Shown here: piece by piece, positions 1 through 64,000 of the stretch
How the letters are laid out: each line of letters starts with the position of its first letter
Numbering within the stretch: the first letter of the stretch is position 1
NCBI GenBank assembly: GCA_002070905.1
Contig: MWEF01000001.1
Coordinates: forward strand, 1-64,000
Direction of reading: 5' to 3'
Length of the DNA stretch: 64,000 nucleotides
Source: Tenericutes bacterium ADurb.Bin087
GTDB taxonomy: Bacteria > Bacillota_I > Bacilli_A > RFN20 > CAG-826
Notes under the pieces: generated by a model
What the model was told of the DNA's origin: nothing
Databases searched by the model: none
What the model saw: the letters and a program-made list of their open reading frames with translations, nothing else
Position numbers and translations under genes: made by a program

Positions 1-477
1 TGTGTTCAAGTGACCAAAGCTATTAAATGCAGCGTGGAATTTAAAAAAAGTGTCCACGTTCTATTTAATTGAGCCGTTAAAAGGAAGAGTACAGTGGTTC
101 GCTACTATAAGGCGGAAGTCATCGAGTATAGTGCTTGGTGACTTTTCTCTCAAATAACGGAAAAACAACCGCAGAATCTATTCCAATTTATTAGTAAACC
201 ATTTTATCTTTCATAAACACAAGGCGACAAGTGGCGAACTTAAAAGGTAAAATTCACACTTGATTTAGGGACACGATTACTCATACTTTCCACCGTTTAC
301 CCAAAGTGGTAAAAGATTAACCCTTTTATGAAAGCTCCCAAACTTTCTGTGAGATACCCACCGTTACCAATAGTTTCCACGATTTACCCAAAAAGGTCAT
401 TTTCTTACCAGTGACATTTTTTAAGAGTAAAAAACACTTACCAGTTAAGTAATATATGGCACCATTATTGTAAAAAT
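1..477. other. Non-coding stretch, possible degenerate element remnant
   Basis: No open frame of useful length or family resemblance is seen on either strand over the first ~480 bases. Two imperfect direct copies of a motif (TTTCCACCGTTTACCCAAA at 288-306 and TTTCCACGATTTACCCAAA at 374-392) lie 86 bp apart. Short frames here are interrupted by stops. This could be the eroded end of an insertion sequence or just the 3' flank of a gene left of the window; the sequence does not decide. Confidence 0.3.
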
Positions 478-516
478 CTCGATATTTAGATCCCCCTCTA
501 GATATCGAGTTTTTTT
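478..516 (+). terminator. Rho-independent terminator
   Basis: Arms of 13 bases (478-490 and 497-509, one mismatch) enclose a C-rich loop and are followed by seven T. It would end a transcript entering from the left edge and insulates the GH13 gene that follows. Confidence 0.85.
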
Positions 517-536
517 ATTACTTAAAGCTGTTTATT

Positions 537-545
537 TGCTAAAAT
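537..545 (+). promoter_or_regulatory. Extended -10 promoter placing the start site on the GH13 ATG
   Basis: TGC-TAAAAT is an extended -10 element. Its last base lies 7 nt before the A of the ATG at 552, so the predicted +1 is the start codon itself. No AGGAG-like sequence precedes the ATG. The -35 region is weak (TTACTT, 518-523). Confidence 0.6.
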
Positions 546-551
546 GAAAGT

Positions 552-1835
552 ATGAAAAGAAAAACATATTTACGCAACCAAACAATTTATCAAATTTATG
601 TGCGTAATCACACCGCAGAAGGAACATTTGTCGCTTTAATTAAGGACCTACCAAGAATAAAGGAGCTTGGTGTCGACATTTTATACTTGCTGCCAATTCA
701 CCCTATTGGTGAAATTGCTCGTAAAGGTGAGTTAGGAAGTCCTTATGCGATTCGTGATTACTATTTAATTAATCCGGAACACGGTACACTTGAAGACTTT
801 CAAACTTTCATTACTTTAGCGCATTCATACGGTTTTAAAGTAATGATTGATATCGTGCTTCATCACACTAGTCCTGATGCCGAGTTATTAGCGGAGCATC
901 CTGAATTTTATTACTATAATAACGGCAAACTTGGCAACAAAGTTGGCGACTGGAGTGATATTATTGACTTAGACTATAATAATCGTGACTTATGGGATTA
1001 TATGGTAGAAATGCTCAAATACTGGGCTAGTTTAGGAGTAGATGGTTATCGCGCTGATGTGGCGCCACTCGTTCCCCTTGCATTTTGGGAATATGCACGG
1101 CAGGAACTAGATGAAGACTATCCTGAACTTATTTGGCTTAGTGAATCAGTGGAACCGCATTTTATTACAAATTTAACGGCAGCAGGTCATATTGCGCATC
1201 ACGATAAAGAAATGTATAGTGCTTTTGATATTCTTTATGACTATGATGTCTATAATGACTTAAAAGCCTATTTAGAAGGTAAGGCACCACTTAAACCTTA
1301 TCTTGATGGCGTTCGTTATCAAGAGCAAAACTATCCAAAAGGTTATTTAAAAATTAGAACGATTGAAAATCATGATACCGTGCGGATTGCTTCTTTATGT
1401 AAAACAGATCAAATTTTGCGTAATGTCACTGCTTGGTCATTTTTCCAAAATGGTGTAGGGTTTATTTATGGTGGTCAAGAAGTTAAGGCTACTCATCGCC
1501 CGACACTATTTGACATTGATAAAATTGATTTAAATGTTAAAGACCAAGACTATTATGACTTTATGATTTTACTTGTTGAAATGAAGAAACACCCAGTTTT
1601 TGCCGAGATTTCTTCCTTTAATATTATTGGCGACGGTGCAGATGATGTAATTGTTTCAACGCTTGAGTCAAGAGTTGGAGCGGCACACGGTTTCTTTAAT
1701 TTAGGGCTTAAAGAAAAAGAAGTTAAAACAGAGTTAAAAGACGGAAGTTACACTAATGTGCTGACGAACACTGATATCGTTGTTAACGACGGTAAAATAA
1801 AAGTTAGTGAACCTATTATCATTATTGAAGAATAA
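552..1835 (+). CDS. Alpha-glucosidase/alpha-amylase family protein (GH13)
   Basis: Cytoplasmic glycoside hydrolase of the GH13 alpha-amylase clan, 427 aa, without signal peptide. The (beta/alpha)8 barrel landmarks are all visible: DIVLHH (region I, ~100-105), GYRADVA with the Asp nucleophile at 169, LSES with the acid/base Glu at ~198, and ENHD with the stabilising Asp at 275. It is shorter than typical amylases and has only a small C-terminal beta domain. Substrate specificity (maltodextrin, trehalose or sucrose-type) cannot be told from sequence. It stands alone, followed by tRNA-Leu, and appears to be read from a leaderless transcript. Confidence 0.88.
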   Translation: MKRKTYLRNQTIYQIYVRNHTAEGTFVALIKDLPRIKELGVDILYLLPIHPIGEIARKGELGSPYAIRDYYLINPEHGTLEDFQTFITLAHSYGFKVMIDIVLHHTSPDAELLAEHPEFYYYNNGKLGNKVGDWSDIIDLDYNNRDLWDYMVEMLKYWASLGVDGYRADVAPLVPLAFWEYARQELDEDYPELIWLSESVEPHFITNLTAAGHIAHHDKEMYSAFDILYDYDVYNDLKAYLEGKAPLKPYLDGVRYQEQNYPKGYLKIRTIENHDTVRIASLCKTDQILRNVTAWSFFQNGVGFIYGGQEVKATHRPTLFDIDKIDLNVKDQDYYDFMILLVEMKKHPVFAEISSFNIIGDGADDVIVSTLESRVGAAHGFFNLGLKEKEVKTELKDGSYTNVLTNTDIVVNDGKIKVSEPIIIIEE

Positions 1836-1846
1836 ATTTTTTGCAG

Positions 1847-1855
1847 TGTTAAAAT
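1847..1855 (+). promoter_or_regulatory. Promoter of tRNA-Leu (extended -10)
   Basis: TGT-TAAAAT forms an extended -10 whose predicted +1 (about 1862) is only ~3 nt before the mature tRNA 5' end. Confidence 0.5.
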
Positions 1856-1864
1856 AAAGTGCAG

Positions 1865-1949
1865 GCAGTCATGGCGGAATTGGTAGACGCGCAAGTTTCA
1901 GACGCTTGTATCGCAAGATGTGGGGGTTCAAGTCCCTTTGGCTGCACCA
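1865..1949 (+). tRNA. tRNA-Leu (anticodon CAG)
   Basis: Complete class II tRNA with encoded CCA. Acceptor arms GCAGTCA and TGGCTGC pair with one G-T. The anticodon stem CAAGT/GCTTG holds loop TTCAGAC (anticodon CAG), a short variable arm follows, and the T-loop is TTCAAGT. It decodes CUG. Confidence 0.95.
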
Positions 1950-1998
1950 ATTTTAATTATTTTAATTAGTGTAAATATAAAGGAAATAGGAGAAAACT

Positions 1999-2604
1999 AT
2001 GCACAAAGTTAGTATTAGGAGTAAATTAACACCTGATCAAGTTTTTACCATTCCTAATATCTTATCCTTTTTCCGCTTACTACTTATTCCGCTTATCGTC
2101 TTTCTCTATGTTGGTAAAGAACTTTATGGCTGGACGCTTGTTGTACTTATCATTTCATTAGTCACTGATATTATTGATGGTCTAGTTGCCCGTAAATTAA
2201 ATATGGTGACTGATTTTGGGAAATTCATCGACCCTGTTGCCGATAAATTAACCCAATTAGCGGTTCTATTTTGTTTAGTGACTAGATTCCCGCTGATGTG
2301 GATTCCAATTAGCATAATGTTATTAAAGGAAATACTTCAATTCGCTCTTCGCTTTGTAGTGTTTAGATATACTGGTGAAGTTCATAGCGCTGAGTGGCAT
2401 GGCAAAGTAGCGACATTTCTTATCTATGTAATGATGTCATTACATGTTATTTGGTATGGAATAACAGATGTAGTGTCAACTTTAACAATAACAATTACTT
2501 CACTATCAATGCTTTTATCATGCGTGCTTTATACAATTTCTAGTGCCGTAATCATTATTAATATTAAAAGAAGAAAAAAAGATAAAGAGCAACTTAATAA
2601 TTAA
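1999..2604 (+). CDS. pgsA: CDP-diacylglycerol--glycerol-3-phosphate 3-phosphatidyltransferase
   Basis: Integral membrane enzyme that transfers phosphatidyl from CDP-diacylglycerol to glycerol-3-phosphate, the committed step of phosphatidylglycerol synthesis. The CDP-alcohol phosphotransferase signature D-G-x2-A-R-x8-G-x3-D-x3-D is complete at about residues 59-84 (DGLVAR...FGKFIDPVADK). Four to five hydrophobic helices are visible. Length 201 aa matches the family. AGGAG lies upstream of the ATG. The tail is highly basic (RRKKDK). Confidence 0.92.
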   Translation: MHKVSIRSKLTPDQVFTIPNILSFFRLLLIPLIVFLYVGKELYGWTLVVLIISLVTDIIDGLVARKLNMVTDFGKFIDPVADKLTQLAVLFCLVTRFPLMWIPISIMLLKEILQFALRFVVFRYTGEVHSAEWHGKVATFLIYVMMSLHVIWYGITDVVSTLTITITSLSMLLSCVLYTISSAVIIINIKRRKKDKEQLNN

Positions 2605-2652
2605 TAAGCAATAATTAATTAGTGCATTATATATAAAATTAAAAGTAAGTGA

Positions 2653-4979
2653 TTATTTTTGTTTTAAAAAGTCTTCAAGATCTTTAGGCGGAAGTGGGCG
2701 TGAGTAGTAGTAGCCTTGAATTTCATCAGTGCCTAAATCTTTCATAAACGCTGCCTGTTCTTTGGTTTCAACACCTTCAGTTGTAATATTAGCGTTTAAT
2801 GATTTCGCTAAATTAATAATTGTTTTAGCAGTAACAACTTTCTTCGGTTCGATTGTAATATTATCAACGACGCTTCTATCAATTTTAATTCGGTTAAATG
2901 GGACAAGTTGTAAGCGGTGTAATGATGAGTAACCCTTACCAAAGTCGTCAATGGCAATGTGTAATCCCGCATCATTAAGTCTTGTTAATTTTTCAATAGT
3001 GTCGGCAAAATTTTTCGAGAGCAAACTTTCAGTAATTTCTAGTTCAAGATACTGAGGTTCCACCTTATGTTTTTTAAGTAATTTCAATACATTATCCACA
3101 AAGTCATCACGGCGGAATTGCGCTACAGAGAGATTAACGGAAAAGCGCAGTGGGGCAAATCCCTTTTTCACTAGTGCCTTATGCTGTTTAAGTGATTGGT
3201 CAATGACCCATAACCCGACTTCGTGGATTAAGCCAGTTTGTTCAAGCATTGGGATAAAAACATTTGGTCCCACTCTTTGCCCTTCATCAGTCGTCCATCT
3301 AAGTAATGACTCAACACATTTATTTGTCCGTTATTACAATTAATTTGTGGTTGGAATTGTAAATAAAACTCTTTATTTTTTAAAGAACTAAAAAAGTTTA
3401 TTAGTTAGTAGTGTATATTCTTCAATATGTGTTTTAAGTTCTTCGGTACTAAAGACTACTTTACTATCGGATATTTTCGCTTCATAGGCAGCAATATCGG
3501 CATTTTCTAAAAGGGTGTAGCATCTCTCCCATCTTCAGGGAATGTGGCAACACCAACAATTGTTGTCACAAATAGCGAGCCAATACTATCTGCTGGTAAT
3601 ATTGGGTTTACAAAAGCATCCGTAATCTCGTTAGCGCAATCCATTACTTGGGCGATAGTTTCGGCAATTGGCATAACGATAATAAATTTATCTTCGGCAA
3701 TACGCGAAAGCACGCACCCATCTTTCATAAGCGTTTGAAGAATTGATGCGGATTTAATTACAACTTGCTCACCTGTTGCGTGTCCGAATGTATCATTAAT
3801 CATCCGTAGATTATCAAGTTCCACATTAAAGACGACTAACTTATCAGCGTCATCGCGATTAAGTAATAGCTCTTCTAAATTATTAATAAGCATATTGCGG
3901 TTTGGTAAATTAGTTGATTTATCAATATACGCAAAATCATATAGTTGCTTTTCATAAATTATTTTCTTGCGTGCATCACCTAATACATTAGCAATAATTT
4001 TTAAATAGTGTAAACGACTTTCGACAACGGTTAGTTCGTTTTTTTCTTTATATTCAACAACAAAGAAACCACTTAGTTTTTCTTCAACGAATATTGGTAA
4101 AGCATAGAAAGAATTAATGCCTCTAGACAGGAAGAAATTGGCACTTTCATCTTGTGTATGAGTACCTAAATTTGCAATATCATCACAGAAGATTGGTGAA
4201 TGTTTACCTGCGAGCGGTTCTACTTGTGGAAACTCGCTGATTTTAAAAGAACGTCCTAACTGCAGAAGAAGTGAATTGTCCTCACTATCTCTTACATATG
4301 CATTAAGAATTGTTGCTCTTTCGCCTTTGTCATCAAATCGAAACAAATAAGCTTGATCATACTGTAATATTTCGGCGGCCATCATAAACATTTCATCAAT
4401 TTTAGCTCGGACATTGTCTTGATTAACAGCGATGAAATTTGTGGAAATTTTTTCAAGAATTTCTTGTCCCCTCGAGAATCTTTGATAACCTTGAAACTTT
4501 GAATCATATTCACTAGTAACATAACGCACAGCCACGTATGAAAGTATGATAATAAATAGCCGCTTAGCATACTGCGCATTATCAAGGACAATAGTAACAT
4601 TAGGAAATGTAATCCATAACACAATCTGTGTGAAAACTGTAAAAATTAAGAAGAATAATGTGTCGCGTTTACTATCAAGAACAATTGAATATAGTAAGAA
4701 GACAATATAAACTGCCCACACTGTTGATGCCCCCATATGCGCATCTTTAACGATGAAGAAGGTCATACCAACTACACTAGTGATGAAAAAGAGAATATTT
4801 TGAATAAGAATCTTCTTCGTAATATGTGGCACAAATAGAAAGAATATAGCAAAGAACCAAATAGAAACAGATAGAATAATTTCCCTAATGAAATCGCCAT
4901 CTGTTAAGAAATAACCGGAGAAAAATGATGCAGCGGCACCAATCCCGAAAATTAGCGCTGCTGTTTGGAATAAGCGCAA
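2653..4979 (-). pseudogene. GAF-GGDEF-EAL cyclic-di-GMP protein broken by three frameshifts
   Basis: The reading frame opens at 4979 with about five membrane helices, then a GAF-like domain (~185-330) and a GGDEF domain (~350-490). It stops at 3507, and the EAL domain reappears in other frames down to 2653. Repairing three single-base indels restores one protein: near 3508-3512 (a C run, giving ATxLLENADIA), near 3400 (a T run, giving LFSSLKNKEFYLQFQPQ), and near 3325 (giving VESLLRW). The GGDEF motif itself is degenerate (AEDKF), so no cyclase activity is expected. The EAL half retains ESL, NLS, ELEITES, DDFGKGYSSL, KID and EGVET, so the ancestral protein was probably a phosphodiesterase. 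Twelve bases downstream of the 7TM sensor gene, same operon. Confidence 0.8.
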
Positions 4980-4991
4980 GCGGCTTTCTTC

Positions 4992-5750
4992 TTATGTTGT
5001 CTTGGGATCAAGGGGTGAGAAGTCACGCCTTGTTTTTGTTTCGAATACCATTCCAAATTTACGCAGTGCGATAAATAATAAAACCGCAGGCGGAATCAGA
5101 AATGCAACAGTGAGCCGTGGTAAGTTTTCTAAACCGAAAAAGCGCGGGAATACACCAAGGAATATGCCGATAATAAAGGGTAATATGATTGAAATTAAGA
5201 AGATTGATAAAAGCCGTCTAAGCGGAGATTCACGATCAATTGTCCTGCGCCATCTAATAAGTATGACTAGAGAAATAATTGTATATGCTGAAGGGTATAA
5301 TCCAACCCAAATTTGACCAATGTTATTAATAATTGCTTGAAATAATCCTGTTTCACCTGGCACGAATTCATATTGCATACCCATTAAAAAGCCAAAAGGA
5401 CCAAATAAGATTATTGTTATTAGTGCAGGTAAATAAAATAAAACTTGTAAGAAGGGCTTTTTACTTGGTTCATTTCTTTTCGTTAGAATTATGGCGAAGC
5501 GGAGGAAAAAAACATAAAAAAGGCTCCACCCAAAAACACCAAGTGACTTCCACATTATTCTTGTTTCAGCACTATCAACAGAGTAGGCCATTGCATATGT
5601 AAATGACCAAATTGTTAACGAAATCATTAGGAAGAAAAACTGCCAATTCGTGCGACTTTTCGCATTAGTGGCCAAAGTATATATGCCAAAAAAACTATAG
5701 AAACAGGCGCAAAGATAAAAGATTATCGGAAGCAATGCATTATAATCCAT
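4992..5750 (-). CDS. 7TM sensor-type membrane protein (histidine-kinase N-terminal 7TM-like)
   Basis: 252-aa integral membrane protein with seven predicted helices and a short cytoplasmic tail. Organisation and motifs (FFLMISLTIWSFTYAM after the first helix pair, RIMWKSLGVFGWSLFYVFFL) resemble the HisKA_7TM input domain usually fused to kinases or cyclases. Here it stops after the last helix and no output domain follows. The next gene, 12 bp on, is the broken GAF-GGDEF-EAL gene, suggesting a split sensor/effector pair. AGGAGG precedes the ATG at a good distance. Confidence 0.65.
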   Translation of the reverse strand: MDYNALLPIIFYLCACFYSFFGIYTLATNAKSRTNWQFFFLMISLTIWSFTYAMAYSVDSAETRIMWKSLGVFGWSLFYVFFLRFAIILTKRNEPSKKPFLQVLFYLPALITIILFGPFGFLMGMQYEFVPGETGLFQAIINNIGQIWVGLYPSAYTIISLVILIRWRRTIDRESPLRRLLSIFLISIILPFIIGIFLGVFPRFFGLENLPRLTVAFLIPPAVLLFIALRKFGMVFETKTRRDFSPLDPKTT

Positions 5751-5986
5751 AGTTTTTTGCTGTTCCTCCTACTATTAATCAATTATTTGATTAACACAAG
5801 CAAATCCTAACACATAGTTAGAAAAAAAGCACAACAATATTAAAAAAATGCAGAAATTATGAATATATTTTACAATTGGTGCTCTTTTTAACTGTTTATA
5901 AAACGACTCTATCACATTAATAAACTCTATAACAATAAATGTTTCGATGTAAATTTATGAATATTTTTTAAAATTTACAATATTGC

Positions 5987-6015
5987 TTGAAATACCGGTT
6001 AGCAACGGCTAACAT
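5987..6015 (+). promoter_or_regulatory. Probable feo operon promoter
   Basis: TTGAAA (5987-5992), 17-bp spacer, TAACAT (6010-6015). The first dyad operator lies across the spacer and -10, where a bound repressor would block polymerase. Confidence 0.45.
5998..6013. promoter_or_regulatory. Iron-type operator, copy 1 (GTTAGC-N4-GCTAAC)
   Basis: Perfect inverted repeat GTTAGCAACGGCTAAC overlapping the probable feo promoter. Same box as at 6022 and, with one mismatch or none, upstream of the exporter operon at 9728 and 9777. Half-site resembles the TTAGGTTAGC-type DtxR/IdeR operators; the DtxR-family gene at 9121-9486 is the obvious candidate binder. Confidence 0.75.
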
Positions 6016-6021
6016 TTCCTT

Positions 6022-6037
6022 GTTAGCAATGGCTAAC
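6022..6037. promoter_or_regulatory. Iron-type operator, copy 2 (GTTAGC-N4-GCTAAC)
   Basis: Perfect inverted repeat GTTAGCAATGGCTAAC, centre 24 bp from copy 1, ending just before the AGGGG ribosome binding site of feoA. Confidence 0.75.
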
Positions 6038-6048
6038 TAGGGGATTTT

Positions 6049-6261
6049 ATGATATTACCAATAGCAAATACGGAACGCGATTATGTCGTTTTAGAAGTAG
6101 CGGGTACGGATAAACTCCGACAATATTTAGCGTCCCTAGGAATTATTAAAGGTAAATCACTTAGGATTATGTCACAAGGTAAAACAGGCACGATTATTTT
6201 AGTAAATGAAACACGTCTTGCCCTTAATTATGACATTGCCAAGCTAATAACTATCGCATAA
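6049..6261 (+). CDS. feoA: FeoA family protein (first copy)
   Basis: 70-aa SH3-like beta-barrel protein, the small cytoplasmic partner of the FeoB ferrous iron permease. The pattern LRQYLASLGIIKGKSLRI ... TIILVNETRLALNYDIAKLI fits FeoA: the 'lG(i/l)..G..(l/v)' turn and the closing 'aL....A..I' strand. AGGGG ribosome site 5 nt upstream. First gene of the feo operon and directly downstream of two operator boxes, so expression is expected to rise in low iron. Confidence 0.85.
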   Translation: MILPIANTERDYVVLEVAGTDKLRQYLASLGIIKGKSLRIMSQGKTGTIILVNETRLALNYDIAKLITIA

Positions 6262-6275
6262 GGAATGGTAGCAAT

Positions 6276-6563
6276 ATGAATGAAGAAAAAATAATTATTA
6301 AAGTTGGAGATTTAGCAAAACTAAGTATTGTTCCAATTGGTACAAGCGGAGTAATCCACTTAGTAAGTGGCCAAGGACGGTTAGGGCGTCGGCTTCTAGA
6401 TATGGGTTTAACACCAGGCGCTGAAGTGTTTTTGCGTAAACAAGCGCCACTTGGTGATCCTTTAGAACTTACATTACGCGGTTATGAATTATCTATTCGT
6501 AAAAGTGAAGCCGATTTAATTGTAATTAGAGTTACAGATTTAGATGCGAAAGGTGATAAATAA
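6276..6563 (+). CDS. feoA: FeoA family protein (second copy)
   Basis: 95-aa second FeoA-like protein, 14 bp after the first. Contains RRLLDMGLTPGAEVFLRKQAPLGDPL, the classic FeoA core (R-L-x-D-M-G-x-x-P-G), and ends with the 'LRGYELSIRKSEADLIVI' strand pair. It is longer at the N-terminus than copy 1. Tandem FeoA proteins before FeoB are common in Firmicutes. Likely required for assembly or gating of FeoB. Confidence 0.9.
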   Translation: MNEEKIIIKVGDLAKLSIVPIGTSGVIHLVSGQGRLGRRLLDMGLTPGAEVFLRKQAPLGDPLELTLRGYELSIRKSEADLIVIRVTDLDAKGDK

Positions 6564-6564
6564 G

Positions 6565-8838
6565 ATGAAGAAAAATATTAGAGTTGCCTTGTTAGGTAAT
6601 CCAAATTCTGGAAAAACAACACTTTTTAATAGTTTGACTGGTTCAACGGCGTATGTTGGTAATTGGCCAGGTGTTACTGTTGAAAAGAAGAGCGGAACTT
6701 ATTATTTTAAAGGCAAAGGTAAAGATAGAGAAGGCATTGACATTATTGACTTACCAGGTATTTATTCTTTATCTCCTTACACCCCTGAAGAAGTTATTTC
6801 ACGAAATTATATATTAAAAGAAAATCCTGATGTTGTTATTAATGTAATTGACGCAACTAACTTAGAGCGTAATTTATATATGACAACACAACTTTTAGAA
6901 ATCGATGTTCCTGTTGTTCTTGCTGTGAATATGACTGATGCTCTAGCGGAAAGTGGCAAAACAATTGACTATGCAAAACTTAAAGAAAAATTAAAAATCC
7001 CTGTAGTGCCGATTTCTGCATTAGAAGAAAAAGGGCTAGATAATTTAATGAAAGTAACAAAAGTTGAAGCGAATAAGAAACGTGAAGCTTATAGTGTTAT
7101 TACTGATAAAAAAATTGAAAAAGTTACCGAAATTTATAAAAAATATAAAATTGCTAATCCGTTATTTCACGCGATTAAGGCACTAGAAAAAGATGAGATT
7201 GAAGAATCTGAAAATAAAGAAGCTTACGCTGATGTTCAATCATTAATGGCACAAGATAAAGAAGACTATGAAGCTGTAATTGCTGACTTACGTTATCAGT
7301 TTTTAACCCCATTATGCGCGGAAATAAGTACAAAACCGCATAAAAGTGAAAAAGAAAAATGGACAAAATCTGACCGGATTGACCAAGTGTTAACGCATAA
7401 AATATTCGGAATGCTAATCATGATTGTCGCCTTATTTTTTGTATTTCATTTTACTTTCAGTGGAGACCTACTATTTTTAAATGCTTTTGGTGTTAATTTT
7501 GGTGAAGGTTATGAAGGTTTCTTAAGTATTATGGTAGGTGGCGAAGAATATCGACCATTCGCCGGCCTTATTTACACTGATGGTGGGATTAATTCTATTG
7601 GTGAATTTTTCCATGTACTAGCAGGTGATAATGAAACTGGAATACTGGGATTGATATCTTTAGGAATTAAAGCACTATTACTTAAATGGAATGCTCCTGA
7701 ATGGGTCGTTGGTTTTTTCTATGACGGGCTATTAAACGGTGTTACTGCTGTTTTAGGGTTTGTCCCACAAATTATGATTCTTTACACTTTCTTTTCGATT
7801 ATGGAAGATAGTGGATATATGGCTCGTATTGCCTTTATGTTAGATCGTATTTTCCGTAAATTTGGTGTTTCTGGTCGTGCTTTTATTCCAATGATTATGG
7901 GCTTTGGCTGTGCAATTCCTGCAATGATTAATACACGCACACTAGCGACTGAAAAAGAAAGAATTAAAACAATTCGCGTTATTCCGTTTTTCACTTGTGG
8001 CGCAAAAGCTGAATTTATTGCCATTATTGCCGCAGCGATAGCAGCAGCAGTTGGTGTTGATGCTGGGCTCTTTACTTTTTCCATGTATATGCTTGGTATT
8101 TTAGTAGCGATTGTTTCAGTTATAGTAATGAATAAAACAACGCAAAGAGAAAAAGTACCACCCTTTATTATGGAATTACCAACATATCGTACGCCCCAAT
8201 TAAAAGCACTCACGCGTCATGTTTATAACAAAGGTAAACACTTTGTCATCAAAGCATTTACTATCATTTTAGCGTCGACGATCGTGATTTGGCTTTTAGC
8301 AAACTTTGGTTGGGATTGGCAAATGGTCGATGAAAATGGTACAGGCTCAATTTTACAAAGTCTTGGTTCATTTATTCAGCCCTTATTTACACCGCTTGGT
8401 TTTGGTGTACAAGCTGGTGAACACGGCTGGACATTAACGGTCGCTTCAATCCAAGGTATAGTGGCCAAAGAAAATGTTACCGCAACAGCGGAAACACTAG
8501 CGAGTATTATTGATGTAGATGGGTTTACCGGTATTGTCGAAGCGATTGGACTAAGCAACGCTGCTGTTGTGGCCTTTAGCGTGTTCAACTTACTAACTAT
8601 TCCTTGTTTTGCGGCTATTGCTACAGCTAAAGGTGAATTAAGTAATCGCAAAGTATATCGGTGGACAATTGCTTATTGGTTCCTTTTAAGTTATGGGTTA
8701 GGCGCATTAACTTATGTTAGTTTCGCTTATGTGTGGACACTGGCGATAACGATACCAGTTATAGCACTATTAATTGCCTTGCTTATTATTTATGATCGCC
8801 ATAAAAAGAAACAAGAATTACTATTAGAAAATGAATAA
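6565..8838 (+). CDS. feoB: Ferrous iron transport protein B
   Basis: Membrane GTPase-permease for Fe(II). The N-terminal G domain shows G1 GNPNSGKT (11-18), the switch region YVGNWPGVTVEKK, G3 DLPG and G4 NMTD. A helical GDI-like region follows, then a C-terminal half with about ten membrane helices including the two Gate motifs (GFVPQIMILY...EDSGYMARIAF and the later NLLTIPC). Cys residues in GFGCAIPA and FFTCGAKAEF fit the FeoB pore. I chose the ATG at 6565, one base after the feoA stop; an in-frame ATG at 6544 lies inside feoA. About 757 aa, usual length. Confidence 0.96.
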   Translation: MKKNIRVALLGNPNSGKTTLFNSLTGSTAYVGNWPGVTVEKKSGTYYFKGKGKDREGIDIIDLPGIYSLSPYTPEEVISRNYILKENPDVVINVIDATNLERNLYMTTQLLEIDVPVVLAVNMTDALAESGKTIDYAKLKEKLKIPVVPISALEEKGLDNLMKVTKVEANKKREAYSVITDKKIEKVTEIYKKYKIANPLFHAIKALEKDEIEESENKEAYADVQSLMAQDKEDYEAVIADLRYQFLTPLCAEISTKPHKSEKEKWTKSDRIDQVLTHKIFGMLIMIVALFFVFHFTFSGDLLFLNAFGVNFGEGYEGFLSIMVGGEEYRPFAGLIYTDGGINSIGEFFHVLAGDNETGILGLISLGIKALLLKWNAPEWVVGFFYDGLLNGVTAVLGFVPQIMILYTFFSIMEDSGYMARIAFMLDRIFRKFGVSGRAFIPMIMGFGCAIPAMINTRTLATEKERIKTIRVIPFFTCGAKAEFIAIIAAAIAAAVGVDAGLFTFSMYMLGILVAIVSVIVMNKTTQREKVPPFIMELPTYRTPQLKALTRHVYNKGKHFVIKAFTIILASTIVIWLLANFGWDWQMVDENGTGSILQSLGSFIQPLFTPLGFGVQAGEHGWTLTVASIQGIVAKENVTATAETLASIIDVDGFTGIVEAIGLSNAAVVAFSVFNLLTIPCFAAIATAKGELSNRKVYRWTIAYWFLLSYGLGALTYVSFAYVWTLAITIPVIALLIALLIIYDRHKKKQELLLENE

Positions 8839-8856
8839 CAAAGGAAGATTAAAATT

Positions 8857-9039
8857 TTGCATTGGACAGAAATATTCACGATTATATTTATTATTGTTGT
8901 ACTAACTAGCACTATTCTTTATTTTGTTAAAAAAAGACAAAAAGGCGAAACAGGATGTGGGGTTAGTTGTGGTGGGTGTCCCACGACAAATATTGACATT
9001 AAGTCATATTATCGTAAACATTATAAGTCGCTTAAATAA
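8857..9039 (+). CDS. FeoB-associated Cys-rich membrane protein
   Basis: 60-aa protein with one N-terminal membrane helix followed by a CGVSCGGC motif and a short basic tail. This matches the small 'FeoB-associated Cys-rich' proteins that follow feoB in many Firmicutes; a role in iron handling near FeoB is inferred. Start codon is TTG at 8857, with AGGAAG about 10 nt upstream. Last gene of the feo operon. Confidence 0.85.
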   Translation: MHWTEIFTIIFIIVVLTSTILYFVKKRQKGETGCGVSCGGCPTTNIDIKSYYRKHYKSLK

Positions 9040-9062
9040 AACAAGAAATGATTATTAAAAAC

Positions 9063-9106
9063 GGGCTGTTAATGAAGATTATATTCATAAGCAGCCCTTT
9101 ATTTTT
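9063..9106 (+). terminator. Terminator of the feo operon
   Basis: GGGCTG (9063-9068) pairs with the end of GCAGCCC (to 9097); an inner ATGAA/TTCAT stem extends it, and a T-rich run follows (9098-9106). It lies between the convergent feo operon and dtxR gene. Confidence 0.85.
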
Positions 9107-9120
9107 ATGAAGTTTAAGTA

Positions 9121-9486
9121 TTATTTATTTTTTAAGTACTGTTTAAGTGCTTCAAAGGATTCATCGCTAATAATATGTTCGATTTCACAAGCATCATTAA
9201 GTGCCGTCTCTTCACTTACTCCTAAAATACGCAGCGCCTTAGTTAGCACTTTATGTCTGTCATATATATTTTGTGCAGCATCAAGCCCTTTAGGCGTAAG
9301 GAAAATGTGACCGTCTTCATTAACGCTTATATACTTTTCTTTCCGTAAATTACCGACAGCGCGACTCACACTTGGTTTAGAAAAATTCATGTATTCAGCA
9401 ATATCAATTGACCGAACAGGATGGACTGTCTTAGTTAAAATATAAATTGTTTTTAAATACATCTCACCAGATGGTTTTAGACCCAT
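9121..9486 (-). CDS. DtxR/MntR-family metal-dependent transcriptional regulator
   Basis: 121-aa winged-helix repressor. The N-terminal HTH (EMYLKTIYILTK...VRSIDIAEYMNFSKPSVSRAVGNLRKEKYI) and the metal-binding dimerisation helices (RHKVLTKALRILGVSEETALNDACEIEHIIS, with H, C, E and H ligands) are both present. There is no C-terminal SH3 domain, as in MntR. AAGGAG precedes the ATG. Lying between the feo operon and the exporter operon, both carrying GTTAGC dyads, it is the likely iron (or manganese) sensing repressor of both. Which metal it senses cannot be read from sequence. Confidence 0.88.
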   Translation of the reverse strand: MGLKPSGEMYLKTIYILTKTVHPVRSIDIAEYMNFSKPSVSRAVGNLRKEKYISVNEDGHIFLTPKGLDAAQNIYDRHKVLTKALRILGVSEETALNDACEIEHIISDESFEALKQYLKNK

Positions 9487-9689
9487 TTAACCGACTCCTT
9501 AAATATAAATTCTCTACATTCAAAATAACATAACACTACTGAAAAATCAATGATGTGAACTTCAATAATTCTAATAAAGTAGTGTATTCTACATTAGTGA
9601 CTTAATAATAGTATCTTTTTATAATGCTCGTATCATTACTTTTATTGTAATTTACAGACAAAACTCAAGGATGAATATTATAGTTATCA
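9487..9689. other. Intergenic region between dtxR and the exporter operon
   Basis: AT-rich stretch of ~200 bp upstream of the divergent dtxR gene. It must hold the dtxR promoter, but no convincing -35/-10 pair or GTTAGC dyad is seen here. Confidence 0.4.
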
Positions 9690-9718
9690 TTGACAATTGA
9701 CAAGATGGAATGTATAGT
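9690..9718 (+). promoter_or_regulatory. Promoter of the CydDC-like exporter operon
   Basis: TTGACA (9690-9695), spacer of exactly 17, TATAGT (9713-9718). Predicted +1 near 9725, immediately before the first operator box. Confidence 0.75.
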
Positions 9719-9727
9719 TAGTACGAA

Positions 9728-9743
9728 GTTAGCGGCGACTAAC
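9728..9743. promoter_or_regulatory. Iron-type operator, copy 3 (one mismatch)
   Basis: GTTAGCGGCGACTAAC, the same dyad as upstream of feoA except one base (ACTAAC for GCTAAC). It starts about 3 bp after the predicted transcription start, a repressing position. Confidence 0.65.
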
Positions 9744-9767
9744 AAGAATATCGCCGCCTTCTTTTTT
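9732..9767 (+). terminator. Hairpin plus T-run inside the leader (possible attenuator)
   Basis: GCGGCGA (9732-9738) and TCGCCGC (9751-9757) form a 7-bp GC-rich stem followed by CTTCTTTTTT. The arm overlaps operator copy 3. It lies ~60 bp before the exporter ATG, in the leader, with no upstream plus-strand gene to terminate, so it may be an attenuator. Confidence 0.55.
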
Positions 9768-9776
9768 ACCATAAAG

Positions 9777-9792
9777 GTTAGCGTTCGCTAAC
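9777..9792. promoter_or_regulatory. Iron-type operator, copy 4
   Basis: Perfect dyad GTTAGCGTTCGCTAAC between the leader hairpin and the ribosome binding site (AGGAG) of the exporter gene. Confidence 0.7.
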
Positions 9793-9828
9793 TAATAAGC
9801 TTAAGTAATTAGGAGTTATAAAGCATAA

Positions 9829-11571
9829 ATGATTAATCGAAAGTTACTGAAATTAATTGATAATCACAAACATATTATTTTCACTGTGATACTCATGGTA
9901 TGCGGATTAATTACAAATATTGTAATAACTGGATCGCTTGTTTATTTAATAAAAGAAGTCGCTAATCATAGTGATGATAGTAGTGTATGGACTTATTTAT
10001 GGCCTGCATTAATTGCTATTATTTCAATTATTATTCGTTATTTACTTTCAATTAGTGTTGGTTACTTGACAGATATTATTGGTCGTCAAGCAAAAAAAGA
10101 CCTGCGTCAAAAAGTGTATAACAAGATTGTAAGACTTGGCGTGAGAACTACTGACGGGATGAAGGTGGCTGGTTTAACGCAAGTTTCACTTGAAGGCGTG
10201 GAGCAATTAGATTTATATTACTCAACTTATATTCCACAATTTTTCTACGCACTATTAGCGCCAATAATTTTGTTTTTTGTAACGGTATGGTTTGATTGGC
10301 GGTTTTCACTCGTGCTACTAGCAGCGGTACCCCTAATTCCACTTTCCATTATCGCTATATCTAAATACGCAAAACGGATCTTTGCTAAATACTGGGGAAA
10401 ATACACAGCAATGGGTGATAAATTTCTCGATAGTATCCAAGGATTACGCGAACTTAAAATCTTTAAGGCCGATGCTTATCAGCAAACAAAGATGAATGAA
10501 GCAAGTGAAGAATTTCGTGTGATTACTATGAAAGTGTTAGTCATGCAATTAGCGAGTACAACGATTATGGATATTGTCGCTTATACTGGCGCTGGAATTG
10601 GTGTATTAATAGCAATAATTAGTGTTTTAAAATGGGGATTATCACCATTTAGTGCGTTATTTTTAATTTTAGTCGCAGTCGAGTTTTTCTTACCGCTTCG
10701 TGCGCTTGGCTCGGCGTTTCACGTTGCAATGAACGGGGCAAGTGCTGGTCAAAAGATATTATCACTGCTTGCAGAAGAAGAAACGCCATGGGGTACAAAA
10801 GAAGTAACGAATGCAAATATCGAAATTAAAGATGTAACTTTTGCGTATAACGGTCACGCTAACGTGTTAAATGATGTATCAATGACTTTTAAAGAGCAAG
10901 GCATGGTTTCGATTGTTGGTGAATCAGGAAGTGGAAAATCAACAATTGTTAATCTTATTACAGGTGCACTTAGACCGCAATTTGGGAGTGTGAGTGTTGG
11001 TGGCAAATTATTAGAAACTCTGTCGCGTGAAAGTTATTATAGTAATCTTGCGGTCATTAGTTACAATACTTATATTTTTAATGATACAATCCGCAATAAT
11101 TTTAAATTAGCAAATAAAGATGTAACCGACGAAGAGATATATGCGGCTTTAACAAAAGTTAATCTTGCTGATTTTGTTGAAGCAAATGGTGGGTTAGATA
11201 AAGTTATTAATGAAGATGCGCTAAATATATCGGGAGGAGAAAGGCAACGCCTTGCTGTGGCAATTAATTTAGTCACTAACAAAGCGATATATATATTTGA
11301 TGAAGCAACTAACAATATTGATATAGAAAGCGAAGCCATAATTATGGCTAATATTAAAGAATTATCGAAAAAGAAAGCGGTAATTGTTATTTCTCATCGT
11401 CTCGCTAATGTAGTGCCTAGTGATTATATTTATTATATGGAAAATGGTGAATTATTAGAAAGTGGTAACCATGATACTTTAATGGCGAATAATAGTGGCT
11501 ACGCTAAATTATTTACGACCCAAAAAGCATTAGAAGAAGGTTACATGGAGTGTAATTATGAAAAGGCCTAA
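9829..11571 (+). CDS. CydD-like ABC exporter half-transporter
   Basis: 580-aa type IV ABC protein: six-helix membrane domain (residues ~1-300) then an ATPase. The membrane part carries the CydD-type LEGVEQLDLYYSTYIPQ segment and FFLPLRALGSAFH. ATPase motifs: Walker A GESGSGKST, signature ISGGERQR, Walker B IYIFDEATNNID, H-loop SHR. It overlaps the next half-transporter by 14 bp, so the two should form a heterodimer. CydDC exports cysteine and glutathione in E. coli; the substrate here is unknown. The shared operator with feo suggests a role in iron/heme or redox balance. Confidence 0.85.
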   Translation: MINRKLLKLIDNHKHIIFTVILMVCGLITNIVITGSLVYLIKEVANHSDDSSVWTYLWPALIAIISIIIRYLLSISVGYLTDIIGRQAKKDLRQKVYNKIVRLGVRTTDGMKVAGLTQVSLEGVEQLDLYYSTYIPQFFYALLAPIILFFVTVWFDWRFSLVLLAAVPLIPLSIIAISKYAKRIFAKYWGKYTAMGDKFLDSIQGLRELKIFKADAYQQTKMNEASEEFRVITMKVLVMQLASTTIMDIVAYTGAGIGVLIAIISVLKWGLSPFSALFLILVAVEFFLPLRALGSAFHVAMNGASAGQKILSLLAEEETPWGTKEVTNANIEIKDVTFAYNGHANVLNDVSMTFKEQGMVSIVGESGSGKSTIVNLITGALRPQFGSVSVGGKLLETLSRESYYSNLAVISYNTYIFNDTIRNNFKLANKDVTDEEIYAALTKVNLADFVEANGGLDKVINEDALNISGGERQRLAVAINLVTNKAIYIFDEATNNIDIESEAIIMANIKELSKKKAVIVISHRLANVVPSDYIYYMENGELLESGNHDTLMANNSGYAKLFTTQKALEEGYMECNYEKA

Positions 11572-13252
11572 TGTAATACGAAGAAGTGGGGCAAAAATTA
11601 TGGCAAGTCTTGTCGTACTTTTAGGTAGCTTATCTTATATTATGGTTTTAGCAATTATTACTGGCTCATTAGGATTTATTTTCGCGATGGGTGTCACACT
11701 TTTAGGAGCAGTAGCGATAGCTAAGTTTTTAGGTGAAGCAATTGCACTTTCATATCCGCTAATTTTCAGTTTGTTAATTGGATTTGGTGTTTTACGCGGA
11801 ATCCTTAGATACATAGAACAATACACAAATCATTATATTGCTTTTCGGCTTTTAGCGGTGCTACGCGATAAGATATTTAGTGCTTTACGAACATTATTTC
11901 CTTCAAAGATAGAGAGTAAACAAAAAGGATCAATTATTGCGATGATAACTTCGGATATTGAAATACTCGAGGTGTTTTATGCTCATACAATCTCCCCTAT
12001 TTTTATTGCTATAGTTGTGTCGATTAGTGTTATTTTATTTGTTGGTTTTTCTTCAAGTTGGTTATTAGCGGTAAATGCCCTAATTAGTTATATTGTCATC
12101 GGTATTTTACTACCACTTATTACATCAAAGAAATTAAAAGTTTCGGGTGTTCGTTATCGCCAAAACTTTGCCGCCTTTAACTCATTTTTCCTTGATAGTA
12201 TTAAAGGAATTAAAGATATTGTTTTAAACAATGGTGGACCAAAACGTGAAGTAGAAGTTAATGAACGTTCTGATATGTTGCTTAACGAAACAAAAAAGTT
12301 GAAAAAAGATACGACTAGGGCACACGCTACTACTGAACTATTTGTTTCCATCTTTATCTTTATTACATTAGTGCTCGGGGCGATACTTGTTATTCGTGAT
12401 AATTTAACTATTGGGCGTATGATTATTGGCGTTGCTGCTATCTTCGGTTCATTCGGTCCTGTTATCGCTATTTCTTCTTTACCAAGTAATTTAACGCAAA
12501 CATTTGCAGCAGGTGATCGTGTACTTGATTTATTAAATGAAAAACCACTGATTACTAAGATTGATAACGGAAGTGATTTTGAATTTGAAAATGTAACAGT
12601 TAGTAATGTGTCTTTTGCCTATGCTGAAAATGAAGAAATACTTAATGATGTTAGTGTACACGCTAATAAGGGTGAGATAGTTGGAATTGTTGGTCCTTCG
12701 GGATGCGGCAAATCAACATTACTAAAATTGTTATTAAGATTTTACAAAAAAGATGAAGGTACGATTTTATATAACGATATTGAAATAGAAAATATTAACA
12801 GTGATAACCTTTTAGATAATGTAACAATGGTCAGCCAAGACACTTATCTTTTTGACGACACTATTCTTGAGAATTTATTAATCGCTAAACGTGATGCAAC
12901 ATTAAAAGAGGTGGAAATTGCTTGCAAAAAGGCATCAATTTACGATTTTATTGTTTCACTTCCGCAAGGTTTTAATTCACGTGTAGGAGTGTTTGGCGAT
13001 AATATATCCGCTGGTGAAAAACAACGCATTGGTCTAGCTCGTGCGTTCTTACGTGGTAGCAAATTAATATTACTTGATGAGCCAACTAGTAATGTAGATA
13101 GTATAAACGAAGGCATTATCCTAAGAGCATTAAAAATACATAAAGAAGATCGCGGCATCATTCTTGTATCACATCGTGAGTCAACAATGGCAATCGCTGA
13201 TCGTGTCTATCGTTTTAATGGTGAAATAGTAGAGGAAGTTGAGGATAAATAA
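11558..13252 (+). CDS. CydC-like ABC exporter half-transporter
   Basis: 564-aa partner of the preceding gene with the same layout: six membrane helices, then the ATPase with Walker A GPSGCGKST, signature ISAGEKQR (Ala replacing the usual first Gly), Walker B LILLDEPTSNVD and H-loop SHR. The altered signature suggests unequal ATP sites, common in heterodimeric exporters. Start overlaps the upstream gene; its stop is directly followed by the DUF454 gene, so the three are translationally coupled. Confidence 0.85.
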   Translation: MKRPNVIRRSGAKIMASLVVLLGSLSYIMVLAIITGSLGFIFAMGVTLLGAVAIAKFLGEAIALSYPLIFSLLIGFGVLRGILRYIEQYTNHYIAFRLLAVLRDKIFSALRTLFPSKIESKQKGSIIAMITSDIEILEVFYAHTISPIFIAIVVSISVILFVGFSSSWLLAVNALISYIVIGILLPLITSKKLKVSGVRYRQNFAAFNSFFLDSIKGIKDIVLNNGGPKREVEVNERSDMLLNETKKLKKDTTRAHATTELFVSIFIFITLVLGAILVIRDNLTIGRMIIGVAAIFGSFGPVIAISSLPSNLTQTFAAGDRVLDLLNEKPLITKIDNGSDFEFENVTVSNVSFAYAENEEILNDVSVHANKGEIVGIVGPSGCGKSTLLKLLLRFYKKDEGTILYNDIEIENINSDNLLDNVTMVSQDTYLFDDTILENLLIAKRDATLKEVEIACKKASIYDFIVSLPQGFNSRVGVFGDNISAGEKQRIGLARAFLRGSKLILLDEPTSNVDSINEGIILRALKIHKEDRGIILVSHRESTMAIADRVYRFNGEIVEEVEDK

Positions 13253-13699
13253 ATGAAAGCAAAAAAGATATTTTGGATTATTTTAGGTTGTGTCAGTCTC
13301 GCACTTGGTGCAATCGGAGCCGCACTTCCTATTTTACCGACGGTTCCATTTCTTTTGCTCGCCGCTTTTAGTTTTGCCAAAAGTTCGAAACGTTTACATA
13401 ATTGGTTTATTAATACAAAACTATATAAAAAGAATCTAGCAAGTTATGTTAAGGGCAAAGGCATGACTTGGCCGGCAAAAATAAAGATGATGATTACAGT
13501 GACACTTGTGATGTTACTTGGATTTATCCCGATGATGATTAAAAAAGTATATATTCCTAGCATTATTTTAGGAGTCGTGTGGATTTTTCATATCATTTGG
13601 TTTATTTTTGGTATTAAAACTTATAAGAAAAATAGCGAAGACTCGCTTTCAACCGAAGTAGAAACACCAAGCGAAACCGAAGAAAAAAACATTGAATAA
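13253..13699 (+). CDS. DUF454 (YbaN-like) inner membrane protein
   Basis: 148 aa with three to four membrane helices. The start carries the DUF454 signature: GCVSLALGAIGAALPILPTVPFLLLAAFSFAKSSKRLHNW (helix, then PxLPTTPFxLLAAxxFARSSxRxHxWL). Function of the family is not known. It begins at the base after the stop of the CydC-like gene, so it belongs to the iron-box operon. Tail is acidic and Thr/Glu-rich. Confidence 0.85.
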   Translation: MKAKKIFWIILGCVSLALGAIGAALPILPTVPFLLLAAFSFAKSSKRLHNWFINTKLYKKNLASYVKGKGMTWPAKIKMMITVTLVMLLGFIPMMIKKVYIPSIILGVVWIFHIIWFIFGIKTYKKNSEDSLSTEVETPSETEEKNIE

Positions 13700-13750
13700 A
13701 ATTTAAAAAGTAAGTAAAAAATATAAATAAAATAGTATAAATAGCCTTTA

Positions 13751-13779
13751 TTTTCACACAAATGGTGTAATATTATAAT
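13751..13779 (+). promoter_or_regulatory. Probable promoter of the thioesterase-ZIP operon
   Basis: TTTTCA (13751-13756), 17-bp spacer, TATAAT (13774-13779), with AAAGGAGGAAA before the ATG at 13818. Confidence 0.5.
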
Positions 13780-13817
13780 GTTGCCTTAATCTAAAGATTA
13801 AAGGAGGAAAAGCGACG

Positions 13818-14540
13818 ATGAAAGTAGAAAATATTTATAAACAAAAATATGTGCTCACCACTAATTATTATGATCCAAGTAATAATATTGGTGTACAAGG
13901 CACACTTGATTTATTCCAAAATATTGCCGCCCGTCACGCTTATTTATTAGGTGCCGGTCGTGAACACTTAGAAAAAATTAACTTAGTGTGGGTTATAGCG
14001 CGCACAGAAATAGAGTATGTTACTTATCCTGAAACTCCGCTAGAAGTTGAGGTTGTGACTTGGCCACGTCCTGCAACAAGGTTTTATTTTGATCGCTATT
14101 ATAAAATTGTAAACTCAGCAACGAATGAAATAATTGCTTACTCCAGAAGTAGATGGGTTTTAATTGATATTGATTCGCGTAAAATAGTAGGCGCTGATCG
14201 TTATGATTATCCGCTTGATTTCTATTATGAAGAAGAACCTTTCAATCACACCTTCCCGCGACCCAGTGTTAGTGATAATGTTGTAGGTAATTACACCGTA
14301 CGCCCAAGTGATATTGATGAAAACGGACACTTAAATAATTCAAAATACGGAAATATAATCTATGATTATCTTGATTTACAAAAAGGTCAAAAGATTAAAA
14401 GTATTGTAATTAATTATAATAATGAAGCTTTACAAGGTGAAACCTTAACAATTAGTCGCAGCAGGGACGATGCAAAAGTCGTAATTTCTGGGCATAAAGG
14501 TGATACAATTGTGTTCAGTAGCGAGGTCAATATTCAGTAA
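13818..14540 (+). CDS. Acyl-ACP thioesterase (FatA/FatB family)
   Basis: 240-aa double hot-dog-fold thioesterase that frees fatty acids from acyl carrier protein. Recognised from NNIGVQGTLDLFQNIAARHA near the N-terminus, WVIARTEIEYVTYPE, and the second hot-dog VRPSDIDENGHLNNSKYGNI (D-x-N-G-H-x-N-N), which carries the catalytic Asn/His pair. Strong AGGAGG start. Overlaps the ZIP transporter gene by one base (TAATG), so the two are co-translated. Confidence 0.9.
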   Translation: MKVENIYKQKYVLTTNYYDPSNNIGVQGTLDLFQNIAARHAYLLGAGREHLEKINLVWVIARTEIEYVTYPETPLEVEVVTWPRPATRFYFDRYYKIVNSATNEIIAYSRSRWVLIDIDSRKIVGADRYDYPLDFYYEEEPFNHTFPRPSVSDNVVGNYTVRPSDIDENGHLNNSKYGNIIYDYLDLQKGQKIKSIVINYNNEALQGETLTISRSRDDAKVVISGHKGDTIVFSSEVNIQ

Positions 14541-15361
14541 TGTTAACAACACTTGAACTATGGATTATTATTATCGGGATGGCTATACCATTCATTGCGA
14601 CTGCGCTTGGTGCAGCAGCGGTATTCTTTTTCCGCGGGCCCATAAGTGAGCGAGTTAATAGTATTTTACTAGGATTTGCTGCGGGTGTAATGATTGCTGC
14701 TTCAGTGTGGTCATTAATAATGCCAAGTTTAGAATTTGCTGAAAATTCAGGCTGGGGTAAATTAGCGATTATTCCAGTTGCGGTCGGATTTGCATTAGGA
14801 GTACTCTTTTTATGGTTTATTGACCGTATTGTCCCTCATATGCATCAACGTAGTGAAGATGAAGAAGGATTACCAACTAAAAAACTAAGTCTTGATTCAA
14901 AATTATTTTTAGCAATGACAATTCATAACTTTCCTGAAGGTATTGCGGTCGGCTTTGCTTTTGCTGTGGCTTATACAGGTATTGTTAATCCTGGAAATGC
15001 TTCTATTTCGCTCTATAGTGCCCTAGCCCTCTCAATTGGGATGGCAATTCAAAATATTCCTGAAGGAGCGGCTGTTAGTTTACCGATGGCGCGGCGTCTT
15101 AATAATAAAGGTAAAGCATTCGGATTTGGTGTTGCTAGTGCAATTGTTGAACCAATTGGTGCAGTTTTGGCGTTTCTATTTGCCACGGTGTTTCAAACAC
15201 TCTTACCGTGGTTTTTAAGTTTTGCCGCAGGAGCGATGATGTTTGTTGTTGTGGAAGATTTAATTCCTGAAGCAAATTTAAGTGGAACTGAGCACCAAGG
15301 CACATTTGCTGTAATGTTAGGCTTTATTATTATGATGATTTTAGATATAGTATTAGGGTAA
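14540..15361 (+). CDS. ZIP family metal transporter
   Basis: 273-aa importer of divalent metal (usually zinc) with about eight membrane helices. The two binding helices are clear: HNFPEGIAVG (helix IV) and QNIPEGAAVS (helix V). A His/acid-rich loop, PHMHQRSEDEE, between helices III and IV is typical. The ATG shares its A with the thioesterase stop. tRNA-Arg starts 5 bp after the stop, so read-through into the tRNA is likely. Confidence 0.92.
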   Translation: MLTTLELWIIIIGMAIPFIATALGAAAVFFFRGPISERVNSILLGFAAGVMIAASVWSLIMPSLEFAENSGWGKLAIIPVAVGFALGVLFLWFIDRIVPHMHQRSEDEEGLPTKKLSLDSKLFLAMTIHNFPEGIAVGFAFAVAYTGIVNPGNASISLYSALALSIGMAIQNIPEGAAVSLPMARRLNNKGKAFGFGVASAIVEPIGAVLAFLFATVFQTLLPWFLSFAAGAMMFVVVEDLIPEANLSGTEHQGTFAVMLGFIIMMILDIVLG

Positions 15362-15366
15362 TAAAT

Positions 15367-15443
15367 GCGCTCGTAGCTCAGGTGGATAGAGTACAACCCT
15401 CCGAAGGTTGGGGTCACACGTTCGAGTCGTGTCGGGCGCGCCA
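15367..15443 (+). tRNA. tRNA-Arg (anticodon CCG)
   Basis: Acceptor arms GCGCTCG/CGGGCGC, anticodon stem CAACC/GGTTG with loop CTCCGAA (CCG), T-loop TTCGAGT, discriminator G and encoded CCA. Decodes CGG. Confidence 0.95.
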
Positions 15444-15454
15444 TAAAGAAAGAG

Positions 15455-15482
15455 AAAAGCACCCAGTCGCGGGTGCTTTTTT
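15455..15482 (+). terminator. Terminator after tRNA-Arg
   Basis: GCACCC (15459-15464) and GGGTGC (15471-15476) flanked by AAAA and TTTTTT. Also usable on the minus strand for the esterase gene. Confidence 0.88.
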
Positions 15483-15500
15483 GTTTATTGTTATTAGTAA

Positions 15501-16310
15501 CTATTTAATATGTTCAGTAACAGCTTCACCAAATAAGTGACCAAGTTTAATAGTACCATCACTATCATAATGTGCCCAGTCTATTTCAAAATCCGGTTCA
15601 TTGCTAAAAGAAAGTTGTGGGGTAAGTGTATCGACAATGATGTTTTTTGGATCACTTTTTGCTACATTACGCTTAGCGGTATTAATTATTTCGTGATGTG
15701 TCCAAAATTCAGCATCATTAATAAGGCCGTCAATAAAGTAAATGCCTGCTTTAGGTGCGTAATCTTTAAATTCGTTCCGTAAATCATTAACAAGATTTTG
15801 TAAATACTTTTCGTATTGAAGATGCCCACCATCAACTGAATCATTTTCACCTTGCATATAAAGAATAGCGCTGACAGTTGGATTATAGCCATCACGCTTT
15901 AATTTTGTAAGCATACGGTGCGCATAATTAGTGGCAAACACATAACATAGTCCAGGGATCCCACTTGATGGTGAGCGCCAAAATACTTCAAGGCTAGTGC
16001 CACCAATCGCGAACTTAATAATTTTAAATTCATCACTGCGCTGAGCTTTTTCTAAGTGCGCAGCAATCCCAATTTCAGGACCAAAACGTGTAGAGTCATA
16101 TCCTTGTCCAACTCTGACAGGGACAAATTCATCATATGATTCATTATTACCATTATCACAGTTATAGGCAATTTCCGTTTTGAAAGGGGAAGTGTAGTAA
16201 TTGACTAATTCAGGCGGGAAATGCCGGTCTAAATAACTAGTCCACGAATGGCCTTCCATATTTGATTGGCCTAAAAGAATGATGATTTTAATATCTTTAG
16301 GTTTGTTCAT
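15501..16310 (-). CDS. Sialate O-acetylesterase-domain (SASA) protein
   Basis: 269-aa SGNH-like carbohydrate esterase. GQSNMEG (14-20) gives the catalytic Ser, the middle block carries GGTSLEVFW and YMQGENDS, and DWAHYDSDG near the C-terminus supplies the Asp/His. No signal peptide, so it acts inside the cell, perhaps deacetylating imported sugars. Starts 5 bp downstream of pncA and probably shares its transcript. Confidence 0.82.
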   Translation of the reverse strand: MNKPKDIKIIILLGQSNMEGHSWTSYLDRHFPPELVNYYTSPFKTEIAYNCDNGNNESYDEFVPVRVGQGYDSTRFGPEIGIAAHLEKAQRSDEFKIIKFAIGGTSLEVFWRSPSSGIPGLCYVFATNYAHRMLTKLKRDGYNPTVSAILYMQGENDSVDGGHLQYEKYLQNLVNDLRNEFKDYAPKAGIYFIDGLINDAEFWTHHEIINTAKRNVAKSDPKNIIVDTLTPQLSFSNEPDFEIDWAHYDSDGTIKLGHLFGEAVTEHIK

Positions 16311-16315
16311 AAAGT

Positions 16316-16843
16316 TTATTTAACAATAATTTGTGTGCCTTGTAACACATCTAGTGTCTTAGCGTGTAAGTCTTTGTCATAGCTATTGACACCGTCTTTA
16401 AGGACGATAACTTTTGCTTCAGGTAAAGCGGCTTTAGCAAGTAAAGCATTACTTAAAATACAAATATTTGTCACTAAACCAACAAGCGTAATTTCTTCAT
16501 AACCTTTATTTACAATATCGTTAGCGAGTTCAAGTGAACCAAAAGTTAACTTTTCATAAACTTTCTTTGCTTTTGGTAAGTAGGCTGCTACTTTACCATG
16601 AATATCATGACCCGGTGTACCTTTGATACAGTGTTTGAAAGGTAAATTACGCCCTTCTTCAGTTTCTAAATAGTTATCAAAATGGCTGTCTTTAGTGAAG
16701 ACAATGTCATCTTTTGTTTTTAAGTGGTCTTCAATAGTATCAATGATTTTTTGTTCGATTTCATGGGCATCACTAAAGCCAAGTGCTCCATTAACGAAGT
16801 CATTTTGATAGTCCACAACAATTAATAAACGTTTTTTCGCCAT
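16316..16843 (-). CDS. Nicotinamidase-like cysteine hydrolase (isochorismatase fold)
   Basis: 175-aa hydrolase, probably nicotinamide to nicotinate for NAD salvage. The N-terminus reads LLIVVDYQNDFVNGALG with the catalytic Asp; the mid-region has FTKDSH and KHCIKGTPG; VGLVTNICI supplies the nucleophilic Cys. AGGAGG lies 6 nt before the ATG and just 3' of the tRNA-Ser CCA end, so mRNA and tRNA look co-transcribed. A different isochorismatase-family substrate cannot be ruled out. Confidence 0.85.
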   Translation of the reverse strand: MAKKRLLIVVDYQNDFVNGALGFSDAHEIEQKIIDTIEDHLKTKDDIVFTKDSHFDNYLETEEGRNLPFKHCIKGTPGHDIHGKVAAYLPKAKKVYEKLTFGSLELANDIVNKGYEEITLVGLVTNICILSNALLAKAALPEAKVIVLKDGVNSYDKDLHAKTLDVLQGTQIIVK

Positions 16844-16859
16844 TTGTTTTCCTCCTTCA

Positions 16860-16952
16860 TGGCGGAGAAAGAGGGATTCGAACCCTCGCGAAGATTGCTC
16901 CTCCTATCGGTTTTCGAGACCGACCCCTTCAGCCAGGCTTGGGTATTTCTCC
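16860..16952 (-). tRNA. tRNA-Ser (anticodon CGA)
   Basis: Class II tRNA with long variable arm and encoded CCA. Acceptor arms GGAGAAA and TTTCTCC pair fully; anticodon loop is TCTCGAAAA-like with CGA; T-loop TTCGAAT. The CCA is followed at once by the ribosome site of the nicotinamidase gene. Decodes UCG. Confidence 0.94.
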
Positions 16953-17025
16953 GTAATGCTAATTATAACAAAGATTTTATAGTATCTATAAAATATTCGC
17001 TTCTACGCAATGATAAAATTATTTT

Positions 17026-17042
17026 TATGTATAATATACATA
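17026..17042. promoter_or_regulatory. Palindromic -10 region before the GGDEF-EAL-like/proS operon
   Basis: TATGTATAATATACATA is a perfect 8+1+8 dyad that contains the TATAAT box. Near-identical dyads cover the -10 of upp (33558) and of the diguanylate cyclase gene (21539). Confidence 0.5.
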
Positions 17043-17050
17043 GGTGATTT

Positions 17051-18799
17051 ATGCAGGACATTATTAATTTCATATTAGAAAACTTACCAAGGGTAATACT
17101 ACTTAGCGGCACAATAGTGATGTTAGTTATTGCTGTGCTTTTAATTATTCACGGTAATCGTAAAGATCTTAAAGACCAAAACATTATTTTAGGAAATATA
17201 ACAACACCGCGGATTTTTCTTCTTGACTTAGGTGAAGGAAAAGTCACTTACTTTAATCGCGGTAGTTTTGGCGAACGCAAAAATGGTTTATTACCACAAT
17301 TTTTTCAACAATTTACCGCGAAAGAAGTTGATCGACTTGATAAATGGGTTAACGCTTTAATTGATCCAAAAAGTGAAGCAAGTAAATTTTATAAAGTTGA
17401 TGTTTTTGTGCGAGATATGCGTCGGTCATACGCTTCAATTTTAGAAGTAACTGGTGTCGATTATGAAAAAAAGATTATTCACCTTGAATCTTATTTGTAT
17501 CGATATTTAAAGGCTAATGACCAAATGAATTTAACGGTGAAGAAAAAAGAGAATATAGGTTACTTAACTGAAGAAGAATTAGTAAAGGTATACAGACGCG
17601 CCCATAAGCGCGGGCGTGGCGTATATGGTGCGATTAGTATTGCAGTGACAGCAAGCGGAGCGCAAACGCACCGCGCAGAAATACCGCCGCATTTATGGTA
17701 TGAGTTACAAAACCAAGTCGCTGTTTATCGGAAACGAAGTCGCGTCATTCGTTTTGTTGATAATCATACTGTTGGCATATACTTCCCGCGTTCAAGTGAT
17801 GTTGATACCGCTATTGATGTGTTCCAATCAATAAAGAAACGCATGAGCGGTTATCTCCAAAAAAATGGCTACAACGAATATTCACTCGGGATTGGGTTAA
17901 CGCGGTCTCGTCAATTTTCGGAGATGAATATGTTTTTTAAAACAGCGGAAGAATTAAGTCTTTATGCGCTTAAAGAAGACGGTCGGCTCTTAATTCATGA
18001 TCCAAATCAAGAAATTAAAGACATGGACTTAAGTTTATATCGCAGTGAACTAACACAACTTGTGGCTCGCAAGGGAGTCGATACTTTATTTCAACCAATT
18101 GTTAATGCTAAAACAGTTGAAATATTAGGGTACTTAACGACCTTCAGCATCAGCGGTTCATTATTCGGGAGTTTCAATGAAGCTGCGCAATTTGCGCGAG
18201 AAAATAAGCAAAACGAACAGCTTGTAAAGATGGTGCTCCGGAAGGCAGCGGCCCGTTATTACAATATGCGCCGCAATAATAAGCAATTACTATTTGTCCC
18301 CCTTGGGTTAGGTGGAGTCGACTTTATTAGTGATGCTTTTAGTACGCAGCCATTTGCGAATGATCTCAAAATGGTCTTTATGTTAGAAGAACAAGATTTC
18401 GCTAACACATTTGTGAACATTGAAGATATGTTAAAACTGATTAAGAATATTAAAAAACAAAAGTATGAAGTGTGTTTAATCATTAGTGATACTGAATTAA
18501 CACTGCCAGACAAAATTTATGGTGAAGTTGATTACTTTATGGTGAATGAAAAAATCTTAACCCATACAGTTAATGATGAACGGGAACGCTTATCCTTACT
18601 TTCATCATTAGGTAAATTATTACGTCATCAAAAACCAATAATGATTAGTGATTTGCCAAAGTGGAGTGAAATCGAGTATTATATTCGGGCAGGTGTAGAT
18701 TATGTCGCTAGTGATGAAATTAGCAAGAAAGACAACAGCTTGCAAACTATTGATAAAAAGAAAGCACTAAGAATTATTAATTTTAGTAAGAGGAAATAA
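17051..18799 (+). CDS. Degenerate GGDEF-EAL protein, membrane-anchored
   Basis: 582 aa: one N-terminal membrane helix (~13-34), a linker with a PAS-like region (~50-150), a GGDEF-like fold (~175-315) and an EAL-like fold (~330-575). Both output sites are lost. The GGDEF position reads VGIYFP (~241-246), and the EAL motif position (after LFQPIVNAKTVEILG) reads YLTTF. The usual catalytic Asn, Glu and Asp-Asp residues of EAL are also absent. The conserved fold suggests a c-di-GMP receptor or a pure scaffold rather than an enzyme. It sits 2 bp before proS and shares its promoter. GGTGATTT precedes the ATG. Confidence 0.75.
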   Translation: MQDIINFILENLPRVILLSGTIVMLVIAVLLIIHGNRKDLKDQNIILGNITTPRIFLLDLGEGKVTYFNRGSFGERKNGLLPQFFQQFTAKEVDRLDKWVNALIDPKSEASKFYKVDVFVRDMRRSYASILEVTGVDYEKKIIHLESYLYRYLKANDQMNLTVKKKENIGYLTEEELVKVYRRAHKRGRGVYGAISIAVTASGAQTHRAEIPPHLWYELQNQVAVYRKRSRVIRFVDNHTVGIYFPRSSDVDTAIDVFQSIKKRMSGYLQKNGYNEYSLGIGLTRSRQFSEMNMFFKTAEELSLYALKEDGRLLIHDPNQEIKDMDLSLYRSELTQLVARKGVDTLFQPIVNAKTVEILGYLTTFSISGSLFGSFNEAAQFARENKQNEQLVKMVLRKAAARYYNMRRNNKQLLFVPLGLGGVDFISDAFSTQPFANDLKMVFMLEEQDFANTFVNIEDMLKLIKNIKKQKYEVCLIISDTELTLPDKIYGEVDYFMVNEKILTHTVNDERERLSLLSSLGKLLRHQKPIMISDLPKWSEIEYYIRAGVDYVASDEISKKDNSLQTIDKKKALRIINFSKRK

Positions 18800-18801
18800 A
18801 G

Positions 18802-20235
18802 ATGAGTAAGATTAAAATTGATGCAATTACAACCCAAAGTGAAGATTTTGCCCAATGGTACACTGATGTGTGTCGCAAGGCGGAATTAATGGATTATAGC
18901 GAAGTTAAAGGTTTTATTATTTACCGACCTTATGGTTATGCGATTTGGGAAAATATTCAAAAATATTTAGATGAAAAGTTTAAAGAAAAAGGTCATGATA
19001 ATGTGTACATGCCCCTTGTTATTCCCACAAGTCTTTTTCAAAAAGAAAAAGATCATATCGAAGGTTTTGCCCCTGAAACATTAGTCGCAACACAAGGTGG
19101 TAATCAAAAGATTGAAGATCCACTTATTATTCGTCCGACAAGTGAAGTATTATTTTGTGATCACTACGCTAAAATAGTTAGCTCATATCGTGATTTACCA
19201 AAGAAATATAATCAGTGGTGTTCTGTCGTTCGCTGGGAGAAGACAACGCGTCCTTTTTTACGCGGTAGTGAATTCTTATGGCAAGAAGGGCACACGATTC
19301 ATGAAACGGAAGTAGAAGCACGGACCCATGCGCTTGATATGCTTAAAGTTTATGAAAACATGGGTAAAGAATTACTCGCGATTCCGTTTTTAACCGGTAC
19401 TAAAACCGAGAAAGAAAAATTTGCCGGCGCTGAACAAACTTTTACAATTGAAGCACTTATGCCAGATGGTAAAGCTTTACAATGTGGTACAACTCACTAC
19501 TTTGGTGATGGTTTTGCCCGTGTTTTTAATATTCAATTCCAAGATCGTAATAACACTTTACAATATGTGCATCAAACTAGTTTTGGTGTTTCAACGCGTT
19601 TAATCGGCAGTGTTATTATGGCGCATGGCGATGATAATGGGCTTAGCCTACCACCACGGCTTGCTCCTGTTCAAGTTATCATTGTCCCTATCCAACAAAA
19701 TAAACCAGGAATTATGCCAAAAGCCTTAGAACTTGTCAGTCGCTTAAAATCAATTGGTGTTAGAGTTAAAATTGATGACTCCGATAAGTCACCAGGCTGG
19801 AAATTTAGTGAACATGAAATGAAAGGTATCCCGCTGCGCTTAGAAATTGGTCCGCGCGACCTAAAGGCGGAAGTTTTAAGTGGTTCAATTCGTCATAGCC
19901 ATGAAAAAATTAGTTTTGCCGATAAAGATTTAGAAGAAGTAGTGCCGGCACTCTTAGAAAAGATTCATGAAGATATGTATCAAAAGAAACTTACTGATTT
20001 ACTTAATCACACCATTGAAGTAAGAAGTATTGAAGAACTTGAAGATGCCCTTAACAACAAATTAGCGTACGCTAAGATGATGTGGAGTGGTGATCAAGAA
20101 GACTTAGATGTGATTAAAGAAAAATATCAAGCAACCGCTAGAGCCTTACCTTTTAATCAAACTCCATTTGCTAAAAAGTGTTTAATCAGTGGGAAACCCG
20201 CTAAATATGTTGTAATCATCGCTCGTGCCTATTAA
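18802..20235 (+). CDS. proS: Prolyl-tRNA synthetase (archaeal/eukaryal type)
   Basis: 477-aa class II synthetase that charges tRNA-Pro. It lacks the large editing insertion of E. coli-type ProRS and has the type-3 layout: motif 1 YRPYGYAIWENIQ, TSEVLFCDHYAKIVSSYRDLP, motif 2 RWEKTTRPFLRGSEFLWQEGH, an anticodon-binding domain (~285-385) and a C-terminal domain ending in a terminal Tyr (ARAY). AGAGGAAATAAAG provides the ribosome site 2 bp after the upstream stop. Confidence 0.95.
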   Translation: MSKIKIDAITTQSEDFAQWYTDVCRKAELMDYSEVKGFIIYRPYGYAIWENIQKYLDEKFKEKGHDNVYMPLVIPTSLFQKEKDHIEGFAPETLVATQGGNQKIEDPLIIRPTSEVLFCDHYAKIVSSYRDLPKKYNQWCSVVRWEKTTRPFLRGSEFLWQEGHTIHETEVEARTHALDMLKVYENMGKELLAIPFLTGTKTEKEKFAGAEQTFTIEALMPDGKALQCGTTHYFGDGFARVFNIQFQDRNNTLQYVHQTSFGVSTRLIGSVIMAHGDDNGLSLPPRLAPVQVIIVPIQQNKPGIMPKALELVSRLKSIGVRVKIDDSDKSPGWKFSEHEMKGIPLRLEIGPRDLKAEVLSGSIRHSHEKISFADKDLEEVVPALLEKIHEDMYQKKLTDLLNHTIEVRSIEELEDALNNKLAYAKMMWSGDQEDLDVIKEKYQATARALPFNQTPFAKKCLISGKPAKYVVIIARAY

Positions 20236-20239
20236 TTAA

Positions 20240-20268
20240 TTTACAAAATATTAAGCATGTGATATTAT
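20240..20268 (+). promoter_or_regulatory. Promoter of tRNA-Ser(GCT)
   Basis: TTTACA, 17-bp spacer, TATTAT; predicted +1 about 20275, 4 nt before the tRNA. Confidence 0.6.
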
Positions 20269-20278
20269 TTAGCAAGAC

Positions 20279-20369
20279 GGAGTAGTACCCAAGTTGGTGA
20301 AGGGGCTTCCCTGCTAAGGAAGTAGGTCGGGTAACTGGCGCGTGAGTTCGAGTCTCACCTACTCCGCCA
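20279..20369 (+). tRNA. tRNA-Ser (anticodon GCT)
   Basis: Class II tRNA. Acceptor GGAGTAG/CTACTCC, anticodon stem CTTCC/GGAAG with loop CTGCTAA (GCT), long variable arm, T-loop TTCGAGT, CCA encoded. Decodes AGC/AGU. Confidence 0.95.
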
Positions 20370-20380
20370 TTAGTTAATCA

Positions 20381-20408
20381 GCAGATTTGATGAAAATCTG
20401 CTTTTCTT
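20381..20408 (+). terminator. Terminator after tRNA-Ser(GCT)
   Basis: GCAGATTT (20381-20388) and AAATCTGC (20394-20401) followed by TTTTCTTT. Confidence 0.88.
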
Positions 20409-20642
20409 TATTTTGAATTTAAACCACAAACAAAAATGTGATAAATATGTTTTAAATAAACATTTTAACAAAAATAAAAATTAAGAATTATAGCGTCTTT
20501 ATTATTATTATATATTGGATAAGATTTCACTGAATTTCTTCAAAAAACAATATGAAAAGAGATTAAACAATATTGAATAATCGAAAAATGCGAAATTGAA
20601 GGAAAACAAAAAAAACATTAAGGGTAATAAATAGGAGTTAAG
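20409..20642. other. AT-rich intergenic stretch
   Basis: About 230 bp, unusually A-rich on the plus strand with no gene or structured RNA seen. It holds the ribosome site (AGGAG) of the following gene near its right end; no clear promoter pair is recognised. Confidence 0.4.
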
Positions 20643-21211
20643 ATGATATTAAACGAATTATTCAAACAACACTCAATATTACTTTTGTTATTTGCTGTTT
20701 TAGTATGGACCATTTTCAAGTTTCCCAAAATTGTAAAGCGCCAAAAAGCTAATACAAATAATAGTAGAATGTACTTCGCAAAAAAACATTATAATCATAG
20801 TGGGAAAACTAGAAAACAGGTATTAGGTAAGGATAATGATTTAAAAGTTAATGAGCTACCATTATTCAATCACCCAAATAAGAAAGAGTGTTTTGTAATA
20901 ACTAAAGCAATGCATGATAGAATTGGAAAACATAAATTTATACCATTATATAAAAGCGGAGATAATATTGCTGGAGTAATACTTACAAGTAAAAGTTCTT
21001 ATGGCAAGAAAAAAACTTTCAAATAAAAGGTGGTTATTTAGGACATGAACTTCATCACTGTATTGCAAAAATTAATTTAACAAAAAAAGATTTACGTTAT
21101 TCTAATAATATTTCATATGACGAATCTAACTATTTACAATTTTTAAAAGCGAATAAAAAGAACTTAGAAAAATATAATGAGTTCATAAATAAAAAGCAGT
21201 TATCCAAATAA
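20643..21211 (+). pseudogene. Unknown membrane-anchored HELHH-motif protein, frameshifted at an A7 run
   Basis: The first frame gives 127 aa: an N-terminal membrane helix (~11-28) and a basic, Lys/Asn-rich body. It closes right after a run of seven A (21009-21015). Moving back one base at that run continues the protein for ~65 more residues through GGYLGHELHHCIAKI to a stop at 21209-21211, about 189 aa in total. HELHH fits the HExxH zinc-protease motif, though an HNH-like nuclease fold is also possible. The shift is a -1 at a homopolymer: a real mutation, polymerase/ribosome slippage or a read error. No family recognised. Base composition is more A-rich than neighbours, hinting at transfer. 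Confidence 0.6.
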
Positions 21212-21375
21212 CTGCTGGAATGATGCGATCAGCCCGCTTACCCGCAAATAATGAGGGGCGGTTTAAATACATATTGTAAATGCTGATACTGATCCCTTTA
21301 ATACGGCCCTAGGTTTACGTGAATGCATCACTCTCACTACTTAGTGGGTAAGACCGCCAAGATTCCTCTTGCATC
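21190..21375 (-). ncRNA. Structured small RNA, candidate 6S RNA
   Basis: A minus-strand unit of ~185 nt with its own promoter (TTGACA) and a perfect terminator: GCAGTTAT, loop TTGG, ATAACTGC, then TTTTT. Ends of the RNA pair: GATGC with GCATC, and further in CTTACCC with GGGTAAG. They enclose a long, mostly unpaired centre, the general shape of 6S RNA (closing stem, large bubble, terminal hairpins). No good protein frame lies on this strand. Identity as 6S rests on shape and length only; another housekeeping ncRNA is possible. Confidence 0.6.
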
Positions 21376-21378
21376 TTC

Positions 21379-21407
21379 ATTATTAGATATTATTAGTTAA
21401 ATGTCAA
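21379..21407 (-). promoter_or_regulatory. Promoter of the small RNA
   Basis: On the minus strand TTGACA (21402-21407) is followed after 16-17 bp by TAATAA/AATAAT (21379-21385). The predicted start is close to the 5' arm of the RNA closing stem. Confidence 0.65.
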
Positions 21408-21538
21408 GTTTTAGAATAAATAATATTTTTTTGTAATAAAACAACATGTAAAAGTTGATTAAATAATTATAAAAATATCATTTAATTGTAAAAAAATATC
21501 ACTATTTTGTACCTTTCTAAGGCGCGAGATATTAATTT

Positions 21539-21555
21539 TTGTATAATATATACAA
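21539..21555. promoter_or_regulatory. Palindromic -10 region before the diguanylate cyclase gene
   Basis: TTGTATAATATATACAA is a perfect 7+3+7 dyad holding a TATAAT box, similar to the dyads at 17026 and 33558. Confidence 0.45.
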
Positions 21556-21623
21556 AGCCTTGATTATGCATTAAAAAAAGGATGCATATTGATCAGAGTT
21601 AAAAAGAAAGAGGCCAATAGAAG

Positions 21624-22813
21624 ATGTTCTTACAAAACTTATTAGAAACCCTTATTAAACTAGATGTAAAAACAATGATGGGTGTTTTAATTTGTGGCAA
21701 TTTAGTGTTATCACTTTTAACACTTCGTTATTACATATATCACGATTCAAATTATGATAAAACAATAATCCAAAGATTTGGTATTGCTAAAATTTTACAA
21801 GCAATCGCGTGGTTATTTTTATTTTTTAGAGGGGAAATAAGTGATGTTATTTCTGTTTACTTTGGTAATATATTGCTCTTTGTCAGTTTTTATTTAGATT
21901 CGTTAATTGTTTTACGGCTAAATGATAAGTGGACAAAGGGCTGGGTGTTAACACAAAGTGTTTTATTAGCGGTAGCAGTTATCTTATTTTTAGTTTTTGA
22001 AATTACGCTTAGCGCTGCGCATATTAGGGTTGGGATTGCTTCTTTAGCGGTATTTTTAGTTTTTGCCGCCCCTAATGTTTTAAGTATTTTAAATAAAGAG
22101 AGCACGAAGTTTCAAAAAGTCATTGCCGCAATAAGTCTGCTCTTCCTTATCTTCCTCTTATTACGAGCATTTAATTCCCTATTTGATAATGAGATTGTAC
22201 TTTTCACTAATAATTTCTTCCAAATTGGTACATTCCTTGCCTTAGTGTTATTAATGTTAACTAATGGCGTAGGATTTTTACTTATAATGTATGACCGCTC
22301 TTATGCATTAGTGAAAGAAAGTTCTAATTTAGATCCGTTAACACGCATTTATAATCGGCGCTTTTTTATGAATAAAGCTGAGTCCTATTTTAAGCGGCAC
22401 AGCAAGAAGATGGTTACTTATCATTTCTTTTTATTGATATTGATTTTTTCAAGAAAGTAAATGATACTTATGGACACTTATTTGGGGACGAAGTATTAAA
22501 GGTTGTAGCAAAGACAATCGCAGAAAACATTCGACCATTAGATCTTTGCTGCAGATTTGGCGGGGAAGAGTTTTTAATTTATTTACATGACACTAGTAAA
22601 GAAGAAGCGATCACAATCGGTAATAGAATTCGGGAAGTAGTGCAACTATTAGAATTTAAACAAGTTAAAGAATATAAATGTACAATTAGTGTCGGTGTAT
22701 ATTCCGCTAAGCCAAACACCGAAACAAACCTCCAACAGTTTATTGATAATGTTGACCAAGCTTTATATAAAGCAAAAGCTTCTGGTCGTAATTGTGTAAT
22801 GAGTTTTGATTAA
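21624..22813 (+). pseudogene. Membrane diguanylate cyclase (GGDEF), frameshifted
   Basis: The first frame (278 aa, to 22460) gives seven to eight membrane helices (~1-225), then the start of a GGDEF domain (LDPLTRIYNRRFFMNKAE). It derails near 22414-22420, where one T appears missing. The other frame continues with FIDIDFFKKVNDTYGH, the active-site RFGGEEF, and ADQALYKAKASGRN-like DQALYKAKASGRN to the stop at 22811-22813. Restored length is about 396 aa with an intact GGEEF site, so the ancestral protein should have made c-di-GMP. As read, the product lacks the catalytic loop. Confidence 0.82.
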
Positions 22814-22835
22814 ATAAATATAGAGGAGCAAAGTT

Positions 22836-23717
22836 ATGAAAACAGCAATGATGACAGGCCATGTGACACGCTTTGGTGATTTAGAGTTTGCTTTACGACT
22901 TATTAAGGAGTTAGGTTTTGAAGCTGTTGATTTAACAATGTATGACACCTTTGGTGGTGTTGCTGTTCGTAATCGTGAGTTATTTACTGGTGACATAATT
23001 GCAAACGCGAAACGCATTAAAAGTATCGCTGAAGAGATTAATCTTCCGATTGTGCAAGCACATACCCCGTTTCATGTTTATCGTAAGGACGATGAAGAAT
23101 ATAATGCATACATGTTAGAAACACAAAAATTGTGTTTACAAATAGCGGGCATCATTGGCATTCCTTATGTTGTTATTCATCCAGTGATGAACGCTGATAA
23201 TGAGTTTAATAAAAAGTTTTTTGATGAACTACTTCCGCTAGCGAAAAAAATGAATGTTGTCATTGCAACCGAGAATATGTGGGAATGGCAAGTAGGAGCA
23301 ATTCATTGTGATTACTCAACTTGTTCAACTCCTGAATCATTTTTAAGCCTTTTAGAATATATTAATCATCCTAACTTAAAGGCGTGTGTTGATGTTGGTC
23401 ATGCGCAAATGTTTAATGGTTTTGATAAAAGTGTATCACCGAAATTAATGATTGAAAAACTTGGTCATAAATATTGTGTTGCACTGCATCTTCATGATAA
23501 CGATGGTGTTAATGATTATCATAAAATTCCGTTTGATGGTGTAATTAATTGGGAAGAAGTTTATGATGCTTTAACAAAGATTAACTATCAAGGTCATCTT
23601 GTTACAGAAACGAGTTTACCCCGTGAATTTAATCTCGAAGAAAGTAAAGAGTTTTGGCTTAAACAAAGAGAAGCTGCGGACAAAATTAAAAGTGAATTAC
23701 TTAAAAGACGCGCTTAA
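22836..23717 (+). CDS. Sugar phosphate isomerase/epimerase (xylose isomerase-like TIM barrel)
   Basis: 293-aa TIM-barrel protein of the AP endonuclease 2/xylose isomerase-like superfamily. Seen: the N-terminal strand MMTGHVTRFGDLEFALRLIKELGFEAVDL, IVQAHTPF, PYVVIHPVMN, the metal-ligand Glu in IATENMW, CVDVGHAQMF, and ALHLHDNDG near the C-terminus. H, E, D and H ligands for a divalent metal are in place. Substrate unknown. GAGGAGC precedes the ATG. It stands alone after the broken cyclase gene. Confidence 0.82.
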   Translation: MKTAMMTGHVTRFGDLEFALRLIKELGFEAVDLTMYDTFGGVAVRNRELFTGDIIANAKRIKSIAEEINLPIVQAHTPFHVYRKDDEEYNAYMLETQKLCLQIAGIIGIPYVVIHPVMNADNEFNKKFFDELLPLAKKMNVVIATENMWEWQVGAIHCDYSTCSTPESFLSLLEYINHPNLKACVDVGHAQMFNGFDKSVSPKLMIEKLGHKYCVALHLHDNDGVNDYHKIPFDGVINWEEVYDALTKINYQGHLVTETSLPREFNLEESKEFWLKQREAADKIKSELLKRRA

Positions 23718-23871
23718 TGCTCTGATATTTTAAATAACATTCGAACATAATGTTTAGTATTATATTGCCGAAATAATTATAATGTTTATTGCGATAACCT
23801 TGCAAAATGGCACTCTTTTTAATTTGGGATTAGTTTTCGTTAAAAAATAGCGACAATTTACGCATTTTAAA
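23718..23871. other. Intergenic region upstream of the cdaA promoter
   Basis: AT-rich, no gene, repeat or terminator with a convincing T-run seen. Confidence 0.4.
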
Positions 23872-23901
23872 TTGAAAATGGTTGTGTTTACATGCTAAAA
23901 T
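23872..23901 (+). promoter_or_regulatory. Promoter of cdaA-glmM
   Basis: TTGAAA (23872-23877), 18-bp spacer, extended -10 TGC-TAAAAT (23893-23901). GGGGG ribosome site follows before the ATG at 23930. Confidence 0.6.
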
Positions 23902-23929
23902 ATTTATACAAATAGACGGGGGATTTATT

Positions 23930-24703
23930 ATGTTTTTAATACTTTCAGAAATGCTTAGTGAATTGCAAATTCAGGTTATACAACTCTTAGTTGTTTTTGT
24001 TTTTATAGTTACACTTGATGTACTTTTATTAATTACGCTTAAACGTATATTCCCCAAAGTTACGCTTATCGTACTTTCAGTTGTCTTGTTAGTGCTCGGT
24101 TTATTTGATTTAACATATGCCTTTTACTTAGTTGCTTTAATTTATATGTTATGCGCTATGACGTTTATTTTTGGTAATATTGTTGAATTTAGATGGTTAA
24201 TCTCCAATGCCGCCACACCAAAAGACCGTCGCTTCCAGCGTGATTTTCGTAAGATTTACGACCAAGAGGATTTAGTAAATCAACTTGTATCTGCGGTATT
24301 TTCGTTATCAAAAACTAAAACTGGTGCGCTTATTACTATTGAACGCACTAATCAATTAACGGAATTAATTAAAAATGGCAGTCCGATTCATGCACCGGTT
24401 AGTGCACCTTTATTAACGACTATTTTCTATAATGGGACGGCACTTCATGACGGTGCCGTTGTAATTCGTGACGATACCATTTTAGCGGCTAGTGTCTACT
24501 TTACACCATCAACCAAAGCACTTGCAGGAAAGGTTGGCTCACGGCACCGCGCAGCATTAGGAATTAGCGAAATTAGTGATGCTGTTACGATTGTTGTTAG
24601 TGAAGAAACTGGTCGCATTTCCATTGCTTATCGCGCTGCTTTACAACCTGTGAGTCCTGAAGACTTTAGAAAAGTATTAGTCGATCATTTATTAACGAAA
24701 TAA
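23930..24703 (+). CDS. cdaA: Diadenylate cyclase CdaA (c-di-AMP synthase)
   Basis: Membrane-bound enzyme that makes c-di-AMP from two ATP. Three N-terminal helices (~18-85) precede the DAC domain, with the DGA motif at 174-176 (ALHDGAVVI) and RHR at 205-207 (SRHRAALGISE). I chose the ATG at 23930, which has a GGGGG ribosome site; an upstream in-frame ATG at 23882 lies inside the promoter. Length 257 aa matches CdaA. glmM follows 20 bp later. The regulator CdaR, normally between them, is missing. Confidence 0.95.
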   Translation: MFLILSEMLSELQIQVIQLLVVFVFIVTLDVLLLITLKRIFPKVTLIVLSVVLLVLGLFDLTYAFYLVALIYMLCAMTFIFGNIVEFRWLISNAATPKDRRFQRDFRKIYDQEDLVNQLVSAVFSLSKTKTGALITIERTNQLTELIKNGSPIHAPVSAPLLTTIFYNGTALHDGAVVIRDDTILAASVYFTPSTKALAGKVGSRHRAALGISEISDAVTIVVSEETGRISIAYRAALQPVSPEDFRKVLVDHLLTK

Positions 24704-24723
24704 ATTATTTAAAGAGGTTATAT

Positions 24724-26037
24724 ATGAAATTATTTGGAACAGACGGAATTAGAGGACCGGCAAATGTTTTACTGACGCCAGGCTTAAGTTTTGATATTGG
24801 AGCTTTTTTAGGTCAATACCAAAAGAAAAATAAGATTTTAATTGCTTATGACACGCGCAGAAGTGGAATTGTTATTTTTGCTAGCTTAGTTGCGGGTATT
24901 TTAAGCAGTGGGGGTGAGGCTAGTTCCATTGGTGTTGCGCCAACACCTGCCTTAGCGTATTTATGTAAAAAATACAATTATGATTACGGCATCATGATTA
25001 GTGCGTCGCATAATCCTTTCCAAGATAACGGCATTAAAATATTTGACACAAATGGTTTTAAAATTGCTGAATCAATCGAAGAAGAAATTGAAAAGTATAT
25101 TGCAAGTGACACACGACTTAAACTTAAAACAGGCGGTGAAATTGGCAAATTTACCGACAAATCCGAGTTAATTTATGAATATGTTGATTACGCTAAGAAG
25201 GCATTTCGCGGTGGACTCAAGCTTAATTTATTAATTGATGGCGCTAACGGGAGCGCTAGCAGTGTTATTCATCATATCGTTGCAGGCACTAGTTTAAATG
25301 CCACAATTATTAATGTTGAACCAGACGGTGTTAATATCAATGCAGACTGCGGTTCTACCCATTTAGATAAACTCCAAGACACAATTAAAAAGTCACCTGG
25401 TAAATATGACCTCGGTGTTGCTTTTGATGGTGACGCTGATCGTGTTTTATTTGTTGGACCCAAAGGTGAAGTACTTGATGGTGACCATGTATTATATCTT
25501 TTAGGGAAACATTATAAAAAAATCGACACATTGACAAAAGATACTGTCGTTGCCACAGTGATGGCAAATTACGGACTTGGTGCAGCATTAAGTAAATTAG
25601 GTATTAAATTAGTCGCCACTAGTGTTGGCGATAAACACGTTCAACGGGAAATGATTGAACACGATTACTTAATTGGTGGTGAACAATCAGGTCATACAAT
25701 ATTTAATGGTTATATTAAGACGGGTGACGGCATTTATACGATGATGAAAGTACTAGATGTCTTAGCGGCAGAAAAAACAACATTTAGTGAATATGTTAAA
25801 GAATTTATCAAATTTCCACAATGTTTATTAAATATTAGAGTCAAAGATAAAAAGATGGCAATGACTGATAAAACATTGCTTGCGGAAATTAAAAAGAGTG
25901 AAGCTAAACTTGGTGGTCATGGTCGTATTTTAGTTCGCGCTAGCGGAACTGAAGAATTAGTAAGAGTGATGGTTGAAGCTGAAACCGAAGCGGAAGCAAA
26001 AGCAACAGCAGAACACTTAGCGTCTTTTGTAAAATAG
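24724..26037 (+). CDS. glmM: Phosphoglucosamine mutase
   Basis: 437-aa alpha-D-phosphohexomutase converting glucosamine-6-P to glucosamine-1-P for UDP-GlcNAc synthesis. Motifs in order: KLFGTDGIRG at the start, active-site phosphoserine loop ISASHNPFQDNG (~95-105), metal loop FDGDADRVL (~235-243), sugar loop GGEQSGH, and phosphate loop RASGTEELVRVM near the end. AGAGG precedes the ATG. GlmM binds and inhibits CdaA in Bacillus and Lactococcus, so the pairing is functional. Confidence 0.96.
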   Translation: MKLFGTDGIRGPANVLLTPGLSFDIGAFLGQYQKKNKILIAYDTRRSGIVIFASLVAGILSSGGEASSIGVAPTPALAYLCKKYNYDYGIMISASHNPFQDNGIKIFDTNGFKIAESIEEEIEKYIASDTRLKLKTGGEIGKFTDKSELIYEYVDYAKKAFRGGLKLNLLIDGANGSASSVIHHIVAGTSLNATIINVEPDGVNINADCGSTHLDKLQDTIKKSPGKYDLGVAFDGDADRVLFVGPKGEVLDGDHVLYLLGKHYKKIDTLTKDTVVATVMANYGLGAALSKLGIKLVATSVGDKHVQREMIEHDYLIGGEQSGHTIFNGYIKTGDGIYTMMKVLDVLAAEKTTFSEYVKEFIKFPQCLLNIRVKDKKMAMTDKTLLAEIKKSEAKLGGHGRILVRASGTEELVRVMVEAETEAEAKATAEHLASFVK

Positions 26038-26094
26038 ATGTAAGTTGTAAATTAAAAAATTATAATTATTTAATTCACATCCTAAATAATGGGG

Positions 26095-26100
26095 TATAAT
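26095..26100 (+). promoter_or_regulatory. -10 box of mgtE
   Basis: TATAAT; predicted +1 about 26107. The in-frame ATG at 26108 would be leaderless, but AAAGGGGG at 26111-26117 favours the ATG at 26126. Confidence 0.45.
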
Positions 26101-26125
26101 TTTATTTATGAAAGGGGGCATGTCA

Positions 26126-27348
26126 ATGGAATTAAATGAAAAGATAATTGCACGTTTAATTGAACCCGCTGACATTGCTTTTCTTAATCAAAAACAACCA
26201 TTTGACTTAGCGGTTCTTTACGGTGAATTAGACGAAGAGAGCCAAGCATATTTACTTAGTTTATTAACTTATGAATCACGCGCCGATCTTTTAAGCTTCC
26301 TTAATCCAGAAGACGCTGCTGAATTTTTGGAAGAAATGGAGATTGAAGAACAACAAAATATTTTAAGTTACTAAGTTACGACGCTGATAGTACAGCTGCG
26401 GTTAGCTCGCCACACTTTATTTCTTTCCCAAATACGACAACAGTTAAAAAAGCAACGTATAATACGATTGCTAATGCCGCTGATAATGATGAAATTGATG
26501 TTATTTTCTTCCACGATGAAAATAATAAATATGTAGGGGCTACTACCATTAAAGACTTAATTGCCGCTCGTTCAACAACTCCAATTAGTGAAGTTATCGA
26601 CACTAATTTCCCGTTCGTGTATGAAGACGAAAAATTTACTAGGGCATTAAAAATGATTCGTGATTATGACATATTAATGCTTCCTGTATTAACGCGTGAT
26701 GGTGAAATGATTGGGTTCGTTTCTGAAACTGACGCATTAAATTTAATGGCGGAATCGCATGAAACAATGATGCGCCAATTAGTGAAAGTTGCCGAAGATG
26801 ATGATAATCTTCCACCACATAAAACAGCCTTAACACGGTTACCGTGGCTGCTCGTCGCGGTCGTACTTAACTTACTAATCGCTGGCACACTTACATCATA
26901 CGAAGGACTTTTAAGTACTTTTGTGGGCTTAGTCTTATTCCAACCAATGATTCTTGGGATGGCTGGTAATATTGGTACACAAAGTATGGGGGTCACAATT
27001 TTAAGCTTACATAGTGGTGAAATTAAAATTAGAAAACATTTTGGGCGTGAACTTTTAATTGGATTATTAAATAGTTTTGCTTCCGGTGTCGTCGGGTTTG
27101 GTATTGTTTTCTTATTCCTTACTATTTTAGGTCAAGATAATGCTTTGATGTATGCTGCAGTAGTAGGCTTATCACTCATGTGCGCAATGATTATTAGCTC
27201 ATTAGCAGGTGTGTTAACGCCAATTATTTTGCTCGCTGTTAAGCTAGACGAAAAAGCAGCGTCTGGTCCGCTTATTACAACGATTAATGACTTCTTTGCC
27301 TTACAAATTTATTTCTTAATCGCGACACTTTTGTTTACAGTACTTTAA
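26126..27348 (+). pseudogene. mgtE: MgtE-type magnesium channel, one frameshift
   Basis: The first frame (to 26374) gives the helical MgtE N domain (LYGELDEESQAYLLSLLTYESRADLLSFLNPEDAAEFLEEM). It stops just after a lost T near 26364-26368; the +1-shifted frame resumes as LSYDADSTAAVSSPHF, two CBS domains and five membrane helices ending at 27348. The membrane part holds GLVLFQPMILGMAGNIGTQS, the MgtE pore helix. Restored length is about 408 aa. The start I prefer is 26126. Such a gene should be essential-like for Mg2+ uptake, so a read error is a serious alternative. Confidence 0.82.
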
Positions 27349-27372
27349 TAATTTAGTAGAAGAAGTAAAAAG

Positions 27373-27400
27373 AAAAGCCGGCTTAACGCCGGCATTTTTC
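27373..27400. terminator. Bidirectional terminator between mgtE and the thioredoxin-like gene
   Basis: GCCGGC (27377-27382) pairs with GCCGGC (27388-27393), flanked by AAAA on the left and TTTTT on the right. Confidence 0.82.
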
Positions 27401-27415
27401 AACTTTTCAATAATG

Positions 27416-28234
27416 TTAGACAGTATAATTTGGTCCAAATTGACCTTTATAGTTCCATGCATCAGCAATGTATTTAGCGCGATCAAGTTTTTTCGCTCCT
27501 TGAACACCGATAAAGACATTTGTAACACCAGGTTGTGGTGCTGTGTCAGTAAAGTCAATTTGTAACACGGTTGGGGTTTGGAAACGTTTGACATCCGCTG
27601 ATTCAATATCTTCAACTTGTTGCTCAGTAATACCGTCATTAATATAATAGTGGGTATTAAGTGCATCCCCAGCATACTCTTCAAAACGAGCAGCGTTACG
27701 AAGTAAGAAAGCTTCAAAAGCGGTTTCAGCATAATTATCAACTGGATCGCTATCTTCTTTCTTCCAATCTTCTTTATCTTTACGTTTTAATTCTTGATCC
27801 ACAAAGATTGTTTTAAGTTCAATCTTCCGGCCATCATCAAGTAAAGCTTTACCATCATCCGCTAAATATTCAAAGCCTTCGCGGGCATCAGTACATGCGG
27901 CACAAGCTTCGTCTTTTTGCACGAATACGACAAAGAATTTTTGGCCTTTTAAGCTTTCACTGCCACCTTCAGAGTTTTGTTTAATTTCATCAAGTAATTT
28001 ATCAGCGGCACTATTTTCCGCACCAGCAAGTGAGACTTGGAATTGTTGATAATATTTTTCCGCACTATTGTTGCGTTCATCAATTTTACGAATACCGTCA
28101 ACGACACTAGGAATAGCAAAAATGATACCAAAGATAATGCCAACGATTAAAAGCGGTTGGACCCAGGCTGTTTCTTTAATCCAGCGCCAGATAGCTACAA
28201 AGAAACCACCGATAGCACCTAAGATTTTTTTCAT
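27416..28234 (-). CDS. Membrane-anchored thioredoxin-like protein
   Basis: 272 aa: basic N-terminus, one membrane helix (~24-48), then an extracytoplasmic domain. KFFVVFVQKDEACAACTDAREGFEYL resembles a thioredoxin strand-CxxC helix, with Cys at 111 and 114; FQTPTV (~219) supplies a cis-Pro-like loop, and the IFVDQEL strand lies between. The distance from CxxC to the TP loop (~105 residues) is larger than in classic thioredoxin, implying a helical insertion. Probably a surface thiol oxidoreductase; partner unknown. AGGAGG precedes the ATG. Not a well-known family to me. Confidence 0.6.
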   Translation of the reverse strand: MKKILGAIGGFFVAIWRWIKETAWVQPLLIVGIIFGIIFAIPSVVDGIRKIDERNNSAEKYYQQFQVSLAGAENSAADKLLDEIKQNSEGGSESLKGQKFFVVFVQKDEACAACTDAREGFEYLADDGKALLDDGRKIELKTIFVDQELKRKDKEDWKKEDSDPVDNYAETAFEAFLLRNAARFEEYAGDALNTHYYINDGITEQQVEDIESADVKRFQTPTVLQIDFTDTAPQPGVTNVFIGVQGAKKLDRAKYIADAWNYKGQFGPNYTV

Positions 28235-28273
28235 GAAAAGTTCCTCCTTCTATTAAATAATAGAGCACGTATA

Positions 28274-28302
28274 ATAATAACACTCTCAACATATATTTTC
28301 AA
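28274..28302 (-). promoter_or_regulatory. Promoter of the thioredoxin-like gene
   Basis: Minus strand TTGAAA (28297-28302), 17-bp spacer, TATTAT (28274-28279). Confidence 0.55.
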
Positions 28303-28403
28303 ACAAAAGCGATAATAAAAAAAGCAATTTACTAAACTTTTGCTCAACGACCTACAAAACGAGACTCTTTTTGATTAAAACAATTGTTTTAAATAGTTAT
28401 ATT

Positions 28404-28432
28404 TTGCAAGTTTATAAAATTAAACCTATAAT
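28404..28432 (+). promoter_or_regulatory. Promoter of the YitT-family gene
   Basis: TTGCAA (28404-28409), 17-bp spacer, perfect TATAAT (28427-28432); GAGG follows before the ATG at 28450, so the leader is short (~12 nt). Confidence 0.7.
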
Positions 28433-28449
28433 TCAAGAGTGAGGTAATT

Positions 28450-29487
28450 ATGGGCATTCGTTTTGGTATCAAAAATAAAATTAGAGAGTGGCTCTCCAAA
28501 CGGCCACGATTAAAAGTGGCAACGGAATGGTTGTATCTTTTAATGTTAGTACTTATCAGTTCATTTACGTATGCGTTAGCGTTCCGTCTATTTATTAGTC
28601 CGTCGCTTGAAACACTCCATAGCGTTAGCGGTAATCAAATCGTCTTCGTTGGTGGCGGGGTGTCTGGCCTTAGTCAAAACTTAGTGAAATTAATTCATGA
28701 TATTATTGGTTGGCAAGCGATTAATCCTCGTGTTTTACAATCAGTTCTATATTTTACATTAAACATTCCAGTCTTTATTTTAGGATGGATTAAAGTTGGC
28801 CGTAGATTCACAATTTTCTCCGTTGTTAATGTTTTATTAGCATCACTTTTTATTAGTATTATTCCTGTTAGTTGGGAAAAAGCTGTCATTTATGATTCAC
28901 AATTAACACGAACATTATACGCTGGCATCCTCGCGGGCTTTAGTGCAGCAGTTGCCTTTAGTGGCAATGTGAGCAGTGGCGGGATGGATATTATCGCCTA
29001 TTATTTTGCCAATAAGAAAAGTGAAGGTGTTGGTAAATATAATGTGCTCTTTAATGTCATCGTTGTAAGTTTCTACTTTATCCTCAATTTAATTCACCCA
29101 AGTACAAATATTGATATTGCCAATACAAACTATACGAGCGCGAATGTCGCAACGACAAGTTTTATTTCAAGTGTAACTTATCTTGTAATGAATTCATTTG
29201 TGATTGATTTAATTAATGTCCGCAATAAGAAGTCGCAAGTGCAAATTATTACTAATGATGAGGAACTGGCAAAGATTCTTATTTCTAATTTCCCTCATGG
29301 AGCGACGACGATTAAAGGTGTTGGTGTTTATTCACAAAGTGAAAAGTCAATTATTTATATGACTGTTTCTTCAAATGAAGTAAATGATGTTGTCCGTCTA
29401 ACCCATCAAGTTGATCCAAAAGCTTTTATTAATGTTTATGATTTAAGGCAGGTGTTTGGTAAATTTTTTATTTCACCAATTAAATAA
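28450..29487 (+). CDS. YitT family membrane protein (DUF161/DUF2179)
   Basis: 345 aa. After a basic start, five to six membrane helices carry the YitT hallmarks GGGVSGLSQ (first helix pair) and AAVAFSGNVSSGGMDII (second repeat, GGxxGG-like). The C-terminal ~90 residues form the DUF2179 alpha/beta domain (VQIITNDEELAKILI, GATTIKGVGVYS, VYDLRQVFGKFF). Function of the family is unsettled. It is single and flanked by terminators. Confidence 0.88.
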   Translation: MGIRFGIKNKIREWLSKRPRLKVATEWLYLLMLVLISSFTYALAFRLFISPSLETLHSVSGNQIVFVGGGVSGLSQNLVKLIHDIIGWQAINPRVLQSVLYFTLNIPVFILGWIKVGRRFTIFSVVNVLLASLFISIIPVSWEKAVIYDSQLTRTLYAGILAGFSAAVAFSGNVSSGGMDIIAYYFANKKSEGVGKYNVLFNVIVVSFYFILNLIHPSTNIDIANTNYTSANVATTSFISSVTYLVMNSFVIDLINVRNKKSQVQIITNDEELAKILISNFPHGATTIKGVGVYSQSEKSIIYMTVSSNEVNDVVRLTHQVDPKAFINVYDLRQVFGKFFISPIK

Positions 29488-29506
29488 AGAATATAAAAAG
29501 TATAAA

Positions 29507-29536
29507 GAAAATGCGCCTTGTACAAGCGCATTTTTT
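29507..29536. terminator. Bidirectional terminator
   Basis: AAAATGCGC and GCGCATTTTTT (29511-29516 with 29526-29531) between convergent genes. Confidence 0.85.
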
Positions 29537-29552
29537 ATCATAATGTTTATCT

Positions 29553-32495
29553 TTATCGCATTCTAATAGCATCAATTGGTTTCTTGCGACTAAGGCGGAA
29601 AACAGGGATGAAACTAGAAATAAACGCGACACCAAAAGCAATGAGAATTAAGAGCGCAAATTGGCGAAGTCCAACATTAATAAAGGAAAGATAGAAGTTA
29701 ATACTCTTCCCAACATAATGATTAATAACGCGGGCACCAATAATGGCAACAATGAGCGCAACGATTAGATTAATCGAAGCGATGATCCCTGCTTCATTCA
29801 TAAAGATTGAGGAAACATCAATTCCGCGCGCCCCAATTGCCCGTAAGATTCCGATTTCTTGTTTCTTAAAGGCGACACTAAGTGTAATGAAGTTTAAAAG
29901 CAGGAGTGCAGCAAAGATGGCAAAGATAACACCAGCGACAACAAATAAGCGGGAAATTATTTCAATAAATTCACCAATAAAGTTAATCATCGATGAAACT
30001 TCATTATTAGTGCGGTAATATAATCCTTCTTTTTGATGTAATAAATCGTTATTGAGATTCACTAATTTAGTGATAAGGGTTCGTGAGTTACCATGATAGG
30101 TAATCGCTAAGTCATAAGCGCCTTGCCGCGAAAGTCGTAAACTCGGTGCATCATTTTCTTGGATGAAAATGCTGATATCTTCCCAGGCATAATTGAAGCG
30201 TAAGTAGTCAAACGTAAAGCCAACGACCCGCAGGGTTTTATTAAGCTCGTCACCACTATAACTAGCAAGATTAAATGACACGCTGAATGGGTCAAAATCA
30301 TTTTTTATGCGGGCATTAACAAGTGGGCTAATTTGATTTTTGCCTGTTAATGCTGGCTGAAACGGATTTGTGTCATAGAAAGTTGTGAGCAATTCATTAG
30401 CGTAATATGTCCGGTATTTAGTTTGTTCGACGCCCGTCCATGTTGTGTAAGCAGGAACATCATCGGGACTAGCAAACCCATAGGCTGTATAATATTCGCG
30501 GAGCATGTTTTCAATCGCTGCATCATTATCTGCGGTTCCAACAATCATGGCAATAAATTGATTTTTAGCGGCTTCAACAGAATCATTTAATCCTCCTGGA
30601 ATATCTTGCCACATATATGCATTCGCGCTTAAAACAATGTCAAATGGCGCCAAATTATCTAAAGTAATATCATCATTGAATAAGACAACATCATCACGAA
30701 GCGCTAAAGTTTCAATGCGGTCAAAGCGATTAAGATAAATGGATAAATCAATATAATCAGTGCTCGTTAAGTTTACGTAGCTGTCAATCGGAACTTGATA
30801 TTGGCGATTAAATTCAACTTGCATATTAAATACAGAAGGATGGACGAGGAGTGAAGTATGGAAACCACTCGCTAAATATTCACGAATTTGCATTATCGTT
30901 ACATAATCAATTAAGTCTTCTTCATTATTGGCAGTATCACCACTAGTAAAGCGCTCAATGTCTAATTGGGTAGCAAAAACGCCCGTAATTGTAAACTGTT
31001 CATTTAACTTTTTACCGACTAAGTCTTCGGGCTTTTCAATTTTATATTTAAACCCGGCCGCATTTACATACCCATATTTCTTAAAGCCTTGATAAACATA
31101 TTCTGGCACAGCGGCTTCGGTGGTAACTGTTGGCAATTCGCCAGCGAGCAAAGTAAGATGCGCGGTATTTAAGTCTGCTGCTGTAAGGGTAACAAGTGAA
31201 CCGATGCCAAAATTATAAAGATCAAACCCGTACTCTGGCCGTTCATCAAAATTATTCGTGTAACTATATTCAATGGTCACGGCAGGGAAGAACTCAAGCT
31301 CCTCATCAATTTTCTGGAGTTCAATTAGATCTTCATCCTCAAGACGTAGATTACGGGTATAGGTCCAACTATCATCATACGGACTTTTTATGCGTTCATA
31401 TTTTGAAATTGTGGAGTACTTTATATCTAAATCAAGCATTGTATTGATTGTAGATTGTGTGCGTTTAAAAGATGCCATCGCATCTGTTAAGCCAAACATG
31501 GAAAAAGCAGTGGAGGCTAAGATGATACTTAAGACTAAACGCCCTGTTTTATGTTTTAAGGCGCTAGCGCCAATTTTAAGGGCGGACTTAAAGGGCATCT
31601 TTGATTTAATAAGTTCTAACTTTTCTGTTTTCGGATAAGCTTGTGGTTGTATAGTATCTTTAAATTCATAATCGTTATTTAACACCTTAATTAATGTTTT
31701 ATTGCGGTTTTGCCGTAAATATTCGTTAATTTTAGCTAAATCTTCCGTAGTTAATTCATATCCCGCTGTGACTGTAATTCCCTCTTCACTAAAGACTGTT
31801 TTTAATTCTTGTGCTTCATTTTTTTCTTTTGAAACATCACGAATTACTTTTCCATCACTAAACTCAATAATGCGGTCCCCATAATTTTCCGCGAATTCAT
31901 GGTCATGGGTAACAACGATGACAAGTTTATCTTTTGATAACTTTTTTAGTGTTTCAAAAAGTTGCTTCCCAGTTGCACTATCAAGTGCACCAGTTGGCTC
32001 ATCGGCCATAATAATTTGTGGATTCTTAACAAGTGCACGGGCAATGGCCACACGTTGTTTTTGCCCACCCGATAATGTATTTGGTTTGCGATGCGCATAA
32101 CCTTGCATATCAAGAATGTTTAAAATTTCATTAATTTTTTCATTTGAGGCTTTAAGCCCTTGAAGTTCAAGGGCGATACCGATATTTTGGCCAACTGTAA
32201 AGTCGTTTAAAATATTGTATTCTTGAAAAATGAAGCCGACCATTGTATTGCGGTAACTATCATATTCATCTTGCTTAAACTTTTTAGTGGATTTTCCTTT
32301 AATAAGTAAGTCACCACCAGTGGCTTGATCAAGACCGCCAATGACATTTAATAAAGTTGATTTTCCTGAACCAGATTTCCCTAACACAAACACCATTCCT
32401 GTTTCGGGAAAAACGAGTGAAACATCATCAAGTGCCTTTACAGTAGGGCCTTTCTTTTGGGTATAATACCTTTTTATATTGACAAGCTCTAACAT
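29553..32495 (-). CDS. MacB-like ABC transporter, ATPase fused to FtsX-type permease
   Basis: 980 aa. Residues ~1-225 form a LolD/MacB-type ATPase (Walker A GKSGSGKST at 39-47, Q-loop FIFQEYN, signature LSGGQKQR, Walker B IIMADEPTGALD, H-loop). After a linker, one helix (~325) begins the permease. A large extracytoplasmic domain (~350-850) follows, then the last three helices with the FtsX motif FKKQEIGILRAIGARG and the ending RKKPIDAIRMR. This is the tripartite-independent Gram-positive type that handles peptides, lipoproteins or cell-wall signals. No adjacent two-component system is present. Substrate unknown. Confidence 0.88.
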   Translation of the reverse strand: MLELVNIKRYYTQKKGPTVKALDDVSLVFPETGMVFVLGKSGSGKSTLLNVIGGLDQATGGDLLIKGKSTKKFKQDEYDSYRNTMVGFIFQEYNILNDFTVGQNIGIALELQGLKASNEKINEILNILDMQGYAHRKPNTLSGGQKQRVAIARALVKNPQIIMADEPTGALDSATGKQLFETLKKLSKDKLVIVVTHDHEFAENYGDRIIEFSDGKVIRDVSKEKNEAQELKTVFSEEGITVTAGYELTTEDLAKINEYLRQNRNKTLIKVLNNDYEFKDTIQPQAYPKTEKLELIKSKMPFKSALKIGASALKHKTGRLVLSIILASTAFSMFGLTDAMASFKRTQSTINTMLDLDIKYSTISKYERIKSPYDDSWTYTRNLRLEDEDLIELQKIDEELEFFPAVTIEYSYTNNFDERPEYGFDLYNFGIGSLVTLTAADLNTAHLTLLAGELPTVTTEAAVPEYVYQGFKKYGYVNAAGFKYKIEKPEDLVGKKLNEQFTITGVFATQLDIERFTSGDTANNEEDLIDYVTIMQIREYLASGFHTSLLVHPSVFNMQVEFNRQYQVPIDSYVNLTSTDYIDLSIYLNRFDRIETLALRDDVVLFNDDITLDNLAPFDIVLSANAYMWQDIPGGLNDSVEAAKNQFIAMIVGTADNDAAIENMLREYYTAYGFASPDDVPAYTTWTGVEQTKYRTYYANELLTTFYDTNPFQPALTGKNQISPLVNARIKNDFDPFSVSFNLASYSGDELNKTLRVVGFTFDYLRFNYAWEDISIFIQENDAPSLRLSRQGAYDLAITYHGNSRTLITKLVNLNNDLLHQKEGLYYRTNNEVSSMINFIGEFIEIISRLFVVAGVIFAIFAALLLLNFITLSVAFKKQEIGILRAIGARGIDVSSIFMNEAGIIASINLIVALIVAIIGARVINHYVGKSINFYLSFINVGLRQFALLILIAFGVAFISSFIPVFRLSRKKPIDAIRMR

Positions 32496-32594
32496 AAAAA
32501 ACTCCTTATTCCTATTTTGTATAATAAATTATAGCATTATAATAAGATAAGAAGCACATTTGCATTATTCTCTTTAATTTGTAATTAAAAAGAC

Positions 32595-32600
32595 TATAAT
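32595..32600 (+). promoter_or_regulatory. -10 box of the CDF gene, leaderless position
   Basis: Perfect TATAAT ending 8 nt before the ATG at 32608; predicted +1 at 32607. No Shine-Dalgarno between. Confidence 0.6.
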
Positions 32601-32607
32601 ACAAGAT

Positions 32608-33474
32608 ATGAGAAACAAACAACTACGCACACTTTTAGCAGTAACGCTGACCTTAAATATTATCCTAGCGATTATTAAGCTAGGTGCAGGTTATTTATAT
32701 AATTCGCCTTCGCTTGTCGGTGATGGCTTTAATTCGTTTTTCGATATTTTTATTAGTGTGATGCTCCTTATTGTGATGAAGACCGCAAGTCGCGCTCCCG
32801 ATGAGAATCATCATTATGGTCACCAAAAATATGAAGGTTTAATCTTCTTTGGTCTTGGTCTATTTATTTTATTTACGACGCTCTTATTAGGGGTTAATAC
32901 CGTTAAAGATTTTATTGCTTATTTTAAGGGAGCTGAATACACTTTGCCTGGAACTCCCGCTTTAATTGTAGCGATTGTAAGTGTCTTTATTAAAGTGTTT
33001 ATGTTTGTGATTAATTATCGGGCGTACCTAAAACTTAAGCGACCAGCGCTCAAAGGTGATGCGATTAATCACTTGTCTGATATCTTTGCAACAGCGGTCA
33101 GTATTATTTCGATTGTGCTTGCTAAATTTAACTTTTATATTTTCGAATATATCGGAACATTAATTATTTGTGTGATTATTATTAATTCAAGTCTTAATAT
33201 TGTAAAAGAAGCAGCCTATTACTTAACGGATGCTTCACCTAGTAAAAAAACAGTCAATAATATTCGCGAGTGTATCTTAAGTGTTGAAGGTGTCATTTGT
33301 GTTGATGACTTAAAAGTACGGCGGCATATGAATAATTATTATGTCGATGTTGAAATTGGTGTGCAAAAAGATTTAATCTTAGAAGAAGCACACGCGATTA
33401 GTGAAAAAGTCCATGCGTTAGTGGAAGCTAACTTCAAAGTATTACATTGTCACGTTCATATTAATCCGCACTAA
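32608..33474 (+). CDS. Cation diffusion facilitator (CDF) family transporter
   Basis: 288-aa proton-coupled exporter of divalent metals (zinc, iron or manganese type). Six membrane helices. Helix II carries SLVGDGFNSFFDIF (metal site D-x3-D), helix V HLSDIFATAVSI (H-x3-D), and the linker DENHHYGHQKYEGL between helices II and III has the conserved HxxGH pattern. The C-terminal ~85 residues form the cytoplasmic ferredoxin-like domain (VEGVICVDDLKVRRHMNNYYVDVEI). It is expressed from what looks like a leaderless transcript. Confidence 0.93.
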   Translation: MRNKQLRTLLAVTLTLNIILAIIKLGAGYLYNSPSLVGDGFNSFFDIFISVMLLIVMKTASRAPDENHHYGHQKYEGLIFFGLGLFILFTTLLLGVNTVKDFIAYFKGAEYTLPGTPALIVAIVSVFIKVFMFVINYRAYLKLKRPALKGDAINHLSDIFATAVSIISIVLAKFNFYIFEYIGTLIICVIIINSSLNIVKEAAYYLTDASPSKKTVNNIRECILSVEGVICVDDLKVRRHMNNYYVDVEIGVQKDLILEEAHAISEKVHALVEANFKVLHCHVHINPH

Positions 33475-33500
33475 TTGGTGCTCAATTGTAAAGATTATTC

Positions 33501-33549
33501 GGTTTTTAACTTATAAAAAAAATTTTATTAGTTAAAGACCTATTTTTAC
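33501..33549 (+). terminator. Hairpin after the CDF gene (probable terminator)
   Basis: Eleven-base arms (33501-33511 and 33530-33540, one mismatch) with an inner AT stem, followed by TATTTTTA. Confidence 0.6.
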
Positions 33550-33557
33550 TTTTATAT

Positions 33558-33573
33558 TATGTATAATATACAT
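33558..33573. promoter_or_regulatory. Palindromic -10 region before upp
   Basis: TATGTATAATATACAT contains TATAAT (33562-33567) inside a 7+1+7 dyad identical in 16 bases to the site at 17026. AGGAGG follows before the upp ATG. Confidence 0.55.
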
Positions 33574-33596
33574 GGATGGTTTAAATAGGAGGACTT

Positions 33597-34223
33597 ATGG
33601 TTTTTGAAATTAAACACCCGCTGATTGCTGTTAAGCTCTCAATCATGCGCGATGAAAAGACAAAATCAAAGGAATTTCGTGAATCACTCGATGAAATTGC
33701 TTCGCTAATGTCATATGAAATATTTAAAGACATTGGTACTTACCCTTCAGACGATACATTTATGACCCCGACGGGCATAGAACTACAGAAAATTAAATTG
33801 AATTATAAGATTATTCTTGTCCCAATTCTAAGAGCGGGGATTGGAATGGTTGATGGCATAAGAAATATGATTCCGACCGCAAGGATTGGACACATTGGTA
33901 TATATCGTGATGAAAAAACTTTAGAACCACACGAATATTATTTTAAATTGCCCAAGGTTGAGAATCCACTTGTCGTTTTAGTTGATCCAATGCTTGCCAC
34001 TGGTGGCAGTGCAGTTGCGGCCATTTCCGCGATTAAAGCACGGGGCTATAACAATATTCGAATGGCTACACTTGTAGCAAGCCCAATCGGCATTGAGCGC
34101 GTAAGTAAAGCGCATCCTGATGTGAATATTTACGTCGCCGCCATTGATGAAAAATTAAATGAACATGGTTACATCTTGCCAGGGTTAGGTGATGCCGGTG
34201 ACCGCATCTTTGGAACGAGGTAA
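33597..34223 (+). CDS. upp: Uracil phosphoribosyltransferase
   Basis: 208-aa enzyme forming UMP from uracil and PRPP. Signs: LSIMRDEKTKSKEFRE (N-terminal), VPILRAGIGMVDGI, the PRPP loop VLVDPMLATGGSAVAAI (~128-145), and the uracil-binding end IDEKLNEHGYILPGLGDAGDRIFGT. AGGAGG 6 nt upstream. First gene of the salvage cluster upp-prs-DUF1846-hpt. Confidence 0.97.
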   Translation: MVFEIKHPLIAVKLSIMRDEKTKSKEFRESLDEIASLMSYEIFKDIGTYPSDDTFMTPTGIELQKIKLNYKIILVPILRAGIGMVDGIRNMIPTARIGHIGIYRDEKTLEPHEYYFKLPKVENPLVVLVDPMLATGGSAVAAISAIKARGYNNIRMATLVASPIGIERVSKAHPDVNIYVAAIDEKLNEHGYILPGLGDAGDRIFGTR

Positions 34224-34228
34224 CGATT

Positions 34229-35197
34229 ATGAACTTTAGTACGAATGCATGTATATTTTCATTAACTGCAAATAAACAATTAACAGAACAAGTTGCTACA
34301 TTGCTTGGTGTTCCAGTATCTGAAGCAATTGTTACACATTTTGCTGATGGGGAAACACTTTGTGAACCTATTAGTTCAATTCGCGGGAAGAATTGTTATG
34401 TTATTCAGTCTACTTGTAAACCAGTAAATGAACGACTAATGGAAATTCTAATTTTCGCCGATGCTTTAAAAAGAGCGTCCGCTAGATCAGTTAATATTGT
34501 AATGCCCTATTTTGGGTATGCACGTCAAGATCGTAAAAACAAACCACGTCAACCAATCACTGGCCGTCTTGTTGCTGATTTAATTCATGCAGCTGGCATT
34601 AATCGTGTTGTAGTTATTGATTTGCACGCCCCACAAATTCAAGGCTTTTTCACTTGTTTAGTCGATGAAATGACAGCGGTACCATTTTTGGCAAAATATT
34701 TTAAAGATAAAGTCGATGATGATTGGGTGATTGTTTCGCCAGATCACGGCGGAATGGCACGGGCGCGTCGTGTTGCCGAATTTTTACATAAGCCATTAGC
34801 CATTATCGATAAAAGACGACCAAAACCAAATGAAGCGACGATTAGTCACGTAATTGGTGATGTTAAAGATAAACATTGTTTAGTAATTGATGACATTATT
34901 GATACTGGTGGTAGTTCGCGTGTAGGGGCACTTGCACTTTTAGAGCATGGCGCTAAATCTGTGCGCATTGCAGCGACGCATGGTGTTTTTTCACCAGGTT
35001 CCGAAGTAAAATTATATGATGGCGATATTTTTAAAGAAATTGTCGTTACTGACTCAATCCCAACACCAGAACACATGAAAGGGAAACCGCTTACTGTCCT
35101 GTCGCTTGCACCAATGATTGCTAAAGCAATTGAACATATTAATTCGGGACGATCACTAACGATTGTCTACGAAATGTTTAGTAATACTGAAGAATAA
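34229..35197 (+). CDS. prs: Ribose-phosphate pyrophosphokinase (PRPP synthetase)
   Basis: 322 aa. Makes PRPP, the co-substrate of both phosphoribosyltransferases in this cluster. Motifs: FADGETL (start), flexible loop YFGYARQDRKNKPR, LHAPQIQGFF, SPDHGGMARARRVA, PRPP loop LVIDDIIDTGGSS, and the end TDSIP. It begins 5 bp after upp. One oddity is the late position compared with the usual prs next to glmU. Confidence 0.95.
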   Translation: MNFSTNACIFSLTANKQLTEQVATLLGVPVSEAIVTHFADGETLCEPISSIRGKNCYVIQSTCKPVNERLMEILIFADALKRASARSVNIVMPYFGYARQDRKNKPRQPITGRLVADLIHAAGINRVVVIDLHAPQIQGFFTCLVDEMTAVPFLAKYFKDKVDDDWVIVSPDHGGMARARRVAEFLHKPLAIIDKRRPKPNEATISHVIGDVKDKHCLVIDDIIDTGGSSRVGALALLEHGAKSVRIAATHGVFSPGSEVKLYDGDIFKEIVVTDSIPTPEHMKGKPLTVLSLAPMIAKAIEHINSGRSLTIVYEMFSNTEE

Positions 35198-35211
35198 AGG
35201 GGCTAAAGTTA

Positions 35212-36693
35212 ATGATCGCTTTTGATTATGAACATTATTTAACTATTCAAAAACGCGAGATTTTAAAGCGCATTAAACTTTTTGATAATAAGCTTTATCT
35301 TGAGTTTGGGGGTAAATTAATTGAAGATTATCACGCAGCGCGTGTTTTACCTGGATTTCATCCAAATGGGAAACTTGAAATTTTCTCCAGCTTAAAAGAT
35401 AAAATTGAAGTCATTATCGTTGTTAATACAAATGATATTATTGCTAACAAGATTAGAGATGATAATAATATTTCCTATCAAGCTGAGGTTGAACGTTTAA
35501 TTGATGACTTTAGGGCTCAAGACATCCTTATTAGCGGTGTTGTCCTTTCTTTTTATAGCGAAGGTGCTATTACCAACGCTTTTATCAAAAAATTAGCGCG
35601 TAATAATATTAAAACTTATAAGCATTATGTAATTGCAGATTATCCGCATAACTTAGAAAAAATATTCAGTGATGAAGGCTTAGGACGTAATGAATACATC
35701 ACGACAACAAAGCCGCTTGTTGTTGTTACTGCGCCTGGTTCGGGAAGCGGAAAATTAGCAACATGTTTATCGCAACTTTATCACGATAATAAAAACGGTG
35801 TTAGAGCGGGATATGCTAAATATGAAACATTCCCGATTTGGAACTTACCCATTAATCACCCGCTTAATTTAGCTTATGAAGCCGCGACAGTTGACTTGGG
35901 TGACTTTAACGTTATTGACCCATATCATCTTGATAAATTTAATATTAAAGCCACAAATTATAACCGTGACGTTGATGCTTTTCCAGTGTTAAAAGCAATG
36001 TTTGAAAAGATGTATGGTGAAACGCCCTATGAATCACCAACAATGATGGGCGTTAATATGGTCGGCTTTGCACTTGCGGATGAAGCGGCGATTATTGAGG
36101 CAAGTAAAGCAGAAGTAATTCGCCGTTATTATGCGGCTAAAAAATATTTCTTCCTTGATAAATATAATGCAAGTAGTGTCGATAAAATTAAAATTATCAT
36201 GAATAAATTAGGGATTATTGAAACTGATCGTAAATGTGTTTTGCCAAGTCTTACAAAGGCTGAAAAAACGCATGTTCCGTGCATGGCATTAACACTAAAT
36301 GATGGCACTATTATTAGTGCGAAAACATCAAAATTATTAAGTTCAGCGGCCGCATTATTCTTAAATGCCGTTAAACACTTAGCGAAAATCAATGATGAAA
36401 TTCCGCTTATTTCCCCTAATCTTATTGAACCAATTGAATCACTTAAAACACAAATCAGTGGTGTAAGCGATTCAGTACTTGATTTAAATGACACGTTAAT
36501 CGCCCTATCAATTCAGGCCCCGATGAACCCGTTATCTGACTTAGCGCTGAAACAAATTGAAAAACTAAAAGGTGTGCAAGCGCACTCCTCGGCCCTACTT
36601 GATAAACAAGATTTACACATTTTACGTAAACTAGGCATTGACGTTACAGAAGAGAGTGTCCCAGCATCAAATAAATTATATTGGAGGTCATAA
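35212..36693 (+). CDS. DUF1846 family protein
   Basis: 493 aa, a full-length match to the DUF1846 (UPF0371) family, recognised from KREILKRIKLFDNKLYLEFGGKL, ARVLPGFHPNGKLEI, VVTAPGSGSGKLATCLSQLYHD (P-loop-like turn), AGYAKYETFPIWNLPI and HPLNLAYEAATVDLGD. The fold is nucleotide-binding like; biochemical role not established. Being between prs and hpt suggests a link to nucleotide salvage. GGGGC before ATG; 14 bp from prs. Confidence 0.9.
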   Translation: MIAFDYEHYLTIQKREILKRIKLFDNKLYLEFGGKLIEDYHAARVLPGFHPNGKLEIFSSLKDKIEVIIVVNTNDIIANKIRDDNNISYQAEVERLIDDFRAQDILISGVVLSFYSEGAITNAFIKKLARNNIKTYKHYVIADYPHNLEKIFSDEGLGRNEYITTTKPLVVVTAPGSGSGKLATCLSQLYHDNKNGVRAGYAKYETFPIWNLPINHPLNLAYEAATVDLGDFNVIDPYHLDKFNIKATNYNRDVDAFPVLKAMFEKMYGETPYESPTMMGVNMVGFALADEAAIIEASKAEVIRRYYAAKKYFFLDKYNASSVDKIKIIMNKLGIIETDRKCVLPSLTKAEKTHVPCMALTLNDGTIISAKTSKLLSSAAALFLNAVKHLAKINDEIPLISPNLIEPIESLKTQISGVSDSVLDLNDTLIALSIQAPMNPLSDLALKQIEKLKGVQAHSSALLDKQDLHILRKLGIDVTEESVPASNKLYWRS

Positions 36694-36695
36694 TA

Positions 36696-37232
36696 ATGTT
36701 ACGCGATTTAGCAAAAGTGTTAGTTACAGAAGAAGAAATTAAAAAGATTGTGACGAAAGTTGCAACACGAATTGAGAATGATTATAAAGACAAAGAATTA
36801 GTGATGATTGGTATTTTAAAGGGTGGTGCCCCCTTTATGATGGATTTAATTAAACAGATTAATTTGCCACTTGTCATCGACTTTATTCGCGTTGAGTCTT
36901 ATTTTGGTGGCACTACGCAAGGTGAATTAATTTTCCGAAAGGATATTGAAGTAGATATTGCTAATAAGCATGTTTTAATTGTTGACGATATTATTGATAG
37001 TAGTCGGACATTAAAAATGGTCATTGACTTATTTAAAAAGCGGAACGCTAGTTCAATTGAAGTCTGTACCCTTTTAGATAAACCAAGTGGCAGAAAAATT
37101 GAATACACCCCTAAATATATTGGCACCACCGTTGGTAATGAATTTGTTGTTGGCTACGGTTTAGATTATGATGAAAAATATCGTAACTTACCAGTTGTGG
37201 GTGTCTTAAAAGAAGAAGTTTATAAAAAATAA
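36696..37232 (+). CDS. hpt: Hypoxanthine phosphoribosyltransferase
   Basis: 178-aa purine salvage enzyme making IMP/GMP from hypoxanthine/guanine and PRPP. Signs: GILKGGAPFMMDL, VESYFGGT (catalytic loop), PRPP motif VLIVDDIIDSSRTL, CTLLDKPSGRK, and VVGYGLDYDEKYRNLP. I chose the ATG at 36696, with GGAGG 9 nt upstream; the in-frame TTG at 36681 is unlikely. Immediately convergent with the next gene (no gap). Confidence 0.97.
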   Translation: MLRDLAKVLVTEEEIKKIVTKVATRIENDYKDKELVMIGILKGGAPFMMDLIKQINLPLVIDFIRVESYFGGTTQGELIFRKDIEVDIANKHVLIVDDIIDSSRTLKMVIDLFKKRNASSIEVCTLLDKPSGRKIEYTPKYIGTTVGNEFVVGYGLDYDEKYRNLPVVGVLKEEVYKK

Positions 37233-38429
37233 TTAATTATCAGTGTAGTTATCAAAATAACCTTGAATTAATACAATTGGCGTGCCCTTATCACCAGAGC
37301 CACTAACTAAGTCACAAAGTGACCCAACAAGGTCAGTGATTTGCCGCGGTGTTGTACCAAGTGTTGCCTTAGTGCCAACAAGATCTTTTGGTTTAGCTTT
37401 AATTGAGGCTTCAATCGCTTTTGTGAGTTCAGCACCTGTTAAATTTTTAAAATCGTTATCGGCAAGATATTTTAATTTAACTTCACTAGGTGTGCCTAAT
37501 AGTCCTGGCGTGAAAAAAGGTGATACAACAGGGTCTGCAAGTTCCCAAATATGGCCTTGCGGATCTTTAAAGGCACCGTCACCATAAATTAAAACTTCAA
37601 CATGTTTGCCTATTTTCGTTAGGAACATTTGTTGGATTTTAAGCACTAAAGGATTGCCATCACGCGGGAAAAGTTTAATTGAATCATCAGTCGCTTTATT
37701 AGAACCAAGGAGACCATATTGTGGATTAAAACCCTTTTCACCAAGTTGCGGCGACGTTAATAAATCATCTAAACCATACACGGTTAAAGCCCCATTAGCA
37801 GTTAATTTATGTTTGGAATCTACGCGTGTATGGACATCACACGTTAAGACATGCTTTGTGTATTTTAATATCATTGAGGCGTGATTTGCAAAGATTAACT
37901 CAATTTTGCAGCCTTCTTGCTCCACAATCGAAGTGTAGAGTTCAACGTAATCAATCCCCGTAAATTCATGGCGCGGGTAACCAAAGAGCTTACGATATTG
38001 CGACACGGTTAAGACATCTGTATACGGATTAACCCCTGCTTTTTCAATCATTGCTTCTGGTAATAAAGCGTTGCCGACTTCATCACGCGGATAAGATAGC
38101 ATGAGATAAATCTTTTTAGCTCCGCGCGCGATACCTTTTAATAATGTGGCGAAACGGTTACGCGATAATATTGGAAAAATAATACCTAATTCGCCATCGG
38201 GGAATTTTGCTTTAATGTCTTCGGCAATTGCGTCAATCGAGGCATAGTTGCCTTGCGAACGCGCAAGTAGTGATTCGGTAATACCGATGATATCACGATC
38301 ATGGAGACTAAAACCTTCACTTTCAGCGGCCGCTAAAACACTATCAACGACGATTGTCGCAAGATCGTCGCCGCTACGAATGATGGGGCACCTAATCCCG
38401 CGTGCACTAGTTCCTACTTTACGGGTCAT
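37233..38429 (-). CDS. Coenzyme F420-0:L-glutamate ligase-like protein
   Basis: 398 aa. The N-terminal GTSARGIRCPIIRSGDDL and DIIGITESLLARSQGNYASID blocks, with DGAFKDPQGHIWELADP and TSPQLGEKGFNPQYGLLGSN further on, resemble the F420_ligase (CofE-type) domain. CofE adds Glu to F420-0 in archaea and actinobacteria; nothing else for F420 synthesis is in this window and Bacillota are not expected to make it. So the true substrate is probably another acid. Its start overlaps the upstream FAD oxidoreductase by 4 bp (ATGA). Confidence 0.72.
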   Translation of the reverse strand: MTRKVGTSARGIRCPIIRSGDDLATIVVDSVLAAAESEGFSLHDRDIIGITESLLARSQGNYASIDAIAEDIKAKFPDGELGIIFPILSRNRFATLLKGIARGAKKIYLMLSYPRDEVGNALLPEAMIEKAGVNPYTDVLTVSQYRKLFGYPRHEFTGIDYVELYTSIVEQEGCKIELIFANHASMILKYTKHVLTCDVHTRVDSKHKLTANGALTVYGLDDLLTSPQLGEKGFNPQYGLLGSNKATDDSIKLFPRDGNPLVLKIQQMFLTKIGKHVEVLIYGDGAFKDPQGHIWELADPVVSPFFTPGLLGTPSEVKLKYLADNDFKNLTGAELTKAIEASIKAKPKDLVGTKATLGTTPRQITDLVGSLCDLVSGSGDKGTPIVLIQGYFDNYTDN

Positions 38430-39844
38430 TGTTGTAATTCCTTTAAAATATTACGAGCTATATACACCCCGCAGGCACCAGCCTGCGCTAAACCGCGTGT
38501 CAGTCCTGCGCCATCTCCCCCTAAATACAGTCCCTTAATTGCTCTAGTTTCAAAATTATTAGTCATTTCTGGACGCGCACTATAATATTTAGCTTCTATG
38601 CCGTAAAGCAAAGTATGTTCTGTGGCAATTCCTGGTGTGATTTTATCAAGGACCCGAATCATTTCAATAATTGATTGTAATGTTTTGTATGGCATACAAA
38701 GCGCTAAATCACCAGGAACGGCTTCTTTTAAAGTTGGCCGCATAAAGCCTTCGCTAAGTCTTTTCACTGTCGTGCGGCGGCCAAGGAGCAGGTCACCGAA
38801 CTTTTGGACAAGGACAGAACCACAAGCGAGTTGATTAGCAAGCGAAGATACTTTCACCGCATATTCATTTGGTTTATTAAATGGTTCGGCGAAGTGGTGT
38901 GACACTAAAAGCGCAAAGTTTGTATTTTCTGATTTAAAAGCTTCATCTTTATAGGAGTGACCATTAACATTGATTACACCATTATAATTTTCCATAACGA
39001 CATGGCCACTTGGATTAGAACAGAAAGTACGGACAGTGTTACCAGTGGAAGTGCGGTAGACAAATTTCCCTTCATATAAGTGTTCATTAATTTCTTCCAT
39101 AATTAAGTCATTACATTCGACTCGAACACCAATATCAACTTGTGTTTGATCCATTTTAATGCCACGTTTTTCTAAAACGCTATCAAGCCATTTACTACCT
39201 TCACGGCCGACCGCTAACACGACTTTCGCAGCCGTGTATTTTTTCTTGTCTTTAGTGATAACACCACGAATTTCATCATTTTCAGTAATAAGTTCAACGA
39301 CATCCGTGGCAAACATCATTGTGATTTTCTTTTGTAAATGTTTAAAAATACGTCCGAGAATTTTGAAGTTTTCTTCAGTGCCTAAATGCCGAACTTTGCT
39401 GCGCAATAAACGGACACCGACACTCATAGCGCGGAGTTCAATTTCTTTGACTTTATGTGTATAAGGATCAGTAATTTCGTTGCTTGCGCCAAATTTTAAG
39501 TTGATACTATCAACATAATTAATTAAATCGAGTAAGTCATCACGGTCTAAATAATCTTGCATCCAACCACCAAATTCACTGGTAATATTGAATTTACCAT
39601 CCGAATATGCTCCCGCGCCACCAAAGCCACTAGTGATGGAACAAGATGGATAACATTCACGATATCCTTCCTTATTAATTGGACATTTATCAAGTACCCC
39701 TTTTAAAATGGGGCACGCTCGTGTATTAATGTCACGGCCCTTTTCAATTAATAAAACTTTAAGGTCGGGACGTTTTTCGGTTAATTCATAAGCACAGAAG
39801 TAACCCGCTGGTCCAGCGCCGACAATAATTACATCATAATCCAT
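38426..39844 (-). CDS. Uncharacterised FAD-dependent dehydrogenase (COG2509 type)
   Basis: 472-aa flavoprotein. The Rossmann start DYDVIIVGAGPAGYFCAYEL binds FAD. Next come CPILKGVLDKCPINKEGYRECYPSCSITSGFGGAGAYSDGK, with several Cys and the GFGGAGAYSDGK loop typical of this family, and the second nucleotide half GRDINTRAC. C-terminal AIKGLYLGGDGAGLTRGLAQAGACGV closes the FAD domain. Substrate unknown. Translational coupling with the F420-ligase-like gene implies a joint reaction. GGAG precedes the ATG. Confidence 0.85.
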   Translation of the reverse strand: MDYDVIIVGAGPAGYFCAYELTEKRPDLKVLLIEKGRDINTRACPILKGVLDKCPINKEGYRECYPSCSITSGFGGAGAYSDGKFNITSEFGGWMQDYLDRDDLLDLINYVDSINLKFGASNEITDPYTHKVKEIELRAMSVGVRLLRSKVRHLGTEENFKILGRIFKHLQKKITMMFATDVVELITENDEIRGVITKDKKKYTAAKVVLAVGREGSKWLDSVLEKRGIKMDQTQVDIGVRVECNDLIMEEINEHLYEGKFVYRTSTGNTVRTFCSNPSGHVVMENYNGVINVNGHSYKDEAFKSENTNFALLVSHHFAEPFNKPNEYAVKVSSLANQLACGSVLVQKFGDLLLGRRTTVKRLSEGFMRPTLKEAVPGDLALCMPYKTLQSIIEMIRVLDKITPGIATEHTLLYGIEAKYYSARPEMTNNFETRAIKGLYLGGDGAGLTRGLAQAGACGVYIARNILKELQQ

Positions 39845-39978
39845 ACTAAAAGGGTCTCCTTAATTTAATTATTTTACCTTGAGGGGTTTAAGAAATTTAT
39901 TTTCCCTTTTTATTTTATCAAATAACAAATCTTTATTTATCAGATTTAATAATAATGATAACGCTTTATTCAATTAAT

Positions 39979-40006
39979 AAAAAAGTCCGCCTTTTGTTGC
40001 GGACCA
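39979..40006 (-). terminator. Terminator of tRNA-Ser(GGA)
   Basis: On the minus strand GTCCGC and GCGGAC (39985-39990, 39999-40004) followed by six T. Confidence 0.85.
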
Positions 40007-40017
40007 GTTTACTATCG

Positions 40018-40108
40018 TGGCGGAGAAAGAGGGATTTGAACCCTCGCGTCCTGTGACAGACCTACTAGCTTTCCAAGCCAGCCCCTTCAGCCTCTTGGGT
40101 ATTTCTCC
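40018..40108 (-). tRNA. tRNA-Ser (anticodon GGA)
   Basis: Class II tRNA with encoded CCA. Acceptor GGAGAAA/TTTCTCC, anticodon stem GGCTT...AGCTAG-type with loop TTGGAAA (GGA), long variable arm, T-loop TTCAAAT. Shares much of its ends with the tRNA-Ser(CGA) at 16860. Decodes UCC/UCU. Confidence 0.94.
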
Positions 40109-40136
40109 AGCAGTGCGGTTATTATAGCAAATTTAC

Positions 40137-40931
40137 TTATAAGTTGTCATTATTTGTTGTTAAGTTTGGTGCGGATTCTTTATATATTTTAAATGGGGTA
40201 AAACGGCTGAAAAGATAAAAGACAGCATGCGTACCAAGGAAGGGACCAAATAACTGTAACACAAACATTAGTAATTGGAAAAATAGTGGCGACCAATCAT
40301 TTATTTTTTCAAAAGGACCAATCGCTAAAGGTTTTTCAAAAAACATTAAATTAGTGCCCGCTATTTTATTGATAATGACAGCTAAAATCATAAATACAAG
40401 AGAGAAGATAACAAAAGACCAAAAGTCTTTGACGCTTGGAATGTAGAGTTCATGGCGAAAAATGAGAAAGCCAATTAAAATAAAATTCATGTGAAATAAG
40501 ATGGAATGCAAACATAAGAAGTGATAAAAAGGATAAAAAAGCAGTGAACTAGATGGGTAAATTAAAAAGGCGAGCCCTGATGCTAAGCCGCCATACATTA
40601 TCCACGAATAGGCGGCCTTTTGGACTTTTCCTTTACAAAAAGCAACAATCACAAAAGCATAAAGCAAGATGGAACAATAATAAAGTGGGATAAAACGATT
40701 TAAACTTGCGGCACTGATGCCATAATTTACAATGTTCCAGATGATTTTAAATATTTCAAGCGCTACTAGAATAAGACTATATATTTTAAAGAAACGGATT
40801 ACTTGCGCTTTTGACCACTTTTTAGTTAGTGCATAAAAAAGTACCGCAAGCGCACCAAAAAAGAGCACTAATCCAAGGTGACTGAGCGTAAAAAGACCCG
40901 CGGGTTCAGCATAGCCTTCTCTTCTAAACAT
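40137..40931 (-). CDS. YwaF/TIGR02206-type membrane protein
   Basis: 264-aa integral membrane protein with seven predicted helices and little soluble part. The pattern LYALTKKWSKAQVIRFFKIYSLIL, LYYCSILLYAFVIVAF (helix with polar residues), FYHFLCLHSILFHMNFI and the end QLFGPFLGTHAVFYLF fits the YwaF-type (TMEM164-like) family of unknown function. GAGGG precedes the ATG. Transcribed alone, divergent from the pseudouridine synthase. Confidence 0.65.
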   Translation of the reverse strand: MFRREGYAEPAGLFTLSHLGLVLFFGALAVLFYALTKKWSKAQVIRFFKIYSLILVALEIFKIIWNIVNYGISAASLNRFIPLYYCSILLYAFVIVAFCKGKVQKAAYSWIMYGGLASGLAFLIYPSSSLLFYPFYHFLCLHSILFHMNFILIGFLIFRHELYIPSVKDFWSFVIFSLVFMILAVIINKIAGTNLMFFEKPLAIGPFEKINDWSPLFFQLLMFVLQLFGPFLGTHAVFYLFSRFTPFKIYKESAPNLTTNNDNL

Positions 40932-40978
40932 AGGCCCTCATTTTCATTGTCTAATTTTACCATATGCGCGCGTATATT

Positions 40979-40987
40979 TGGTAAAAT
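40979..40987 (+). promoter_or_regulatory. Extended -10 placing +1 on the RluD-like ATG
   Basis: TGG-TAAAAT ends 7 nt before the A of the ATG at 40994; no Shine-Dalgarno between. Confidence 0.6.
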
Positions 40988-40993
40988 TAAGAT

Positions 40994-41917
40994 ATGGAAA
41001 AACTAACGCTCACGATAAGTGATATTGAGGCCGGGCAACGGCTTGATAAGTATTTAAAAAAGATAATGCCAACCGCTCCCCAAAGTTTTATTTATAAATT
41101 AATTCGCATTAAAGATATAAAAATAAATAACAAAAAAACAGATGCAGCCTATATTTTAGAAGAAGACGACATCGTTAGTATTTTTTTAACCGAAAAGCAA
41201 GTTGCCGAGTTTATCGTTCCGTATACTTTCACCAAAATAAGAAAACCATTTACAATAATTTATGAAGATGAAAACATTTTGGTGATTAATAAAGACGCTG
41301 GTCTTTTAGTGCACGCTAGTGAATTTGAAAATGAATTAACACTCACTAATATGGTGTTAACTTATCTTCATGATCGTGGTAAATTTGACCCACAAAAGCG
41401 TGGCTATATTCCCTCCCCCGTAAGTCGGATTGACCGTGATACAAGTGGGGTTGTTATTTTTAGTAAGAAGCAAAGTGTCCATCAAGCACTTGCTGGTGCA
41501 TTTACGCGAGAAAATGAAGTTATTCGTTTATATCGTTTAGTTGTTTATGGTACACTAAAAACGGACGAAGGAATAATTGCGCTCCCTTTAAAAAGGGAGA
41601 ATGGGCAAACAGTTCCTGCTAGTGATGGACAAAATGCACTAACTACTTATGAAGTTATTAAACGCGGAGTTAATAAAACTTATGTTGAAGTGGCGCTTTT
41701 AACAGGGCGCCAACATCAAATTAGGGCTCATTTTAAGGCAATCGGTCATCCGCTTGTGGGTGATGCAAAGTATGGAAATAGCGATGAAGCAAAGCCGCTT
41801 GCCCTAAATGCTTATAAAGTAGTGTTCACGGCACTATCCCCACCACTTGACTATTTAAATGGTCAAGAATTCATTGCTGATAATACGGCCCCCCTATTAC
41901 AAGAGTTAGGAGAATGA
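40994..41917 (+). CDS. RluC/RluD-type 23S rRNA pseudouridine synthase
   Basis: 307 aa: N-terminal S4 RNA-binding domain (~10-75, GQRLDKYLKKIMP...IRIKDIKINNKK) and a catalytic domain with the family motif SRIDRDTSGVVIFSK, where the second Asp is the nucleophile, then LLTGRQHQIRAHFKAIGHPLVGDAKYG. Which uridines it modifies is not clear (RluC or RluD position). Probably translated from a leaderless message. The sugar mutase follows 3 bp later. Confidence 0.92.
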   Translation: MEKLTLTISDIEAGQRLDKYLKKIMPTAPQSFIYKLIRIKDIKINNKKTDAAYILEEDDIVSIFLTEKQVAEFIVPYTFTKIRKPFTIIYEDENILVINKDAGLLVHASEFENELTLTNMVLTYLHDRGKFDPQKRGYIPSPVSRIDRDTSGVVIFSKKQSVHQALAGAFTRENEVIRLYRLVVYGTLKTDEGIIALPLKRENGQTVPASDGQNALTTYEVIKRGVNKTYVEVALLTGRQHQIRAHFKAIGHPLVGDAKYGNSDEAKPLALNAYKVVFTALSPPLDYLNGQEFIADNTAPLLQELGE

Positions 41918-41920
41918 ACT

Positions 41921-43615
41921 ATGCGAAACATTGATGCACTGCATGACAGATGGTTGAATCACCCTGAAATGCCAAGAAAACTCGTGAGTGAGTTAAAAAA
42001 GATGAGTACAAAGGCCAAAACAGATGCTTTTTATCAAGACACCGAATTTGGTACCGCTGGAATGCGCGGAATTTTAGGAGCGGGGACGAACAGGATTAAT
42101 ATTTTTACAATTCGTAAAGCCGCTTACGGCTTTGGGTTATATGTGCTTAAACATATTCTTGATGCTAAAGAACGCGGGATTGTCATTGCCCATGATAATC
42201 GCCATATGAGCAAAGAATTTACGGAAGAATCAATGTATACATTACGCAGTTTAGGAATTAAAACCTTTATTTTTGATGAATTAAAACCAACCCCACTTTT
42301 AAGTTATGCGGTTCGGCATTTAAAAGCCGCAGGCGGAATTATGATTACTGCCTCGCATAACCCCAAGAACTATAATGGGTTTAAGGTATATGATGATACT
42401 GGGGCACAGCTCACTCCGGAAAAAGTTGATTTATTGCTCGCCGAGTTAAATACTTTACCCGATGCTTTAGATATTAAAATTGCTGATATCCCGAATGGAT
42501 ATGTGCTTTTAAGTGATGATGTTGAGTTAACGTATTACTCGAAAGTAATGAAAATACAATTAAGACGTGACTTACCAAAGAACGATTTTAAAATTGTCTT
42601 TTCGCCACAGCACGGAACAGGGCGCAAACTTGGGATGCGGGCGCTCAATGTGATTGGATATAACGTAATTCCTGTGACCGAACAAATGGAACCCGATCCT
42701 GATTTTTCTGGAACCAAGAGTCCTAACCCGGAAGAAAAAGCGGCCTACACCGAAGCAATTAAATACGCTAGAGCTTATGGTGCACACTTAATTATTACAA
42801 CTGACCCTGATGCGGATCGCTTAGGCATTGTGGCAAAGAATAAGCAAAATGATTTTGATTATTTAACGGGTAATGAAAGTGCGGCGTTACTTTTAGATTA
42901 CTTATGTAAAACAAATCTTGAACTAGGTCATAAAATAAAAGGTAAATATTTATACACGACAATCGTTAGCAGTAGTCTCGCGAATAAAATTGCCGAAAGT
43001 CATGGTCTCAAGGTCAAAGAATTTTTAACGGGTTTTAAGTTCATTGGGGCGCAAATTGCCGAAGATGATGCGAAAAAGGAAACTAATTTCTTCTTTGGTT
43101 ATGAAGAAAGTTATGGCTTACTTGCCGCTCCCTTTGTCCGTGATAAAGATGCGATTCAGGCGATTGTATTATATAGTGAAATGGCGCTATATTATTACTT
43201 GCAAGGGAAGACCCTTGGTGATGCACTAAATGAATTATACGCTAAACATGGCTATCACCACGATATTACGAAATCAGTCGCTTTCCCTGGCGCCGCTGGT
43301 CAAAGTGAAATGAAAGAAATTTTAGCACGCTTACGTAAGGACCCACCCACGACATTAGGCGGTTTAGATATTTTACGTTATGACGACTACTTGACAAGTA
43401 AGAGTATAACTAAAGGTGTTATGACACAATTAACGCTACCAAAAAGTGATGTCATTCGTTATCATTTAACAGGTGGAACGACGATTTCAATTCGCCCAAG
43501 CGGTACGGAACCAAAATGTAAAATATATTATGGTATTATTGCCAATAATGAAAAAGAAGCGCAAGAGTTACTCACGCTTCTGGAAAATGATATAAAAGTT
43601 CGCTTTACTTTATAA
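41921..43615 (+). CDS. Phospho-sugar mutase (phosphoglucomutase/phosphomannomutase, PgcA-like)
   Basis: 564-aa alpha-D-phosphohexomutase, most like alpha-phosphoglucomutase PgcA of Bacillus: DTEFGTAGMRGILGAGTNRIN at the start, phosphoserine loop ITASHNPKNYNG, metal loop TTDPDADRLG, sugar loop FGYEESYG and phosphate loop RPSGTEPKCKIYY. It links glucose-6-P and glucose-1-P (UDP-glucose, glycolipid or glycogen paths). GGAG upstream. Convergent 11-bp overlap with the HAD gene. Confidence 0.93.
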   Translation: MRNIDALHDRWLNHPEMPRKLVSELKKMSTKAKTDAFYQDTEFGTAGMRGILGAGTNRINIFTIRKAAYGFGLYVLKHILDAKERGIVIAHDNRHMSKEFTEESMYTLRSLGIKTFIFDELKPTPLLSYAVRHLKAAGGIMITASHNPKNYNGFKVYDDTGAQLTPEKVDLLLAELNTLPDALDIKIADIPNGYVLLSDDVELTYYSKVMKIQLRRDLPKNDFKIVFSPQHGTGRKLGMRALNVIGYNVIPVTEQMEPDPDFSGTKSPNPEEKAAYTEAIKYARAYGAHLIITTDPDADRLGIVAKNKQNDFDYLTGNESAALLLDYLCKTNLELGHKIKGKYLYTTIVSSSLANKIAESHGLKVKEFLTGFKFIGAQIAEDDAKKETNFFFGYEESYGLLAAPFVRDKDAIQAIVLYSEMALYYYLQGKTLGDALNELYAKHGYHHDITKSVAFPGAAGQSEMKEILARLRKDPPTTLGGLDILRYDDYLTSKSITKGVMTQLTLPKSDVIRYHLTGGTTISIRPSGTEPKCKIYYGIIANNEKEAQELLTLLENDIKVRFTL

Positions 43616-44417
43616 GTTTTTGTAAAACGCCGACGATACCATCATTATTATTATCTTCGGTTGTTTTCATATTAGCGTAAGCTTCAACGCTCGGGACTCC
43701 GTTTTTCATCCACACACCATAATGGGCCCACGCGAGCATTTCTTTATCATTTGATGCGTCCCCAAAAGCAATCACACGTTTTTGGGGGAAATGATAATAA
43801 TTAGCGATATATTCGAGCCCATCTTTTTTGGTGCTCTCCCCAATCCATAATTCAGCGTAGCCTTCTAAATGCCAAAAACGAATGTGAAGACTCGGGAAAG
43901 AATCAACAAGTTTTGTAATCTCCGCTTTATACGCGGGATCAGTATTTTTAAAGAGGAAAATAAGCGCCAGCGGATCTTCATCTAAATGTAAGAAGGGGTT
44001 ACCGTAAATTATTCGTTCCTCATCATTCCAAAAGAACGTATTAAGTGCTTCGTCTTCACGCAATAAATAAATGACGTGTTCGGTTTCAATCATTAAATTA
44101 TCTAAAGCATCAAAACCGATTTTATTAACAAGATCGTGCAATGCAAAACGATCAAATTTACGTGTTCTTGTTGGGAAGTAAGGATCATACGGATGTGATG
44201 TTAGTGAGCCGTTATACGTTACGAGTGGCCCTTCGACACCTAGCTGTTGTTGAAAGCCAAGCGCGGCGCGATAAGGCCGACCTGTGGCAATCACAATTAA
44301 ATGGCCGTTGTTATGTAATTTATTTAAATAATCCCGTGTTTTCGGGGTTATTTTTTTATCATCCGTTAATAATGTGCCATCTAAATCAATAGCGATTAAA
44401 TATTTTTCTCTACTCAT
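43605..44417 (-). CDS. Cof-type HAD family hydrolase
   Basis: 270-aa phosphatase of the HAD IIB (Cof) type. Motif I DLDGTLLTDDK (start), motif II ATGRPYR, the C2B cap, motif III Lys in KKDGLEYI, and motif IV FGDASNDKEMLAWA. Likely acts on sugar phosphates or flavin nucleotides; not resolvable. Its ATG overlaps the trpS stop (ATGA), so the two are coupled. Confidence 0.9.
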   Translation of the reverse strand: MSREKYLIAIDLDGTLLTDDKKITPKTRDYLNKLHNNGHLIVIATGRPYRAALGFQQQLGVEGPLVTYNGSLTSHPYDPYFPTRTRKFDRFALHDLVNKIGFDALDNLMIETEHVIYLLREDEALNTFFWNDEERIIYGNPFLHLDEDPLALIFLFKNTDPAYKAEITKLVDSFPSLHIRFWHLEGYAELWIGESTKKDGLEYIANYYHFPQKRVIAFGDASNDKEMLAWAHYGVWMKNGVPSVEAYANMKTTEDNNNDGIVGVLQKLIK

Positions 44418-45391
44418 ATAAGTCCCACTGCTTTCTTCACTTTGACTAAAGTTTTATTAGCGATAATGGCGGCTTTTTTGGCGCCCTCTGCAAGCAGACG
44501 GTCAACTTCACCGCTGTGAAGGAAAGCCATGGCTTTTGCTTGGAATGGACCAAGGGTATTAACAACGACATCAGCGACTTCTTTTTTAAAATCACCATAA
44601 CGATAGTCCTTAAATTTTGTGACACATGCTTCTAAACTTTGATTTGTAAGTGCAGCATATATTGTTAGTAAGTTCGTAATCCCTGGTTTATTTTCTTCAT
44701 CAACATAAATTTCACTACCAGAATCAGTAACCGCGCTCATAATTTTTTTGCGCATCGTCTTTAAGTCATCCGTTAAATAAATATCACCTTTTCCACTTTC
44801 GCTTTTACTCATTTTAACAGTGGGGTCACTAAGTGACATAATGCGTTTGCCAACCCTTGTTACTTGCGGTTCGGGCATCACTAATACTTTGCCATAGCGA
44901 TTATTAAAGCGCACGACTAAGTCACGTGTGATTTCAATGTGCTGAATTTGATCTTCACCAACAGGGACAATATTAGCTTCATAGAGCAAAATATCACTAG
45001 CCATTAATACAGGATAAGCAAATAAACCAAGGCCGATACCACTATGATCCATTGCTTGGCTTTTTTCTTTAAATTGGGTCATACGACTTAACTCACCCAT
45101 ATATAAATAATTTTGTAAGATTGCATTTAATTCTGCGTGAGCACTGACATCACTTTGTTTAAAGATTGTCACCTTATGTGGATCTAGACCAGAAGCTAGA
45201 TAGAAGGCAGTTATCAATTTAGTATTTGTGCGCAATTCATCAGGATCAATTGGTAGTGTTAAAGCATGTAAGTCCGCAATGAATATAAAAACATCATGGT
45301 CACTTTGATATTGGGCGAAGTTTTTTAAGGCTCCAATGTAGTTGCCAAGGGTTAATTTTCCCGTCGGTTTAATTCCACTTAATACTCGCAT
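44414..45391 (-). CDS. trpS: Tryptophanyl-tRNA synthetase
   Basis: 325-aa class I synthetase. HIGH-like motif PTGKLTLGNYIGAL at residues ~10-23, and KMSKS (VKMSKSESG) near residue 190, then the anticodon-binding helices. AGGAG precedes the ATG. No T-box leader found upstream. First gene of a two-gene minus-strand operon with the HAD hydrolase. Confidence 0.96.
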   Translation of the reverse strand: MRVLSGIKPTGKLTLGNYIGALKNFAQYQSDHDVFIFIADLHALTLPIDPDELRTNTKLITAFYLASGLDPHKVTIFKQSDVSAHAELNAILQNYLYMGELSRMTQFKEKSQAMDHSGIGLGLFAYPVLMASDILLYEANIVPVGEDQIQHIEITRDLVVRFNNRYGKVLVMPEPQVTRVGKRIMSLSDPTVKMSKSESGKGDIYLTDDLKTMRKKIMSAVTDSGSEIYVDEENKPGITNLLTIYAALTNQSLEACVTKFKDYRYGDFKKEVADVVVNTLGPFQAKAMAFLHSGEVDRLLAEGAKKAAIIANKTLVKVKKAVGLI

Positions 45392-45489
45392 AATTACTCC
45401 TTTACACCTAAAAAATTATAATCTATATTAATTTTATAGTCAACTAAGCGCATACTATGTAATTTTTAAATTAAAATTCGTTTGAGGTA

Positions 45490-45518
45490 TTGCAATTGCG
45501 GAGTAAATAAGTTATATT
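45490..45518 (+). promoter_or_regulatory. Promoter of spx
   Basis: TTGCAA (45490-45495), spacer of 17, TATATT (45513-45518). AAGGAGG follows at ~45530. Confidence 0.65.
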
Positions 45519-45544
45519 AATACGCGGAACAAGGAGGTCCTGAA

Positions 45545-45991
45545 ATGATTAAAATTTATACATCACCAAGTTGTTCGTCATGTCGTAAGGTTAAACAATG
45601 GTTTGATGAGCAACAAATACCCTATGAAGAACATAACATCTTCTCTGCTTCACTAAGTGAAGCCGAACTAAAAGAAATATTATATAAGTCGGAAAATGGC
45701 ACTGATGATATTATCAGTACCCGCAGTAAAGTCATTAAAGAAAAGAATATTGATATTAATGATTTAACAATGAGCGAAGTAGTGCAATTTATCAAGGATA
45801 ATCCGTCAGTGTTAAAAAGACCAATCATGGTTGACACGAATCGGATTCAAGTTGGTTACAATAGTGAAGAAATTATGACATTTATCCCCCGTGAACGTCG
45901 CGCCCAAATGGAAGCGGAATTAATGATGGGGGCCCGTCACCAAAATGACGACACTGAAATATGTGACGAAGATAGTTGCGAAACTAGATAA
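45545..45991 (+). CDS. spx: Spx/ArsC-family transcriptional regulator
   Basis: 148 aa. Redox-sensing regulator that binds the RNA polymerase alpha C-terminal domain under disulfide stress. SPSCSSCRKVKQW holds the CxxC switch (Cys10, Cys13); GTDDIISTRSKV, LKRPIMVDTNRIQVGYNSEEI (RPI motif) and FIPRERR are shared with Spx. The acidic Cys-containing C-terminus (EICDEDSCETR) is longer than in B. subtilis Spx. Strong RBS. Confidence 0.9.
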   Translation: MIKIYTSPSCSSCRKVKQWFDEQQIPYEEHNIFSASLSEAELKEILYKSENGTDDIISTRSKVIKEKNIDINDLTMSEVVQFIKDNPSVLKRPIMVDTNRIQVGYNSEEIMTFIPRERRAQMEAELMMGARHQNDDTEICDEDSCETR

Positions 45992-46002
45992 TACTTATTT
46001 TA

Positions 46003-46584
46003 TTATTTAACAACCGAAAGAGCATCCATTGCTCTTTTTTGTTTGCTTGTATGATTTTCTTTGTAGACGATACCGACCTCATCACATACTTTTTTGAGCA
46101 GATGTTGAGCTTTCTTCATTGAAGTCGCTTCCATTTCAAGTTCATAGTCTTGTGTTTCACCATAACGATTTTCATCAATCGCTAATGTTAAATCTTCGTA
46201 ATCTTGGAGGATACGAAGCGTTGTCAGTGTCGCAATAATCTTTAAATCGCACGGATTAATATATAAACTTTCAATAAAATTACTAATATCGCCTTCAGGG
46301 AACTTACCATGACTTTCAAAGTCTTCAAATTGTTCGCGGGTTAATGTTTGCGTTTTTTCAAGCAACCCTTCCGCCATTGGGAGTTTAAAGGACATATTAT
46401 AACCATTTAGCCGTCGGACTCGTAAGCTTAAACCTTGATTACGTAAATCACGATTTTCAGTATCAATATAATAGTTTTTTTGAATAAACCCATCAACGAC
46501 ATCAAGTTTAAAGTGTCGTAATACTTTAATATAATCTTTTTGTGTTAAAAGTGCTTTTGCTTCAATTTCAATACTAGTAGCCAT
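46003..46584 (-). CDS. CYTH domain protein (triphosphate tunnel metalloenzyme-like)
   Basis: 193 aa. Starts SIEIEAKALL, the ExExK signature, followed by QKNYYIDTENRDLRNQGLSLRVRR (beta barrel strands with basic side chains) and ends with TSKQKRAMDAL. CYTH proteins hydrolyse inorganic triphosphate or bind nucleotides; the real substrate is not known. GAGGTAAG precedes the ATG. Divergent from nadK. Confidence 0.88.
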   Translation of the reverse strand: MATSIEIEAKALLTQKDYIKVLRHFKLDVVDGFIQKNYYIDTENRDLRNQGLSLRVRRLNGYNMSFKLPMAEGLLEKTQTLTREQFEDFESHGKFPEGDISNFIESLYINPCDLKIIATLTTLRILQDYEDLTLAIDENRYGETQDYELEMEATSMKKAQHLLKKVCDEVGIVYKENHTSKQKRAMDALSVVK

Positions 46585-46608
46585 AGTTCTTACCTCTTTC
46601 TACCAATA

Positions 46609-46617
46609 TGATACAAT
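46609..46617 (+). promoter_or_regulatory. Extended -10 with +1 at the nadK ATG
   Basis: TGA-TACAAT; last base 8 nt before the ATG at 46625, so +1 is 46624 or 46625. No Shine-Dalgarno. Confidence 0.55.
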
Positions 46618-46624
46618 AATATCG

Positions 46625-47446
46625 ATGATTTATAAAGTTATGGCCCTTAAATTTAATGTAATTGTGCGTGAAGATGAAAAGAGTCTAAGTGTAAGCAAAT
46701 CATTGTGTGCGCTTGCCCTGCAAAAAGGCTTTGTGCTTGATGAAGTTAATCCTGACTTTGTTTTTAGTGTAGGTGGGGATGGCACCTTCTTAAAAGCCGT
46801 CCATCATTACCTTCGTAAAGTTAAACATATTAAGTTTGTAGGTATCCACACTGGATCGCTTGGTTTTTTTGCTGATTTTCGTCCAGCGGACCTTGAACTT
46901 GTGTTAGCAAACATTGCTGCACAAAAACTTAACACTAACGCCTATCGCTTAGTGAAGGCGGAAATCACGCAAAATAATAAAAAGCGAAATTTTTACGCGG
47001 TTAATGAAGTCCGTGTTGAAAATGTCCATCACACACTTGTGCTTGATGTCTCTTTAAACGATGAACAACTTGAAGTTTATCGCGGAAATGGCGTCCTAGT
47101 GGCAACACAGCTTGGCAGCACTGGTTACAATAAATCAATTGGAGGGGCGGTTATTAATCGTAATTTAGAATTACTTGAATATACGAAAATTGCCCCGATT
47201 GCTAACACGGCTTTTCGTCCGCTTGTTAACCCACTTATTATCGGTGATAAGGATGTGTTAGTCTTTAGTGGTAAAAGCGCCAATACATATTTTGGCTATG
47301 ATGCTTTTACAAAAAAACTTAGCAATGCTCCCTTCACAATTAAAGTTAGTCTTAGCAATAAGAAAATCACCATTGTTCATCGCCAAAACCGCCCTTATTC
47401 GCGGATATTAAACGAATCCTTTTTAGGAGGTAAACATGACATTTAG
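46625..47446 (+). CDS. nadK: NAD kinase
   Basis: 273 aa. Phosphorylates NAD to NADP. Catalytic motif SVGGDGTFLKAV (GGDG at 50-53), HTGSLGFFADF, NEVRVEN and GSTGYNKSIGGAVI are all in place. Probable leaderless start. The EIIB-like gene overlaps the 3' end by 11 bp, so the two are coupled. Confidence 0.95.
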   Translation: MIYKVMALKFNVIVREDEKSLSVSKSLCALALQKGFVLDEVNPDFVFSVGGDGTFLKAVHHYLRKVKHIKFVGIHTGSLGFFADFRPADLELVLANIAAQKLNTNAYRLVKAEITQNNKKRNFYAVNEVRVENVHHTLVLDVSLNDEQLEVYRGNGVLVATQLGSTGYNKSIGGAVINRNLELLEYTKIAPIANTAFRPLVNPLIIGDKDVLVFSGKSANTYFGYDAFTKKLSNAPFTIKVSLSNKKITIVHRQNRPYSRILNESFLGGKHDI

Positions 47447-47792
47447 TGACTTTTTGCGGCAATATGGCGTCTATTTAGCGCTTGTTGTCTTTATGGCAAT
47501 TATAATTCTTATCTTTTTCTTTTTAGTGATTCCGCGCCGCCCGAAAAAGGACGAAGAAAAGACGCTACCAAGTACTTCAAGAAGTGAAGTTATAGCCTTA
47601 TTAGGCGGTGAAGATAATGTTCAAGAAATTGTGCTGCGTGGCTCACGTTTATCAGTGACACTTTCTGATCCAAAAAAAGCGAATATTGAAGCATTAAAAA
47701 AACACGGTGTCGACCGTGTAATTGTGATGCAAGCGAAACTTGTCTTGCTTGTAAATAAAGAAGTCGCTTCACTTTTTGATGAATTTGCGTAA
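47436..47792 (+). CDS. Membrane-anchored PTS EIIB-like protein lacking the Cys
   Basis: 118 aa: one membrane helix (~11-32) and a domain at ~50-117 that reads like a glucose-type EIIB: LLGGEDNVQEIVLRGSRLSVTL...ALKKHGVDRVIV. In the sugar enzymes the phosphorylated Cys sits in the position occupied by Arg68 here (LRGSRL for the normal C-x-TRL), so it cannot accept phosphate. It may be a regulatory or interaction domain. Translationally coupled to nadK (AGGAGG inside nadK), convergent 24-bp overlap with maf. Family assignment is by motif similarity only. Confidence 0.65.
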   Translation: MTFSDFLRQYGVYLALVVFMAIIILIFFFLVIPRRPKKDEEKTLPSTSRSEVIALLGGEDNVQEIVLRGSRLSVTLSDPKKANIEALKKHGVDRVIVMQAKLVLLVNKEVASLFDEFA

Positions 47793-48311
47793 TTCTTCAA
47801 CAGGTAAACCCATCACATTATAGTAACTACCTTTAATCTCACGCACAAGATTAAATGCTTCATCTTGAATCCCGTAAGCTCCGGCTTTGTCAAATGGCGA
47901 GCCGCTTTTTATATATGCTTCAATAAGTTCGGGGCTTAAATTATTAAAATAAACTTCGGTTACGACATTTTTATTCACTTCAAATCCTTCGCCTACAAGC
48001 GTAAAACCACTGATAACGCGGTGTTTTCGTCCGCTTAACTTTGTTAACATCCGCCTGGCATCATCCGCATTTTTAGGTTTACCAAGCAATTCGCCATCAA
48101 TAACAACAATTGTATCGCACGCTAAAACGGTAGCGTTAGGATACTGTGCTAAGATATGATAGGCCTTAAATTTTGAAATAATTTTGGCGGTATCACTTTT
48201 AATGCTTACGGGGATATTTTCATCGATATCTGGAACAACAATAGTAAAATCATCAATGATTAATTTAAGTAATTCTTGACGGCGTGGCGATTTGGAAGCG
48301 AGAATAAACAT
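47769..48311 (-). CDS. maf: Maf-like nucleoside triphosphate pyrophosphatase
   Basis: 180 aa. Start FILASKSPRRQELLKL is the Maf signature; ACDTIVVIDGELLGKP, KLSGRKHRVISGFTLV and IKSGSPFDKAGAYGIQD complete the active site. Acts on dTTP/UTP-type non-canonical nucleotides. Begins 7 bp after rnjA and is likely on the same transcript. Confidence 0.94.
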   Translation of the reverse strand: MFILASKSPRRQELLKLIIDDFTIVVPDIDENIPVSIKSDTAKIISKFKAYHILAQYPNATVLACDTIVVIDGELLGKPKNADDARRMLTKLSGRKHRVISGFTLVGEGFEVNKNVVTEVYFNNLSPELIEAYIKSGSPFDKAGAYGIQDEAFNLVREIKGSYYNVMGLPVEELRKFIKK

Positions 48312-48318
48312 AACATTA

Positions 48319-50001
48319 CTAGAGTCCTTTACTCATAATAACGGGAATAATCATTGGTCGTCGTCCTGTTTTATCATAGAAAAATGGTTCAAGCTCATCT
48401 TTAACAATCGTTTTAACTTCACCAAATGTTGTAATTTTCTCCGCGTAATGGCGTTTAAGTACTTTGTTAATATGTTTTTCAGCATCTGGTAATAAATTAG
48501 AAATACTCCAATTAATAAAACCACGACTGTAAATTTCAATTGGCACTAAAAGTTCATTTTTCTTTGGATCAACCGCGATAAGGACGGCAACCATGCCATC
48601 TTGATTAAGTTGGCGGCGGTCAGTTAAAACAGCTTTACTCATCCCTTCAGTGGAATTACCATCGAGATAAATATCTGCGACTGGGAAGGAGCGACCACGG
48701 GTAACGCGACCATTGCGAAGTTCCAAAGTTTCGCCATTTTTTAAAACAAATGAGTTCTCAAGAGGCACACCAACTTTCGATGCAAGTTCAGCGTGCAGTT
48801 TAAGCATCCGGTATTCACCGTGCACGGGCATAAAGTATTTAGGACGCACAAGGCGCAGCATCAGTTTTAATTCTTCTTGGGAAGGGTGTCCAGAACTATG
48901 GATATTCCGCAAAATACTATTTGTTAATACCGTTGCTCCAAGTCTTGTTAATTGGTTAACAACACGGTCGATACCAACGCTATTTCCGGGAATCGGTGAA
49001 CTACTAAAGACAACCGTATCACCAGGAATAATACTAATGTCTTTATGCGTCCCATCAGCAATACGTGAGAGCGCCGCCATCGGTTCACCTTGTGAGCCAG
49101 TACAAAGGACGACTGTTTCTTCGGGTTTTAATGTGGAAGATTTACTAACATCAACAATACTAGTGTCAGGAATTTTAATATAACCAAGATCACGCGAAGC
49201 AGCGACAACTCGTTCCATTGAACGACCAATAATAATGATTTTACGCTTATAATTAACAGTCGCTTCTACAATTTGTTGAATACGACTTATATTGCTGGAG
49301 AATGTTGAAATAATTAAACGCCCATTAGTGTTAGCAAAAATTTCATTAATGGCACTAATGACTGTTCTTTCACTAGGGGTGTAGCCTTCGCGTTCCGCGT
49401 TTGTGGAGTCACTTAAAAAAAGATCAACACCTTCATTGCCAAGTTCCGCTATTTTCCCTAAATCCATTTGCTTACCAATCGGGGTAAGATCAATTTTAAA
49501 GTCCCCCGTACCAACAATACGACCATGTTCAGTATCAACACAAAATCCGTAACAATCAGGGATTGAGTGGGTAACGGCAAAAAAGCTAATCGTCATCGTG
49601 CCAAATTTAACAACAGTATCATCGTCATATTCCACAATATTGACGGGTGTTTTAATACGCATCATTTGTAATTTATGGCGAATAAGTGCTGCCGCTAAAG
49701 GCGGGGCATAAATTACGGGAATAGGAACGACTTGTACTAAAAATGGGATGGCACCGATATGATCTTCGTGACCGTGAGTAATAAAAAGGGCTTTGATCTT
49801 TCGTGCATTGTCACGTAAATAAGCAAAATCAGGAATGACATAATCAATCCCTGGTAAATCTTGTTCAGGGAATAATACACCAGCGTCAAATAGTAAAATA
49901 TTTCGTTCGTCTTCAACGACATACATGTTCTTGCCGACTTCACCTAAACCACCAAGGGCGTAAATAGAAACTGGCATTTCAAATTTTGAATTAATAGCCA
50001 T
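48319..50001 (-). CDS. rnjA: Ribonuclease J
   Basis: 560-aa metallo-beta-lactamase/beta-CASP nuclease for mRNA decay and RNA maturation. Zn ligands in FITHGHEDHIGAIPF; SDSTNAEREGYTPSE; beta-CASP motif and HSSGHPSQEELKLMLRL; KYFMPVHGEYRML near ~365. The C-terminal domain (to VIMSKGL) is present. AGGAG before the ATG. Two-gene operon with maf. Confidence 0.95.
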   Translation of the reverse strand: MAINSKFEMPVSIYALGGLGEVGKNMYVVEDERNILLFDAGVLFPEQDLPGIDYVIPDFAYLRDNARKIKALFITHGHEDHIGAIPFLVQVVPIPVIYAPPLAAALIRHKLQMMRIKTPVNIVEYDDDTVVKFGTMTISFFAVTHSIPDCYGFCVDTEHGRIVGTGDFKIDLTPIGKQMDLGKIAELGNEGVDLFLSDSTNAEREGYTPSERTVISAINEIFANTNGRLIISTFSSNISRIQQIVEATVNYKRKIIIIGRSMERVVAASRDLGYIKIPDTSIVDVSKSSTLKPEETVVLCTGSQGEPMAALSRIADGTHKDISIIPGDTVVFSSSPIPGNSVGIDRVVNQLTRLGATVLTNSILRNIHSSGHPSQEELKLMLRLVRPKYFMPVHGEYRMLKLHAELASKVGVPLENSFVLKNGETLELRNGRVTRGRSFPVADIYLDGNSTEGMSKAVLTDRRQLNQDGMVAVLIAVDPKKNELLVPIEIYSRGFINWSISNLLPDAEKHINKVLKRHYAEKITTFGEVKTIVKDELEPFFYDKTGRRPMIIPVIMSKGL

Positions 50002-50086
50002 AATTATCTCCTAGATTATTAAAATATGTAGATCAATATCTTATTTATTATGCCAAACATTAATTTAATTGTAAATTAAAAATGCT

Positions 50087-50626
50087 TTATAACGAGAGGG
50101 CATCTGGATATTTTACTATATTTTCTTCATTTATCCGGTCATAGAATAAGACACCGTGGAGGTGATCAATCTCGTGTTGCAATACGATTGCAGGATAGCC
50201 AAAGGTATTAATTTCAATTTCTTCGTTCTTTAAGATATCAAAAGCTTTAACTTTTATTTTATAGTGGCGATAAACGTGGCCTGGATGATTTTCATCAACG
50301 GATAGGCAACCTTCACCGCTACGCAAATAAGCACGTCTTACTGACGAAGAGATAATTATTGGATTAGCGAGAACATATGTTAACCTCTCTGTTTTACCAC
50401 GGGGGATATGAACGACGATAATATGTTTGCTTTCACCAACTTGGGGTGCGGCTAAACCAACGCCGGGCCGCAAATTATGTTCTGCGGCAAAAAGTGGGTC
50501 TTGGCTTTCTTTAAGATGCTCAAGCATTGCAAGTGCGAGTTCACGATCAGAATCTGAAATAGGGAGCGAAATTTGTTTTGCTCGTGTACGTAATAAGGGA
50601 TCACTGTCTTTAAATATTTTCAGCAT
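50087..50626 (-). CDS. def: Peptide deformylase
   Basis: 179 aa from the preferred ATG at 50626 (GGAG 6 nt upstream); an in-frame ATG at 50644 lies farther up without a matching ribosome site. Motif 1 GVGLAAPQVG (54-64), motif 2 EGCLSVDE with metal Cys107, motif 3 QHEIDHLHG with His151, Glu152 and His155. Removes N-formyl from nascent proteins. Divergent from ylbF. Confidence 0.95.
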   Translation of the reverse strand: MLKIFKDSDPLLRTRAKQISLPISDSDRELALAMLEHLKESQDPLFAAEHNLRPGVGLAAPQVGESKHIIVVHIPRGKTERLTYVLANPIIISSSVRRAYLRSGEGCLSVDENHPGHVYRHYKIKVKAFDILKNEEIEINTFGYPAIVLQHEIDHLHGVLFYDRINEENIVKYPDALSL

Positions 50627-50704
50627 TCTTAACTCCGCGACCATTTTAACACACTCGTGTTAATCTAGGAGTCTAAACGCTACAATAGAATGCAAATTAT
50701 CTTG

Positions 50705-50710
50705 TATAAT
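50705..50710 (+). promoter_or_regulatory. -10 box with +1 on the ylbF ATG
   Basis: Perfect TATAAT ending 7 nt before the A of ATG at 50717; nothing resembling a Shine-Dalgarno between. Confidence 0.6.
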
Positions 50711-50716
50711 AAATTT

Positions 50717-51091
50717 ATGAACCAAAAACTATACGAATTAGCGCTTAATGTGCACGAAAAGATTGAAGAACATTCTGCTGTTTTACTTTTAGTGGAATAT
50801 GAAAAAGCAATGTGTAGTGATGGAACAGTGCAAGCTTTAATTGATGAATATGATTGTTTACAAAGTGAAATAAACAATATGCTTGAATCGTCCACTATTG
50901 ATCATCCACAAATGAAAGATAAATGTCGTGTGCTTTACAAATTAAAGTATGTTTTAGATAGTGAACCGCTCGTGAAGCGCTATAACAAACAATATAATCT
51001 TGTTAATAAAATGTATAAGAAAATAACTGATGAACTATTAAGAACGGTTGGATTGAAAAGGGACAACAAATGCTTGCTAAAGGAAGAGTAA
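50717..51091 (+). CDS. ylbF: YlbF family regulator
   Basis: 124-aa all-helical protein. Similarity is low but the helical pattern (LYELALNVHEKIEEHSAVLLLVEYEKAM ... EPLVKRYNKQYNLVNKMYKKITDELLR) and gene order ylbF-rsmD-coaD match B. subtilis, where YlbF, with YmcA and YaaT, forms the Y-complex that guides RNase Y. I chose the ATG at 50717; the in-frame ATG at 50690 precedes the promoter. Overlaps rsmD by 22 bp. Confidence 0.7.
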   Translation: MNQKLYELALNVHEKIEEHSAVLLLVEYEKAMCSDGTVQALIDEYDCLQSEINNMLESSTIDHPQMKDKCRVLYKLKYVLDSEPLVKRYNKQYNLVNKMYKKITDELLRTVGLKRDNKCLLKEE

Positions 51092-51612
51092 TCGCTGGAA
51101 AGTATCGTCATCGTCAACTTATTGCACTTTTTGATGATCACACTAGAACAACAAAAGACCGCGTTAAAGAAGCAATGTTTTCTGCTTTGGGTGATGAAGT
51201 AAAGGATGTAATAATTCTTGATTTATTTGCGGGTACAGGTGCACTTGGCATTGAAGCGATTTCACGGGGTGCGGCAAAAGGGATTTTTTGTGAAAACGAC
51301 CATCAAACGCATCAAATATTAATTGACAATTTACAAATAATTGAAGAACCCTATCATATTTACTTTGAAGACTATAAAAGCGCATTACAAAAAATAGCTA
51401 AAGGCACTATTTCACTTGTATTTATTGATCCTCCCTATCGTTATGATGTTAGTGAAGTTATTAGTGAAATATTTAAAACAAACATCTTAAAATCTAAGTA
51501 TACTTTAGTGCTAGAAACGGATAAAGTATATGCAGGACTTATAAATAATGCTAAAATAAGACAATATAAATATGGGTTAACACACGTTACCATTATTCGA
51601 GGTGAATTATGA
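51070..51612 (+). CDS. rsmD: 16S rRNA (guanine(966)-N(2))-methyltransferase
   Basis: 180 aa. N-terminal VIAGKYRHRQL, then TTKDRVKEAMFSAL (RxTxDRVREALF pattern), SAM motif I DLFAGTGALGIEAISRGA and the catalytic FIDPPYR. Modifies G966 of 16S rRNA during 30S assembly. Stop TGA overlaps the coaD ATG (ATGA). Confidence 0.93.
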   Translation: MLAKGRVIAGKYRHRQLIALFDDHTRTTKDRVKEAMFSALGDEVKDVIILDLFAGTGALGIEAISRGAAKGIFCENDHQTHQILIDNLQIIEEPYHIYFEDYKSALQKIAKGTISLVFIDPPYRYDVSEVISEIFKTNILKSKYTLVLETDKVYAGLINNAKIRQYKYGLTHVTIIRGEL

Positions 51613-52085
51613 AATTAATCGCAATCTATCCTGGAAGTTTTGATCCAATTACGAATGGTCACATTGATATTTTAAATAGAGCGTTGAAATTGTTTGATAA
51701 AATCATTGTTTTAGTTGCCGATAATCCAGCCAAAAAATCAACTTTTACGACTGAAGAACGGAAAGCGATGATTAGGGAATCTTTAAATGGTAATCCGCAC
51801 ATTGAAGTTGATTCAACACTGGGACTAACAGTCCATTATGCCGAAAAAGTAGGCGCTCATGCACTTATACGCGGGCTGCGTGCGGCGACCGATTTTGAAT
51901 ATGAGTTCCAAATTAACAGTGCAAATCGATTTATTAATCCTGACGTAGAATCGGTATTTTTTATGGCCAAACATAAGTTTATGTTTGTTTCGAGCAGTAC
52001 CATTAAAGAAATGGTTTCAGGTGGTGTCGACGTTAGCAGTCTTGTACCTGAACCAGTTCTTAAACGTCTTAAAAATTTAAAATAA
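51609..52085 (+). CDS. coaD: Phosphopantetheine adenylyltransferase
   Basis: 158-aa nucleotidyltransferase of CoA biosynthesis. YPGSFDPITNGHIDIL has the T/N-x-G-H nucleotide motif; IRGLRAATDFEYE and FVSSSTIKEM (ISSTxxKE-like) are conserved. Coupled to rsmD by a 4-bp overlap, the common Firmicutes order. Confidence 0.96.
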   Translation: MKLIAIYPGSFDPITNGHIDILNRALKLFDKIIVLVADNPAKKSTFTTEERKAMIRESLNGNPHIEVDSTLGLTVHYAEKVGAHALIRGLRAATDFEYEFQINSANRFINPDVESVFFMAKHKFMFVSSSTIKEMVSGGVDVSSLVPEPVLKRLKNLK

Positions 52086-52086
52086 T

Positions 52087-52851
52087 TTAATTTAAGCGAA
52101 TAAACGAGATATTACGACCAGTTACTTTATTTCGGGCATACGAATAAAACTGGTCATTATTTTGATATGTGCATATATTGCTATAACTGATGTTATCAAG
52201 CGGGACCCCAAGCCGGCGTAGTTGTAATGTGTTAAGTAGTGGTAAATCAATAAAATATTGTGGTTCAGTAGCCTTGATTGCTCTAATTATATCGCCGCCT
52301 AACGCTGCAAGTTCGAAAGCGCGTTCTTTGGTGATAACACGATGTCCCATGCTTGCCGCTGGTCCAATGTGGGCATATATTTCTGCAGGCTTAACACCCT
52401 CAAGCAATAATTTTTGGACAAGAATACCAGTAATATTTCCAACACTACCTTGTTCACCAGCGTGAATAATGCCAACGATGTTATGGTTTGGCACATAAAT
52501 AAAGACAGGCACACAATCGGCGTGATAGATGGCAAGATTAAGACCTGGTTGATTAGTGTAGAGTGCATCAGCATCAATACCATCTTTAAAATCATTAAAA
52601 CCACGTCCAGTGTCTGCAAATGTAACTTTTTTGACGATTGTGCTATGATTTTGGGCCACAAATACACTGTTTTTAGGTGTGATATTAACTTCCTTTTGAC
52701 TAAAGAAAAGATCTCTATTTTTTAATACTAGTGTGCGATCATCTCCGACGTGCAACGCTAGGTTTAATGAGGTAAAATCACCAGTTGAAAATCCGCCTGT
52801 GCGCATTGATGTTGCTGCTGTAATCGCCTTGAATTTTTCCCATTTATACAT
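52087..52851 (-). CDS. pgeF: Laccase-domain protein (YlmD/YfiH, purine nucleoside phosphorylase-like)
   Basis: 254 aa from the ATG at 52851 (GGGGG 7 nt upstream); the ATG at 52878 lacks one. Zn site: His69 (AQNHS), Cys113 (YHADCVP), His130 (IIHAGEQG). The conserved HAGWRG is altered to HAGEQG. Family members act as purine nucleoside phosphorylase/adenosine deaminase and in peptidoglycan-related editing. Convergent with coaD. Confidence 0.88.
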   Translation of the reverse strand: MYKWEKFKAITAATSMRTGGFSTGDFTSLNLALHVGDDRTLVLKNRDLFFSQKEVNITPKNSVFVAQNHSTIVKKVTFADTGRGFNDFKDGIDADALYTNQPGLNLAIYHADCVPVFIYVPNHNIVGIIHAGEQGSVGNITGILVQKLLLEGVKPAEIYAHIGPAASMGHRVITKERAFELAALGGDIIRAIKATEPQYFIDLPLLNTLQLRRLGVPLDNISYSNICTYQNNDQFYSYARNKVTGRNISFIRLN

Positions 52852-52929
52852 AATGAACCCCCTATCTTTATTATACATTAAAAGTGGAGCATATTATTAG
52901 TCGTGGCGCACCACCCTTTTGGAGTAGTA

Positions 52930-52938
52930 TGTTATACT
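52930..52938 (+). promoter_or_regulatory. Extended -10 near the NUDIX start codon
   Basis: TGT-TATACT; predicted +1 at 52945, only 3 nt before the ATG at 52948. Confidence 0.55.
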
Positions 52939-52947
52939 AAATTTATT

Positions 52948-53553
52948 ATGGATAGCAAAAACCTCTATGATTTTTTGATCAAAGTGCAATCAATCGCGAA
53001 GATTGGTTTATTATATACGAATGATCCATACGCTAAGAAAAACTATCTTGAAATTGAAAAGATGACACTTTCGTTACTTGAAGATTTACAAGGCGTGAAT
53101 TTAGAGCGAAACAATTATTTTAAAAGAGATATTTACCCGACGCCAAACATAAGTGTGCGGGCAATAATTTTTAACGAAAAAGGTCAAATATTAATGGTAC
53201 AAGAACAAGAAGACGGTGGTTTTTCACTACCTGGCGGCTGGGCTGATCTCTATGAAAGCCCAACAGAAGCGGTTATTAAGGAAGCGGTTGAAGAAGCAGG
53301 AGCAAAAATCAAAATTGTCGGGATTGTGGCCTTTTTACATCGTACGCCATTTAAAATTCCCGCCTCTGTGCCTGAATACGTTTTAGTGTTTAAGGCTGAA
53401 TTTCTGGAGTTTGTTGGCGAACATGACCATGAAATTATCTCAGTTCAATGGGTGGATCCTTTAAAGCTTCCGCCACTATCACGAAAAGTTACAAAGTTTG
53501 AAATTGAACGAATGATAGATGCCGCTCTTAATGACAAAACAATATTTGATTAG
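52948..53553 (+). CDS. NUDIX hydrolase (ADP-ribose pyrophosphatase-like)
   Basis: 201 aa from the ATG at 52948. An N-terminal helical ~60-residue domain (Nudix_N_2 type, LYDFLIKVQSIAKIGLLYTNDPYAKKNYLEIEKMT) precedes the NUDIX fold. NUDIX box GGWADLYESPTEAVIKEAVEEAGA is intact. This architecture is typical of a group of firmicute ADP-ribose pyrophosphatases. Substrate not certain. Upstream ATG at 52903 lies before the promoter. Confidence 0.88.
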   Translation: MDSKNLYDFLIKVQSIAKIGLLYTNDPYAKKNYLEIEKMTLSLLEDLQGVNLERNNYFKRDIYPTPNISVRAIIFNEKGQILMVQEQEDGGFSLPGGWADLYESPTEAVIKEAVEEAGAKIKIVGIVAFLHRTPFKIPASVPEYVLVFKAEFLEFVGEHDHEIISVQWVDPLKLPPLSRKVTKFEIERMIDAALNDKTIFD

Positions 53554-53618
53554 TATATACTCATACCAAGCACAGCGCTTAAATGTTATAATGATTAAAA
53601 ATTAAAGGAGATAATTAT

Positions 53619-54329
53619 ATGGGTACACCTCACATTAATGCCAAAAAAGGAGATTTCGCTAAGACCGTCTTAATGCCAGGCGATCCAAAGCGGGCGGAAT
53701 GGATTGCCACTACTTTTCTAACTGATGTTAAAAGAGTAACAGATGTTCGTAATATATTCGGATATACTGGATATTATAAAGGAAAAAGAGTATCGGTAAT
53801 GGCAAGCGGAATGGGGCAACCATCAATTGGAATTTATTGTCATGAACTTTATTCCTATTACGGCGTTGAAACGATTATGCGTGTTGGTACATGCGGTACT
53901 TATCAACCGCAAGTTAAGCTTTTCGATATTATTGTCGCTATTGGTAGTTGTACCGACTCAAATTGGGCAAGTCAATTTAACTTACTTGGTGGAACTTTTA
54001 GTGCAATCGGCGACTTTGACTTAGCAGCTAAAGCAAAACAAGAAGCTAATCGTGCTGGTATTAACGTGCATGTTGGTAATATTTTAAGTGCCGACATTTT
54101 CTATGATAATGATCCTGATTCATGGAAAAAGTGGGCCAAACTTGGTGTCTTAGGTGTGGAAATGGAATCATATGCGCTTTACGCTACAGCGGCTAAACTT
54201 AACAAAAAGGCGTTATGTCTTTTAACTGTTACCGATAGCTTTATTGATCACTCACGAAAAGCGACTGTTGAAGAACGTCAAAGCGGGTTAGAACAAATGA
54301 TTCGTGTTGCCCTAGAAATTGCTGAATAA
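53619..54329 (+). CDS. deoD: Purine-nucleoside phosphorylase (DeoD type)
   Basis: 236-aa phosphorolytic enzyme. TPHINAKKGDFAKTVLMPGDPKRAEWIA, then MGQPSIGIYCHEL, VGTCGTYQP, GVEMESYALY and the catalytic Asp in VTDSFIDH. TGT-TATAAT extended -10 (53584-53592) and AAAGGAG. Supplies purine bases for hpt. Two membrane-protein genes follow within 2 bp and by overlap. Confidence 0.96.
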   Translation: MGTPHINAKKGDFAKTVLMPGDPKRAEWIATTFLTDVKRVTDVRNIFGYTGYYKGKRVSVMASGMGQPSIGIYCHELYSYYGVETIMRVGTCGTYQPQVKLFDIIVAIGSCTDSNWASQFNLLGGTFSAIGDFDLAAKAKQEANRAGINVHVGNILSADIFYDNDPDSWKKWAKLGVLGVEMESYALYATAAKLNKKALCLLTVTDSFIDHSRKATVEERQSGLEQMIRVALEIAE

Positions 54330-54331
54330 TA

Positions 54332-54994
54332 ATGATGCTATTTGCTGTTTTTGGTGTTAAGGAATATGTCTTATTAGCGCTAGCGTTAGTGCTGGTGCTT
54401 TTTGCAATATTTAGTGTGTTTCTTTTCTTTCGTAAGAAAATTTTGCAACGCTTTGCGCTCCTTAAATATTTTTATCCAGTTGTGCGAAAAACAGCAGTGT
54501 ACTATGATTTTTATTTGATCAACAAACTTGAAATCCAACTTGGCACAAATGATTCCCTGTTTGTTGACCATATGCTTTTTGGTAATAAGTATATCTACGT
54601 GATTAATGACTACCTATTTAAAGGCGCATTAACAGGCAATCGTCAAGATTCAAAATGGATTTTAAAAGATAAAAAAGGCCAAGAAATCATGGTCGATAGC
54701 CCACTTTTAAAAAATAAACAACTAGTGAAAAAGTTAAGCTTACGAACGTCGATTGATTACGAAAAATTTATCGCCATTACGCTTGTTAGTAAAGACACTA
54801 AAATTACTGATTTAGATGTAAATGATAGTGCGAACTTTGTAATTGATACTCGTGATTTTACGAAGTTAATTTTAAAAATTGAGGGACGTGATATTTCTCC
54901 ATTTGTTCCTGAAGATTTATTAAAAAGAGTTCATGAATTTGATTTGCTAAATTTACGGAAAAAAAGAGGGCAAAAATGGCGCAAAAACCGGTAA
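54332..54994 (+). CDS. Membrane-anchored NERD-like protein
   Basis: 220 aa: one or two N-terminal membrane helices (~10-34), then a basic soluble domain reading VDHMLFGNKYIYVINDYLFKGALTGNRQDSKWILKDKKGQ...SPLLKNKQLVKKLS. The D-H-x-L-F-G and later N-P/L-L patterns resemble the NERD domain, a predicted nuclease/restriction-related fold (DHILF ... VIE/VI ... GxIxG). Resemblance is moderate. The tail is very basic (RKKRGQKWRKNR). Overlaps the next gene by 19 bp. Confidence 0.55.
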   Translation: MMLFAVFGVKEYVLLALALVLVLFAIFSVFLFFRKKILQRFALLKYFYPVVRKTAVYYDFYLINKLEIQLGTNDSLFVDHMLFGNKYIYVINDYLFKGALTGNRQDSKWILKDKKGQEIMVDSPLLKNKQLVKKLSLRTSIDYEKFIAITLVSKDTKITDLDVNDSANFVIDTRDFTKLILKIEGRDISPFVPEDLLKRVHEFDLLNLRKKRGQKWRKNR

Positions 54995-56094
54995 CTTTCC
55001 GTATAGTATTTAAGCGTTATCGTACACAACGGCGCAACTTCAAAAGTTATTTACTTTTAACGTTAGCGTTTTTAGCGATTAGCTTTGTGACGATATATTT
55101 AAATTCAACAGATTTTGCCCTTATTGGTGCTGTTATTTTAGTATTTGTAATTTTTCCGCTAATAGTTGTCTTTGCCGAATACACTGCTTTAATTGAATCA
55201 GGAGCACCAGCACCGCGCAATAGTCGTGCATATTTTGACTTATATCGGAATACTTATCGCAGTGGCAGATTGCGCTATATTTTTAGTTTTCGTAATGTTA
55301 TTTTGTTTTTAATCTATTTTTTATTGGGAATGTTTGTCGCTGGTTTAGGGATGACAATTTTCATCTATTTCTTTGACAAAGTGACTTATGAGCAAATGTT
55401 TAATTTAATGGTCGAGTTTCAAAATACAACGACACCCGATGCACTTAATATTTTAGTGACAAAAGTTGAAACATTACTTGCTCCATATTTAGAAGGTCAA
55501 ATTCTTGCATACAATCTTGTGGCGACGCTCGGAATTATATTTATTATCGTTAAAGGGGTGTTCAATATTTATTTATCTATATTTATCGAACATCGACCGA
55601 CGACAAGTTTTACAGTGCTGCGTAATACATTTATTAACGACGCCGAAACAAAAACAGGGTTACGCCGTGTACAAACTAATACTGTTTTAATTGTTTTTAC
55701 ACTATATACAGTGCTCAACATTGGTGGTTATTTTCTCTTAAAAGTTATTAATCCACATGGCCCCCTATTTTTACAAGCAGAACTACTTGGCTTAATCGCC
55801 CTTTCTGTATGTTTGCCATTTGTTACCCGCATTACGTTTTATCTCTACCATAGTCTAATGGAGAAAAAGCGTGTACAAATTTTACGTTTCGCCATTGTCG
55901 AGTTACGCGAAATTATTAAAAATCCGGGTTTGCCAGCGCAGACGAAAGAATATATAACGCAAGTTTTAAAAGTGCGTGAACAAGAATATGCGACGCTTAC
56001 GGCGGTTGACAGTGAACATAAAGTTGTCACAGAAGAAGTTGACACTGACGTGGAAGTCAATACAAACGAAAAAATCAATCCCGAGAATGAATAA
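54976..56094 (+). CDS. Unknown multi-pass membrane protein
   Basis: 372 aa with six or seven predicted helices, a conserved-looking amphipathic stretch SGAPAPRNSRAYFDLYRNTYRSGRLRYIF, and a cytoplasmic acidic tail (TEEVDTDVEVNTNEKINPENE). No family recognised. Starts inside the upstream NERD-like gene, so the two are coupled and may form one complex. Confidence 0.6.
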   Translation: MAQKPVTFRIVFKRYRTQRRNFKSYLLLTLAFLAISFVTIYLNSTDFALIGAVILVFVIFPLIVVFAEYTALIESGAPAPRNSRAYFDLYRNTYRSGRLRYIFSFRNVILFLIYFLLGMFVAGLGMTIFIYFFDKVTYEQMFNLMVEFQNTTTPDALNILVTKVETLLAPYLEGQILAYNLVATLGIIFIIVKGVFNIYLSIFIEHRPTTSFTVLRNTFINDAETKTGLRRVQTNTVLIVFTLYTVLNIGGYFLLKVINPHGPLFLQAELLGLIALSVCLPFVTRITFYLYHSLMEKKRVQILRFAIVELREIIKNPGLPAQTKEYITQVLKVREQEYATLTAVDSEHKVVTEEVDTDVEVNTNEKINPENE

Positions 56095-56219
56095 ATAGTA
56101 GCGGATTTGTCGATTTGTGTTCAATTATTAATAATTGTCCTTATTTTTTTGTGTTTTTTAAATGTCATTTTAGGCTCTTTTTTGACTAAAAATAGGCTTT
56201 TTCGGTATTTTTCACGGCG

Positions 56220-56233
56220 TGTAAGCGTTATCA
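56220..56233. promoter_or_regulatory. Probable CcpA cre site
   Basis: TGTAAGCGTTATCA fits the catabolite responsive element consensus TGWAARCGYTWNCW at every position. It lies 23 bp before the -35 of the oppA promoter. Confidence 0.5.
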
Positions 56234-56256
56234 TGAAAATATTTTCAGGGTATTTC

Positions 56257-56284
56257 TTGGCAAACTAAATATACTATGTATAAT
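56257..56284 (+). promoter_or_regulatory. Promoter of the opp operon
   Basis: TTGGCA (56257-56262), 16-bp spacer, TATAAT (56279-56284) preceded by TG. AGGAG follows before the ATG at 56319. Confidence 0.75.
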
Positions 56285-56318
56285 TAACCTATAAAACTAC
56301 AAGAAAGGAGAAAGTTTT

Positions 56319-58829
56319 ATGAAAAACAAAAAACAATTGTTCGTGCTCGGGCTAATTGGATTAGTGGCTTTAAGCGGATGTAAACAAAAACCATCCTCAT
56401 CACAAGTACCTGCTTCATCCGAAACCCCGACATCAACAGTAACATCATCAGAGGTACCCCCATCATCAGAAGAACCTGATTTAACCCCATATGTTACTGG
56501 TGTAAGAACATTCGCTGGTGAAAAACCAGCAAGCATCCAAGCGCGCAAGGACATTCTCACCAAACTTGAAACTTATGTTCAAGATACATTCATTGGTGGA
56601 ATTCCATATCGCGACAACAGTGGTATTGTTCTTTATCACGAAGCTCTCCAAATTCCAGCTGACGACTACGTCGTAGGTTATGGTTTTGGTGTTGGTGAAG
56701 GTACAATTACTGCACCACTTACCGGTGATGGTATAGACCCACAACGGAATATGTACTTCCATACATGGTTAGCGGAAGACCCAGCGACAATTAACTACAT
56801 GGATTCACAAATGTCCACCACTGGTGACCTTTATTCCATGATTAGTACTGGTTATTGGGGCACCCGCTTCAATGCCGACAAGACTGGTTACGAATGGTAT
56901 CCATTACTTGCAGATGACGAAGCAGAACGTCCAATCCCATTAAACTTTGACGAAAATACAGGCACTGCTACAAAGTGGAAAGTACCACTTAAAGTTGGCG
57001 GCGGTTTAGTCTATGACACGCTCTCAGCTGACAACGCTGCCTTTAAAGGTCGTCCAGTTGCAATTGAAGACTACTTAACCCCATTCAAGCTCATGCTTGA
57101 ACAAGGTTGGTTCCGCGCTACTGACTTAGCGGCCGCCACTGGCGGATTCGTCGGTGTTGCTGATGAACTTGCTAAACCAATTGGCGAACGCGACATTAAT
57201 AAAGTTGCTGGTATTAAATTATTAGCAGAAGAAAACGCGATGCAATTTGAATTTAACAGCGCCAAGTCACCATTCTATGCAATGTACAACTTAGCGTCCA
57301 GTTTATTCTCACCAATCCCAATGGCCTTCATTGACCACATTGGTGCCGTAAACTATGGTAAATCAAATATTAACAGCGTTCTCTCCACTGGTGTTTACAC
57401 CCTTGAAGAATGGGAAGTTGGCAAACGCGTTGTGTTCAAAAAGAACCCAACTCACATTGAAAGCGATCGTTATTCTCACGAAGGTTATATTTATACTCAA
57501 TTAAAAGATGAAAACGTCGCATTTGACGAATTCCTTAATGGCAAACTCCATGGTGCTGGTGTGCCAGCCGCTAAGTTACTCCAATATAAGAGTGACCCAC
57601 GCGCACGTCAAACAAAAGGTGACGTTACATGGAAACTCCAAGTTAACGCCGCTGACGAAGTATTCTGGAATGAATTATTCGGACCAGAAGGAAGCATCGC
57701 TCCAGGAGCCGAATGGGAACTCAAACCCGTTATGTCAAACCGTGACTTCTTAAATGGTGTCTATTACGCTATTAACCGTGAAGCAATCGCGGAAGCTCGT
57801 GGTAGCCGCCCAGCGCAAACTTACTTAAGTGAAGCTTACATGATCGACCCAGAAAGTGGTATGTCATGGCGCGCCAGTGAAGAAGGTAAAGCGGTCGTCG
57901 CCGATCGTTCACCTGAAACATTTGGTTACGATAAAGAAGCGGCTGGACAATTATTCGTCCAAGCTATGAATGATTTAGTTGCTGAAGGCAAGTATGTCCG
58001 TGGCACTAAAACAAATCCAACCGTCATTTCTCCACAAATTCACTTCTTCAGAACTTCACAAATTGAAGCTGAAGGACGTCCACTTGCGGAAATGATTCAA
58101 GATGCATTCAACTCAGCCGTTGAAGGCTTCAAATTAGAATTTGAACTCTTCACAACTGAAGACCCAGAAAACACCTATGATGCAATGCAATTTGGTGAAT
58201 TCGACTTTGCCTTCGGTACTATTGGTGGTAACCCATTAGATCCAGTTGGATTTATGGATGTCTGCCGTAGTGATAACCGCAGTGGCTTCACACTCTCATG
58301 GGCGCTTGACACTGGTAAAGCATATCCAGAAGGTCACTTAGCTGCCCTTGAATTCCAAGGCGAATACTATTCCTACGACGCACTCTTAGAAAGTACCGCA
58401 GGATTAACCATTATTAAAGATGGTGAAGTCGTTCCAGCCTTTACCTTTGATGTCCTTAGTGTTACTGCTAATCCAGACGACGAAACAAAATTTGACCTAC
58501 GCGCTAGTGGTACATATTACATTGACCCGGCTGGTGAGCTCGTCGTTGAAGCTGACTTAGAAGGTACGGCAACTGAAACTGGAGCATTCTTCTTAATTGC
58601 TCTGTTTGAAATGACTAGTCCGTATCCATTTGTTGGAGCGTTCCAGGCACAACCAAAAGTTTGGGCTGATGGTGAGTGGTCGCTTGAAATTATTGGTATC
58701 ACCCCACCAGCAGCGAACTACTATGCTGACCTTTATGTCCACTTAAAGACAACATATAAAGGCACACCTGAATACTCAGCAGTTTACGTTGGCGGTACGA
58801 CAACAGCAAAACTCTTCCCCGCCGCCTAG
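56319..58829 (+). CDS. oppA: Oligopeptide ABC transporter substrate-binding lipoprotein
   Basis: 836-aa family 5 binding lipoprotein. Signal peptide with lipobox LSGCKQK (Cys20), then a Ser/Thr/Pro/Glu-rich linker, then the binding domain (LAEDPATINYMDS, AINREAIAEA, FDFAFGTIGGNPLDP). The last ~150 residues (after ~690) form a beta-rich domain not found in ordinary OppA (usually 540-600 aa). Codon use favours C-ending codons compared with neighbours, suggesting high expression. Feeds the permease that follows. Confidence 0.9.
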   Translation: MKNKKQLFVLGLIGLVALSGCKQKPSSSQVPASSETPTSTVTSSEVPPSSEEPDLTPYVTGVRTFAGEKPASIQARKDILTKLETYVQDTFIGGIPYRDNSGIVLYHEALQIPADDYVVGYGFGVGEGTITAPLTGDGIDPQRNMYFHTWLAEDPATINYMDSQMSTTGDLYSMISTGYWGTRFNADKTGYEWYPLLADDEAERPIPLNFDENTGTATKWKVPLKVGGGLVYDTLSADNAAFKGRPVAIEDYLTPFKLMLEQGWFRATDLAAATGGFVGVADELAKPIGERDINKVAGIKLLAEENAMQFEFNSAKSPFYAMYNLASSLFSPIPMAFIDHIGAVNYGKSNINSVLSTGVYTLEEWEVGKRVVFKKNPTHIESDRYSHEGYIYTQLKDENVAFDEFLNGKLHGAGVPAAKLLQYKSDPRARQTKGDVTWKLQVNAADEVFWNELFGPEGSIAPGAEWELKPVMSNRDFLNGVYYAINREAIAEARGSRPAQTYLSEAYMIDPESGMSWRASEEGKAVVADRSPETFGYDKEAAGQLFVQAMNDLVAEGKYVRGTKTNPTVISPQIHFFRTSQIEAEGRPLAEMIQDAFNSAVEGFKLEFELFTTEDPENTYDAMQFGEFDFAFGTIGGNPLDPVGFMDVCRSDNRSGFTLSWALDTGKAYPEGHLAALEFQGEYYSYDALLESTAGLTIIKDGEVVPAFTFDVLSVTANPDDETKFDLRASGTYYIDPAGELVVEADLEGTATETGAFFLIALFEMTSPYPFVGAFQAQPKVWADGEWSLEIIGITPPAANYYADLYVHLKTTYKGTPEYSAVYVGGTTTAKLFPAA

Positions 58830-58908
58830 GTTAAGAGTAAAAATCGTTGGTTAATTTAATCAACAAATATTCAACAAACTATAGTTTGCTATAAGAACTA
58901 AACATACA

Positions 58909-58941
58909 CATTGCCAGCCCACCGCTGGCAATGTTTCTGTG
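58909..58941 (+). terminator. Hairpin between oppA and oppB
   Basis: CATTGCCAGC (58909-58918) and GCTGGCAATG (58924-58933) form a perfect 10-bp stem with a short T-rich tail (TTTCTGT). Likely a partial terminator or mRNA stabiliser setting a higher level of oppA than permease genes. Confidence 0.6.
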
Positions 58942-58970
58942 TTAAAACAGAGAAATGAGGAGGTTACATT

Positions 58971-60005
58971 GTGCTTAGATATGTATTAAAACGGATCGGC
59001 CTTGTTTTTGTAACAACGTTCATTATCATAAGCTTGACGTTTATCTTAATGAAGCTTTTACCGCTAGAACGGCCCCGTGGCTTAGCACCTGATCAATTAC
59101 GCTTTTACTTCCACCAAGTACGCTTAGGGTATATGGTTCAAGTTAGCGGGCCGCTTAGACCAGGTGAAACAGTCGATGCCATCGTTAACGATGACGGTCG
59201 GTTATATTATTTCCGACAAATCCCAATTATGCGTCAATATTTAAATTGGCTTGGAAACGTGATTTTAAGATGGGATTGGGGCGTTTCTTCCCACGTTGAA
59301 CCAAACGTTACGGCGATTGAAATTATCGGCCGTCGCTTACCAGCATCAATGCGCTTAAATATCATTGCGTTATTTACGTCAGTGCCATTTGGTTTCTTAT
59401 TTGGGATTATTGCGGCGTTACAGAAGAATAAATTACCTGACCATATTATTTCGACGGGTGTCATGGTTTTTGTGTCAATTCCGTCCTTTGTCTTTATTAC
59501 CTTCCTCATGTTATTTTTTGCTTATAATCTTGGCTGGTTGCCTTCACAATGGCCACCACAAGGATTTGACTGGAAATTGCGGGCACGCGCATACGTTATA
59601 CCTATCGCGGCGCTCTCATTTGGTACAATTGCAGGCTTTACGCGCTATACACGTGCGGAACTAACTGAAATTATGTCAAGTGAATTTTTACTTCTCGCAA
59701 GAACGAAAGGACTAACGAAACGACAAACCGTCATTCGTCATGCCCTTCGCAACAGCTTAGTGCCAATTGTGCCAATGATTATTGGTCAATTTATTGGGAT
59801 TTTAAGCGGTTCTATGATTCTTGAGGGATTATATGGTATTCCAGGAATTGGCAGTTTATTTATTACCGCAATTAACACGAAAGACTATAACGTTGTAATG
59901 GTAGATATGGCGCTATATACGACAATTGGCTTATTTGCGGGCTTGCTTGTCGATTTATCTTACGGGATTGTTGACCCAAGAATTAGAATGGGGGCACGAA
60001 AATAA
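58971..60005 (+). CDS. oppB: Oligopeptide ABC transporter permease OppB
   Basis: 344-aa inner membrane subunit. Start codon GTG at 58971 with AGGAGG 8 nt before. N-terminal helix, an extended loop (~30-115), then about five helices. The EAA loop TKGLTKRQTVIRHALRNSLVPI contacts the ATPase. Stop overlaps the next ATG (TAATG). Confidence 0.93.
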   Translation: MLRYVLKRIGLVFVTTFIIISLTFILMKLLPLERPRGLAPDQLRFYFHQVRLGYMVQVSGPLRPGETVDAIVNDDGRLYYFRQIPIMRQYLNWLGNVILRWDWGVSSHVEPNVTAIEIIGRRLPASMRLNIIALFTSVPFGFLFGIIAALQKNKLPDHIISTGVMVFVSIPSFVFITFLMLFFAYNLGWLPSQWPPQGFDWKLRARAYVIPIAALSFGTIAGFTRYTRAELTEIMSSEFLLLARTKGLTKRQTVIRHALRNSLVPIVPMIIGQFIGILSGSMILEGLYGIPGIGSLFITAINTKDYNVVMVDMALYTTIGLFAGLLVDLSYGIVDPRIRMGARK

Positions 60006-61966
60006 TGACTGACAATAAACAAAAAATTACCGAAAAAGATTTTGTGCTTGTCCAACAAGACCAAAAAATTCATGACTTAAAATTCGAAACTAAACCGACG
60101 ACATACTTTAAAGATGCGATGAAACGTTTTGTCAAAAATAAATCAAGTGTGGTGGCGGGGATTATTATTGGAATTTTAATGATTTTAGCCATATTTGTAC
60201 CAATCTTTAATAAAAATGACATCGTCCGATCACAAGAACCATATCGTTTCTTACCACCACGCTGGCCTGGCTTTGAAAATGCGAGTGTGTTAAATGGTCG
60301 TCGTTATGTGAAAAATATTATTTATGATACAACTGACCCCGATCCAGCGAATCATACGCCTGTTGGTTATGATAATACGGCGATTGTCGGTGAAATTGAC
60401 CTTGTTGAATCGACCACTAACTTCCCTTCACCATATGCAACTGGCGGAAAATTATTTGTTTACGCTGATAAGCCCACTTTTGCAACAGGTATTCAAACAA
60501 ATAAAGTCGCCGCTGATTTTGGTGCGGATACATATTTTTTAGAACTCGAAACAGACAATGTGTTAAATGTTGACAATAAATATGAAATTTACGTCCTTGT
60601 TTACTATCACGGATTAAATGGTGATGCAACGCAAATTACCCTACAACAAATGGGTACAACATATGGGTTATTTACCACTAATTTAAGTACGACGATTTTG
60701 AATAATCGACCAGCGGGTGTCGTTACTGATACATTTACTGTGCAAATTGGGGTGTATGTCAGCGTTAATGAAAGCGGCAAACTCGCCCAAATTTATCTTA
60801 ATAAATTAGTGGTCAACACGGAAAATGAGGAAAACCCATTTGCTTTGCATAACTTTACCGAAGCAAATGAATTACTTTTACGGCGCAGTGATGAAGCTAA
60901 AGTACCATATCGCTATCAAATCGTCATTGCTGGGACTCCAGCTTTATATGAAGCACGCGTGATACGCGCTAGTTTTGAATACGATTATTATAAAGCGGTC
61001 TATGGTGAAATTGATCGCCGTGTTGGTATTTCTGAACTATTGCGGGCGCGCGAAGACGGTTTAATTAATTTTGAATTAGACCCCGCTGCTAGTGATCACA
61101 CTAAAGAAGGATTTAATTATCAAATCGTGGCTGATACTTTTGAAGTACTCGATGATGAACGGTCCCAATATCGCGAAATTAAATTTGCCTACGCTCCGCA
61201 AAAAATTAAAGCTGGTAGTCGTTGGTTATATGTTTATAACTATGAAGTGACCATTTCTCGCTTCCGCGAAATGGGCTTTAAAGCCGAACCTTATTTCCTG
61301 TTTGGCACAAATCAAAGTGGACAAGATTTCTTTAAGATTGTCTTTAATGGGTTACGGACCTCACTTATTTTAGGATTCAGTGCGGCGGCGATTAATATTT
61401 TCATCGGTTTAGTGTGGGGCTCAATTAGTGGCTACTATGGTGGAACGATTGATATTTTGATGGAACGCTTTACCGAAATCTTAGGTGGTGTACCGTGGAT
61501 TATTATTATGACCTTAACGATTTTACACTTAGGGAATAACTTCGGCGTGTTCTTACTGGCCCTTATCTTGACGGGGTGGATTGGCACGGCCTCGGTCACA
61601 CGGAGTCAATTTTATCGTTATAAACGCCGTGAATATGTCTTAGCGTCACGCACGCTTGGCGCAAAAGATGGGCGCTTAATCTTTAAGCACATCTTACCCA
61701 ATAGTATTGGGCCAATCGTTACTGGTGCGGTGTTAATGATTCCAGGTATTATCTTTAGTGAAGCAACAATTAGTTACTTAGGGCTTGGTCTCCAAGGATT
61801 AGGAAGCTTAGGGGTTGCCCTAAGTGAAGTACAAGCATATATTTCAACAAGTCCATATTTAATTGTCAGTGGCTCGCTTGTGATTGCGTTACTGATGATT
61901 TCCTTTAACCTCTTTGGGAATGGGCTTCGTGATGCCTTTAATCCATCATTGAAAGGAGTCGAATAA
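60005..61966 (+). CDS. oppC: Oligopeptide ABC transporter permease OppC with large insertion
   Basis: 653 aa, about twice the normal length (~300). First helix at ~48-66, then an extracytoplasmic insertion of roughly 350 residues (~72-430), beta-rich by its V/T/Y content. The normal OppC resumes at FGTNQSGQDFFKIVFNGLRTSL (canonical LGTDxxGRD), with five more helices and the EAA loop SRTLGAKDGRLIFKHILPNSIGPI. The insertion has no family I recognise. Coupled to oppB and oppD by overlaps. Confidence 0.88.
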   Translation: MTDNKQKITEKDFVLVQQDQKIHDLKFETKPTTYFKDAMKRFVKNKSSVVAGIIIGILMILAIFVPIFNKNDIVRSQEPYRFLPPRWPGFENASVLNGRRYVKNIIYDTTDPDPANHTPVGYDNTAIVGEIDLVESTTNFPSPYATGGKLFVYADKPTFATGIQTNKVAADFGADTYFLELETDNVLNVDNKYEIYVLVYYHGLNGDATQITLQQMGTTYGLFTTNLSTTILNNRPAGVVTDTFTVQIGVYVSVNESGKLAQIYLNKLVVNTENEENPFALHNFTEANELLLRRSDEAKVPYRYQIVIAGTPALYEARVIRASFEYDYYKAVYGEIDRRVGISELLRAREDGLINFELDPAASDHTKEGFNYQIVADTFEVLDDERSQYREIKFAYAPQKIKAGSRWLYVYNYEVTISRFREMGFKAEPYFLFGTNQSGQDFFKIVFNGLRTSLILGFSAAAINIFIGLVWGSISGYYGGTIDILMERFTEILGGVPWIIIMTLTILHLGNNFGVFLLALILTGWIGTASVTRSQFYRYKRREYVLASRTLGAKDGRLIFKHILPNSIGPIVTGAVLMIPGIIFSEATISYLGLGLQGLGSLGVALSEVQAYISTSPYLIVSGSLVIALLMISFNLFGNGLRDAFNPSLKGVE

Positions 61967-63519
61967 TGAAAAAACATCGTGATAAAGAAGTAGTCATCAA
62001 AGTTGAAGACTTATCGATTTCTTTTAGCACTGACCACGGCCGCTTGCACGCTGTGCGGGGTGTGAGTTTTGAACTCTACCGCGGAGAAGTACTAGCGATT
62101 GTTGGTGAATCTGGTTCTGGTAAAAGTGTGTCCGCGAAAACAATTATGGGTATTTTAGCGCCTAACGGTCGTGTTGAAGGTGGGCGGATAATGTATGGTG
62201 GTGAAGACTTAACAAAAGTTAGTGAAGAAGAATTCCACCGTATTCGTGGTAAAAAAATTGGGATGATTTTCCAAGATCCATTGTCTAGTTTAAACCCAAT
62301 TATGCGGATTGGTAAGCAAATTACCGAAGCGATTATTATTAATGGCAATAAACTTAAATTAATGTATGAAGATTTAATTTATGAAGATAATGTCGCCTAC
62401 CGTAATGCGCTAACGAAGGCGCGTGGCGAAATTGATACGAGTGCCTTTCAACTTCGTAACTTAAAAATTGAAAACAAATATAAAGCACGCGCAATTCGTG
62501 AAGATAAATCATTAACTGGTGCTGATAAACGCGCTAAACTTGATGAATTAATCGAACAAATTAAAGCAGCCGATATGGAACATCGGGCACTGACAAAACG
62601 CATTAAAGCTGAATATAAACCCATTTTAGCGGAACTTAAAGCCAAACTTAAAGTTGCGCAAAAAAAGGCTAAAGCGGAAGTTAAAGCTTATCACAATGAG
62701 TTGAAAGCCGAATACAAAAAAGAACGTGATGCGTTACGCGCGGAATATAAAGCAACTAAAAACGTTGAACGGCGCAAAGAGTTGCGCGCAAGTTTAAAAA
62801 AGGCGCGGCTTGACTATGTTGATAAAACACGGGTCACTAGACAAGTTGCCCATGACATGGCAGTAAAAGTTATGGAAGAAGTCGGCATTCCTAACGCTGC
62901 TCGTCGTTTCCGCCAATATCCATTTGAATTTAGTGGTGGGATGCGGCAACGAATTGTTATCGCTATTGCCCTTATTCAAAATCCCGATATTTTAATTTGT
63001 GACGAACCAACAACGGCGCTTGACGTGACAATTCAAGCACAAATCTTAGAATTATTATTACGGCTCAAGCATGAACGGCAATTATCAATTATCTTTATTA
63101 CACACGACCTTGGCGTTGTTGCAAATATGGCTGATCGTGTTGCGGTGATGTACGCAGGACGAATTGTCGAATATGGTAAAGTCGAAGAAATATTCTATAA
63201 CCCCAAACATCCTTATACGTGGGCTTTACTCTCAAGTATTCCTGACGTTGATACAAAAGAGCGGCTTGAAGCAATTCCGGGGACCCCACCAAACATGGTC
63301 TACCCGCCAAAAGGCGACGCTTTTGCGCCGCGGTCAAAATATGCGATGGCCGTTGACTTTATTGAAGAACCACCGTATTTCCAAGTGAGTGAAACTCATT
63401 TTGCCAGAACGTGGTTACTTGATCCACGCGCGCCGAAAGTTGAAATGCCTAAAATTGTTTCGGAACGAATTCGGATTTCACTTGAAAGAGCGGGGAAAGG
63501 AGGCGAGTTTAATGGTTAA
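61966..63519 (+). CDS. oppD: Oligopeptide ABC transporter ATPase OppD with coiled-coil insertion
   Basis: 517 aa (usual 330-360). Walker A GESGSGKS (47-54), Q-loop FQDPLSSLNP (102-111), then an insertion ~127-295 full of K, E, R and A, highly charged and coiled-coil-like. Canonical ATPase resumes with FSGGMRQRI (322-330), Walker B ILICDEPTTALD and H-loop ITHD. The C-terminal oligopeptide domain (YNPKHPYTWALLSSIP) is present but the usual Cys cluster is altered. Overlaps oppF by 8 bp. Confidence 0.9.
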   Translation: MKKHRDKEVVIKVEDLSISFSTDHGRLHAVRGVSFELYRGEVLAIVGESGSGKSVSAKTIMGILAPNGRVEGGRIMYGGEDLTKVSEEEFHRIRGKKIGMIFQDPLSSLNPIMRIGKQITEAIIINGNKLKLMYEDLIYEDNVAYRNALTKARGEIDTSAFQLRNLKIENKYKARAIREDKSLTGADKRAKLDELIEQIKAADMEHRALTKRIKAEYKPILAELKAKLKVAQKKAKAEVKAYHNELKAEYKKERDALRAEYKATKNVERRKELRASLKKARLDYVDKTRVTRQVAHDMAVKVMEEVGIPNAARRFRQYPFEFSGGMRQRIVIAIALIQNPDILICDEPTTALDVTIQAQILELLLRLKHERQLSIIFITHDLGVVANMADRVAVMYAGRIVEYGKVEEIFYNPKHPYTWALLSSIPDVDTKERLEAIPGTPPNMVYPPKGDAFAPRSKYAMAVDFIEEPPYFQVSETHFARTWLLDPRAPKVEMPKIVSERIRISLERAGKGGEFNG

Positions 63520-64000
63520 AAAACAACAACGGCGCCAAGTAACTTTTAAACAAGAACTTGTCGATCAAGACATTATTCTTAGTGTCCGTCATTTAAAACA
63601 ATTCTTCACTTCAGGGCGCGGCGCAAATAAACTGCGCACAAAAGCGGTCCATGACATATCTTTTGACATTAAAAAAGGTGAAGTCTTTGGCTTAGTCGGT
63701 GAATCAAGCTGTGGTAAAACAACAACGGGCCGCTCAATTATTAAACTATATGATGTAACAAGCGGTAGTGTCTATTTTAAGGGCTATCGTATTAATGCTG
63801 GTTCACGCTGGAATGAAAAAGAAATTAAATGGAAAACAATTCGCACTAATCGGGAAATTAAACGCTTGAAAAAAGTGTTAAAAGCCGATATTAAACAAGA
63901 AAAACTTGCGCTTAAGCAAAAGATTAAAGAAGCTGAACTTGATATTTTAGCCAAAAGCAATCCTGAACTTGCGGCGGCCAAACGTGAACTTGCCGCGCTT
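63512..64000 (+). CDS. oppF: Oligopeptide ABC transporter ATPase OppF (partial, runs off the window)
   Basis: First 163 residues, open to the edge. Starts with an ATPase strand LSVRHLKQFF; Walker A is GESSCGKT (63-70), where OppF normally has GESGCGKS. After ~residue 95 a charged helical stretch begins (WKTIRTNREIKRLKKVLKADIKQEK...), parallel to the insertion in OppD. GGAGGCGAG lies inside oppD as ribosome site. The remainder is outside the window. Confidence 0.85.
   Translation, partial: MVKKQQRRQVTFKQELVDQDIILSVRHLKQFFTSGRGANKLRTKAVHDISFDIKKGEVFGLVGESSCGKTTTGRSIIKLYDVTSGSVYFKGYRINAGSRWNEKEIKWKTIRTNREIKRLKKVLKADIKQEKLALKQKIKEAELDILAKSNPELAAAKRELAAL

What the first reader, a model, noticed from the sequence alone, without database searches (positions are those of the whole stretch)
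17051..18799. Doubly degenerate GGDEF-EAL protein coupled to proS
Both output motifs are replaced (VGIYFP, YLTTF) yet the fold and length are kept, and the gene lies 2 bp before the prolyl-tRNA synthetase under a shared promoter. A catalytically dead EAL-like domain linked to translation of Pro codons has no obvious explanation. It may be a ligand sensor or membrane scaffold.
Basis: partly seen in the sequence, partly recalled or inferred. Interest (0 to 1): 0.55.

Follow-up and report, generated by a model that had tools for sequence, protein, structure and literature searches.

The report
Dead signalling protein beside proline-tRNA enzyme
A membrane protein built like the enzymes that make and break the signal c-di-GMP has lost the residues needed for that chemistry, yet a group of uncultured bacteria keeps it, often in one operon with the enzyme that charges proline tRNA, so it probably now works as a scaffold rather than an enzyme.

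Summary
Window 17051-18799 (+) encodes a 582-aa PAS-like/GGDEF-like/EAL-like protein with a hydrophobic N-terminal helix, 2 nt before a family-I proS. The fold is clear (AF2 pLDDT 84.8; EAL barrel Z about 23), but the catalytic and c-di-GMP-contact residues are lost in 27-28 of 28 members at seven key sites.

It is no decaying gene: dN/dS is about 0.08 and 0.24, and 188 of 196 genomes of the order match its profile (at least one only through ordinary GGDEF-EAL genes). 29 of 54 bearers have no other GGDEF or EAL domain, so a c-di-GMP role is unlikely.

It lies directly upstream of proS in 109 of 110 genomes of its family (the exception is a contig break) and 15 of 15 of another. But tight gene pairs are mostly kept there anyway (80-90%), the pair is apart in two other families, and in some genomes without family-I proS the gene keeps another neighbour, a divergent tRNA-Ser(CGA).

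In two lineages the neighbour is a catalytically dead ProRS paralogue, the best hint of a role beyond aminoacylation.

Best reading: a c-di-GMP-independent pseudoenzyme scaffold, architecturally like CsrD or LapD, in an inherited translation-gene block. Function unproven.

The parts
17051..18799 (+). 582-aa PAS-like / GGDEF-like / EAL-like protein with both catalytic sites lost
   Evidence: ORF and translation; AF2 model and PDB fold matches; family alignments A1 and A3
17084..17152 (+). N-terminal hydrophobic helix (residues 12-34), likely single membrane anchor
   Evidence: sequence by inspection; helix 12-49 in the model; hydrophobic N-termini in A1; no membrane predictor run
17210..17500 (+). 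PAS-like domain (residues 54-150)
   Evidence: strand/helix order in the model; PAS-GGDEF-EAL PA0861 among the best whole-model Foldseek hits; no Pfam PAS match and barely covered, so inferred
17561..17998 (+). GGDEF-like domain (residues 171-316), motif replaced (VGIYFP at 17771-17788)
18029..18775 (+). EAL-like barrel domain (residues 327-575), motif replaced (YLTTF at 18131-18145)
17030..17035 (+). TATAAT, probable -10 element of the two-gene operon; SD-like AGGTGAT at 17042-17048
   Evidence: sequence; same TATAAT in G003 and G001; not proven
18802..20235 (+). proS, family-I prolyl-tRNA synthetase, 477 aa
   Evidence: TIGR00408 563.6 bits
16860..16952 (-). tRNA-Ser(CGA), divergent, directly upstream of the gene; conserved neighbour
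20279..20369 (+). tRNA-Ser(GCT) directly downstream of proS; conserved neighbour

Best explanation
The gene encodes a single-pass membrane protein whose cytoplasmic PAS-GGDEF-EAL module is a double pseudoenzyme. It no longer makes, breaks or (on sequence) binds c-di-GMP, and acts as a protein-interaction scaffold or sensor relay, in the manner of E. coli CsrD rather than of the c-di-GMP receptor LapD. It is an inherited core gene of one order of uncultured Bacilli. In its own family and in f5 it is expressed with proS because both sit in an inherited block, tRNA-Ser(CGA) <- | -> dead protein -> proS -> tRNA-Ser(GCT). Shown here: fold of the GGDEF and EAL parts, loss of sites, purifying selection between congeners, distribution, gene order. 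Inferred: membrane topology, PAS identity, co-transcription, scaffold role. Unknown: the partner. ProRS, or the dead ProRS paralogue that is the neighbour in two lineages, is the leading candidate but not the only one.
For: Fold kept, sites lost: EAL Z 23. In 28 members from eight families (A3) the E of EAL is kept in 1 of 28, R of ExLxR in 1, the two DDFG aspartates in 1 and 0, catalytic K in 0, EGVE glutamate in 0, QGY glutamine in 0; 12 of 12 canonical EAL domains from the same order keep each of these (profile alignment E 4.1e-17). dN/dS 0.08 and 0.24. Profile match in 188 of 196 order genomes, at least one of them not this protein. 29 of 54 relatives bearing it have no other GGDEF or EAL domain at E <= 0.01 (hand count). 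Operon: gaps of 2-53 nt or overlaps of up to 20 nt in 30 loci; adjacent in 109 of 110 (f1), 15 of 15 (f5), 1 of 1 (f2). Protein genes beyond the block are shuffled: nearest upstream homologous in 13 of 237 locus pairs, nearest downstream in 11 of 277 (26 loci chosen for having the pair). [quoted passage not shown]
Against: No partner has been found; there are no interaction, expression or localisation data. N of VNxS and the first E of ExTE are kept in 7 and 9 of 28 members, so ligand binding is not excluded for some distant members. HD-GYP phosphodiesterases were not searched for. Neighbours in f4 and f8 (YitT; FtsH and Hsp33) share no theme with proS. The PAS assignment is weak. dS is near saturation, so the dN/dS values are rough.
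Confidence: 0.6

Rival explanations
1. The protein is a ProRS (or ProRS-paralogue) regulator: the dead EAL barrel binds family-I ProRS at the membrane and couples proline charging to an envelope signal read by the PAS-like part. This is a narrower form of the best explanation.
For: Near-invariant pairing in f1 and f5. In G034 (f2) and G038 (f6), whose full-length ProRS scores far below the family-I cut-off and lies elsewhere (571- and 574-aa frames), the gene is followed directly by a 378- or 369-aa ProRS paralogue that lacks the class II motif 2/3 region but keeps the anticodon-binding domain (Pfam 2.8e-13, L144) or the ProRS C-terminal domain (5.9e-8, L135); its model matches whole ProRS structures (E 7.5e-24). 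In G004, a 0.4-Mb draft genome, a 539-aa frame with a hydrophobic start fills the slot between tRNA-Ser(CGA) and proS, though its profile match is too weak to call (11.7 bits, E 3e-5, heavy composition bias; 2.4 bits with A3).
Against: Gene and family-I proS are apart in f3 (0 of 4 adjacent) and f4 (0 of 2). Five f3 genomes keep a dead ProRS paralogue away from the gene. Tight pairs are mostly kept in general.
Confidence: 0.2
2. Pure gene-order inheritance: the protein has a function unrelated to translation and is next to proS only because proS shares its promoter and the block is rarely broken.
For: Control pairs kept 132 of 159 and 135 of 168 between two genera of the family. The gene keeps its divergent tRNA-Ser(CGA) in f3 genera g33/g40 (5 of 5: L140-L143, L167), which have no family-I proS over the cut-off, and proS keeps tRNA-Ser(GCT)-Asp-Gly in f3 g47 (L150, L152), as if one ancestral block had been broken in the middle.
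Against: Does not explain why a degenerate ProRS paralogue remains next door in two lineages. The pair's 109 of 110 is above the average control pair, though the control compares only two genomes.
Confidence: 0.5
3. It is a c-di-GMP receptor of the LapD/FimX type.
For: Same domain order and fold; LapD and FimX structures among the listed matches.
Against: Contact and metal residues lost across the family; 29 of 54 bearers have no other GGDEF or EAL domain.
Confidence: 0.05
4. It is a decaying relic kept only because it precedes an essential gene.
For: Catalytic residues lost; other c-di-GMP genes in this genome look frame-broken.
Against: dN/dS 0.08-0.24, conserved length, and presence at full length in lineages where it does not precede proS.
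Confidence: 0.04

Closest known systems
CsrD (E. coli; membrane-bound degenerate GGDEF-EAL protein, RNase E specificity factor)
   Same: Membrane anchor plus doubly degenerate GGDEF and EAL domains; described as not appearing to make, degrade or respond to c-di-GMP (PMC5876332, passage)
   Different: CsrD's partners (CsrB/C, EIIA-Glc) are known; the CsrD model NF008281 matched one distant member weakly (E 2.3e-4, 19.6 bits against a 663-bit cut-off) and not the window protein; here a PAS-like domain and proS linkage
LapD / FimX (c-di-GMP receptors with degenerate GGDEF-EAL)
   Same: Fold and domain order; among the listed structural matches
   Different: LapD binds c-di-GMP through its degenerate EAL domain (PMC3032553, abstract and passages); here the contact residues are lost
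PA0861 and DosP (PAS-GGDEF-EAL proteins with solved structures)
   Same: Whole-chain matches at the top of the list
   Different: Those keep a catalytic EAL (recalled); this protein keeps neither active site
HisZ-like paralogues of aminoacyl-tRNA synthetases
   Same: The 328-378 aa ProRS paralogues are synthetase relatives without the catalytic motif region; HisZ is a HisRS paralogue without adenylation activity (PMC9437257, passage)
   Different: HisZ regulates HisG; the ProRS paralogues sit beside the dead GGDEF-EAL gene (2 loci) or away from it (5 loci)

Membership tests
GGDEF-EAL tandem protein (fold) | GGDEF-like domain followed by an EAL TIM barrel | tested here: met
   EAL Z 21-23; whole GGDEF-EAL structures aligned over about 151-568; Foldseek E down to 2e-19
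Diguanylate cyclase | GG(D/E)EF active-site motif | tested here: not met
   VGIYFP in the window; no GG(D/E)EF in the 28 rows of A1, by inspection
EAL phosphodiesterase (c-di-GMP) | ExLxR, N, E, DD, K, E, Q metal/catalytic residues | tested here: not met
   kept in at most 9 of 28 at any of 14 sites and in 0-1 of 28 at 9 of them; the window protein keeps none of the 14; 12 of 12 canonical relatives keep 13 of the 14
LapD/FimX-type c-di-GMP receptor | c-di-GMP contact residues of the EAL pocket | tested here: not met
   (sequence only); binding itself not testable with these tools
CsrD | match to the CsrD family model | tested here: not met
   no match for the window protein; one distant member at E 2.3e-4, far under cut-off
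CsrD | membrane-anchored, doubly degenerate, c-di-GMP-independent | tested here: inconclusive
   hydrophobic helix and degeneracy seen; independence only inferred from 29 of 54 genomes
CsrD | targets regulatory RNAs to RNase E | not testable with these tools
   needs experiments
Family-I prolyl-tRNA synthetase (window proS) | TIGR00408 equivalog score | tested here: met
   563.6 bits against 437
Family-I prolyl-tRNA synthetase (neighbour in L144 and L135) | TIGR00408 score and class II motifs 2 and 3 | tested here: not met
   80.8 and 64.7 bits against 437; motif 2/3 region missing in alignment

The most novel reading that the evidence does not exclude
A membrane-tethered double pseudoenzyme of the GGDEF-EAL class that has moved from c-di-GMP signalling to being a partner of prolyl-tRNA synthetase, a pairing so useful that in two lineages the synthetase partner itself survives as a dead paralogue after another ProRS took over aminoacylation: a pseudo-cyclase/pseudo-synthetase complex at the membrane, linking envelope state to translation.
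Probability: 0.15. Interest if true: 0.8.

Novelty: new variant of a known kind. Interest (0 to 1): 0.5.

Why it matters
Proteins with both domains degenerate have been described as likely c-di-GMP receptors (PMC3032553, passage). Here is an order-wide family with both sites and the pocket residues lost, kept in genomes with no other GGDEF or EAL domain found, so the fold seems to have a conserved c-di-GMP-independent job in small-genome Bacilli. The dead ProRS paralogues beside it in two lineages turn an odd operon into a testable pair.

Tried and rejected
c-di-GMP receptor: held unlikely on residue loss and on genomes without other GGDEF/EAL domains. Fusion with ProRS: the 940-aa frame at proS of G344 is an overlapping read-through frame, not a fusion. 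T-box or riboswitch control: no Rfam leader at gathering score between tRNA and gene in the 13 loci searched; the one T-box (L026) lies beyond the tRNA-Ser and points away. Leaderless start as a special feature: a TATAAT-like box 5-11 nt before the first start codon in 16 of 28 f1 genes, but also in 65 of 344 and 63 of 223 first-in-transcript genes of two relatives, so an enrichment of two- to three-fold; the window gene itself does not have it. Strong coupling argued from shuffled flanks: weakened by the tight-pair control and by the tRNA genes, which ignored. A tree of live and dead ProRS puts the 7 dead rows on one side with 100/100 support, but they are very long branches, so one origin or several is open. 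Literature: seven searches listed nothing on this pair by title or abstract; only open-licence PMC papers are held and most listed papers were not opened. PMC10868615 and PMC11915838 were looked at in passages and did not bear on the protein.

Limits of counts: one search used only places printed (and, for two rows, 9 and 11) (132 genomes); 16 further genomes had only the dead-protein place and G051 and G372 only proS; proS rows of other low-ranking genomes were not pasted because their dead-protein place was not printed. L010 (near-identical to the window) and L036 (f5) were left out of A1. One search used the 26 of 80 named loci that have the gene. Start codons were chosen by hand where several were possible. 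The 29-of-54 count was made by hand: 24 bearers without any GGDEF row plus 5 whose only row is the protein itself; 3 more bearers (G035, G047, G052) have only a sub-threshold GGDEF row elsewhere and are not counted; G004 is not counted as a bearer. That the low-scoring full-length ProRS is the bacterial type is inferred from length and score; no family-II search was run on those genomes.

Full report
What is there. The ORF at 17051-18799 (+) is real: 582 aa, 2 nt before proS. proS is a family-I ProRS. The window lies in a 1.09-Mb, 88%-complete draft genome. So this is an uncultured member of the Bacilli; the order's name is not shown by the tools.

What the protein is. The AF2 model has good local confidence (pLDDT 84.8) but low pTM (0.48), so domains are trusted and their mutual placement is not. 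PDB matches are PAS-GGDEF-EAL, GGDEF-EAL and EAL proteins. A profile comparison of the EAL part with 12 canonical EAL domains from the same order gives E 4.1e-17. At the canonical sites the family has lost the E and R of ExLxR, both aspartates of DDFG, the catalytic K, the EGVE glutamate and the QGY glutamine in 27-28 of 28 members, while 12 of 12 canonical domains keep them; N of VNxS and the first E of ExTE remain in 7 and 9 of 28; the window protein keeps none of the 14 sites listed. No row of A1 has GG(D/E)EF (by inspection). Pfam finds EAL at E <= 0.01 in 20 and GGDEF in 3 of 28 members of A3; PAS is not among the families listed.

It is maintained. dN/dS is 0.115/1.378 against G003 and 0.323/1.349 against G001; proS has 0.061/1.247 and 0.114/1.314. 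dS is near saturation, so the ratios are rough. 188 of 196 genomes of the order match the A3 profile at E <= 1e-6; at least one, G051, does so only through ordinary GGDEF-EAL genes. Eight have no match: G016, G393, G398, G431 (f1), G048, G337, G348, G365. In a class-wide sample of 296, the matches outside this order are partial and no better than E 1.6e-16, as ordinary GGDEF or EAL proteins would give.

It does not seem to need c-di-GMP. Of 58 relatives, 54 have the protein; 29 of these have no other GGDEF or EAL domain at E <= 0.01 (hand count). Incomplete assemblies may hide some, and HD-GYP was not searched.

Linkage to proS. Where both places were printed, the gene lies directly upstream of family-I proS on the same strand in 109 of 110 genomes of its own family, 15 of 15 of f5 and 1 of 1 of f2, but 0 of 4 in f3 and 0 of 2 in f4. 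The f1 exception, G397, has both genes at contig ends. Of 80 named proS loci, 26 carry the protein next door; at least 7 of the other 54 have under 500 nt upstream and cannot tell. Loci titled Izemoplasma, Acholeplasma, Kandleria or Eggerthia are among those without it. In G016, G398, G393 and G431 neither the gene nor a ProRS was seen; the rows there look like other synthetases by length, which fits a neighbouring pair being missed together. G004 was the one f1 relative with proS and no profile match. On a closer look its proS is preceded, with a short overlap, by a 539-aa frame with a hydrophobic start, and the two are flanked by tRNA-Ser(CGA), divergent, and tRNA-Ser(GCT). The profile match is too weak and biased to call homology, but the slot is filled even in this 0.4-Mb draft.

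How strong is the linkage? Protein genes beyond the block are shuffled: nearest upstream gene homologous in 13 of 237 pairs of loci, nearest downstream in 11 of 277 (38 of 237 and 11 of 277 if the nearest two are allowed). But tight co-directional pairs in general are mostly kept: 132 of 159 and 135 of 168 between G280 and G294; from the window, 8 of 9 and 9 of 10. The control asks for reciprocal best hits, so it favours conserved genes, and it compares few genomes. The pair thus behaves like a good operon, somewhat better than average, not like a clear exception.

A larger block. tRNA-Ser(CGA) lies divergently and within about 200 nt upstream of the gene in 24 of 28 f1 loci of the first set (L029 and L034 none, L032 over 1 kb away, L033 co-directional), and in 19 of 23 informative named loci (L045 and L050 one gene away, L053 co-directional, L061 none; L062 and L065 cut, L040 not scanned); the sets overlap. 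It is also there in f2 (2 of 2 loci looked at), in f5 (L036 yes, L148 no, L153 cut), and in f3 genera g33/g40 (5 of 5: L140-L143, L167), which have no family-I proS over the cut-off. It is one gene away in f6 (L135) and absent in f3 g51 (0 of 3), f4 (0 of 3), f7 (0 of 1) and f8 (0 of 4). tRNA-Ser(GCT) follows proS within about 130 nt in 17 of 24 informative named loci (1.1 kb away in L069, absent in 6, L039 cut), and also in f3 g47, where proS has lost the gene (L150, L152). The simplest history is one ancestral block, tRNA-Ser(CGA), gene, proS, tRNA-Ser(GCT), broken in some families.

The dead ProRS. In G034 (f2) and G038 (f6) the full-length ProRS scores far below the family-I cut-off and lies elsewhere, yet the gene is directly followed by a 378- or 369-aa ProRS paralogue. 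The motif 2/3 region is missing in alignment; the anticodon-binding domain (L144) or the ProRS C-terminal domain (L135) passes Pfam's cut-off. The model of the L144 protein (pLDDT 79.9, 7 sequences) matches whole ProRS structures. Five f3 genomes carry such paralogues on a contig other than the gene's. So a non-catalytic ProRS persists in three families, and in two it stays beside the dead GGDEF-EAL gene. This is the best hint of a joint function outside aminoacylation, but it rests on two loci.

Other contexts. f8: FtsH-like, Hsp33, then (in L131-L133) a further gene that is a metallophosphoesterase in L131, then the gene; in L165 the gene follows the Hsp33-like one directly. f4: a CNNM-like gene (L136, L138), YitT, the gene (in L136 with a further frame between). 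f7: a run that looks like rplI-dnaB-...-rlmH. Domain names FtsH, Hsp33, metallophosphoesterase and YitT are for L131, L136 and L138; the others are recalled from sequence starts. I see no common theme.

Mechanism. A c-di-GMP-independent membrane scaffold fits the data. CsrD shows that such a protein can exist: membrane-bound, degenerate in both domains, its EAL domain binding EIIA-Glc (PMC5876332, passages). Some degenerate GGDEF domains of E. coli make specific protein contacts in two-hybrid tests (PMC5635695, passages). Which partner is bound here is open; ProRS is the leading testable candidate.

Verdict. The degeneracy and the conserved operon stand; a specific link to Pro-codon translation does not follow from them. 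I file it as a new variant of a known kind.

Noticed in passing
window 21624-22792 (+): A GGDEF protein gene is split between two frames (GGDEF pieces at 22326-22412 and 22385-22792); the near-identical genome G002 shows the same split, so it is probably not a sequencing slip.
   Followed up: partly
window 2695 to about 4900 (-): A GGDEF-EAL gene is spread over several frames; the G002 counterpart (L248) aligns at 99.6-99.7% in two blocks with gaps and an unaligned stretch between, and its domain hits are also split. c-di-GMP genes may be decaying in this genus.
   Followed up: partly
L155 4427-5530, L156 4660-5754, L157 3977-5074, L158 666-1733, L159 4341-5327: Dead ProRS paralogues away from the gene in f3 genomes; four of the five lie next to a 702-713 aa protein with a start like KIIPITDLRNTNEIS, and a similar 710-aa protein lies next to the live proS in L152.
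   Followed up: partly
G280 and G294 (L168-L247): TATAAT-like boxes 5-11 nt before the first start codon in 65 of 344 and 63 of 223 first-in-transcript genes: leaderless mRNAs may be common in this family. No shuffled control was run.
   Followed up: partly
L068 (CAMBSI010000006.1): A record titled Staphylococcus epidermidis carries this group's gene-proS block with both tRNA-Ser genes; the MAG is probably mislabelled or mixed.
   Followed up: no
G016, G398, G393, G431: Genomes 86-96% complete in which no ProRS was recognised and no dead GGDEF-EAL gene found; a shared assembly gap or something odder.
   Followed up: no
upstream of the gene in L021, L024, L026, L028 (weaker in L018, L034): An inverted repeat like TTTGAC...GTCAAA lies between tRNA-Ser(CGA) and the gene in some f1 members, not in the window's genus (by eye); possible operator or back-to-back -35 elements.
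   Followed up: no
L251 2948-4564 (+) (G004): In a 0.4-Mb draft genome of the same family a 539-aa frame with a hydrophobic start fills the gene's slot between tRNA-Ser(CGA) and proS; homology not established.
   Followed up: partly
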